Part shown: positions 1 to 33,325 of the stretch, one piece after another
Layout of the letters: every line of letters starts with the position of its first letter
How positions within the stretch are numbered: position 1 is the stretch's first letter
NCBI GenBank assembly: GCA_019237095.1
Contig: JAFAHT010000263.1
Coordinates: 1-33,325 of the forward strand
Direction: 5' to 3'
Source of the DNA: Planctomycetaceae bacterium
GTDB taxonomy: Bacteria > Planctomycetota > Planctomycetia > Isosphaerales > Isosphaeraceae
DNA: 33,325 nucleotides
Notes under the pieces: model-generated
The model's database searches: none
What the model was told of the DNA's origin: nothing
What the model saw: only the letters and a program-made list of their open reading frames with translations
Position numbers and translations under genes: made by a program

Positions 1-51
1 ATCGTCCGCGTTGACACCCGCACCGGCGAATACCTGGGCCGGGCGAATTGA
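1..51 (+). CDS. 3' end of an unidentified gene (partial)
   Basis: Frame 1 is open from the window edge and ends in TGA at 49-51, giving the C-terminal residues IVRVDTRTGEYLGRAN. Sixteen codons are too few to name a family. Another frame is also open here, so the reading is only plausible. The following 158 bases before the phosphorylase look non-coding and carry a perfect palindrome, which fits a gene boundary. Confidence 0.35.
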   Translation: MVRVDTRTGEYLGRAN

Positions 52-96
52 GGCATCAGCGGCGAGGCAAAGGCGAAGATCGACGGCCGGGTCTTG

Positions 97-114
97 GCAA
101 GCCGCGCGGCTTGC
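97..114. promoter_or_regulatory. 18-bp perfect palindrome upstream of the phosphorylase gene
   Basis: GCAAGCCGCGCGGCTTGC reads the same on both strands. It sits just upstream of a good -10-like hexamer, TATGAT (122-127). It could be an operator for the phosphorylase gene, or the stem of a terminator for the preceding gene (7-bp stem, GCGC loop). There is no T-run after it, which argues slightly for the operator reading. No well-spaced -35 box was found. Confidence 0.4.
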
Positions 115-251
115 GGCATACTATGATCCCTTGGGATGGCCGGGTTCCCGACGACCGTTCATCGTCGCCCGGCCTGGATGACAAGGTTCGTTCGACACAC
201 CGGTAGTGTATGGTTTCCTCGAACCGCGATTTGACTGGGGGTGGGATCTTG

Positions 252-2393
252 GTGGGCCAATCGCAACTGGTAGACAAACTTCGGGACTTGGCCCGCAATC
301 TGTGGTGGGTCTGGCAGCCCAACGTCATCGCGCTCTTTCGAGAGCTCGACCCCGATCTCTGGCACAAGGTCGATCACAATACCGTCGAGTATCTCAAGCG
401 GCTGCCGACGGAACAGCTTGAACGTCGGGCGACCGACATGGCGCTTGACTCGCGAATCGACTACGCCTTCCGGCGGCTGTCCGAATACCTCAAAGACACC
501 GATTCGTGGGGGGCGGTGCACGCTTCGATCTTGCGGTCGCGTCCGGTGGCCTACTTCTCGGCCGAGTTTGGCCTGCACGAGAGCCTGCCGATCTATTCGG
601 GAGGTTTGGGCGTGCTGGCCGGCGACCACCTCAAGAGCGCCAGCGACCTGGGCATTCCGTTGATCGGCGTCGGGCTCTTGTATGCCCAGGGATATTTCCG
701 CCAGGTGCTGGATGCGCAGGGCTGGCAGCAAGAGTTGTATCTCAACACCAACTTGGATCTGCTACCGATCGAAAGCGTGATCGGTTCGGATGGCCAACCG
801 CTGAAGATCGCGATCGAGACGGCCACCGGAGTGCTCAAGGCCAAGATCTGGCGGGTCGAGGTGGGCCGGACCACGCTTCTGCTCCTGGATTCGAATCTGC
901 CCGAGAACAGTGAATCCGACCGCGCCCTGACCGCGCGACTCTATGGCGGCGACGCCCGGGTCAGGATTCGCCAGGAGCTGCTCCTGGGGGTCGGGGGGTT
1001 GCGTGCTCTGCGGGCCCTGGGGATCAACCCCTCCGTGCTCCATCTCAACGAAGGACACAGCGCCTTTGCCACGCTCGAGATGATCCGGGCGGTGATGGAA
1101 TCAACCGGCCTGCCTTTTGGCGAGGTGATGCGCGACGTGGCCGGGATGACGGTCTTCACCACCCACACACCGGTCGCCGCCGGTCACGACCGGTTTCCCG
1201 CTGGACTTGTCGAGGAGCACCTGAGAAAGATCCGCGAAGGGCTCCACCTGTCGTACGACGACTTCATGGGGCTAGGCCGAGTGAACTCCGGCGACCACAA
1301 CGAGCCCTTCTGCATGACGGTGCTGGCGCTCAAGTTGTCGCGTTATGCCAACGGCGTCAGCGCATTGCACGGCGTGGTGTCTCGGCGCATGTGGCGGCCG
1401 CTCTTCCCCAACCTCACCGAGGAGAACGTACCGATTGGCCACATCACCAACGGTGTGCACGTCCAAACCTGGGTTGCACCCCAGATGTCGCTTCTCTTCG
1501 ACCGGCATCTCGGTGTGGACTGGCCCAGGGACCAGCGGCTGCCCGAGACCTGGGAGGGAATCGAGACCGTGGACGACGCCGAGCTCTGGGAGACCAAGCA
1601 GGTTCTCAAGGCCCGGTTGATCAACTTCGTCCGGACCCGGCTGGTGCTCCAGGCCCGCCGCCGCAACGAGCCCGATGCGGCCGTCCAGAAAGCGATGGAA
1701 GCACTCGACTTGAACGCCCTGACCATCGGGTTTGCCAGGCGGTTTGCCACCTACAAGCGCGCCGGCCTGATCCTGCAAGATGTCGCTCGGCTCACCGAGC
1801 TGGTCAAGTCGACGGACCATCCCGTGCAGATCATCTTCGCCGGCAAGGCTCACCCCGAGGACCGGATGGGCAAGGAGCTGATCCAGGGCATCGTGCGGAT
1901 GACACGGCAGGAGCAGTTCTTCAATCGCATCGTATTCGTCGAAGACTACGATATGAACGTCGGTCGTTCGCTGGTCCAGGGAGTGGATGTCTGGATGAAC
2001 AATCCACGTCGTCCCCAGGAGGCCAGCGGCACCTCGGGAGAGAAGGCGATCCTCAACGGCACCCTCAACTTCTCGGTCCTCGACGGCTGGTGGGCTGAGG
2101 CTTATGATGGTACGAACGGGTTTGCCATCGGCAACAGCCTGACCCACGCCGTGCCCTCGGTGCAGGATGAGCGCGATCACAGGTCGCTGCTGGAAACGTT
2201 GACCAACCAGGTCATTCCGCTTTATTACCGACGCGACGCATCAGGGTTGCCACGGGACTGGATTGCCCGCCAAAAGAAAGCTTTCCGGACACTGGCCTGG
2301 CGGTTCAATGCCGATCGCATGGTTATGGATTACGTCCGGCACAGCTACCTTCCTGCGGCGGGGGGAGTCTCCTGCGTGATGCTCCGGGGCTGA
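252..2393 (+). CDS. glgP: alpha-glucan (glycogen) phosphorylase, GT35
   Basis: This enzyme would release glucose-1-phosphate from alpha-1,4-glucan in the cytoplasm. It belongs to the alpha-glucan phosphorylase family, which is shorter than the classical E. coli glycogen phosphorylase. The N-terminus has the family signature RDLARNLWWVWQP, followed by AYFSAEFGLHESLP and the glycine-rich YSGGLGVLAGDH. The pyridoxal-phosphate site is EASGTSGEKAILNG, with the Schiff-base lysine at residue 598 counted from GTG 252, followed by LDGWWAEAYDG. The start is uncertain. ATG 210 lies in frame but has no ribosome-binding site, while GTG 252 has GGGGGTGGG at 237-245 with six bases of spacing, so I prefer 252. 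The gene stands 128 bases before the Ser/Thr kinase. The pathway partner glgC is far away at 27101-28387 on the other strand. The product is about 713 residues and looks complete. Confidence 0.93.
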   Translation: MGQSQLVDKLRDLARNLWWVWQPNVIALFRELDPDLWHKVDHNTVEYLKRLPTEQLERRATDMALDSRIDYAFRRLSEYLKDTDSWGAVHASILRSRPVAYFSAEFGLHESLPIYSGGLGVLAGDHLKSASDLGIPLIGVGLLYAQGYFRQVLDAQGWQQELYLNTNLDLLPIESVIGSDGQPLKIAIETATGVLKAKIWRVEVGRTTLLLLDSNLPENSESDRALTARLYGGDARVRIRQELLLGVGGLRALRALGINPSVLHLNEGHSAFATLEMIRAVMESTGLPFGEVMRDVAGMTVFTTHTPVAAGHDRFPAGLVEEHLRKIREGLHLSYDDFMGLGRVNSGDHNEPFCMTVLALKLSRYANGVSALHGVVSRRMWRPLFPNLTEENVPIGHITNGVHVQTWVAPQMSLLFDRHLGVDWPRDQRLPETWEGIETVDDAELWETKQVLKARLINFVRTRLVLQARRRNEPDAAVQKAMEALDLNALTIGFARRFATYKRAGLILQDVARLTELVKSTDHPVQIIFAGKAHPEDRMGKELIQGIVRMTRQEQFFNRIVFVEDYDMNVGRSLVQGVDVWMNNPRRPQEASGTSGEKAILNGTLNFSVLDGWWAEAYDGTNGFAIGNSLTHAVPSVQDERDHRSLLETLTNQVIPLYYRRDASGLPRDWIARQKKAFRTLAWRFNADRMVMDYVRHSYLPAAGGVSCVMLRG

Positions 2394-2521
2394 GCCAGCA
2401 CACGTCGCTCTGGTTAGCTGGCCCTTTGAGGCAGTCTTGGGGCGTCGAGACAGGCCGATTGTTGCGTGTCCGGGTCGGAGGTCAAGGGCTCGAGCCTGGC
2501 CACCAAGGTGTGGTTGCGACC

Positions 2522-4294
2522 ATGAGTCAGGAGTTGATCGGCGAAAAGCTGGGTTCCTTCCGCCTCGAGGAGATCCTGGGCTCAGGCGCAATGGGTGTTG
2601 TCTTCCGCGCGACGCAAGAGACGACCGGGCGCCCAGCCGCCGTGAAGATCGTTCACGGTGAGCTCGCCCAGAAGGGTAAGGTCTTCGAGCGGTTCGAGCG
2701 CGAGGCAGAAATCCTCAAGCAGTTCCGGCATCCCAACATCGTTCGTTGCCTGGCCTGGGGTCGATTCAAGGGAACGTCCTACTTCGCGATGGAGTACGTG
2801 GAGGGCGTGACCCTGGAGTGCTTGCTCCAGGATCGAGGAGAGCTGCCCTGGCGCGAGGTCGTCGATCTGACGATCCAGCTTTGCGGTGCCCTTCAGTATG
2901 CTCATGACATGAGCGTGGTCCACCGGGACCTCAAGCCCTCGAACCTGATGATCACGGTCGACGGCAAACTCAAGCTCACGGATTTCGGGATCGCCAAGGA
3001 CCTGGAGCGAACCACGCAACTGACGGCGCCGGGGCGAACTCTGGGCACGGCGGCTTATATGGCCCCCGAGCAGATTCGCGGCACGCCCGCGGTCAGCCAC
3101 AAGACCGACCTGTACGCGCTTGGTGTGCTCATGTACCAGATGTTGACCGGGAAGACCCCGTTCGACGGCGCGTCGGCCGTGGTGCTCATGCACTGCCATA
3201 TCAACGAGGCTTCTCCGCGGCCCGGGGACAAGGTCGCAGAGCTGCCCAAGGAGTTAAACGAGCTAGTGGTCAAGCTGATGGCCAAGACGCCCGCCGATCG
3301 CCCGTGGGACGCGGCCGCCGTGGGGCATACTTTGAAGGAGCTGCGGGACAAGGCCGCGCGGGGACAAGCAATCCCCATGGTCTGGCCCGAGCCAGGCTCT
3401 CCCGAAGCGAATCTTCCCCGAGCCGGAATCGGCGAGCCGGCAGCGCGTCCGCGCAGGAAAGGCCGCAAGTCGGGCACGTTGTTCGGCATCAACAGCGGTT
3501 TCGCGACGCGCGATCCTGACGGCAGTGACCTCGGATCCCGCCTTCTCGGCCGGCCAGTCCTCGAATCAATCGGCCTGGCAGCCGCGCTCATCGCGATCGG
3601 CGGATTCATGGGTTACTGGCTTTGGCCCCCAAGCGCTGGGTATCTCTATCGCCAGGCCGAAGCACTGATGGCCTCGTCGCACCGCTCCGACTGGCTCACC
3701 GCCCAGGAAGAGTACCTCGACCCTCTCGATCACAAACACCCGGGCCACCCTTACTCGGAACAGGTGCAGAAATGGCGCGACCAGGTTCTGTTGGATGAGG
3801 CCGAGGGTCGGGCCAGGAACCTGAGCAGCCCGGTGAAGACCTCGTTTACCGAGCCCCACACCGATGGTGAACGACGGTACGTTTCGTTCGATACGCTGGC
3901 CACCAGGGCGGTTGCCGACGGAAACGACCCGCTGGCCCTCACCTACTGGAGGGAAATGGCCCGGCTGATCAAGCCGGACGACCGGGAGGAAAGGAAATGG
4001 CACCTCCTGGCGCTCAAGCGGGCCACCGAGCTGGAGGCGCAGATGCAAGAACGCCGGGCCTTCGTGATCGACCAGATCGCCCGCGCCGACGCGGCGATGT
4101 GGGCAGGGCGGCCCAACGAGTCGGTGGCGATCAGGGCCATGCTGATGGAGAAGTACAGCCAGTATACCGATCTGGCCGACCTGCTCGGACCTCCGCCCCA
4201 AACGCCGCGGTTTGCAACTGCTGCGCCGGGTGCTCACGTCTCCCCCGCTCATCCAGGTGAGACTCCGGCCCCGATGCCTCAGCCTTCTCCCTGA
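2522..4294 (+). CDS. membrane-anchored serine/threonine protein kinase (Hanks type)
   Basis: An N-terminal eukaryotic-like kinase domain covers residues 12-275. It has the glycine loop GSGAMGVV (20-27), the ATP-binding lysine K42, the catalytic loop HRDLKPSN (H134-D136), DFG at 154-156 and the APE-type motif MAPEQ. All catalytic residues are intact, so it should be active. A basic, proline-rich juxtamembrane stretch leads to a single transmembrane helix at about 348-367. The remaining 220 residues would be periplasmic. They look helical and charged, match no sensor family I recognise, and end in a Pro-rich tail. The start ATG 2522 lies right before the conserved kinase N-terminus. An in-frame TTG at 2426 would add 32 unlikely residues. 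The FHA protein at 29316-30806 is the kind of domain that reads phospho-threonine, but nothing here links the two directly. Confidence 0.93.
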   Translation: MSQELIGEKLGSFRLEEILGSGAMGVVFRATQETTGRPAAVKIVHGELAQKGKVFERFEREAEILKQFRHPNIVRCLAWGRFKGTSYFAMEYVEGVTLECLLQDRGELPWREVVDLTIQLCGALQYAHDMSVVHRDLKPSNLMITVDGKLKLTDFGIAKDLERTTQLTAPGRTLGTAAYMAPEQIRGTPAVSHKTDLYALGVLMYQMLTGKTPFDGASAVVLMHCHINEASPRPGDKVAELPKELNELVVKLMAKTPADRPWDAAAVGHTLKELRDKAARGQAIPMVWPEPGSPEANLPRAGIGEPAARPRRKGRKSGTLFGINSGFATRDPDGSDLGSRLLGRPVLESIGLAAALIAIGGFMGYWLWPPSAGYLYRQAEALMASSHRSDWLTAQEEYLDPLDHKHPGHPYSEQVQKWRDQVLLDEAEGRARNLSSPVKTSFTEPHTDGERRYVSFDTLATRAVADGNDPLALTYWREMARLIKPDDREERKWHLLALKRATELEAQMQERRAFVIDQIARADAAMWAGRPNESVAIRAMLMEKYSQYTDLADLLGPPPQTPRFATAAPGAHVSPAHPGETPAPMPQPSP

Positions 4295-4394
4295 CCAACA
4301 GCTCCGCTTCCCACGCGATTCTCGACCTATGCTCGCATGAACCTAGGCTATATTGAGTGGTTCCATGATTGCTAATTGGCTGAAATCACGAGTC

Positions 4395-4410
4395 AAAGAG
4401 CCGACTCTTT
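4395..4410 (+). terminator. weak hairpin after the Ser/Thr kinase gene
   Basis: AAAGAG (4395-4400), loop CCGA, CTCTTT (4405-4410), then CTTG. The six-base-pair stem is AT-rich and lies 100 bases after the kinase stop. It is a weak terminator candidate inside an unusually AT-rich spacer. Confidence 0.25.
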
Positions 4411-4471
4411 CTTGTCAAAAGATTGTCCAACGTTTTCTCACCGAATTCCGTAGATAACAGGTGATTGCTGG

Positions 4472-4499
4472 TTGACGGGGGCGTGTCGGATTCGATACC
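4472..4499 (+). promoter_or_regulatory. possible sigma-70 promoter for the antitoxin gene
   Basis: TTGACG (4472-4477) is five of six to the -35 consensus. It is followed after 16 bases by GATACC (4494-4499), a poor -10. It lies about 90 bases before ATG 4588 in the AT-rich spacer 4295-4587, where no gene is seen. Confidence 0.25.
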
Positions 4500-4587
4500 C
4501 TTTCTCTCACCTATCGTGTTCGGGGCCGATTCCATCTGATCGCCTCAAATACTTTTGTCCAGGCTGATTCCGGCCTCGAGGTCACTG

Positions 4588-4878
4588 ATGCCTCAGTCTC
4601 GTGTTCGTTTCATTGGAAGCCGTGAACTTCACCGCGATTTGCCGAAAGTGCTTGAGAACCTGGAAAATCCGAATGCACGTTGCGTGTTGACAATCCATAG
4701 CAAGCCCAAGGCCGTATTGATCGGCGCCGAAGCCTTTCTCTCGATGCTTCGCGGTCCGAGCCCGGAGGACCGGCTACTGGCACTCCAACTTGGTGCTCTG
4801 GTCCAGGGTCTCGAGTCCTCGGCAAGTTCGGACTCTCTCGAGAGCGAGGAGCGCCAGGAGGCACTGATCGGGGTCTGA
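4588..4878 (+). CDS. orphan Phd/YefM-family antitoxin-like protein
   Basis: This 96-residue protein opens with the Phd/YefM pattern: FIGSRELHRDLPKVLENL forms the N-terminal dimer and DNA-binding part, and SKPKAVLIGAEAFLSML is the usual beta-strand and helix that follow. Members of the family bind their own promoter and use a C-terminal tail to block a RelE/Doc-type toxin. Here the tail (residues 60-96) is Ser/Glu-rich. No toxin follows: only 64 bases separate it from the convergent cytochrome gene. ATG 4588 is chosen because GAGG lies at 4577-4580 with seven-base spacing; an in-frame TTG at 4555 is less likely. It may be a relic of a toxin-antitoxin pair or a solitary transcription regulator. 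Confidence 0.8.
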   Translation: MPQSRVRFIGSRELHRDLPKVLENLENPNARCVLTIHSKPKAVLIGAEAFLSMLRGPSPEDRLLALQLGALVQGLESSASSDSLESEERQEALIGV

Positions 4879-4900
4879 ACGCTCGGCCTGAAAGCCTGTA

Positions 4901-4926
4901 GCTCGGTCGGGACAAATCGGCTGAGC
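4901..4926. terminator. hairpin between convergent antitoxin and cytochrome genes
   Basis: GCTCGGTCG (4901-4909) pairs with CGGCTGAGC (4918-4926) over nine base pairs with two G-U wobbles and an eight-base loop. It fills the gap between two convergent stops. There is no T-run, so it may be a weak bidirectional terminator. Confidence 0.3.
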
Positions 4927-4942
4927 GATCGCGGTGCGGTAT

Positions 4943-6301
4943 TCAGAGCGTCTTGAGGTATTCGACCACGGCCATTCGCTCTTCTTCGGTCAGCCTGTCT
5001 CCGAAGGTGTGCCCGCGGTTGCCCCGGCCCGGCTGCGTGGTGTCATAGACCTTGCGGCGGTCGATTGCGGGGAGGCTGGGATCGGGGGCGTTTGGCAGCG
5101 TCTGGAACTTCAGCCCCACCCTGCGTTGGTCGTACTCCAGGGCATCGCCGCGGAAGCTACGGGTGAAGATTCGGGGGCGCTCGCTAGATTTGAGAACATG
5201 ATAAATTGTCGGCACCGAACCGTTGTGAAGGTAAGGTGCGGTCGCCCAGATGCCGTCGAGCGGAGGGGCCTGATAGCCGCCGCCGCCCAGGCCATGATAG
5301 GGCTCTCCCGCGGGACCGTGCTCGCGGGCGAACCAGCTCTCGAGGTAATGCGCCACACCTTCCGGGGCGAAGGCGTGCGCCAGGGTGGCATCGGTGCCGA
5401 TCACCTCGAGTGGTACGAGCTTGTTGGGGTAGCGGTCTTCGGCGCCGTAGGAGCCGTGGCACCGAACGCAGGTGTGCTCGAAGATGGCCTTGCCCTGCTC
5501 AGCCAGGGCCCGATCGATCGCGTAAGGATAGCGTGGAGGCTCCAGGCTTAGCAGATAGGCGCGGATATCGGCGAACTCTGGCTCGCGCTCCTTGATCGAC
5601 TCCGCGCTGTTGCCGAGAATCAAGAGAAAAGGCATGAGCGTGCGGACCGACCGGCTGTCGGCGACACCCAGATGGTAGATCGTCTTCTTTTTCCTGAAAT
5701 GCCACCACGCGGGAACGTCCTCGCAAAGGTTCTCGCAGAGCGGATACTTGACCGGTAACCGGTGCCTCAGCTCCGCATCGCGAAACTGCATCAGGTAGAC
5801 CGCGAAGTTCGAGGCCTCGCTGGTGCCGCGAGCATTGCAAAGGGGCAGCGGCATGATCGGATCGAGCCCGTCGGCCGCGGCTAGCTCCTCGTAGAGCGAT
5901 TGCATGTCGAGCGCCGAGTTGCCCAGGCCGATGATCGTCTGGCCGGCGACGGTCCCGGCGTGACAGAGCAGACAATCGTTACCAAGCCCCTGGCCCAGCC
6001 CCAGGAGTCCGCGTGGCCGGGTGAACCCCATCGGCAATCCGCCGTTTTCGTAAAGAGGAGGGTGCAGCCCGTAGCGTGCGCGGAAGGCCCGGTCGTAATC
6101 GGCGGGCTTTTTGGCAAGCCCCCATCGCTTCCACGCCTCCTGATAAGCGCGCAGCGACCAGAACGGAGGGTTGAGCGGCTTGCGCACCGATTCTCGCCCG
6201 CGTTCCGCCGCCGGGACATTGACGGGGTGGTGCTCGCCCGCCGCCACCAGGCCGAGCGCCGCCACGATCATGAGGATTTCGCCCATGATCCGGTCACACA
6301 T
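4943..6301 (-). CDS. secreted di-haem cytochrome c, peroxidase-like
   Basis: The protein is 452 residues with a short N-terminal hydrophobic segment (MGEILMIVAALGLVAAG) that should direct export. It has two c-type haem motifs, CLLCH at 110-114 and CVRCH at 278-282. The second half has the signature APPLDGIWATAPYLHNGSVPT, typical of the di-haem cytochrome c peroxidase/MauG superfamily and of the many planctomycete cytochromes of this kind. The role is likely periplasmic electron transfer or oxidation of a small molecule; the substrate cannot be read from sequence. ATG 6301 is preferred over an upstream in-frame TTG at 6310 because GGGAGGG precedes it at about nine bases. The gene is monocistronic and divergent from the receiver gene across a 425-base gap with an IS relic. 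The signal peptide is short, so a membrane anchor is possible. Confidence 0.85.
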   Translation of the reverse strand: MCDRIMGEILMIVAALGLVAAGEHHPVNVPAAERGRESVRKPLNPPFWSLRAYQEAWKRWGLAKKPADYDRAFRARYGLHPPLYENGGLPMGFTRPRGLLGLGQGLGNDCLLCHAGTVAGQTIIGLGNSALDMQSLYEELAAADGLDPIMPLPLCNARGTSEASNFAVYLMQFRDAELRHRLPVKYPLCENLCEDVPAWWHFRKKKTIYHLGVADSRSVRTLMPFLLILGNSAESIKEREPEFADIRAYLLSLEPPRYPYAIDRALAEQGKAIFEHTCVRCHGSYGAEDRYPNKLVPLEVIGTDATLAHAFAPEGVAHYLESWFAREHGPAGEPYHGLGGGGYQAPPLDGIWATAPYLHNGSVPTIYHVLKSSERPRIFTRSFRGDALEYDQRRVGLKFQTLPNAPDPSLPAIDRRKVYDTTQPGRGNRGHTFGDRLTEEERMAVVEYLKTL

Positions 6302-6450
6302 CCGGCGCAACCCTCCCGGATACCGCTTCCCCAGCGAGCCTTGAGCCTGTTCTCATTGATTTGATCCTACCGCCGCCGACATGACAAATCCACGGAACCG
6401 ACCAACCGCAGGGTTCGGACAATCTCCTTGGTTCGCTTCAAGCCAGGGCC

Positions 6451-6604
6451 CTGCCGGGTTATGCCCCCGACCTGAACCCCCTGGGACGAAGGAGGCTGGA
6501 ATCATCTGAAGAATGTGGAGATGCGCAACCTGGTGTGCCGGGACCTGGAACAGTTGATCCAAACTTTCTTTGCCCAAGCCGGATTGAACATCGAGAAAAC
6601 TTGA
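6451..6604 (+). pseudogene. 3' relic of an IS630-family transposase (frameshifted)
   Basis: Reading the plus strand gives LPGYAPDLNP (6451-6480), then after a one-base shift WDEGGWNHLKN (6482-6514), then VEMRNLVCRDLEQL and FFAQAGLNI, ending in TGA at 6602-6604. This is the C-terminal pattern of IS630-type DDE transposases, where LNPDEGVWNHLK carries the last catalytic acid. The copy is broken: a frameshift lies at about 6481. The stretch between CRDLEQL and FFAQAGL is shorter than the family, suggesting an internal deletion. The N-terminal domains are missing. It sits immediately upstream of a truncated kinase gene, so the insertion may have caused that truncation. Confidence 0.6.
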
Positions 6605-6634
6605 CCTTCTTTGCGCGCCGAGCAGTAATATAGT
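6601..6634 (+). promoter_or_regulatory. weak promoter candidate upstream of the receiver gene
   Basis: TTGACC (6601-6606) is followed by overlapping TAATAT (6626-6631) and TATAGT (6629-6634). The -10 hexamers are good, but the spacing (19 or 22 bases) is long. It overlaps the end of the transposase relic. Confidence 0.25.
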
Positions 6635-6726
6635 GACTGAGCGGTCGATCAGGCCGACCACTGCTGCCGGTATCACGTCGAGCCCGCGGCTGCACCGATG
6701 ACGAGGTTCAAAACTCCGGCGTCGGA

Positions 6727-7368
6727 ATGGGACGGGAAATGATTATAGCGAATTTTGCATGGTTTACGCGAGTTGGCGAACGTGGCGACCACGCACTGGA
6801 CGGGCTCGGCATCTGGCCCTGTCTGACCCGCGGCTTGCTCAAGGTTCAAGACGGCTCGATGACAACCTGCATTGAGGGCCCGGGCGAGAGTAGCGAGTTT
6901 GTACTTCGCCAGCCAGCGGTAGCTGACATCCCGGCACCACCGCGTTCGCCGTCTCCTTCACTTGCGCCCGAGTCCGACTCATTCAAGCCCGCTTACCGTC
7001 GCATCCTGGTGGTCGACGACAACATCGATGCCGCCAGAAGCCTGGCAAAGGTCTTGACGCTGCTTCACGGGCAGAGCGTGGAGGTCGCACTTGACGGCCC
7101 TTCGGCCCTCGAAAAGGCCGAAGCGTTCCGCCCCCAGATCGTCCTCCTGGATATTGGCCTGCCGGGAATGAGTGGTCACGAGGTGGCCGAGCAGTTACGC
7201 CGCAGGCCCTGGTTCAAGGGATGCCTGCTGGTCGCGGTCACCGGCTGGGGTCAAGAAAAGGACCGGGCGACATCACGTGCGGCGGGCTTCGACCACCACC
7301 TCGTCAAGCCATTGAATCAGGCGACGATCCAGAACCTGCTGGATGGCAATCTTCTACCTGATCACTGA
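6727..7368 (+). CDS. response-regulator receiver protein, apparent remnant of a hybrid histidine kinase
   Basis: Residues 91-210 form a CheY-like receiver with the acidic pair D97/D98, phospho-acceptor D142 in LLDIGLPGMSG, T172 and K194 (LVKP). All are intact, so it can in principle be phosphorylated. No DNA-binding or enzymatic output follows. The N-terminal 70 residues still resemble the end of an HATPase domain: GDHALDGLGI matches the usual DRSLDR..GGLGIGL, and EGPGESSEFVLRQPA matches the usual EGPGRGSEFVVRLPL. The G2 glycines are partly lost. The simplest reading is a hybrid kinase cut off at its 5' end, adjacent to an IS630 relic. The start is uncertain (ATG 6727, 6742 or 6859); none has a strong ribosome-binding site. 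It may now act as a free receiver, or be decaying. Confidence 0.75.
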   Translation: MGREMIIANFAWFTRVGERGDHALDGLGIWPCLTRGLLKVQDGSMTTCIEGPGESSEFVLRQPAVADIPAPPRSPSPSLAPESDSFKPAYRRILVVDDNIDAARSLAKVLTLLHGQSVEVALDGPSALEKAEAFRPQIVLLDIGLPGMSGHEVAEQLRRRPWFKGCLLVAVTGWGQEKDRATSRAAGFDHHLVKPLNQATIQNLLDGNLLPDH

Positions 7369-7736
7369 GACCCGTCGCGGCCAGACTGCCGGTCTCCATC
7401 AGCCCTTCTTGTGCGGTTGCCCTCTTGTTCCTTTTTCGGCAGCAAGGGTCGGGCGGGGCCCCACCCTCAGGGACTTCCTGAAACGATTGCCGGAGACAGG
7501 ACCTGAACCTGCACGAGCATGGTTAGCCCCTCAAGCTAACAAATGGGGATGGACCAACCCGTCTGCTGTGACTTCTGTTTCAATCACGACATCCCGCTCT
7601 ATCAAGATCGTCACCCACACCGCCAACCTTCAATTGAGACACTTCAGAGGGTGCGGGATTGGCCAGTTCTCTTTGATCGAGGAAAGACATATTCTAGGAG
7701 TACGGCTGTCATGGGCACTCGGACGAACGGGGGGCC
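7369..7736. other. intergenic leader of the chemosensory operon
   Basis: These 368 bases show no convincing protein. Three small signals are visible. GTTAGC (7522-7527) and GCTAAC (7535-7540) form an inverted repeat with a seven-base loop. TATTCT (7690-7695) could be a -10 box. AGGAG (7696-7700) precedes ATG 7711 by ten bases; that ATG opens a nine-codon ORF (MGTRTNGGP) ending in TGA at 7738-7740, which overlaps the GTG start of the first cheW. This could be a leader peptide coupled to cheW translation. Confidence 0.4.
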
Positions 7737-8234
7737 GTGAGACAGCGTCGGTTGATGGGTACAATCGTGGATCGCCCAGTCGCTAAAGTCCTGATCTTCG
7801 AGATCGGCGGGCAGCGCTACGGTTTGCCCGCTTCCGACGTCCGGGAGCTTGTGCGCGCGGTAGCGATCCTACCGCTGTCGCTGGAGTCGGCCTTCATCGA
7901 GGGCGTGTTCGACCTGCGCGGCACCGTCGTCCCGGTCGTTGATCTCCGCGCACGGCTTCGTCTTCCATCCAAGGCCGTGGAGCCCTCGGACCACCTGATC
8001 ATCATCGAGGCGGGGGCAGGCGGTCGGCCGCTCGCACTGCGTGTCGATCGAGCCCTTGACCTTGTCGTCCTGGATCCCGCCGCGTCCGAACAGGTCCAGG
8101 AGCTCATGTCTGGCTCGGGCGACGCCATTCTGGTGATGATGATGAGAGTGCCCAATGGGCTCGTGCCCTTGCTCGATCTCCGTTCGCTGATCGCCACGAC
8201 CCGGTCGGCCGCACTTCCCCTGGCCCTCGGGTAG
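7737..8234 (+). CDS. cheW: CheW-type scaffold protein (WspB-like position)
   Basis: A single CheW domain of 165 residues, an SH3-like scaffold that couples chemoreceptors to CheA in cytoplasmic arrays. The pattern VLIFEIGGQRYGLPASDVRELVRA at the start, followed by GVFDLRGTVVPVVDLRARL in the middle, is diagnostic. It is the first gene of a chemosensory operon running to 17019, with CheR 26 bases downstream. In the Wsp system one CheW also precedes the CheR-TPR gene. The start is uncertain: GTG 7737 overlaps the TGA of a nine-codon upstream ORF, while ATG 7755 gives MGTIVDRPVAKV and has no clear ribosome-binding site. Confidence 0.92.
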   Translation: MRQRRLMGTIVDRPVAKVLIFEIGGQRYGLPASDVRELVRAVAILPLSLESAFIEGVFDLRGTVVPVVDLRARLRLPSKAVEPSDHLIIIEAGAGGRPLALRVDRALDLVVLDPAASEQVQELMSGSGDAILVMMMRVPNGLVPLLDLRSLIATTRSAALPLALG

Positions 8235-8260
8235 CGCATAATGGAAAAGGGCGACCGCTC

Positions 8261-9664
8261 ATGACCGTGACCCGGCATGTCTTTGATGAGCTGAGACAAT
8301 GGGTCGGGGCACGTACTGGGCTGACCCTCACGACCGATCGGTGTCCCAGCGTCGAGCTGGTGATCCGCCGCGCCATGGCGCGGACGGGATTGGACGACGA
8401 CGTGCTGGGGTATCGCCGCCTGCTCGAGACCGATGACGCAGCTTTGGACGACCTGCTCGCAGAACTGACCGTCGGTGAAACCTACTTCTTTCGCGAGCCC
8501 TCTCAATTTCAGTTCATTCGACACACGGTCCTGCCCGAGATCCGCCAGCGCAGAGGCCACGATCATGTCCTCCGTGCGTGGTGCGCCGGCTGCGCCTCCG
8601 GGGAAGAGGCCTACTCGCTGGCGATTCTGTTGCTTGAGGAGGGGCTGGTGGGACAGTGCCGTACGCTGGCGACTGATCTGTCGCGAGCGAGCCTGATCAA
8701 AGCACGGCGGGGCACCTATGGCGCCTGGTCGCTCCGCGGCGAGGGCGCCCTTGCGGCCCGCCCCTACCTGCACGGCCATGGCAACCACTACGTCGTCGAT
8801 GAGGTCGTGCGCCGGCTCGTCACTTTCGGCCACCTCAACCTGGCGCTGGACTTCGACTCCGCGTGCGCGACAAGTGTCTGGGGGATGGATTTGATCCTTT
8901 GTCGCAACGTTTTGATCTACTTCGACCCAAAGACGGTCCGGACCGTCGCGCGCCGGCTGTACGAGTCGCTTGCCGGCGGCGGGTGGCTGATCACGGCTTC
9001 CACCGATCCCCCGCTGGCGGGCGAGGCCCCCTTTGAGGTCGTGGCGACGGACCACGGTGTCTTCTACCGAAGCGGGGCATCGTCGGCCTCGCGGCCGATC
9101 GGCCCGGAGTCAGCGCGGCCGGAAATTGCGTGCGCAAGCAGTTCCGCGGCGCAGCGGGACACCGGAGGAACCCCAGCCGGGGCACCGGCGGGGCTCGCCG
9201 GGGGTGACGGCTCCCGCATCGGCGCTCGCGAGCGAGACATCGCCACCGACTGGACCGACACGGCGCTTCGGATTCGCGCGCTGGCTAACCAGGACGTGGC
9301 GGAGGCCGAGCGCGTCTGCGCCGCGGCGACGCAACGGCACCCGCTCTCAAGCGAGCTGCATTACCTGAGGGCCGTGCTTCTGCTGGATCTCGATCGAGAT
9401 GAAGAGGCAATCCAGGCCGCGCGGCGAGCGATCTACCTCGATCGGTCGCTCGCCATCGCCCATCTCACCGTGGCCTCGATCCTCCAGAATCGCGGGGACC
9501 GCGAGGGGGCGTGGCGCGCCTATCGCAATGCGCGCGACCTGTGCCGGGCTCGCCCGGCCGAAGAGATCGTTCCTCTCTCCGACGGCGAACCGGCTGGGCG
9601 GCTACTGGCCGCGGCCGAGACCCAGATGGCGCTGATCGAGGCCGCGAGAAGGAGCCACCGATGA
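8261..9664 (+). CDS. cheR: CheR-type chemoreceptor methyltransferase with C-terminal TPR (WspC-like)
   Basis: Residues 1-275 form a CheR domain, which methylates receptor glutamates using S-adenosyl-methionine. Visible motifs are TYFFREP (74-80), the SAM-binding WCAGCASGEEAYS (107-119) and DLILCRNVLIYFD (210-222). A low-complexity Ala/Gly/Pro-rich linker of about 55 residues follows. Residues about 330-440 look like tetratricopeptide repeats (for example LSSELHYLRAVLLLDLDRDE). CheR-TPR fusions are typical of Wsp-type and other alternative-function chemosensory systems; the TPR may recruit the enzyme to receptors or kinases. ATG 8261 has GGAAAAGGG upstream. The stop overlaps the next start (ATGA at 9661-9664), so translation is coupled to the second cheW. 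Confidence 0.92.
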   Translation: MTVTRHVFDELRQWVGARTGLTLTTDRCPSVELVIRRAMARTGLDDDVLGYRRLLETDDAALDDLLAELTVGETYFFREPSQFQFIRHTVLPEIRQRRGHDHVLRAWCAGCASGEEAYSLAILLLEEGLVGQCRTLATDLSRASLIKARRGTYGAWSLRGEGALAARPYLHGHGNHYVVDEVVRRLVTFGHLNLALDFDSACATSVWGMDLILCRNVLIYFDPKTVRTVARRLYESLAGGGWLITASTDPPLAGEAPFEVVATDHGVFYRSGASSASRPIGPESARPEIACASSSAAQRDTGGTPAGAPAGLAGGDGSRIGARERDIATDWTDTALRIRALANQDVAEAERVCAAATQRHPLSSELHYLRAVLLLDLDRDEEAIQAARRAIYLDRSLAIAHLTVASILQNRGDREGAWRAYRNARDLCRARPAEEIVPLSDGEPAGRLLAAAETQMALIEAARRSHR

Positions 9665-10290
9665 GTTTGATCCGCCGTCGAACCGGTCCGATCACGGATC
9701 GGCGGACGATTCGCGAACGCCTCGCACGGGCCGTGAACTTGATTTGCGAGGAGCATTCGACCCCCGATCAGGCCAGGGCCGTGCTGGAGGAGCGAGCCCG
9801 CGCGCTGGCGCGCGTCCCTGTCCAGCCGCCCCCCACCTCGCTGGTGCTCGATGTCGTGACCTTCGCGCTGGCCAACGAAGACTACGCGATCGAACTGGGC
9901 TATGTCCACAAGATCGTGCCGTTGATCGAATTGACACCGGTTCCCGGGGCCCCCGACTTCTTCGTCGGCGTCATCAACCTCCGCGGCGAGATCCTCCCCA
10001 TTGTCGACCTTCACAGGCTCTTCGGGATGGCTCGCACCGGCTGGACCGGCCAGTCCTGGGCGATCGTCCTCGGCGGCGAGCGCAACGAATTCGCCCTGCT
10101 GGCGGATAAGGTCCATGAAGTGATAACCTTGCGCACCGACCAGATGCTCGACTGGCAGGGATCGGCCACGGGCGTCGGCCGGCAATTTGTGCGCGGCGTG
10201 ACCGAGGGCGCCTTGATCGTGCTTGACGGCGCCGCCCTCCTCCAAGACGATCGCCTCTTCATTGACCAGGGCGATGGCGCAGGCGTCTGA
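9661..10290 (+). CDS. cheW: second CheW-type scaffold with N-terminal extension (WspD-like)
   Basis: A CheW domain (residues about 62-205) contains [22 protein letters not shown] and [20 protein letters not shown], the latter being the classical CheW core. An Arg-rich, helical N-terminal extension of about 60 residues precedes it, as in WspD. The start ATG 9661 overlaps the CheR stop by four bases and has GAAGGAG just upstream. A longer in-frame ORF beginning at 9511 lies antiphase inside cheR and is rejected. Having two CheW proteins on either side of CheR is the arrangement seen in Wsp operons. Each may couple a different array component, or the two may form a composite baseplate ring. Confidence 0.92.
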
Positions 10291-10306
10291 ACCTGGGGGG
10301 ATCCCG

Positions 10307-12013
10307 ATGGCCAAATCGTCGACTTCAAAGAAACCGGTGGTTAGCGCGACGTCCCCGAACAAGAACCCGTCTCCGAGGAGACGCAAGGGCGGCGACAAGG
10401 TGTTCAGGCGGAACGACGAGCGCTACCGCCTGTTCGTGGAGAGCGTCAAGGACTATGCGATCATGATGCTCGACCCCACCGGACACGTCCTCAGTTGGAA
10501 CCCCGGGGCAGAGCTATTGAAGGGGTACCATGCCGACGAGATCATCGGCAAGCACTTCTCGATCTTCTACCCGCGTGAAGACGTGGAGCACGGCAAGCCC
10601 GAGATGGAATTAAGGGTGGCGACGAATGAGAGCCGGTTTGAGGACGAGGGTTGGCGGGTGCGCAAGGATGGCTCTCGGTTCTGGGCCAACGTCGTCACCA
10701 CCGCTCTCCACAAGGATGCCGGAGTGCTCATAGGCTTTGCCAAGGTGATCCGCGACATGACCGAGCGAAGAGCGGGCGAGGATGCCCGCCGGGAGGCCGA
10801 GGAGCGGATGCGTTCGGTCGTCAACCATATCATTGACGGGATCATTACCATCGACGAGCGGGGGATCGTCGAATCGTTCAACCCGGCCGCCGAGAAGATC
10901 TTCGGCCACCCGTCTGTCAACGTCGTGGGCCGCAACGTCAAGATGCTTATGCCCGAGCCCTACCATAGCGAGCACGACGGCTATCTCACGAACTATTTGC
11001 GCACCCACCAGCCAAAGATCATCGGCATCGGCCGCGAGGTCGAGGGCTTGCGGAGCGATGGCTCGACCTTCCCCATGGAGCTCGCCGTCAGCGAATTTAA
11101 CCTCGCGGGGCGCCGCTTCTTCACCGGCATCGTTCGCGATATCACCCAGCGCAAGCAGTTGGAGGTCGAGAGGGCCAGGTATGTCGAGAACGTCAGCGAG
11201 GCGGTGTCTCGCCTGGCGTCCACCAGCACGGAGATTCTCGCAATCGCCCAGCAGCAGGCTGCCGGCGCCCAGGAGCAGGCGAGCGCCGTCGCCCAGACCG
11301 TGACCACCGTCGACCAGGTTGCTCAGACCGCCGCGCAGGCAGCGCAGCGAGCCAAGGGTGTCGGCGAGGCCGTTTCGCGCACCCAGGAGATCGGCCAGCG
11401 GGGCCGGCAGGCCGTCGACGACTCGATCGCCGCCCTGGAAAAACTCCAGGAACAGGTGGAGTCAACCGCCGAAAGCATCCTGATGTTGGCCGAACAAGCT
11501 CAGGCCATTGGCGAGATCATCGCCACCGTGAATGACATTGCCGAGCAAACCAACCTGCTCGCACTCAACGCCGCCATCGAGGCCTCCCGCGCCGGCGAGT
11601 ATGGGCGGGGCTTCACGGTGCTGGCCGGAGAGGTCAAGGCGTTGGCCAGCCAGAGCAAGAAGGCGACCACTCAGGTGCGGCAGATCCTGGGCGAGATCCA
11701 GAAGGCGACGAACACTGCGGTCTTGTCCACCGAAGAGGTGACCAAAGGAGTCAGCGTGACGACCGCGGTGGCGAGCCAGGCGGGCGGGACCATCAAGACC
11801 TTGACCGAGACCCTGACGGAGACGGCGCAGGCGGCGACGCAGATCATGGCATCGGCCGGCCAGCAGGCCACTGGAATGTCCCAGATTCATCAGGCGATGA
11901 AGAACCTCGACCAGGTGGCGCGACAGAATCTCGTGGCGATTCGCCAGGTCGAACAGGCGGCCCTGAGCTTGACCGCGCTCGGCAACCAACTCACCAGTCT
12001 CACACGGTCCTGA
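10307..12013 (+). CDS. soluble methyl-accepting chemoreceptor with two PAS domains, the second FixL-like
   Basis: The product is 568 residues with no transmembrane segment or HAMP, so it is cytoplasmic. PAS1 spans about 36-153. PAS2 spans about 163-281. The coiled-coil signalling domain spans about 290-568, with the receptor hairpin tip [19 protein letters not shown] at 413-431. PAS2 closely resembles the haem PAS of rhizobial Fix[14 protein letters not shown] then [12 protein letters not shown]. By my alignment H223 falls on the FixL haem-ligating His (H200 in B. japonicum) and R243 on the O2-contacting Arg (R220), whereas FixL R206 and H214 are Asn and Lys here. I infer possible haem-based O2 or NO sensing; this is not proven. 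ATG 10307 follows GGGGGG at six-base spacing. The C-terminus lacks the CheR-binding pentapeptide, which fits use of a TPR-linked CheR. Confidence 0.93.
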
Positions 12014-12026
12014 GAGGTCCGACGCC

Positions 12027-12566
12027 GTGGATAAGGCCAAGCTCATCACGCGGTTGATGAACACATTCCTCGACGAGCTCCAGGAGCACGTGCGCGTGCT
12101 GAACCGCGAGTCGCTGGCCCTGGAGAAAAACCCGGCCGAGGCCGAGCGGGCGAGGCGGCTCCAAGAGCTTCTCCGGACGGCGCATAGCCTGAAGGGAGCC
12201 GCGCGCTCGGTGGATATCTCGCTCATCGAGGATGCCTGCCACGGGCTCGAAGACCTGCTGGCCGGGGTACGGGACAATCGGGTGGCGTTCGATTCCGAGT
12301 TGTTTTCGCTGCTGTTTGCGACGGCCGACAGTCTTGAGGAGGCGGGATGCGCCTGCGGGAGCAGCGGGACCTCGCCGACTCGCCGCTCGGCGCGTTGCTG
12401 CCACGGCTCGAGGCCGCCGCGGGAATTCCTGCACTCCGGCCCTTCGAGCCGGCGCCGCGCCCTCTTGACGCAGGCGTTCCGCTTGCCGGTCGGGATGCAG
12501 GCGAGATGCCGGCGCCACAACGGCCGGCTCCCCAAAAGGCCGGCGAACTGCCGACGGTCCGCTTGA
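12027..12566 (+). CDS. cheA: CheA N-terminal Hpt (P1) part, frameshifted from the kinase
   Basis: Residues 1-107 form the CheA P1 phosphotransfer domain. The phosphorylated histidine is H53 in RTAHSLKGAARSV, followed by DACHGLEDLLAG. After about position 12345 this frame turns into an improbable Cys/Arg/Ser-rich tail up to the stop at 12566. The rest of CheA continues in the -1 frame from 12347. The GTG start at 12027 has GAGAGGT upstream and follows the receptor stop by 13 bases. If one base is missing near the GGG at 12344-12346, this and the next entry are one protein of about 817 residues. Otherwise it is a separate Hpt protein with a junk tail. Confidence 0.75.
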   Translation: MDKAKLITRLMNTFLDELQEHVRVLNRESLALEKNPAEAERARRLQELLRTAHSLKGAARSVDISLIEDACHGLEDLLAGVRDNRVAFDSELFSLLFATADSLEEAGCACGSSGTSPTRRSARCCHGSRPPREFLHSGPSSRRRALLTQAFRLPVGMQARCRRHNGRLPKRPANCRRSA

Positions 12567-14479
12567 CTCCGCCCGCGGAGCGCTCCGAGAGCGGCGGTGT
12601 CGTGCGACCAGGTGACCGCCCGCCCGAGCCGTCGGTGCAGCCCTCCGGGGCTTCGCGTCAGCCGCCGCCCGCCGCCCTGGCCCAACTGCCTCGCCCGGCG
12701 ATCGCGGGCTTCGTGCGCGTCCCGGCCGATAAGTTGGATGCACTCCTTACGTACAGCGGTGAGCTGCTCGTAGCACGGCGTCGAGTGGAGTCTCGGACGA
12801 GCGAGCTGGAGGCGATCCGCGAGTTCGTGGGGCGCTGGAAGACGGAACGGCGCCGTTTCGACAGGGCGCTGAGAACGCTCAAGCGGGCTGAGAACGGCGG
12901 TCGGAGCGGCCTACCCTCGAAAGCCGGGACCGGCGACGGGAGGTTGTTGCCCCGCCCCGCGGCGGTCGTGCTTGGTCAGATCGACGACAATCTGCGCCGC
13001 CTCGAGAAGGACCTGGAGCGTTTTGCCATGGTCCTGACGAGCGACGGCCGCCAGCTCGACCAGGTTGCCGACCTCCTCGACGACGCGGTGCGACGGCTGC
13101 GGATGCTGCCGTTCGCCGAGGCCTGCCAGGGCCTCGACCGGTTGGTGCGCGACCTGGCCCGGGCGAGCGGCAAAGAGGTCGTCCTTTTGGTCGAGGGGGG
13201 CCAGGTCGAGCTGGACCGGTCGATCCTCGAGGGTTTGCGAGACCCGCTGTACCATCTGGTCTGCAACGCCGTGGATCATGGCATCGAGACGCCCGACCAA
13301 CGCCAGGCCGCCGGCAAGCCCGCCCAGGGGCGGATCACGCTGAGGGCCGCGCTCCGCGGCACGCAGGTCGAAGTGGTGGTCGCGGACGACGGTCGGGGCC
13401 TCGACCTGGAGGCCGTGCGCCAGCAGGTGCGCCAGCAGGGGCTCGGCGAGCCCACCGACGAACGAGACCTGGTGTCTTGTATCTTCCTGCCCGGGTTCTC
13501 CACGGCCTCGCTGATCACCAGCGTCTCCGGCCGCGGGGTGGGGCTCGACGTGGTCAAAAGCCAGGTCGAATTGCTTCACGGCACCATCGACCTCTCGTTC
13601 ACCGCCGGGCAGGGGACGCGGTTCGCACTGGCTGTCCCCCTGACCCTGACCACCCTGCGGGCGCTCTTGGTCGAGGCAGGGGAGCAGATCTTCGCCTGGG
13701 CGAGCACCAACGTGCAGAGGTTGGTACGCATCGGCCCGCACGACATCCGAATGGTGGGGGGGCGGGAAATGCTCGTTAACGGCAAGTCGCTGTTGCCGAT
13801 GGCCTCACTGGCCGAGACGCTCGGCTTGCCGGCCGCCACGGCCGCCGGCGCGGGCGACAAGCGGCCAGGCCTGATCGTGGCCGCGGCGGAGCGGCGAATG
13901 GCCTTCGTGGTGGATGAGCTGATCGCCGAACAAGAGATCGTGGTCAAGGGCCTGGGGGACCGGATCCGGCGGGTCCGCAACTTTTCGGGAGCGACCATCC
14001 TCCCCTCAGGACGGATCGCGCTGGTCCTGAACGCGGCGGCCTTGATCCGCGCCGCAATGAGCCAGAGCGTCGGCCCGGCGCCGGCGCCCGTGCCGGCCAT
14101 GACGGGTTCGCTCGCGAAGAAGCGGCTGCTCGTGGTCGACGACTCCGTCACCACGCGTTCCCTGGAGAAGAGCATCCTGGAGGCGGCGGGGTACGAGGTT
14201 GTGACCGCGGCCGACGGCGAGGCCGGTTGGAAGCTCCTCCAGGAGCAAGACGTCGATCTCGTGATTACCGACATCGAGATGCCTCGGATGGACGGCTTCG
14301 AGTTGACCGAGGCAATTCGCCGCTCGAAACAGTCCCACGAGCTGCCGGTGATCTTGATCTCCGCGCGGTCCAGTGATCGGGACAAGGCTCGCGGAATTGA
14401 GGTCGGAGCGGACGCCTACATTGTCAAGAGCACCTTCGACCAGAAGGAGTTGCTCGAGGCCCTCGGGCAACTCCTCTAA
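12347..14479 (+). CDS. cheA: CheA histidine kinase core with C-terminal receiver (WspE-like)
   Basis: Without its P1 domain (previous entry) this frame encodes, in order: a Pro/Ala-rich linker; the P3 dimerisation helices starting FVRVPADKLDALLTYSGEL; the P4 ATPase with N box HLVCNAVDHGIETPDQR, G1 VADDGRGLD and G2 SGRGVGLDVVKSQV; a P5 CheW-like domain; and a receiver near residues 590-710 with LLVVDDS and TDIEMPRMDGFE. CheA fused to a receiver is typical of Wsp (WspE) and Frz-like systems, where the receiver acts as output or phosphate sink. Frame 2 has a TGA at 12335-12337, so it can only begin after that point. ATG 12347 has GAGGAGGCGGG just upstream, so internal initiation is possible, but a one-base loss in a G run is simpler. 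CheB follows 15 bases later. Confidence 0.88.
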   Translation: MRLREQRDLADSPLGALLPRLEAAAGIPALRPFEPAPRPLDAGVPLAGRDAGEMPAPQRPAPQKAGELPTVRLTPPAERSESGGVVRPGDRPPEPSVQPSGASRQPPPAALAQLPRPAIAGFVRVPADKLDALLTYSGELLVARRRVESRTSELEAIREFVGRWKTERRRFDRALRTLKRAENGGRSGLPSKAGTGDGRLLPRPAAVVLGQIDDNLRRLEKDLERFAMVLTSDGRQLDQVADLLDDAVRRLRMLPFAEACQGLDRLVRDLARASGKEVVLLVEGGQVELDRSILEGLRDPLYHLVCNAVDHGIETPDQRQAAGKPAQGRITLRAALRGTQVEVVVADDGRGLDLEAVRQQVRQQGLGEPTDERDLVSCIFLPGFSTASLITSVSGRGVGLDVVKSQVELLHGTIDLSFTAGQGTRFALAVPLTLTTLRALLVEAGEQIFAWASTNVQRLVRIGPHDIRMVGGREMLVNGKSLLPMASLAETLGLPAATAAGAGDKRPGLIVAAAERRMAFVVDELIAEQEIVVKGLGDRIRRVRNFSGATILPSGRIALVLNAAALIRAAMSQSVGPAPAPVPAMTGSLAKKRLLVVDDSVTTRSLEKSILEAAGYEVVTAADGEAGWKLLQEQDVDLVITDIEMPRMDGFELTEAIRRSKQSHELPVILISARSSDRDKARGIEVGADAYIVKSTFDQKELLEALGQLL

Positions 14480-14494
14480 AGGACAGGGGGAGCC

Positions 14495-15544
14495 ATGATC
14501 CGCGTCCTCGTTGTCGACGATTCGGCGACGGCCCGTACCCTGCTGACGTCGATCCTGGTCGCCGACCCCGCGATCCAGGTCGTCGGCGAGGCAAGGGACG
14601 GCCTCGAGGCGATCGCGCTGACGCAAAAGCTCCGACCCGACCTGGTCACCATGGACCTGCACATGCCCCGGTTGGATGGCCTGGAGGCGACCAAGGAGAT
14701 CATGATCACGGTGCCGACGCCGATCGTGATCGTCACCGGGACCACGCGTACCCGCGAGGTCAAGGATTCGCTTGACACCCTGCGGGTGGGCGCACTGGAG
14801 GTGGTAGTAAAACCTCCCGGGCCCAGGTCGCCCGGCTTCGTGGCGGCGGCCCAGCACCTGGTGGCGACCGTCAAAGCCCTGTCCCAGGTCAAGGTTGTGC
14901 GTCACTGGCGTCCCCCTTCCGTCCAGCCCGCCGGGCGGTCGACGCGGGCCCTCGTGCCCCCGGGCGCCGCCCGCAAGCGGATCGTGGCCATCGCGGCCTC
15001 CACCGGGGGACCGGCGGCGCTGCGGTTCCTGCTCTCCGGCCTCCCCGGCGATTTCGCCCTGCCGATCCTGATGGTCCAGCACATCACACCGGGCTTCGTC
15101 TCGGGGCTCGCGTCGTGGCTGGATTCCTCGAGCCCGCTCCGCGTGAAGCTGGCCGAACAAGGGGAGCCGCTCACCCCACGCACCGTCTTTCTCTCGCCCG
15201 ATCACCGTCACCTGGGCGCCTCCGGGCACGGGACGGTGGCGCTGTCGTCGTCACCCCCGATCGGCGGCTTTCGACCCTCGGGGACCTTTCTGTTCGAGTC
15301 GGTCGGCCGCGCCTTCGGCGCCGGGGCCGTGGCCGTGATCCTGACCGGAATGGGCGACGACGGCGTCGAGGGATTGCGGATGATCCGCCGGACGGGCGGC
15401 CAAGTCATCGCCCAGGATGAGACGACCTCGGTCATCTTCGGAATGCCCGGTGCCGCCATCGCGGCGGGCCTGGTCGATCTGGTCCAGCCGCTCCCGGCCA
15501 TCACTCAATACTTGGCCGCGCTCGGCGGTAGCGGCATTTCCTGA
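14495..15544 (+). CDS. cheB: CheB chemoreceptor methylesterase/deamidase (WspF-like)
   Basis: An N-terminal receiver (residues 1-125: D8/D9, phospho-acceptor D54, K106) is joined by a short Pro-rich linker to the CheB methylesterase domain (about 160-345). The Ser-His-Asp catalytic residues are visible: S169 in ASTGG, H196 in VQHITPGF and an Asp in TGMGDDG (288-289). It removes methyl groups from receptor glutamates when phosphorylated by CheA, opposing the CheR at 8261. ATG 14495 is preceded by GGGGGAG. The 17-base gap to the next gene, with TAGGAG, places both in the same operon. In Wsp the equivalent WspF sits directly before the output protein WspR. Confidence 0.95.
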   Translation: MIRVLVVDDSATARTLLTSILVADPAIQVVGEARDGLEAIALTQKLRPDLVTMDLHMPRLDGLEATKEIMITVPTPIVIVTGTTRTREVKDSLDTLRVGALEVVVKPPGPRSPGFVAAAQHLVATVKALSQVKVVRHWRPPSVQPAGRSTRALVPPGAARKRIVAIAASTGGPAALRFLLSGLPGDFALPILMVQHITPGFVSGLASWLDSSSPLRVKLAEQGEPLTPRTVFLSPDHRHLGASGHGTVALSSSPPIGGFRPSGTFLFESVGRAFGAGAVAVILTGMGDDGVEGLRMIRRTGGQVIAQDETTSVIFGMPGAAIAAGLVDLVQPLPAITQYLAALGGSGIS

Positions 15545-15561
15545 GTCGGTAGGAGCCAACC

Positions 15562-17019
15562 ATGCCTCGCGTGCTCATCGTCGAAGACAGCCCTACCCAG
15601 GCCCAACAACTCGCCCTGATCCTCGAGGATGCGCGCTTCGAGGTGGCGATCGCCCCCGACGCCGAGCGCGGCTTCGAGCTCCTCACCAATGACCGATTCG
15701 ATCTCGTGCTCAGCGATCTCCTGCTCCCCGGGGACAGCGGCTTCGACCTCTGCAAACGGATCAAGGCGGACCCCCGCCTCCGCCGCATCCCGGTGGTGGT
15801 CTGCACCAGCCAGGCCGAGCCCTTCAACGTCCTGCGCGGCCTTCAGGCCGGGGCCGATGGCTTCATCACCAAGAATCGCGATCCGGAGGAGATCGCCGGC
15901 TGCGTCCACCGGGCGCTGGCCCGGCCGCCGACCACCGAGTCCACCACTCCGATCTCGGTCGTCTTCCTGGGCCAGGAGTTCCGGCTGCCGGCGGGAAGGG
16001 AGCAACTCCTGGATATCCTCGCATCGGCCTTCGAGGACGTGGTCCACCTCAATGCTCAGTATCAGACCAGCCTGCGACAATTGGGTGAGCGCAACCGCCA
16101 GTTGCAGGCGCTCGCGGACTCGGAGCGACAGGCTCACGAGGAGTTGAAGCGAGCTCACGAGGAGTTGAAGCGAGCCGAGAGCCAGTTGGTCCAAGCCGAG
16201 AAACTCTCGTCCCTGGGCCGGATGGTGGCTGGAGTCGCCCACGAGATCAATAATCCCCTGGCGTTCGTCGTCAACAATGTCGCCGTCCTGCGGCGCGACC
16301 TCGGTCACGTAATCGAGCTGCTTCACCTCTACCGCCAGGCCGACTCGATTCTGGCCGAGCACGATCCCGCTCTGCTCGAGCGTGTCGACGCGGCCGCTGC
16401 CGAGGGCGACTTGGCCTACGTCCTGGAGAACCTGGGGAGCCTCGTTGACCGCTCCGGCGAGGGGTTGAAACGGATTCAGCGGATTATCCTCGATCTCCGC
16501 AACTTCGCCCGCCTGGACGAGTCCGAGCGCAAGGAAGTGGACTTGAACGAAGGGATCAGAACCACGGCCTTCCTGATCGACGGGCGAGCGAAGGCGCAGG
16601 GAGTGGAGCTGGTGTTGGACTTCACTCCCTTGAAGCCGGTGACGTGTTATCCGGCCCAGATCAACCAGGTTGTGCTCAACCTTCTGAACAACGCCCTCGA
16701 CGCCTGCCCCGACGGGGGAAAGGTGACCGTCGGCACCCGACTCACCCCGCGTGAGGTCGAGATCCACGTCGTCGACACCGGCCCGGGAATCGAGCCGTCG
16801 ATCCGCGATAAGATCTTCGACCCGTTTTTCACAACCAAGCCGGTCGGTAGTGGGACGGGGCTGGGGCTGTCGATCAGCTACGGGATCGTCCAGGCACACG
16901 GGGGCCGGATCGACCTCGACTCGTCTCCCGGCCGCGGGGCTCATTTTATCGTCCGCCTGCCCCAGGATTTCCCACCGGGCGGGGCCGGTTCCGACGAGTC
17001 GTCGAGCGCCGGCCTTTGA
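15562..17019 (+). CDS. receiver-histidine kinase, predicted output of the chemosensory operon
   Basis: Residues 1-120 are a receiver (E8/D9, phospho-acceptor D52 in [12 protein letters not shown]104). A coiled coil at about 160-215 leads to a HisKA/HATPase kinase with H227 in [14 protein letters not shown] box [16 protein letters not shown]1 [10 protein letters not shown] box IFDPFFTT and G2 GSGTGLGLS. The receiver-first order means an upstream kinase, presumably CheA, could control this kinase. It occupies the place where Wsp operons encode the diguanylate cyclase WspR. Its own target is not in the operon; the NtrC-type regulator at 19263-20690 is the nearest candidate. The coiled coil contains a perfect tandem duplication of a seven-residue unit, [10 protein letters not shown] 15562 has TAGGAG at eight bases. 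Confidence 0.93.
16132..16173 (+). repeat. perfect tandem 21-bp repeat (two copies) inside the kinase gene
   Basis: Positions 16132-16152 and 16153-16173 are identical and each encodes AHEELKR, one heptad of the coiled coil linking receiver and kinase. Identical codons point to a recent duplication. Adding or losing a unit keeps both the frame and the heptad register. Confidence 0.9.
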
Positions 17020-17021
17020 GC

Positions 17022-17037
17022 GCCGGACCAAACCGGC
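17022..17037 (+). terminator. short hairpin after the receiver-kinase gene
   Basis: GCCGG (17022-17026), loop ACCAAA, CCGGC (17033-17037), starting three bases after the stop. The stem is short and has no T-run, so it is only a weak candidate for the end of the chemosensory operon. Confidence 0.3.
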
Positions 17038-17094
17038 AGTCCCGGCTCCCGCCGAGTCAGCCGTAATCTGGGTAGGGGCGGAAAAGGGGTTAGA

Positions 17095-17109
17095 GGCGCG
17101 TATTTTGCA
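17095..17109 (+). promoter_or_regulatory. sigma-54 (-24/-12) promoter candidate
   Basis: GGCGCG (17095-17100), TATT, TTGCA (17105-17109). This matches the core consensus GGCACG-N4-TTGCA at all positions but one, and the invariant GG and GC are exactly ten bases apart. The two T bases preceding GG in the full consensus are not kept. Transcription would start near 17120, about 95 bases before ATG 17214. A sigma-54 activator is encoded nearby at 19263-20690. Confidence 0.5.
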
Positions 17110-17213
17110 CGCACTCCGGGGACGTTGCCGCACCTGGGTAATGTTTCTACGATTGGCGGGATATGCCCCCGAAACGGTGATTGGTCAACTGCAGATTTTC
17201 TTGAGGACTCTTT

Positions 17214-18260
17214 ATGCTCGAGCTCGTGTTTTGCCAGGTTCAAACGTCTCCGGTCCCACCCTTGGGCGGTCCGATTAACAGCCGCGCCGCGTCCCTGGCC
17301 GCGATGGTGGTTCTCGGGCTGCTTGGTCTGGCGGCGTTCGGGCTGATCTACTATCGCAAGCGCCGCCTTCAGAACACCGTGGAGGCGCAGTTCAAGGACT
17401 TCCGCGAACGGGCCGTCGCCTTGATGGACCAGCTCGACGGCCTGCGGCAGAGACACAAGACGCTGCCTGCAACCGATCCCGACTTCACCGTGGCGATGTC
17501 GGGCGCTACGCTGGCTCTGTACAACGAGGTCAGCCGTGATCTCGACTACCTCTGGGAGCGCTGGCTCAAGGTCATGGAGATCTGGGAGCAGGCGCAATGG
17601 CGGATCCGCGCAGGGTCCGGCCTGGGGGTCAAGCCGACGGAAGAGGCCAGAAAGTTGCTCGGAGGAGGAGAAATCGATGAGCTCGTCCGACAGTCCAGCT
17701 CGTGCAAGCAGCGGCTTGACCGCCTGAACCTGGGGCACGAACAGGCGCGTGAGCACCTGAAGGCCGCTCGCGAGGAATTGGCGGCAATCCAGAGCGCGCT
17801 CAGTAAAGGCACCGGGGTTCTGCTTCCCTCCGATCCTCAGCACGGCGAGATCGAGGCCGCCGAGCAGGCGCTTGCCGAGGCCGAGCGGATGATCGCAGCC
17901 GATCCGATCGGGGCCGACGCGTCGATCGTCCACACCCGCCGTGAACTGTCGGCCCTGAGCGGCCGACCCGACGGCCGGACGGCCTGGCGCAGCGAGTCGC
18001 CCTCCTACTCCATGATCGACGAGCTGGCCGCCGCCGCCGAGCGGCTGCGCGCTGCCACGGCAAGGCTTCGACTGAGTGACCTGCTGAGTCTTTTCGCCCG
18101 GGCTTGGGTCGCCGTCTGGGTGATCGGCATTCTCTTTGGCCTGCTCACGACATTGATGCCACTGGTCATCTTCGTCGCCGGTTTCCTCATCATCTTCGTG
18201 GGCGCCTGGATGTTCTGGCGCGCCGTGGCGTCGTGGTTCTGGTTCGGCATGCGGCGGTGA
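17214..18260 (+). CDS. membrane protein of unknown function with long coiled coil
   Basis: I do not recognise a family. The 348-residue product has an N-terminal transmembrane helix (about 25-47) followed by RKRR. A long, charged, helical region (about 50-290) with coiled-coil character follows (for example HEQAREHLKAAREELAAIQ and EQALAEAERMIA). Two adjacent hydrophobic helices at about 294-344 close the protein, rich in Trp and Phe. The cytoplasmic or periplasmic placement of the coiled coil is not certain. ATG 17214 has GAGGA at about eight bases. A sigma-54 promoter candidate lies 105-119 bases upstream, and the chemosensory operon ends just before it. It is therefore the best local candidate for a target of that system, which is an inference from position only. 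It converges on the protease gene. Confidence 0.8.
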   Translation: MLELVFCQVQTSPVPPLGGPINSRAASLAAMVVLGLLGLAAFGLIYYRKRRLQNTVEAQFKDFRERAVALMDQLDGLRQRHKTLPATDPDFTVAMSGATLALYNEVSRDLDYLWERWLKVMEIWEQAQWRIRAGSGLGVKPTEEARKLLGGGEIDELVRQSSSCKQRLDRLNLGHEQAREHLKAAREELAAIQSALSKGTGVLLPSDPQHGEIEAAEQALAEAERMIAADPIGADASIVHTRRELSALSGRPDGRTAWRSESPSYSMIDELAAAAERLRAATARLRLSDLLSLFARAWVAVWVIGILFGLLTTLMPLVIFVAGFLIIFVGAWMFWRAVASWFWFGMRR

Positions 18261-18301
18261 AAGTCGAGGTGAAGCGGCCGCCTCCATCACTTGCAACAGA
18301 G

Positions 18302-19180
18302 TTACCGATTACTCGGGGGGCCCGGCTTGGCGTCCAGGAGGTCGATCGTCTCCTTGATTGCCGTGGCGTGGACAGCGATACCGAATCCCATCCGATGGCG
18401 GAACTTACCGCTCTGGTAGATCATCTTGAACTCTTCGTCGAGGAAATGCTGTCCGACCATCAGTCCCAGGATCAACCGCACCCGGCCCGGTTCGGTCTTG
18501 CCGGCGACGAGCCGGTGGTCGTCCACGAGGTACACAGGCGCACCACTGTCGCCCTCGAAGGTGTTCAAATCGAGCAAGAGAGTCTTGGTCTTCCGGGTTG
18601 GTCGCAGCGGGTAGCCAGCGATGCATCCCGACCGGACGACGCCGAAGCCTGCCGCATTGGGCTCGAACTGGTTGGGGTGGGGAAAGCCGACGCAGTGGAC
18701 AGGGTCGCCCGGATGAATCTCATGCCGCTCCAGGTCCTCGTCCGAGGCGAGCAGATCAACCGAAACCGACGGCACCAGGGCATCGGGTGGCGGGGTAATC
18801 GGCAAGATGCCCACGTCGGCGGTGGGATGCTTCTTCCACAAAACCTTGCCATCCTGACGTACCGTGATCTTCACAGGCGCCTTCTCGTGGCCGCCATCGG
18901 CCGACTTCTTGCGGAAGACGACCGTGACCTCGTTGGCCCTGGACCGGCTCAGCAAGTGTTCGGCCGTGATCAGCAGGAATTGCGTGGCCTTGGGGTCTCC
19001 GGGCTTCGGCCGGCTGAGGATGAAGGCCGTCCCGGACGAGTCGGTGTCGGACACCTTGACGGTGGTCAGCATGAGTTGTGTGTCGAGATCGCTGGGCTGG
19101 GCCAGGGCTTCGCGGCTGAAGACGAGAAGCAGCGGGAGAAGCAACCCGACGCTATGTTTCTTCACGATCGAGACAGGCAT
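18302..19180 (-). CDS. secreted trypsin-like serine protease
   Basis: The 292-residue product has an N-terminal signal peptide (VKKHSVGLLLPLLLVFSREALAQ, cleavage after about residue 28). The chymotrypsin-fold triad is intact: H75 in ITAEHLL, D122 in PTADVGIL and S212 in FEGDSGAPVY. No PDZ domain follows, so it is not a DegP/HtrA protein. It should act outside the cytoplasm; the substrate is unknown. ATG 19180 is chosen because a signal peptide follows directly; the in-frame extension up to 19351 overlaps the regulator gene and is Arg/Ser-rich. It lies 82 bases after the stop of the sigma-54 regulator on the same strand, so the two may be co-transcribed. Confidence 0.85.
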   Translation of the reverse strand: MPVSIVKKHSVGLLLPLLLVFSREALAQPSDLDTQLMLTTVKVSDTDSSGTAFILSRPKPGDPKATQFLLITAEHLLSRSRANEVTVVFRKKSADGGHEKAPVKITVRQDGKVLWKKHPTADVGILPITPPPDALVPSVSVDLLASDEDLERHEIHPGDPVHCVGFPHPNQFEPNAAGFGVVRSGCIAGYPLRPTRKTKTLLLDLNTFEGDSGAPVYLVDDHRLVAGKTEPGRVRLILGLMVGQHFLDEEFKMIYQSGKFRHRMGFGIAVHATAIKETIDLLDAKPGPPSNR

Positions 19181-19262
19181 CGCGGCCGGAATCCTCTCTC
19201 TGTGGTACTGGCGCTTCCCTCCCTTGCGCCTCGAGTCAGGACTGCCGTGTTGCGATGGTTCC

Positions 19263-20690
19263 TTATTCCGCGGCCATTGCAAATCGCTTGCGGTCGCGCA
19301 TCGACGGCTTGAAGTCGCTCTTGTCGATCTGATAGCGACGGAGCTTCTCACTGATGCTCCGGCGCGACAGGCCGCAATGCAAGGCGCAGCGGTCGATCCG
19401 TCCCCGGTATTTCTCCAGCACCCGGATCAGGTAGGCGCGCTCGATGCGCCGGATGAACTCGTCGGTCAGGTCCTGAAGAGGCCGGTTGTGGTCGAAGTCG
19501 AGGCTGAACGGCTCCTCGCGCAGCGGCACGATTTGGGGAGGAAGGTTGTCCGGCTCGATCACCGGCCCTGGGGTCGTGACGACCGCCTGCTCGATGATGT
19601 GCTCGAGCTCGCGGACATTACCCGGCCAGTCGTAGCGGAGCATTCGTGACAGTGTTTCCCGGGCCACACTCTTGGCAGGCAAGCCGCGCTCCATCAGCTT
19701 GTCGAGGAAGTGGTTCACCAGGAGGGGCACGTCCTCAAGCCGCTCACGCAGCGGCGGAAGGTCGATCGACACGACGTTCAGCCGGTAGTACAGGTCCTCA
19801 CGGAACCGGTTTTCGGCGACAGCTTGGGCGAGGTTCAGGTTCGTGGCGGCGATCACCCGGCAATCAGCCTTGATCGGCTCGCCACCGCCGACCCGCTCGA
19901 AGCGTTGATCCTGGAGCACCCGCAGGAGCTTGGCCTGCATGCCCAGAGGCAAGTCGCCGATCTCGTCGAGAAAGAGCGTCCCGCCGTTGGCGAGCTCGAA
20001 CCGGCCTTTTTTTTGCCGATCAGCACCCGTGAACGCCCCCCGCTCGTGCCCGAACAGCTCGCTCTCCATCAGGTGCTCGGGAAGCGCCGCGCAGTTGACG
20101 ATCTCGAGCTTGCCGCTCCGCGTGACATCGCTGAAGTGGATGGCCTGGGCGACCAGCTCCTTGCCGGTCCCGGTCTCGCCGGTGACCAGAACCGTGCATT
20201 TCGACGAGGCGACCCGCTCAACCCGGGCGAATACCTCCATCATCCGGCGGCTGCGGCCCAGCAAGTTATGGTAGGCGTTCCGCCGGCGAAGCCGGTTCCG
20301 CAGGTCGGCGACTTCGTCAACCAGGCGGCGATCCTCCAGGGCCTTGTGGACGAGCAACTCCAGCCGCAGGGTGTCGATCGGCTTCTGGATGAAGTCGTAG
20401 GCGCCCAGCTTCATCGCATCGACAGCCGCCTCCACGGTGGCATAGGCCGTCATGACAATGACTGTGACGGGCAAGTCGCGGTCGCGGATCGCCTGGATCA
20501 GGTCCAGGCCGCTGATACCCGGTAGCCGCAAATCCGTCAGGACCAACGAATACGGACGCTCCACCAGCCACTCCAGCGCGGTCGTGCCCTCATGAGCCAC
20601 GCTGATCTCGCGACCGGGAGTATTCAGCAGTTGTGAAAGCTGCTGCCCGATAAGCTCGCTGTCATCCACCACGAGGATGCGTCGATCCAT
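19263..20690 (-). CDS. NtrC-family sigma-54-dependent response regulator
   Basis: The 475-residue product has the classical three-part layout. The receiver spans 1-120 with D9/D10, phospho-acceptor D53 in LTDLRLPGISG and K103. The AAA+ sigma-54 interaction domain spans about 142-370 with Walker A GETGTGKE (171-178), the GAFTGA loop (218-223) that contacts sigma-54, and Walker B LFLDEIGD (239-246). A C-terminal Fis-type helix-turn-helix follows (CALHCGLSRRSISEKLRRYQI). All key residues are present. ATG 20690 follows GAGGG; the longer frame up to 20942 is non-conserved. No kinase partner is adjacent. The receiver-kinase at 15562-17019 is the nearest candidate, and a sigma-54-like promoter lies at 17095. 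Confidence 0.95.
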   Translation of the reverse strand: MDRRILVVDDSELIGQQLSQLLNTPGREISVAHEGTTALEWLVERPYSLVLTDLRLPGISGLDLIQAIRDRDLPVTVIVMTAYATVEAAVDAMKLGAYDFIQKPIDTLRLELLVHKALEDRRLVDEVADLRNRLRRRNAYHNLLGRSRRMMEVFARVERVASSKCTVLVTGETGTGKELVAQAIHFSDVTRSGKLEIVNCAALPEHLMESELFGHERGAFTGADRQKKGRFELANGGTLFLDEIGDLPLGMQAKLLRVLQDQRFERVGGGEPIKADCRVIAATNLNLAQAVAENRFREDLYYRLNVVSIDLPPLRERLEDVPLLVNHFLDKLMERGLPAKSVARETLSRMLRYDWPGNVRELEHIIEQAVVTTPGPVIEPDNLPPQIVPLREEPFSLDFDHNRPLQDLTDEFIRRIERAYLIRVLEKYRGRIDRCALHCGLSRRSISEKLRRYQIDKSDFKPSMRDRKRFAMAAE

Positions 20691-21166
20691 GGCGCCCTCA
20701 TCCAGGTTGAGGTGGGTGGGCACGACCCTGGGTCCAACTTCGATTGAGCGACCGCAGTCCAAAGAGTCCTGCTCAGAAGTCCATTTTCTCAATCGTGCTA
20801 GCCTACGGAGAATTCTCTGGCTGTCAAGCCGGATCGCGCTCTTTGCCCTGATCCAAGCTGGTGGCGCTCTCAAAGAGGCGAGCCAAGACATGCGGCCCGA
20901 CTCGTTCACTGGCCATGCGCGCAGGCGTGCGTGCAGTCCCAACTCGGTATGGACTTGGCGGCCGATTCGCTGTCAACTTGGCGCGCCGCGAACGAAGCTT
21001 CGGGCTGAACGATTTGAGCCGGGCGGACGGAATGCCGATGAGGATGAGTACGATGGAAGGGATTGCGCTCGTTCTGCCGGCGCTGCCGGCCGATCGAGTG
21101 CGTCAGTCGTGGAGCGTTGTGACGTAGGTTTCCGGGTAGCCTGCACTGGCGATTAAGGAGAGGCTC
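20691..21166. other. intergenic region between divergent regulator and secreted thioredoxin-fold gene
   Basis: These 476 bases carry no believable gene. Besides the minus-strand promoter at 20800-20827, the plus strand has TTGGCGGCCGATTCGC at 20955-20970. It keeps the GG-N10-GC of sigma-54 promoters but misses several flanking consensus bases, and it lies almost 200 bases from ATG 21167. It is a weak candidate only. Confidence 0.4.
20800..20827 (-). promoter_or_regulatory. promoter candidate with internal palindrome upstream of the NtrC-type regulator
   Basis: On the minus strand a perfect -35 TTGACA (20827-20822) is followed after 16 bases by TAGGCT (20805-20800), a weak -10. The spacer holds a perfect ten-base palindrome GAGAATTCTC (20808-20817), placed where a repressor would block RNA polymerase. 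The regulator start is 110 bases downstream. Confidence 0.4.
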
Positions 21167-23110
21167 ATGCGGGGTTTGCGGTATTCCGTGGCCGTGTTCG
21201 GACTGATGGCTGTGGCCGCGCCGTGGAGTATGGCGGCGGACTACAGCCCGAAAGACTTGCTCAAGTTCCGGCCGACCCAGACCGGTGTGGACTACGATAC
21301 GCCCACCGACGCTGCGGCCATCGAGGCGTGCAAGGTCGAGCTCGTGACCGACGCGCAGAAGCGGACTGTCGGCTATGCGCTGCGGGACGGTCAAGGAAAA
21401 CTCCTCCGCCGGTTCGTCATCACCAACGGCGGGAAGTACCTCAACCAGTGGAGCTATTACCAGGACGGCTTCGAGGTGTATCGCGAGAACGATCTGGACG
21501 GCGATCGCACGCTCGACGAATGCCGCTGGCTCAATGGCGGCGGAACCCGGATCGCCGTGATCAAGAGCGGCAAGATCGCCGGCTGGAAGCGGCTCTCGGC
21601 CGAAGAGGCGTCCAAGGTCTTGGTGCAGGCCGTTGTCGGTAGCGACCTCGGGCTGCTGGAATCACTCATGGCCACTCCCGAGGAGCTTGCCGCGGCAGGC
21701 GTGCCCAAGGATGTGGTCGACAAGGTCACTGTCGGGGCGGGCAAGCGCGCCGAGGCGGTCGAGGCCCTTCAGAAGTCACTCACCGGCTGGACCGCCAAGA
21801 CCGTCTGGAACCGGTTCGATGGCACCTATCCCCATGTGATCCCGGCTGACCCGGCGGGCGGGCTGGAGAAGGACCTCGTGCTCTACGAGAACGCGGTGAT
21901 CTTCGCCGGCGGACCAGCGGCACAGGCCAGCTCGGTCAAAACCTCTTTCCTCCAGGTGCCCGAGATGATCAAGCTGGGCGAGACCTGGAAATTCGTCGAG
22001 CTGCCCCGCGCCGTCGATCCCGAGAAGCCGGTCGTGGCCTCCATCAGCGGCATCCGCTCTGCCATCTACGACGTTGCGGGCCCCGGGCCCCAGCGTGACG
22101 AGGCGATGGAAAAAAGCATCAAAACCCTGGCCGACTTCGACAACGCCAACGCCAAGCTTCAGACAAGCGGCGACAAGAAAGACCTCGCCCGGTTCCACGT
22201 CGGCCGCGTTCCTCTGCTCTACGCGATCGTCAAGGTGGCCAAGGACGCCGAGGACCAGGGCAACTACAAGAAGCAGGTCGTGGACAGCCTGGTCGCGGCC
22301 TACCAGACCGGCGCCTACCCGAAGGGCCGGCAAGTGCTCGAAGGGATGATCGAAGAGGGCACCAGGCTCTCATCTTACGCGGCCTACCGCCTCATTGGCG
22401 CTGACTTCGTGATGCGGAACGAGGAGCCTGGCGCGAACTTCCTGGCCAACCAGAAGAAGTGGATGACCGAGCTCGAGGACTTCCTGACCAGGTTCGGCAA
22501 GTCGGAGGAGGCCCCGGAGGTCTGGTTGCAGCTTGGCAGCTCCAACGAGTTCAACGCCGAGGAAGATAAGGCGCGGCAGGATTATACCAAGCTCGTCGAG
22601 AGCTTCCCGGACACTCCGGCCGGCAAGAAGGCCGCCGGCGCTCTGCGGCGGCTCGACCTCGTGGGCAAGTCGATCAGCATCAAGGGAACGAGCTTGCAGG
22701 GCGAGACGGTGGACACGTCGCAGTCTCGCGGCAAGTCTGTCCTGGTGGTGTTCTGGGCCTCGTGGGGTGGACAGTCGGTCCGCCGCGAGCTACCCGACCT
22801 GGTGAAGCTTTACGGCAAGTACCAGGGCAAGGGATTGGAGATTGTCGGGGTCAGCCTGGACAACGAGCGAGGCGATCTGGAGGCCTACCTCAAGGAACAG
22901 CCGATGGCCTGGCCGCAGATCTTCGAGGCAGGCGGCATCGATAGCCGGCTGGCGACCGAGTACGGCATTATCTCTCTGCCCACGATGTTTCTGATCGACG
23001 GCCGAGGCAAGGTTGTCAATCGCAGCCTACGAACCGCCTCCGAAGTGGAACGCCAGCTCGACAAGCTGCTGTCCCAGAAGCAGCCGGGAGTGGCTTTGGG
23101 CGAACGCTGA
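21167..23110 (+). CDS. secreted protein with C-terminal thioredoxin fold lacking the CXXC motif
   Basis: The 647-residue product begins with a signal peptide (cleavage near residue 23). A central helical region (about 150-500) has no family I recognise; an acidic loop DLDGDRTLDE near residue 107 resembles a calcium-binding loop. The C-terminal 140 residues are a TlpA/AhpC-type thioredoxin fold: VLVVFWASW, then LEIVGVSLDN, and the cis-proline P605 in SLPTMFLIDGRGKVV. Where active members have WCxxC, this protein has WGGQS (534-537), so both redox cysteines are gone. It probably serves a binding or structural role in the periplasm rather than disulfide chemistry. ATG 21167 has AAGGAG upstream. 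It is a single gene followed by a strong terminator. Confidence 0.87.
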   Translation: MRGLRYSVAVFGLMAVAAPWSMAADYSPKDLLKFRPTQTGVDYDTPTDAAAIEACKVELVTDAQKRTVGYALRDGQGKLLRRFVITNGGKYLNQWSYYQDGFEVYRENDLDGDRTLDECRWLNGGGTRIAVIKSGKIAGWKRLSAEEASKVLVQAVVGSDLGLLESLMATPEELAAAGVPKDVVDKVTVGAGKRAEAVEALQKSLTGWTAKTVWNRFDGTYPHVIPADPAGGLEKDLVLYENAVIFAGGPAAQASSVKTSFLQVPEMIKLGETWKFVELPRAVDPEKPVVASISGIRSAIYDVAGPGPQRDEAMEKSIKTLADFDNANAKLQTSGDKKDLARFHVGRVPLLYAIVKVAKDAEDQGNYKKQVVDSLVAAYQTGAYPKGRQVLEGMIEEGTRLSSYAAYRLIGADFVMRNEEPGANFLANQKKWMTELEDFLTRFGKSEEAPEVWLQLGSSNEFNAEEDKARQDYTKLVESFPDTPAGKKAAGALRRLDLVGKSISIKGTSLQGETVDTSQSRGKSVLVVFWASWGGQSVRRELPDLVKLYGKYQGKGLEIVGVSLDNERGDLEAYLKEQPMAWPQIFEAGGIDSRLATEYGIISLPTMFLIDGRGKVVNRSLRTASEVERQLDKLLSQKQPGVALGER

Positions 23111-23148
23111 GCCGAGCCCGCGTCACCATGACGATGGCGATCTGTCCG

Positions 23149-23195
23149 GCCGGAGGCCGCTTCCCCGCGAAGTGGCTTCCGGCTTTTGGTTTTCC
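23149..23195 (+). terminator. strong intrinsic terminator after the thioredoxin-fold gene
   Basis: GCCGGAGGCCGCTTC (23149-23163) pairs with GAAGTGGCTTCCGGC (23169-23183) over 15 base pairs with two G-U wobbles and a five-base CCCGC loop, followed at once by TTTTGGTTTTCC. It lies 39 bases after the stop at 23110 and separates it from the aminotransferase operon. Confidence 0.85.
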
Positions 23196-23290
23196 TGGGC
23201 GGCATTGTCCCCCCGCCGTCAAGCCGATTATCCTGTCGTTACGCAGCCGATCAAGGTGATCCGCGCTCGACCCGGAAAGGACCGTCTTCG

Positions 23291-24193
23291 ATGCAGGTTC
23301 TGGCGTGTCTGAATGGAGAGATCATGCCGGTGGAGGAGGCCAAGGTCTCGGTCTGGGACCGGGGTTTCCTGTTCGGCGACTCGGTCTACGAGGTCTTCCG
23401 AATGTACCAGGGCCGGTGCTGGCTGGAAGTGGAGCACCTGGCGCGGCTGAAGCGAAGTCTCGGGGAGCTGGATTTCGCGCCTCACGACCTGAGCCGGATG
23501 ATGGAGCGGGCTCACGAGACGATCAGGGCCAGCGGGATCAAGGAAGGAACACTCTATGTCCAGATCACCCGCGGCGTGGCGCCCCGGTCGCATCCGTTCC
23601 CGCATCCGCCTGTTCCGCCCACCGAGGTGATCATCGTCCGTCCTTACGACGATGGGCCGACCGCCAGGCTCCGCGAGAGGGGCGTGCCGATGATCAGCCA
23701 TCCCGACTTGCGGTGGAAGCGGTGCGACATCAAGTCGACGAATCTGCTGGCGAACGTACTGGCCATCGAGACCGCGCGCCGCGCCGGGGCTTACGAAGCG
23801 GTCCTGATCGACGCGCATGGGTTCGTGACCGAGGCGACCCACACCTCGCTGCTCTGGGTGCGGGAGGGACGTCTCGAAGGCACTCCGGAGGGGCACGAGA
23901 TCTTGCCCGGAATGACTCGCCAGCTCGTGCTGCGATTGAGCGGCTCGCTGGACATCCCGTTCGCGGGCGCGCATGTGACCCTGAATGAACTCAAGGCCGC
24001 CGACGAGCTGATTCTGGTGGCCACGACGACCGAGGTCGTCCCCGTGATCGAGCTCGATGGCGCGCCGATCGGTACAGGCACACCCGGGCCCATCGCGCTG
24101 CGGCTCCATCGGGCTTATGAAGCGGCCGTCCAGGACTGGCTGGCGGATCTTGCTCGCGCTCGTCCCGCGGCCGCGCCGGTGCTGGGAGGTTGA
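23291..24193 (+). CDS. dat: D-amino-acid aminotransferase (class IV, PLP-dependent)
   Basis: The 300-residue product fits fold-type IV aminotransferases. Visible are DRGFLFGDSVYEVFR (23-37), the PLP lysine K148 in RCDIKSTNLLANV, the PLP-contacting Glu near 181 (FVTEATHTS) and ILPGMTR. The stretch RGVAPRSHPFP supplies R99 and H101, which match the Arg-x-His pair that binds the substrate carboxylate in Bacillus D-amino-acid aminotransferase. This favours D-Ala/D-Glu chemistry for peptidoglycan or D-amino-acid turnover over branched-chain or 4-amino-4-deoxychorismate activity. ATG 23291 has GGAAAGGA upstream; the longer frame from 23186 overlaps the terminator and is rejected. Its stop abuts the next start (TGAATG), and GGGAGG inside its 3' end serves that start. 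Confidence 0.88.
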   Translation: MQVLACLNGEIMPVEEAKVSVWDRGFLFGDSVYEVFRMYQGRCWLEVEHLARLKRSLGELDFAPHDLSRMMERAHETIRASGIKEGTLYVQITRGVAPRSHPFPHPPVPPTEVIIVRPYDDGPTARLRERGVPMISHPDLRWKRCDIKSTNLLANVLAIETARRAGAYEAVLIDAHGFVTEATHTSLLWVREGRLEGTPEGHEILPGMTRQLVLRLSGSLDIPFAGAHVTLNELKAADELILVATTTEVVPVIELDGAPIGTGTPGPIALRLHRAYEAAVQDWLADLARARPAAAPVLGG

Positions 24194-25258
24194 ATGAGCG
24201 CGGAAGAGACACTTGACGAGAACGATCCTTATGCCGCCCACATGCGCCGTAACCCGCTTCCTGGCGCGGGAATACGGATCATCTTCTTGACCGAGTTGCC
24301 GGCTGATTCCGCCGCACGAATTCATGCGCCCATCGTCGCCTGGTTACAGGCCGCCGGGCGCCCCGTCGCTGCTCGGACTGTCATCCTCGACGGACGCACT
24401 GCACGGCTGAACGACGCAGTGCGGGCCGCCCTTGACGATCTTTCGCATCCCCTCGTGCTGATCACGACGGCCGTCGAGCCATGGTCGCCGGCTCATCTCG
24501 AGCCCCTCCTCGAAGCCATCGACCGGTGCGATCATGTCGTCGGCAGACGGCCTGCCGGGACCTGGCGCCGGCTAACACGCTGGATCGGCTGTTTGGCTCG
24601 GCGTCTGATCTTCGCGGTTCCCGTTCTTGACGTCCATTCACCGTGCCAGCTCCACCGCAGGGAGAAGCTCGCCGCGATTCCGCTTCAGTCCGGCTCGTCG
24701 TTCCTCGACCTCGAAGTCCTGGCCAAGGCGACATTCCTCGGCCACCTGCTCAGCGAAGTGGACGTGCCGCCGCTGGCAGGATGGGCTGTGCGGAGAGGTC
24801 GGTGGAGAGATCTGGGCGCGGTCCTGCGGCACCCGGAGTTCCGGCGATCCGCCATGGCTGCGGCCTCAGTTCCAGCGGAAGATGCGGAGGGCCAGATAAA
24901 AAGTGCCGATGGCCCAGGCTGCCAGGATCGCGATCGCCTTCAGGATGTCGTGATGGAGCAGTCCGGCGCCCTCGAGCACAACCAGGCGAAGAGCGCTGAC
25001 GAGCTGGGTCAAGGGGAGCGCCTGGATGAACGGCTGGGCGCTCTTGCCGAAGTTCTCCGTGGCGAAGAAAACCCCGGAGAGCAAGTACATCGGCAGCATG
25101 ACCAGGTTCATGAGCCCGCTGACTGTTTCGGTAGTGGTCGCCCGGCTGGCGACCAGCAGCCCGATGCCGGCGAAAGCCAGGGCGCCGATCACGTCGATCA
25201 GAAAGAAGACCAGCAGGTTGCCGCGAATCGGCATGTGGAAGGCGAGCGCTCCCAGTAA
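24194..25258 (+). CDS. GT2-like protein lacking a DXD motif; 3' end unreliable
   Basis: The first 225 residues resemble the back half of GT2 (dolichyl-phosphate-mannose-synthase-like) glycosyltransferases: PAHLEPLLEAIDRCDHVVGRRP, then DVHSPCQLHRREKLAAIPLQS and LEVLAKATFLGHLLSEVDVP. The position where active GT2 enzymes have the metal-binding D-x-D is T-A-V (residues 92-94). Activity is therefore doubtful, or the protein uses a different mechanism. From about residue 225 (position 24866) the frame runs antisense through the permease gene, and its composition (Gln, Asp, Gly, His) looks artefactual. In the +1 frame a TAA at 24897-24899 would end the protein naturally, so a frameshift near 24840-24890 is possible. 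It is translationally coupled to dat. Confidence 0.6.
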   Translation: MSAEETLDENDPYAAHMRRNPLPGAGIRIIFLTELPADSAARIHAPIVAWLQAAGRPVAARTVILDGRTARLNDAVRAALDDLSHPLVLITTAVEPWSPAHLEPLLEAIDRCDHVVGRRPAGTWRRLTRWIGCLARRLIFAVPVLDVHSPCQLHRREKLAAIPLQSGSSFLDLEVLAKATFLGHLLSEVDVPPLAGWAVRRGRWRDLGAVLRHPEFRRSAMAAASVPAEDAEGQIKSADGPGCQDRDRLQDVVMEQSGALEHNQAKSADELGQGERLDERLGALAEVLRGEENPGEQVHRQHDQVHEPADCFGSGRPAGDQQPDAGESQGADHVDQKEDQQVAANRHVEGERSQ

Positions 25259-25969
25259 CAGCAGGATGGAGACGTCGGGGAGCAGGAAGGTCAAGCGTGA
25301 GGCGAGGATCGCGCCCAGGAAATCGCGCCTGGGCATGGGAGTTGCGATGAAGCACTTGAGCAGCTTGCCGATCCGCATATTGACCAGGAAGAAGCCGATC
25401 CCCCAGAGTCCACCTCCCATGGCGTTGACGCCGATGAGGCCCGGGATCAGACGATCGATGTACCGAGTTCCCGGCTCGGTGATCTGAATGTCATTGGGCT
25501 GGCGCGGGTTGACCCGGCCGGCGGCCTCCTGAAGGACATCGTCGATCACCTGTCGAGCGGCGGTCGCTTCCGGTCGAGTGGGGTCATAGCGGTAGGACCA
25601 CGACGTCTTGTCGATCGGCATGATCTCCAGGACGGTCTTGCCCGTGTTCAGCCGGTCGTCGGCCTTATCCCGCGGTGCGACCTCGAGGGAGACCGGCGGC
25701 AGGATGACGCTCTTGAGGTCGCCCGGAGAGGCCTTCGCCACCGCGAGTCGGTCGTTATGGTTCCTGATCGCCTCCTCGATGGGCGCGGAGAAGGGGCCCT
25801 CGACCAGGTCGACCTGGATTGGTGCCGGGGGGCGGCTCTGGAAGGCATAGCCGAGCACAACGGCCAGCACGGTGGGGAATCCGTACACCCAGAAGATGCG
25901 CGCCGGCTGCCGCCCGAACTCGCGAAGGCGGGCACAATAAAGCTGAAAGAAGGGAGAATTGCGAAGCAT
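24866..25969 (-). CDS. ABC-2 type exporter permease
   Basis: The 367-residue product has one N-terminal transmembrane helix (about 25-43: IFWVYGFPTVLAVVLGYAF), a large extracytoplasmic loop (about 45-180), then five or six membrane helices to the end. These include the ABC-2 core pattern with GLMNLVMLPMYLLSGVFF and FIQALPLTQLVSALR. This layout is that of YhfF/NatB/DrrB-like permeases that export drugs, lipids or proteins. It follows the ATPase gene on the same strand by 71 bases, so the two form one transporter. ATG 25969 is directly preceded by an in-frame GTG at 25972 that could also serve. The 3' end lies on the opposite strand of the GT2-like frame; this permease reading is the more credible of the two. 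Confidence 0.92.
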   Translation of the reverse strand: MLRNSPFFQLYCARLREFGRQPARIFWVYGFPTVLAVVLGYAFQSRPPAPIQVDLVEGPFSAPIEEAIRNHNDRLAVAKASPGDLKSVILPPVSLEVAPRDKADDRLNTGKTVLEIMPIDKTSWSYRYDPTRPEATAARQVIDDVLQEAAGRVNPRQPNDIQITEPGTRYIDRLIPGLIGVNAMGGGLWGIGFFLVNMRIGKLLKCFIATPMPRRDFLGAILASRLTFLLPDVSILLLLGALAFHMPIRGNLLVFFLIDVIGALAFAGIGLLVASRATTTETVSGLMNLVMLPMYLLSGVFFATENFGKSAQPFIQALPLTQLVSALRLVVLEGAGLLHHDILKAIAILAAWAIGTFYLALRIFRWN

Positions 25970-26040
25970 CACTCGTTCTCGAGGTGGTCGGGATGGAAGA
26001 ACCGTTGCCGGTGAGGAGATCCGTCTGTCGAACGGGTTGC

Positions 26041-27054
26041 TCAGGACGGTGGGCGAGCTCGGTTCCTCCGCCTCCTGCCGCCCAGATTGAAGGCGCGCGT
26101 CTCCTCGACCGCGCCGTCGCGAAGATGCCGGCCAGTCAGCGACACGAAGACATCTTCAAGGCTGACATGGCGTGTCGTCAAACGGGCCAGCGGCCGCTTC
26201 AGGCTGTCGAGCTCGTCAAGCAGGGCGGGGATGGCCCGATGGGGCTCGGAGACGGTCAGCGCGTATCCCTCGCTATCGGCCCGGGCCGTCAGAACCGAGT
26301 CCAGACCGGAGAAAGCTGCGGGCTCCAGCGGCATCCCGTCGCCGTCGATCGCGAACTCGACAATGTGGTCGCCGCCCAAGCGGGCGATCAACTCACGCGG
26401 AGAGCCCAGCGCGATGATCTTGCCCTGGTCGATGACGGCGACGCGGTCGCAGAGCCGCTCCGCCTCGTCCATGTAGTGGGTGGTCAGCAGGACGGTTCGA
26501 TCGCGGTCCCGCAGATCCCTGATGACTTCCCAAAGCTGGCGGCGGGACTGGGGGTCGAGCCCCGTCGTGGGCTCGTCAAGGAAGAGCACCTCGGGATCGC
26601 CGATCAGGGCGATGGCGACGGCCAGCCGCTGTTGCTGGCCGCCGGAAAGCTGCTCGATCAGGGAGTTGGCCTTGCTCTCCAGGGATACCCGGGAGATGGC
26701 GTCGTCGACCGCCAGGCCCGCGCGGTAAAAGCTGCGAAAGACGGTGAGCAGCTCGCGCACCGTCTCCTTGTCCGGAAATCGGGTCTCTTGCAGCGTCACG
26801 CCGATTCGTTCCCGGATCGCGGTCTCGTCGGTCGCCCAGTGCAGCCCCAGGACCTCGACCTCTCCCGCTGTCGGCTGATTCAGTCCTTCGAGGATCTCGA
26901 CGGTCGTGGTCTTGCCCGCTCCGTTGGGGCCGAGCAGGCCAAAGCACTCGCCCACCGAGATCTCCAGGTCGATCCCGTTGACCGCGTGGACCGGGCCATC
27001 GCGGCCCGGGTATTGCTTGCGCAATTCCTTGACGCGAATGGCTCGATCGTTCAT
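26041..27054 (-). CDS. ABC transporter ATP-binding protein (exporter type)
   Basis: The 337-residue product has all the NBD motifs: Walker A GPNGAGKTT (42-50), Q-loop near Q89, signature LSGGQQQR (136-143), Walker B VLFLDEPT (156-163) and the H-loop TTHYMDEAE. The extra C-terminal 110 residues, with a region typical of DrrA/NatA-like ATPases, mark it as partner of an ABC-2 permease, here the next gene downstream. It energises export across the inner membrane; the substrate is unknown. The C-terminus ends in an Arg-rich tail (GGRRRRNRARPPS). It begins 46 bases after the glgC stop, so glgC, this gene and the permease probably share a transcript. Confidence 0.95.
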   Translation of the reverse strand: MNDRAIRVKELRKQYPGRDGPVHAVNGIDLEISVGECFGLLGPNGAGKTTTVEILEGLNQPTAGEVEVLGLHWATDETAIRERIGVTLQETRFPDKETVRELLTVFRSFYRAGLAVDDAISRVSLESKANSLIEQLSGGQQQRLAVAIALIGDPEVLFLDEPTTGLDPQSRRQLWEVIRDLRDRDRTVLLTTHYMDEAERLCDRVAVIDQGKIIALGSPRELIARLGGDHIVEFAIDGDGMPLEPAAFSGLDSVLTARADSEGYALTVSEPHRAIPALLDELDSLKRPLARLTTRHVSLEDVFVSLTGRHLRDGAVEETRAFNLGGRRRRNRARPPS

Positions 27055-27100
27055 GGAAGGCTTGTCTCCAGTTTGGCTCGAATTCTCTTTGACCCGGTAT

Positions 27101-28387
27101 TCAGATCACAACGCCGTCGCGGAGGACGGCCGACTTGGGGATGACGGTCACACCGTCACGGATCACGTGGGTGCTCGTCTCCTCCGAGTCAATGATGCCG
27201 GTATCGTTGATCACCCTGACATTGCGGCCGATTCGCGCATTCTTATCGATGATGGCTCGTTCGATCACCGAGCCGGCGCCAATGCCCGCTCCCGGCCGGC
27301 CCTGCCGCTGGTTCTCGGAGACTTGGTGCGCCTGCTCGTAGTAGTCGATGCCCATCATGTAAGAATCACGAATGGTTACGTTCTCGCCGATGATCGAACG
27401 GACGCCGATGACGGAGTTCTCGATCACCACTCCGCGCCCGATGATGCAGCCGTCGCAGATCAGACTGTTTTTCACGGTGGCGCTGCCCAGTCGGGAGCAC
27501 GGCAGATAACGAGGCCGGGTAAAGATCGGTTGCTCACCGGATGTGAAATCGAACGCCGGGACGTCGCGCGTCAGATCGATGTTGGCCTGATGAAAGGCGC
27601 CCACGGTGCCGATGTCCTCCCAGTAGCCGTCGAAAAGGTGGGCCTGGACCCGGTGGTTGGCGATCGTCTGCGGCAGGAGCTCGTGGCCGAAGTCGGTGGC
27701 ATCGCTCGATTCGAGCAGCTCGACCAGGGCCCTGGCGTTGAACAGGTAGATGCCCATGCTAGCCAGGTATGGGCGGCCGCCGGCCTTCAGGCCCAGTTTT
27801 TCCAGCCAGCTAGTATCCGTCCGGACACGGTTGAGCTTCTCCTGGGTTTTCGGCTTCTCCTCGAACTCGATCACCTTGCCGTCGGCCTGGATGCGCATGA
27901 TACCGCAAGACCGCGCTTCGGCTTCGGCAACCGGCAATGCGGCGATGGTGACAATCGCCTTGTTCTCGACGTGGGTCCGGATCATCTCCTGGAAATTCAT
28001 CCGGTAGAGCTGGTCTCCAGAAAGAATCAACGCATAGTCATAAGGCTTATCGGTGAAATAGGGGATGTTGCGGCGCACGGCGTCGGCGGTGCCCTGGTAC
28101 CACGACTCGTGCTGCATTGTCTGCTGCGCGGCGAGGATCTCCACGAAACCCCCGGAGAACGGATCAAACTTGTACGTGTTGTAAATGTGTCGATGCAGGC
28201 TCACGGAGTTGAACTGCGTGAGGACGAAGATGCGGTTCAGACCGGAGTGGATGCAGTTGGATACGGGAATATCGATGAGTCGATATTTCCCGGCGATCGG
28301 CACGGCTGGCTTGCTTCGTGACCTGGTCAGCGGAAATAGACGTGTGCCCCGCCCTCCGCCCAAGATCAGCGAGACGACCCGAGGCAT
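27101..28387 (-). CDS. glgC: glucose-1-phosphate adenylyltransferase (ADP-glucose pyrophosphorylase)
   Basis: This enzyme makes ADP-glucose from glucose-1-phosphate and ATP, the committed step of bacterial glycogen synthesis. The 428-residue product starts with the nucleotidyltransferase motif GGGRGTRLFPLT (10-21). Further motifs are KPAVPIAGKYRLIDIPVSN, WYQGTADAVRR, the metal-binding D125 in ILSGDQLYRM and the sugar-phosphate-binding K178 in EFEEKPKT. It ends with a left-handed beta-helix of hexapeptide repeats (from about 300, for example IIGRGVVIENSVIGVRS). The N-terminus resembles the plant and cyanobacterial type. ATG 28387 has GGAGAGG at about six bases; the earlier in-frame ATG lacks this. 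It is the first gene of a probable operon with an ABC exporter. The phosphorylase at 252 degrades the same polymer. Confidence 0.96.
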   Translation of the reverse strand: MPRVVSLILGGGRGTRLFPLTRSRSKPAVPIAGKYRLIDIPVSNCIHSGLNRIFVLTQFNSVSLHRHIYNTYKFDPFSGGFVEILAAQQTMQHESWYQGTADAVRRNIPYFTDKPYDYALILSGDQLYRMNFQEMIRTHVENKAIVTIAALPVAEAEARSCGIMRIQADGKVIEFEEKPKTQEKLNRVRTDTSWLEKLGLKAGGRPYLASMGIYLFNARALVELLESSDATDFGHELLPQTIANHRVQAHLFDGYWEDIGTVGAFHQANIDLTRDVPAFDFTSGEQPIFTRPRYLPCSRLGSATVKNSLICDGCIIGRGVVIENSVIGVRSIIGENVTIRDSYMMGIDYYEQAHQVSENQRQGRPGAGIGAGSVIERAIIDKNARIGRNVRVINDTGIIDSEETSTHVIRDGVTVIPKSAVLRDGVVI

Positions 28388-28570
28388 GAAAACCTCTCCT
28401 TCGCTTGTATTGTGGGGAAAGGCCATCGATCCGACATGGTGACAACCACCAGCACGTTCTGAGCCTCTGCTTGTCTTATTTCATCGTACACGACCGGAAG
28501 GACGACGGCGAGCGGGTTGGGGCCGCGGCGGGGACGAGCACCGCAGCCCGATCAGTCCGGAGCTGGGAAA

Positions 28571-28894
28571 TCACCAGCCGCGCGACATGTTCGACTCGAC
28601 GGCCTTCCGGGCCCCGTCAAGGTCGGTACCGGTTGCCTGCATGTACAACCGCACGGCATGCAACTTGTCGCCGGCCGCCCGGGCCAGACAATCGCGAGCT
28701 ATCTGGCATGGGTCGGAATCGACCTGAATGCCCAGCAGCTTCTTCGAGATTACCCAGGCGTCGCGAGGACGGTGGGTCACGTGGAGAATCTCCTCGGCCG
28801 GATAATTCGTGACCGCAAACGATCGCGCAGCATCCGCATCATCCGCGCATGCGATCATGATATGGAACGTGGTTTCAACCTCAAAAAGAGGCAT
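28571..28894 (-). CDS. small protein with bL12-CTD-like C-terminus
   Basis: The 107-residue product is not a named family to me. The last 45 residues (IARDCLARAAGDKLHAVRLYMQ, then TGTDLDGARKAVES) fit the pattern of the ribosomal protein bL12 C-terminal domain, where a Lys-rich helix is followed by TGLGLKEAK. The first 60 residues (FHIMIACADDADAARSFAV, then HVTHRPRDAWVISKK) look like a small alpha-beta domain. ATG 28894 follows AAGGGT at a good distance. It lies 183 bases upstream of glgC on the same strand, so it may be a separate unit. No signal peptide is seen, so it should be cytoplasmic. Confidence 0.65.
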   Translation of the reverse strand: MPLFEVETTFHIMIACADDADAARSFAVTNYPAEEILHVTHRPRDAWVISKKLLGIQVDSDPCQIARDCLARAAGDKLHAVRLYMQATGTDLDGARKAVESNMSRGW

Positions 28895-29315
28895 GTGACA
28901 GACCCTTTCGTGGCAAGAAGCCGGACAGAGTCAGAACAGGGAGGCGGCCCCCCGCCAACCCTGGGCTTGTTCCTATTGAGGGGATGGTACTCCGCGGGAA
29001 GTGCCGGGTCAAAGGGGACGGTCAGATCACCTCGCTGAGTGCCTGAGTGTGGCTGGTGCTGCCGGCCCGGCCGGGCGCTGCGGCGCCCACGTCACCAGGC
29101 CGGCCGGCCACGGGCCGCCGGATGCACTGATTGATTCTACGCCGCTTCCGGACCTAGGACAAACCGACAAGGCAGGCTAACATCATGGCTTGCGAAACCA
29201 AGGCCGGCATGGTCGAATTGTGGCTTGTGAATCCTGATTGGACAGATGGGGGCCTTTCCGCCGTCTGAGCCGGCGATTCGGCCTGCCCCTTTTCTTGCGA
29301 AGATTGCTCTCGACC
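28895..29315. other. intergenic region between divergent genes with a GC-rich hairpin
   Basis: No gene is seen in these 421 bases. At 29053-29098 there is a nested inverted repeat. Outer arms CTGGTG (29053-29058) and CACCAG (29093-29098) enclose a CCGGCCCGGCCGG palindromic run and an inner hairpin GGGCGC (29073-29078), TGCG, GCGCCC (29083-29088). It could be a structured RNA, an operator or simply GC-rich extragenic DNA. An in-frame TTG at 29238 before the FHA gene is not considered the start. Confidence 0.4.
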
Positions 29316-30806
29316 ATGCCTGAGTCCGCGCTTGAGTTATTCCGTGATGCTTGCGGCTTGCGTGCCCCTCTGGCACTTGAATTCCAGGATGCGAGCCGGA
29401 CGATTGAGGGGTTTGACACCCATCAACTCGACTGCCCATTCGCACTCATTGGCCGAGATCCCCGGTCGGACGTGGTTCTCCACGGAGCAGAGGTCAGCCG
29501 GCGTCACGCGTTCTTCCAGGTCGTCGAGGGGCGAATTTTCTGCATCGATCTGAACAGCCGGACCCAGCTCTATTGGGAGGAAGAGACCGAACAACGAACT
29601 CACGGTTGGCTTGATCCCGGATGCACGGTTTGGATTGGTCCGTACGGGATTCGCCAGGCGGGGACTGATCTGTCACTGAACCACGCCACACAATGTCCGG
29701 ATCCTTTGGCCTTCTGTGCGAGCGACACTACGGACGCGCACCAGCTTCCCCGGGCGGGACTGGTTTTGCCAATCCGAATCGGCGCGGGAGATCAACTCTG
29801 GCGGATGGATAGCCGGATCGCCTTGGTCGGACGCTCCGAGTCGTGCCAGATCATGCTTCGTGATGAGAGCGTTTCGCGATTCCATGCCTCGTTGCTGCGT
29901 ACCTCGAAGGGAGTGTGGATCGTTGATTTACAGGCACGCGAGGGGGTTGTGGTCAACGGAGTGAGAGTGAAGTGGGCCTGGCTCGAGGACGGCGACACAG
30001 TGGGAATCGGACGGTTCACGTTCATCCTTCGCTACGAGACCGTGCCCGAACAGATAAGCCGTCGGGATGTGCCACTCGAAGCCGGGGCGAACCCGACATT
30101 CTCGAGCGGGGCAGCTCATTCCGGCAAGGGCGGGACGTCGCTGGCGGTTCGATCCAGCAGTCGTCCAGCGACACCTGCTCGGGTCGTGGAATCATCCCGC
30201 GCCCTGGCACCCGACGTGCTCGTTCCCGAACGAGCTGCGCAATGGGAGCAGGCCATCGCAGTACCCCCTCAGCAGCTTGCCATGTGGCAGCAGCAGATGC
30301 AGATGATGGAGTCTTTTCATCAAGACATGATTCTCATGGTGCAAATGTTCGTGGCGATGCACCAGGAACATCGTGTCACGATTCGCGATGAACTCGACCG
30401 GGTTCAGAAGCTCACAAAGAAGTTGAGTGTCCTGCAAGAGAAACTGACGCAGACCGCGGGATCGGCCGAGCAGAGTCGCTCCCCTGGGGCTCAGCGGCCA
30501 GAGAAAAATGTCGGAAAACCCGATCGCTCGGGTCGCAACGACATAGCTCGAGCTCAAGACGTCAAGGCACCCAACAACACTCAATGCAGCAAGAACCAGC
30601 CAGCTCAGCCGCCCGACCCGATTCGCCCTTCCGGAGCTGGTAACCCGATATCAACCAGCACCGATCACACCAGAGAAGACGTAAGATCTCCAGCGACACC
30701 CGCCGGCCACGCCGAGTTCCATTCTCAGCTTGCCCGACGGATCACGGAACTCCAGCGCAAGCGGCAGAGCTACTGGCAGAAAATCCTGAGCGCCATCAAT
30801 AAGTAA
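29316..30806 (+). CDS. tandem FHA-domain protein with C-terminal coiled coil
   Basis: The product is 496 residues, without signal peptide or membrane helix. FHA domain 1 covers about 42-118 with G46-R47 and SRRH (61-64). FHA domain 2 covers about 168-240 with G172-R173, SRFH (187-190) and N214-G215. Both keep the Arg, Ser and His/Asn positions that hold phospho-threonine. A Gln/Met-rich coiled coil (about 308-385: QQLAMWQQQMQMMESFHQDM) and a Ser/Pro/Gln-rich disordered region follow. A short basic helix closes the protein. It probably acts as a phospho-dependent adaptor for Ser/Thr kinases such as the one at 2522-4294; the pairing is an inference. ATG 29316 is chosen from the domain boundary; its ribosome-binding site is weak. 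Confidence 0.85.
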   Translation: MPESALELFRDACGLRAPLALEFQDASRTIEGFDTHQLDCPFALIGRDPRSDVVLHGAEVSRRHAFFQVVEGRIFCIDLNSRTQLYWEEETEQRTHGWLDPGCTVWIGPYGIRQAGTDLSLNHATQCPDPLAFCASDTTDAHQLPRAGLVLPIRIGAGDQLWRMDSRIALVGRSESCQIMLRDESVSRFHASLLRTSKGVWIVDLQAREGVVVNGVRVKWAWLEDGDTVGIGRFTFILRYETVPEQISRRDVPLEAGANPTFSSGAAHSGKGGTSLAVRSSSRPATPARVVESSRALAPDVLVPERAAQWEQAIAVPPQQLAMWQQQMQMMESFHQDMILMVQMFVAMHQEHRVTIRDELDRVQKLTKKLSVLQEKLTQTAGSAEQSRSPGAQRPEKNVGKPDRSGRNDIARAQDVKAPNNTQCSKNQPAQPPDPIRPSGAGNPISTSTDHTREDVRSPATPAGHAEFHSQLARRITELQRKRQSYWQKILSAINK

Positions 30807-30898
30807 GCGCTTCCAGTTTGCCAATCGAGCGCAGGGTCCGTCCGGAGAAACTCTCCAAGCGGAGATGCTGTCAAGAGCCCGTGAACTTCGCAATTCCC

Positions 30899-30929
30899 GG
30901 CGCCAAAGCACATCATGTGCTCACGGCGC
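30899..30929. terminator. hairpin at the convergent FHA/peptidase junction
   Basis: AGCACAT (30907-30913), one central C, ATGTGCT (30915-30921), flanked by GCGCC (30900-30904) and GGCGC (30925-30929), which can extend the stem across a small bulge. It overlaps the peptidase stop codon and lies about 100 bases after the FHA stop. With no T-run it would be a bidirectional structural terminator at best. Confidence 0.45.
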
Positions 30930-32642
30930 AAGCCGTTCCAGCTCCTGGCCGATCGCGGTCATCAGCGGGGCGATCAATTCCTCGTCGAAGCCGAAGCGGG
31001 TACCCGCCGCGCCGAACAACTCCGGCAACGGGCGCGAGCCGCCCAGGGAGAGGGCGCGGCGGTAGTCGGCGACGGCCCCGGCGCGGTCGGTCAGGCCCCG
31101 CCGCCAGAGCTGCAATGCGCCGAGCTGTGCAATCCCGTATTCGATGTAATAGAACGGATACAGGAAGATGTGCAGTTGGCGATGCCAGGAATGGTCGCGC
31201 GCTTCCTCGTATCCGGACCAGTCCACAATCCCGCCGAACCGGTCGATGAGCGACCGCCATGCCGTCCTACGGTCGTCCCGCGTGTGGCCGGGATGGGTGT
31301 AGATCCAGTGCTGGAACGCATCGACAGTGGCGATCCAGGGGAGGATGAGCACGATGCCTTCCAGCAGCTTGCGATTGGAGCGGTCGGCCTCCGCTTGGTC
31401 GTAGAACGGATGGAGGTTTCGAGCCCCGAAGAGCTCCATGGTCATCGAGGCCACCTCGCAGAATTCGAGCGGGCTTTCTCGGTAGGCGGCCAGCGGTTCG
31501 CCGCGGCATGCCAGGGTGTGGAAGGCGTGCCCTCCCTCGTGAAGCAGGGTCCTCACGTCGCCGTCGAGGCCAACGGCATTCATGAAGATGAACGGCAAGC
31601 GGTCGTCCTCAAACGTGGTCTGGTAGCCTCCGGGCGCCTTGCCCTTGCGATTGGCCAGGTCGAGCAATCCCTGGGAACGAAGGAAGGCGAACTGCGCCCC
31701 GAGCTCCGGATCGACCTCGCGGAAGATCGTCTCGGCCCCCTCGGCTAGCCGGGAGACATCAACAAAGGGTTTCAGTGGGGGCCGGCCCAGCGGGTCGACG
31801 GCCGTGTCCCAGGGACGCAAGGCCGGCACGCCGAGCGCCGCGGTGTGCTCTTGCTGAATCTTCCGAGCCAGCGGTACGACGACGTGCTCCACGGCAGAGT
31901 GAAACTTGAGGGCATCGTCGATGCCGTAATCGAAGCGCTCGCGCTGGCGGAACGCGAAATCGACGTAGCTGGTAAACCCGGCCTCGCGGGCGACCTCGAT
32001 CCTCAAGGCCATCATCTGGTCAAACAGGTCGTCGAGCGCGTCTTTGTCCTGAAGCCGCCGGCTGGCCGCGAGTTCCCAGGCGGTCTGGCGGACGCTGCGA
32101 TCGGTTTCTTCCAGAAACGGCGCCATCTGCGCCAGGGTTCGCTCCTGGCCCTGGAAGCTGACAGTCATGGCTCCCATTGTCTTCTGGTACTGCTGATCCA
32201 GCTCGGCCAGGCGGGTCTCACGGGGGATGTTCGCCTCGCGGTAGAGAGCACGGCGGTTTTCCAGGGCGCGGTTGAACACGGCGTATCGGTTGGCGTCGAG
32301 CTGCATGCGAAATGGGGAATCGAGGTAGCGGTTGCGAACTTCATTCTGAAGGGGCTTGAGCTGAGGCTCGATGTCGCGGATGAAGCTGAGGTACGCCGCC
32401 TCCCGTTCGGGGTCGTCGGTTTGACAGGTCATGGCGACGTAGCGCTCGACTCCCTCCTGTCCTACCGCCGAGTTCAGCTCTCCGGCCGCGACCAGCCACC
32501 TTTCCAGGTCACTGGCCGAAGCGATGGGCATCGCCAGGAGCTGCCGGTACCAGGGCTCGATCTGCTCCCAGGTCTTGAGCTCGACCTTTTCGGGCAGCCA
32601 TTCATGGGGGAATTTCGGGGGAATGTAGTTCGAGATTGCCAT
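30921..32642 (-). CDS. M3-family zinc metallopeptidase (oligoendopeptidase-like)
   Basis: The 573-residue product fits the M3 family (PepF/thimet oligopeptidase group). The zinc motif is HEGGH at 368-372 within LLHEGGHAFHTLA, and the third zinc ligand is the Glu in FCEVASMTMELF (E396). The helical N-terminal half has the family pattern, with an SLPF-like region replaced by NYIPPKFPHEW. It has no signal peptide and should degrade short peptides in the cytoplasm. The length is normal for the group and no key residue is missing. ATG 32642 lacks a strong ribosome-binding site but starts a conserved-looking N-terminus. A candidate hairpin at 32667-32702 separates it from the small membrane protein gene upstream. 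Confidence 0.93.
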   Translation of the reverse strand: MAISNYIPPKFPHEWLPEKVELKTWEQIEPWYRQLLAMPIASASDLERWLVAAGELNSAVGQEGVERYVAMTCQTDDPEREAAYLSFIRDIEPQLKPLQNEVRNRYLDSPFRMQLDANRYAVFNRALENRRALYREANIPRETRLAELDQQYQKTMGAMTVSFQGQERTLAQMAPFLEETDRSVRQTAWELAASRRLQDKDALDDLFDQMMALRIEVAREAGFTSYVDFAFRQRERFDYGIDDALKFHSAVEHVVVPLARKIQQEHTAALGVPALRPWDTAVDPLGRPPLKPFVDVSRLAEGAETIFREVDPELGAQFAFLRSQGLLDLANRKGKAPGGYQTTFEDDRLPFIFMNAVGLDGDVRTLLHEGGHAFHTLACRGEPLAAYRESPLEFCEVASMTMELFGARNLHPFYDQAEADRSNRKLLEGIVLILPWIATVDAFQHWIYTHPGHTRDDRRTAWRSLIDRFGGIVDWSGYEEARDHSWHRQLHIFLYPFYYIEYGIAQLGALQLWRRGLTDRAGAVADYRRALSLGGSRPLPELFGAAGTRFGFDEELIAPLMTAIGQELERLAP

Positions 32643-32666
32643 CGCTTGCGCCCGTCAGGAACCAGG

Positions 32667-32702
32667 AAAACGGGCGGCCGCAAAGCTGTTGCCAGGCGGC
32701 CG
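32667..32702 (-). terminator. terminator candidate after the small membrane protein gene
   Basis: On the minus strand two CGGCCG hexamers (32702-32697 and 32680-32675), which are self-complementary, can pair across a 16-base loop. They are followed by CCCG and TTTT (32670-32667). It lies about 25 bases after the stop at 32727. Confidence 0.4.
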
Positions 32703-32726
32703 GGCCTGCACGTCCTGGTTGTTGGA

Positions 32727-32993
32727 TCAGAGTAAGACAGCCTGGACCAGCCAGGCTCCGACAAATAGCCACATCGACAAGATCGTGATGGCGATGATCA
32801 GCACCAGCGTGGTCGCCGCCACGGCCTGTCCGTGCTCGAAAAGGCCTCGGGCCATGCCGATTGCGCCGATCGTCTGAAAGAGCGCCAGCACAGCCGTGGT
32901 ACCCAGGACAACCTCGCCCAGTGCCGTGAAAAAAATAACCAGTGCGATCCTGCCCACCGTATCCCGAACAATGGCCAGCACGATGCCCAGCAC
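32727..32993 (-). CDS. small hydrophobic membrane protein, unknown function
   Basis: The 88-residue product is mostly two or three membrane helices: IALVIFFTALGEVVLGTTAVLAL near residues 16-38 and VAATTLVLIIAITILSMWLFVGAW near 58-81. A short polar loop (ARGLFEHGQ) lies between. I do not recognise the family. GTG 32993 has no ribosome-binding site. The frame continues open upstream to a TAA at about 33071, with a natural-looking GGDDYFDLVLG just before, so the true N-terminus may be longer with a rare start. It lies between two minus-strand genes and could be co-transcribed with the copper-binding protein gene if the hairpin at 33066-33105 is leaky. Confidence 0.55.
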   Translation of the reverse strand: MLGIVLAIVRDTVGRIALVIFFTALGEVVLGTTAVLALFQTIGAIGMARGLFEHGQAVAATTLVLIIAITILSMWLFVGAWLVQAVLL

Positions 32994-33065
32994 AAGGTCG
33001 AAATAATCGTCGCCGCCGGGGCCGGTGCGTAGGCGAGGATGCGGAGCTAAGAGACGTCGGCCGCC

Positions 33066-33105
33066 GCATTACCTGCCCGAGCGACGGAGCCCGGACAGGT
33101 GATGC
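33066..33105 (-). terminator. hairpin after the copper-binding protein gene
   Basis: GCATTACCTG (33066-33075) pairs with CAGGTGATGC (33096-33105) over ten base pairs with one G-U wobble. Between them CCCGAGC and GAGCCCGG extend the stem imperfectly. It begins 13 bases after the stop of the minus-strand gene at 33119. There is no T-run. Confidence 0.5.
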
Positions 33106-33118
33106 CGCTCAGACGGCT

Positions 33119-33325
33119 TCACTGGGTGGGATGATGGTGCTTGTGTTCGCCCATGGCCTTGACCATCCCCCGGCATGACTGGGCGCATTTGCGCAGCGAC
33201 TCAATGACCAGCTTCATCTCGGGATCCTTGAGCGGCTCGCACACGGCGAGGCAGTCGTCGCAGGCTTCGGCGCAGGCCGCACAGATATGGACCAGGAGGT
33301 GGCTCCCGCTGGCCACCAGCTTGGC
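33119..33325 (-). CDS. four-helix-bundle copper-binding protein (DUF326-like), 5' end outside window
   Basis: Only the C-terminal 68 residues are in the window: the frame is open to the edge (AKLVASGSHLLVHICAACAEACDDC). Cysteines are spaced along helices (ICAACAEACDDCLAVC, then SLRKCAQSCRGM) and the protein ends in HKHHHPTQ. This is the pattern of the Csp/DUF326 four-helix-bundle proteins that store or bind copper(I) through inward-facing Cys. Secretion cannot be judged without the N-terminus. GTG 33316 is in frame but is probably internal, because the sequence upstream of it still fits the family. Confidence 0.72.
   Translation of the reverse strand, partial: AKLVASGSHLLVHICAACAEACDDCLAVCEPLKDPEMKLVIESLRKCAQSCRGMVKAMGEHKHHHPTQ

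Follow-up and report, generated by a model that had tools for sequence, protein, structure and literature searches.

This locus raises the question of what a chemosensory (che) operon controls when the gene following CheB encodes a receiver-histidine kinase and not a GGDEF protein. The window (the whole analysed stretch of 33,325 nucleotides) is contig C596 of a draft genome (5.6 Mb, 603 contigs, 92% complete), whose family we infer to be Isosphaeraceae. We know of no use for the che genes of this family. Described Isosphaeraceae have no swarmer cells, though several of them carry che genes (PMC5352709). An initial interpretation, further referred to as the sequence-only reading, described the operon as Wsp-like, with CheA passing phosphate into a second two-component step. 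We assign a probability of roughly 0.7 to the following reading: the operon encodes an alternative cellular function (ACF) chemosensory pathway of non-flagellated Isosphaeraceae, in which CheA acts on the receiver of a second sensor kinase.

The Pfam domain scan identified a seven-gene che set at positions 7737–17019, all on the + strand and in the order given by the sequence-only reading, with genes separated by about 13–26 bases or overlapping by 4 bases. The seven-gene order is repeated in another genome of the family (G013), and thus the layout is not a matter of chance. The features are as follows (Pfam E-values in parentheses).

7737..8234, + strand: first CheW, starting at GTG 7737 or ATG 7755 (CheW, 1.3e-23); 66% identity to G013
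8261..9664, + strand: CheR methyltransferase with a short C-terminal TPR (CheR, 5.6e-40; TPR_16, 1.3e-5, below the curated cut-off)
9661..10290, + strand: second CheW, with an ATGA overlap with CheR (CheW, 1.4e-28); start read from the sequence
about 10307..12013, + strand: chemoreceptor PAS-PAS-MCPsignal (two PAS; MCPsignal, 9.7e-37)
12027..12345, + strand: N-terminal part of CheA, Hpt with the phosphoacceptor His, frame 0 (Hpt, 6e-14); 75% identity to residues 1–108 of the G013 CheA
12347..14479, + strand: dimerisation, kinase, CheW and C-terminal receiver domains of CheA, in another frame (H-kinase_dim, HATPase_c, CheW, Response_reg)
14495..15544, + strand: CheB, receiver and methylesterase (CheB_methylest, 2.3e-54; Response_reg, 2.1e-20)
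15562..17019, + strand: output protein, receiver and HisKA/HATPase histidine kinase (Pfam), with acceptor D52 and H227

The true starts of the second CheW (ATG 9661) and of the receptor (about 10307) differ from the longest-ORF starts. No transmembrane segment was found in the receptor (the highest 19-residue hydropathy is 1.21), in agreement with the claim of a soluble receptor with two PAS domains. Matches from the terminator and promoter scan of the window were no better than chance level. The genes flanking the operon are not conserved, and thus the operon is a self-contained block. No single-domain CheY gene was found within the conserved block. An upstream receiver gene (6727–7368) was considered as the operon's CheY and rejected, as it is not conserved beside the operon in relatives. 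Further upstream, on the − strand (4943–6310), lies a gene whose product carries a RoxA-like cytochrome c domain.

CheA had been taken for a single CheA-REC gene. In this assembly, its Hpt and kinase core lie in different frames because of a one-base deletion at about 12345 (12343..12348). The Hpt ORF spans 12027–12566 in frame 0, its final part (past 12345) being out of frame, and the ORF of the kinase, CheW and receiver domains spans 12347–14479. At the break site the window reads GAGGCGGGATG, and G013 reads GAGGCCGGGATG. The deletion was called against four loci (L119, L120, L121 and L122), each having CheA as a single ORF; the intact genes, from G013, G008, G009 and G023, encode 753–946 aa. 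Since all four orthologues checked are single ORFs, a programmed frameshift was ruled out. A CheW fragment on contig C423, which might have pointed to many base errors in the assembly, is merely cut by the contig end. The dN/dS values between the window and G013 are 0.26 and 0.35 for the two halves of CheA, indicating purifying selection on both; given this similar constraint, the break either arose recently by mutation or is an error of the assembly. It is quite improbable that the frameshift reflects a decaying pathway, with the operon non-functional, or a CheA working in two pieces, with Hpt as a protein of its own. The deletion itself and the position of ATG 12347 just downstream of a purine-rich stretch would fit such a split, and separate Hpt genes adjoining CheA are a known arrangement (PMC10542144). 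However, all other genes of the operon are open, both halves of CheA are constrained, none of the four orthologues is split, and a base error is possible in a draft of 603 contigs.

The class of the system was assessed from the tree of CheA cores (53 rows). The window CheA belongs to a 14-row clade (support 97/98) together with planctomycete operons and Sinorhizobium pSymA. CheAs of E. coli and other flagellar systems (F), as well as type IV pilus (Tfp) CheAs, are placed elsewhere, the latter forming their own clade; the assignment to F or Tfp rests on CheA size and domain content for all but E. coli. Holding the window clade together with flagellar CheAs was rejected (p-AU 0.015, the groups having been named after the tree was seen). 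The AU tests covered the F and Wsp groupings, and the separation from Tfp is that of tree placement. FliM was not found in the host genome, which is 92% complete. The operon also shows features of the ACF class: CheR with a TPR (the match is below the curated cut-off; a TPR is also present in the G013 orthologue), a multidomain regulator with REC, HisKA and HATPase domains, and a CheA outside the flagellar and Tfp classes. Taxis by flagella or type IV pili, in favor of which stands the presence of the core Che proteins, is highly improbable: apart from the FliM search and the trees, the output is a multidomain protein and not a CheY. The proposal of an alternative-function, non-flagellar system is in agreement with these results, including the prediction that CheA would fall outside the flagellar class.

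The label "Wsp-like" holds for gene content only. The Wsp operon of Stagnimonas (L230) shares with the window CheW, CheR, CheA-REC and CheB followed by a gene with a receiver and an output domain. However, its output is REC-GGDEF and its membrane CHASE8-HAMP receptor comes first, whereas in the window the output is a kinase and the soluble receptor is encoded by the fourth gene. In the best tree, the Stagnimonas CheA falls into a different clade (100/100), together with cyanobacterial operons and the second CheA of the host genome itself, encoded on contig C400. Holding the window and Wsp clades together was not rejected (p-AU 0.077), and so a true Wsp system in which a kinase replaced GGDEF deserves consideration, though we regard such descent as unlikely given the best tree, the gene order and the receptor type. 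In its favor, the gene content matches, and in Nostoc carneum (L227) and Calothrix rhizosoleniae (L073), whose CheAs belong to the Wsp clade, CheB is likewise directly followed by a REC-HisKA-HATPase protein (459–479 aa). The receivers of the latter proteins group with WspR; this, along with the placement of their CheAs, indicates that the layout with CheB followed by a receiver-kinase probably arose separately.

Conservation of the operon was studied in 45 genomes of the family. CheA orthologues with more than 55% identity were found in G013 (77%), G023 (59%), G008 (59%) and G009 (56%), and full-length orthologues of the receiver-kinase in G013 (82%), G009 (65%), G008 (64%), G037 and G038 (59% each). 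In total, a CheA orthologue is present in 5 genomes, the receiver-kinase in 6, and both in 4 (hypergeometric probability 5e-4, uncorrected for kinship). The whole seven-gene operon was found also in G013 and G008, with the receiver-kinase directly after CheB. In G009, only the end of the operon is seen, as the contig stops inside the receptor gene; here a gene for a receiver-class III cyclase stands between CheB and the receiver-kinase. In G023, CheB is not followed by a kinase gene in the operon; a receiver-cyclase (70% receiver identity) is encoded on another contig. The kinase thus keeps its place at the operon end, beside CheB or one gene later, in G013, G008 and G009. In G037 (Singulisphaera) and G038, the receiver-kinase (L140, 8843–10297; L141, 9473–10909) adjoins a large hybrid kinase that contains two receivers, and no orthologous CheA was found in the search of the 45 genomes. 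Receptor type varies: it is soluble PAS-PAS in G013, as in the window, and membrane-bound with HAMP in G008 and G023. Among the window–G013 pairs, the receiver-kinase is the most conserved (82% identity, dN/dS 0.20), the values for CheW, CheR and the receptor being 0.40–0.49. Distant receiver-kinases all keep residues D9, D52, K104 and H227.

We then considered the slot following CheB across the class. CheB was searched for in 398 genomes, the regions were retrieved, and their domains were scanned. The scanned planctomycete operons share the core CheW-CheR-CheW-receptor-CheA-CheB with varied receiver-headed proteins behind it. None of the inspected planctomycete operons of the window's clade has a GGDEF protein after CheB. 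The other architectures found in this slot are listed below.

G259, and G294 with an additional GAF: REC-PAS-kinase-REC-REC-Hpt (domain scan)
G148, G338, G379, G129 and G393: REC-HATPase_c_2, an RsbW-like ATPase (Pfam)
G234: REC-RsbW-like ATPase, assigned by placement in the receiver tree; this genome also has a hybrid kinase
G093: REC-REC-Hpt (domain scan)
G010 and G025: kinase-REC proteins (domain scan)
G187, G098, G203 and G179, more distant operons: REC-REC-kinase types (domain scan)
G240: no receiver gene detected after CheB (domain scan)

In the tree of receiver domains, the receivers of the window, G013, G008, both the kinase and the cyclase of G009, the cyclase of G023, and the proteins of G037, G038, G259 and G294 form one clade (100/98), standing apart from the receivers of CheA and CheB and from WspR. 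This clade carries three outputs, kinase, class III cyclase and PAS-kinase-REC-REC-Hpt, mostly encoded just after CheB; the receiver is thus the conserved interface, and the output behind it is swapped. On balance, we lean towards a generalization of this pattern: in these planctomycetes one receiver family would be the fixed partner of a chemosensory CheA, with the enzyme behind it exchanged (histidine kinase, class III nucleotide cyclase or PAS-hybrid kinase with Hpt) and the CheA-CheB core staying. In G009 (L142, 12626–15277), a receiver-class III nucleotide cyclase and a receiver-kinase are encoded in tandem directly after CheB. As their receivers are closely related, one CheA array may drive two outputs at once. 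That relatives keep one receiver in the slot after CheB while the attached enzyme changes is the less familiar part of the system, and, together with the G009 tandem, the part most worth pursuing. As constructs, the sister operons form a natural set for studying the choice of receiver by a CheA and the way in which receiver control of a kinase differs from that of a cyclase.

A CheA acting on the receiver of a second kinase in an alternative-function system is probably the right scheme for the operon, but this layout is already known from other bacteria. A survey of 2012 found HisKA and HATPase in about 40% of the response regulators of CheR-TPR clusters, which like the window combine CheR-TPR with a multidomain regulator, so that a kinase output is not unusual; mononucleotidyl cyclases were catalogued as well (PMC3447774). 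The CheR-TPR clusters of that survey came from Chloroflexi, Cyanobacteria and Proteobacteria, and "Planctomyc" is absent from its main text (PMC3447774). The operon adds a planctomycete member and brings non-flagellated Isosphaeraceae into the range of kinase-output chemosensory systems. The closest parallel is Che3 of Rhodospirillum centenum, compared by its published description, with an Azospirillum plasmid cluster (L144) as the nearest sequence stand-in. Like the window, it has two CheWs, CheR, one receptor, CheA with a C-terminal receiver, CheB and a second kinase with an N-terminal receiver in one cluster. There, CheA3 transfers phosphate to REC1, a receiver of the kinase CheS3; this inhibits the kinase, and the phosphate goes no further, in what is the only tested precedent (PMC3868531). 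The view that the window CheA passes phosphate into a second step was therefore too strong, although a second two-component step is retained. The two systems differ in that CheS3 is a REC-REC-PAS-HWE kinase with a cluster-encoded partner, CheY3, whereas the window kinase is of the HisKA type with a single REC and no PAS, and the operon has no linked CheY. The parallel proposed earlier, Che3 of Myxococcus xanthus, is likewise of the alternative-function type and targets a two-component pair. According to the summary in PMC3868531, it works as a phosphatase of CrdA, a DNA-binding regulator, the membrane kinase CrdS being a separate protein, and that summary describes no receiver-kinase intermediate; R. 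centenum is closer.

We propose the following pathway. With CheR-TPR and CheB tuning it, the cytoplasmic PAS-PAS receptor would set the activity of CheA via the two CheWs. CheA most likely phosphorylates D52 in the receiver of the last gene product, the C-terminal receiver of CheA itself probably being a phosphate sink. The AlphaFold model of the receiver-kinase (6 sequences, mean pLDDT 77.5, pTM 0.44) predicts a receiver, a beta hairpin and one helix (residues 146–261) running through the H-box into the kinase, a geometry that would suit signal passing from receiver to kinase. Through this long continuous helix, the receiver may raise or lower autophosphorylation of the attached kinase at H227, and the pathway would thus end in an ordinary pair of a kinase and a response regulator, the latter encoded away from the operon. 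The NtrC-type sigma-54 activator with a receiver encoded in the window (19263–20942, − strand) was rejected as the partner of the kinase: its orthologues are present in 39 of the 45 family genomes, most of which have no operon, and it is linked to none of the sister operons.

Four observations count against CheA acting on the receiver-kinase: the kinase of G037 and G038 without the orthologous CheA, the operon of G023 without the kinase, the broken frame of CheA, and the lack of a linked regulator. The first of them shows that the receiver can have another partner. It could be served by another kinase partner, or the protein's own kinase domain could load its receiver or those of CheB or CheA, the gene residing in the operon for shared expression. 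We consider such an arrangement doubtful. The receiver-kinase is tightly linked to CheB in the operon clade and shows the highest conservation in the operon; its slot is elsewhere occupied by cyclase or hybrid proteins with a receiver of the same clade; and in the R. centenum precedent the direction is from CheA3 to the CheS3 receiver. Of the outcomes named in the sequence-only reading as contrary to its proposal, one is observed in part, the kinase of G037 and G038 occurring without this CheA; no GGDEF gene follows CheB in the inspected planctomycete operons of the clade. CheA acting on the receiver of the second kinase stays our preferred reading.

Two further types of proteins were observed after CheB. 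In related planctomycete operons (L176, L180, L181, L182 and L184), a receiver is fused to the RsbW-like HATPase_c_2 domain, which suggests that a partner-switching (anti-sigma-like) output is under chemosensory control. In che operons of the Wsp clade from the planctomycete G023 (L135) and the cyanobacterium Argonema (L229), CheB is followed by a receiver-SpoIIE phosphatase.

Follow-up and report, generated by a model that had tools for sequence, protein, structure and literature searches.

Sequence comparison and modelling indicate an exchanged FixL-type PAS domain in a soluble planctomycete chemoreceptor

The window analysed here, a stretch of 33,325 nucleotides from a Planctomycetaceae bacterium of the lineage Isosphaeraceae, Planctomycetota (contig JAFAHT010000263.1 of assembly GCA_019237095.1, 5.6 Mb in 603 contigs), encodes a chemoreceptor with two PAS domains. 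An initial annotation proposed that the second domain, PAS2, keeps the haem-ligand histidine and the distal arginine of FixL. This would make the receptor a cytoplasmic sensor of O2 or NO in a Wsp-like array. Two questions are raised by this locus: whether PAS2 is a FixL-type domain, and how such a domain came to stand in a receptor of this kind. The receptor and its parts are as follows.

10307 to 12013, plus strand: soluble chemoreceptor, 568 amino acids, PAS1-PAS2-MCP signalling domain (ATG start, frame, Pfam; no transmembrane segment)
10457 to 10774, plus strand: PAS1, residues 51-156 (Pfam; retained in the orthologue of genome G006, 63.5% identity over residues 1-159)
10793 to 11149, plus strand: PAS2, residues 163-281, FixL-type by sequence and fold model; the stretch that differs from the G006 orthologue
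10973 to 10975, plus strand: codon of H223, at the site of the FixL haem ligand H200 (motif position, model superposition)
10991 to 10993, plus strand: codon of N229, at the site of FixL R206 (alignment)
11015 to 11017, plus strand: codon of K237, at the site of FixL H214 (alignment)
11033 to 11035, plus strand: codon of R243, at the site of the O2-contacting FixL arginine R220 (motif position, model superposition)
11138 to 11239, plus strand: linker helix from DIT to EIL, with a 30-residue spacing alike in the window, G006 and G346 receptors (motif spacing)
11372 to 11917, plus strand: MCP signalling domain, residues 356-537 (Pfam MCPsignal, 8.8e-37)

The receptor combines PAS domains with an MCP signalling domain, and a hydropathy script found zero transmembrane segments in it. 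It is thus predicted to be soluble, which agrees with the cytoplasmic location first proposed. Its output domain is MCPsignal (Pfam), without the histidine-kinase output domain of FixL.

Numbered from the ATG at 10307, H223 in SEHDGY and R243 in GIGREVEG stand exactly where they had been placed, and the interval 10793-11149 corresponds to PAS2, in frame. The underlying alignment to B. japonicum FixL proved sound, as phmmer aligns PAS2 with this protein ungapped over 117 residues. When the sequences of the PDB were searched with phmmer, seven distinct FixL sequences came on top (E from 1.3e-33 to 8.5e-31) and DosP next, at about 1e-13. Since FixL sequences lead the list with DosP far behind, the match is not a chance one. 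PAS2 is 48-49% identical to the FixL proteins of B. japonicum and S. meliloti.

Structure prediction, suggested at the outset as a check, gave a model that lies gap-free on FixL, pairing H223 with H200 and R243 with R220. According to VIA-align, residues 15 to 118 of the model superimpose on residues 154 to 257 of the FixL chain 2vv6 (104 residues, 0.8 A, Z 21.4), placing model residue 61 (H223) on FixL 200 and model residue 81 (R243) on FixL 220. A fold search with the model had FixL at its head, and the FixL entries within ranks 1-13 gave Z of 19.8-21.4 and rmsd of 0.7-2.1 A. The model was built from 63 rows and has a mean pLDDT of 85.8; its weak block, residues 71-80 with a mean pLDDT of 68, is the FG-loop region, which adjoins the haem in FixL. 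Both the sequence and the predicted fold support the assignment of PAS2 as a FixL-type haem-PAS domain.

Further positions that we take to belong to the FixL pocket are identical or conservatively replaced in PAS2 (Y226, Y230, I238, I241, M257, L259, V261, F272 and G274). The sites of FixL R206 and H214, which are presumably propionate contacts, carry Asn229 and Lys237, as had been read from the sequence. Among 138 distinct close relatives of PAS2, a set retrieved partly by PAS2-derived sequence patterns and thus biased towards similar sequences, the histidine is present in 134 and the arginine in 136, while Asn at the R206 site (78) and Lys at the H214 site (92) are the commonest residues there. 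The idea that N229 and K237 betray the loss of the pocket was considered and rejected, as they are what the family most often has at those sites. A FAD- or FMN-type PAS2 was also ruled out. Trp and Cys are given as the marks of these PAS families in the relevant part of a published PAS survey (PMC10468136), and both marks are missing in PAS2, which contains no Trp and no Cys.

A domain that resembles FixL could still work without haem, by binding another small ligand or by serving only in dimerisation or in the relay of a signal from PAS1, which could be the true sensor. The portion of the same survey that describes the cluster shared by FixL and DosP reports that about 40% of it is without the histidine and may respond to other signals, and that the PAS-A domain of human PASK, which lies beside it, binds non-haem compounds (PMC10468136). 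Moreover, N229 and K237 are unlike both rhizobial FixL proteins, and of the two PAS domains it is PAS1 that has been retained in the G006 orthologue. However, H223 and R243 are both kept in PAS2, its predicted fold is that of FixL within 0.6-0.9 A, and Asn and Lys are the commonest residues among the very relatives that keep the histidine. We find a non-haem PAS2 distinctly unlikely, and we proceed with PAS2 as a FixL-type haem-PAS domain.

The two residues are not surprising in themselves. Of 145 domains scoring at least 100, 132 have both histidine and arginine, 5 the histidine only, 4 the arginine only and 4 neither (Fisher p 4e-4 for co-occurrence, relatedness ignored). In the FixL/DosP cluster, as far as the survey details it, the histidine occurs in more than 9700 sequences, or 60%, mainly in kinases and cyclases (PMC10468136). 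Because the pair is nearly universal in relatives and histidine-bearing domains number in the thousands, H223 and R243 are an ordinary mark of family membership.

Neither is the combination of a haem-PAS domain with a soluble chemoreceptor new. The initial annotation knew of no description of it, but such receptors are already published, namely IcpB and Aer2 (PMC13401364, PMC10851874, in the sections that introduce them). PAS and MCPsignal occur in one protein in 3165 of 8075 genomes, according to the figures of one genomic survey (PMC6194562). IcpB of Azorhizobium caulinodans, which we compared by description only, is likewise cytoplasmic with an N-terminal haem-binding PAS; it differs in being presented, in its account, as a receptor for aerotaxis whose domain make-up is relatively simple (PMC13401364). 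Aer2 of P. aeruginosa and V. cholerae is introduced there as an O2-sensing haem-PAS chemoreceptor (PMC13401364). However, its PAS is assigned in the survey to a different cluster, with the haem histidine at an E-helix position (PMC10468136), whereas the PAS2 histidine lies at the helix F position of FixL. The PAS of Aer2 is also flanked by HAMP domains. BdlA and McpS of P. aeruginosa share the order of two PAS domains followed by an MCP domain, but their PAS domains are stated to be predicted FAD binders (PMC8694187). FixL itself shares with the window receptor the fold, the histidine, the arginine and a tandem of PAS domains with the haem-type one second (8js5, whose title refers to dimeric PAS domains of FixL). 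The differences are its histidine-kinase output in place of an MCP domain and an array, and R206 and H214 in place of N229 and K237.

What is unusual is the apparent origin of PAS2 by exchange, not the haem motif. Among 59 relatives, there is one full-length orthologue of the receptor, encoded by G006, a genome placed in the same family as the window. Identity between the two receptors is 65% over residues 1-150, drops to 23% over residues 163-275 and rises to 83% over residues 277-568. The G006 receptor also has a second PAS domain in that place, of a different kind: a FixL-type HMM gives 182 bits to the window PAS2 and 30 and 26 bits to the two PAS domains of G006. The nearest relatives of PAS2, at 73% identity, are PAS domains in a betaproteobacterial and an armatimonadete protein, the proteins having 986 and 1067 amino acids, and a same-genus kinase with the architecture PAS-PAS-HisKA-HATPase-REC carries a PAS domain 72% identical to it. 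In the PAS tree, the window PAS2 joins two of its three nearest relatives (95/81), while in the MCP tree the window pairs with G006 (100/99). PAS2 and the MCP part thus have different histories, which points to module exchange. These sequence data indicate that, relative to G006, PAS2 is a module exchanged at the borders between PAS1 and PAS2 and between PAS2 and the linker; the direction of the exchange is one that we infer. A donor within the same assembly was not found, as the whole-receptor search gave PAS-region matches of 24-38% only, in a genome of which 8% may be missing. The open-licence literature searched yielded no account of an exchange of FixL-type PAS modules inside an ACF receptor family, nor of such a PAS in a planctomycete ACF receptor.

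The ACF assignment comes from the operon around the receptor, which has the following genes.

7737 to 8234, plus strand: CheW 1 (Pfam CheW, 1.3e-23; syntenic in related operons)
8261 to 9664, plus strand: CheR with a TPR region, an ACF marker (Pfam CheR, 5.6e-40; TPR_16, 1.3e-5, 26 bits, below the 32.7 cut-off)
9661 to 10290, plus strand: CheW 2, start approximate (Pfam CheW, 7.8e-29)
12027 to 12566, plus strand: N-terminal Hpt part of CheA, in a separate frame (Pfam Hpt, 6e-14; frames compared with G006)
12347 to 14479, plus strand: remaining CheA, with dimerisation, ATPase, CheW-like and receiver domains, in another frame (Pfam)
14495 to 15544, plus strand: CheB (Pfam CheB_methylest, 2.3e-54, and REC)
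15562 to 17019, plus strand: REC-HisKA-HATPase hybrid, the probable output (Pfam; syntenic in G006 and G016)

The array had been called Wsp-like. This holds for CheR-TPR, the two CheW proteins, CheA with a receiver and CheB, but not for the regulator, which is a REC-HisKA-HATPase protein; Pfam gave no GGDEF match among the window proteins scanned. REC-HK regulators together with CheR-TPR are named as a mark of ACF arrays in the part of the classification that treats them (PMC3447774). The same source places Wsp, with WspC as its CheR-TPR, in the ACF class and describes WspR as a REC-GGDEF fusion (PMC3447774), unlike the regulator found here; the window receptor also differs in being soluble. 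A multidomain response regulator and a CheR-TPR are both found in the window, the TPR match lying below its curated cut-off, and the gene content fits the ACF class, which is wider than Wsp. The order CheW-CheR-CheW-receptor-CheA-CheB is kept in G006, G016, G004 and L050-L053 and, more distantly, in G022 and G003. Synteny was examined for L038-L048, L050-L053, L055, L066, L074 and L171, leaving out L208 and L210-L222; in L040, L043 and L044 the full operon is absent from the available stretch. No match to flagellin (Flagellin_N) was obtained in the assembly, which is 92% complete, by a search that was positive in 4 of 14 control genomes. A role of the array other than flagellar motility is in line with this.

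Other signalling genes lie near the array. A stand-alone receiver precedes it (6727-7368), 46% identical to the C-terminal receiver of the same-genus kinase (L047) with a nearly identical type of PAS2. Downstream, on the minus strand, a response regulator with a sigma-54 activation domain (19263-20942) is a possible transcription output. A serine/threonine kinase and an FHA-domain protein (2426-4294 and 29238-30806) flank the array at a distance.

The cheA gene changes frame near 12.34 kb, its Hpt histidine region and the remainder each being open. Either an error of assembly or a true defect may lie behind this, and the array may be broken in this contig. In the latter case the entire array could be decaying or non-functional, the retained pocket reflecting recent history only. 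The copies of G006 and G016, each in a single frame against two in the window, speak for such decay. However, the remaining operon genes are all open and full length, and the contig belongs to a fragmented 603-contig assembly. One-base errors are common in fragmented assemblies. We judge decay of the locus very improbable.

Taking the array as functional, we propose that the window encodes a cytoplasmic ACF receptor with an exchanged FixL-type PAS2 that binds haem b via H223 and a gas, O2 in the first place, at R243, with a kinase as output. We give this reading as a whole about two chances in three. Haem, gas, signalling route and output are what we infer in it. PAS2 would most likely bind haem b through H223. 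A diatomic gas, O2 first, would bind at the haem iron and engage R243, and the FG loop would shift by analogy with FixL. The movement of PAS2 would then pass through the DIT motif and the linker helix of fixed length to the MCP hairpin, which would alter CheA activity. From CheA the phosphoryl group would go to its own receiver, to CheB and to the REC-HisKA-HATPase protein, so that the signal would not be directed onto a motor.

For the gas, another reading has to be weighed: PAS2 might bind haem but signal NO, CO, the redox state or the supply of haem instead of O2. FixL haem domains have been solved with NO, CO and CN besides O2, as structure titles state, and the distal and propionate-side residues of PAS2 differ from those of FixL, which may shift the ligand preference. 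On the other hand, R243 is kept, and its FixL counterpart is described, where the distal site is discussed, as stabilising bound O2 (PMC4263535). A signal other than O2 seems to us rather unlikely, and O2 is kept as the first candidate.

The receptor family gives a frame for the exchange. We compared 30 receptors, those of the window, G006, G016 (2), G004 (2), G023, G022, G003, L050 (2), L051, L052, L053/L207 (as one), L055, G346, L208 and L210-L222. The truncated receptor of G030 was dropped, as were weaker homologues, L028, L029, L033, L048, L137 and L138 among them. At least one transmembrane segment is predicted in 28 of the 30, the window and G006 receptors having none. Recognised sensors across the family are CHASE3, PilJ, 4HB, dCache, CHASE, NIT and Tll0287-like domains. 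This array family usually listens at the membrane. The window receptor probably senses oxygen, or a gas like it, within the cell.

A FixL-type PAS is found in two of the 30, the window receptor and that of G346 (L171:8687-11221:-). The latter belongs to the same operon type and has its FixL-type PAS, with histidine and arginine, before the MCP helices. FixL is its best PDB match (2e-32). It differs from the window receptor, which is soluble, in being membrane-anchored, with a weak dCache match, a HAMP domain and a single PAS. This PAS is 51% identical to PAS2 and branches elsewhere. Neither the PAS tree, in which many of the inner branches are weak, nor the MCP tree makes G346 the sister of the window. 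From these comparisons, the FixL-type PAS domains of the two receptors were apparently acquired separately. The spacing from DI(T/S) to (T/S)EIL is 30 residues in the window, G006 and G346. A query spanning PAS2 and MCP was run against four sets of genomes, from planctomycetes (392), the class of G445 (385), the class of G446 (321) and the phylum of G447 (297), scoring the best 6-8 candidates per genome, so that chimeras may be missed. Among the loci examined, rows spanning the query proved to contain an MCP domain only in the window and G346. In the classes of G445 and G446 the matches end by query residue 166, and in the phylum of G447 there were zero matches among the best 6-8 candidates of each genome.

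Other members of the family carry sensors worth recording. The homologous receptor L212:751-2334:+ (G304) has a Tll0287-like domain (1.9e-33) and is another possible haem sensor, the Tll0287 fold being known from a c-type haem protein. NIT (nitrate/nitrite sensing) domains occur in the homologous receptors L218, L219 and L222, a hint that the array family reads respiratory cues. Two tandem CHASE3 receptors lie within one operon of the array type in L050:5200-8325:+.

It is tempting to go further, with odds that we put somewhat short of even, and to propose that this ACF array family has an exchange socket in the stretch that immediately precedes the MCP helices. A FixL-type haem-PAS would have entered it on at least two occasions at a fixed linker length, in the G346 membrane receptor and, after loss of the membrane part, in the window receptor. 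An array devoted to cues at the surface or in the periplasm would thereby have been re-tasked to a gas within the cell, its output being a kinase, not a motor or a cyclase.

If PAS2 binds haem, the window, G006 and G346 receptors would be natural chimeras, in which one signalling region is joined to different PAS modules. From such chimeras one could learn how a single MCP helix bundle, behind a single linker, reads sensors that differ. Haem binding by PAS2 would also mean that a planctomycete with no flagellin match in its assembly senses gas directly through an array.
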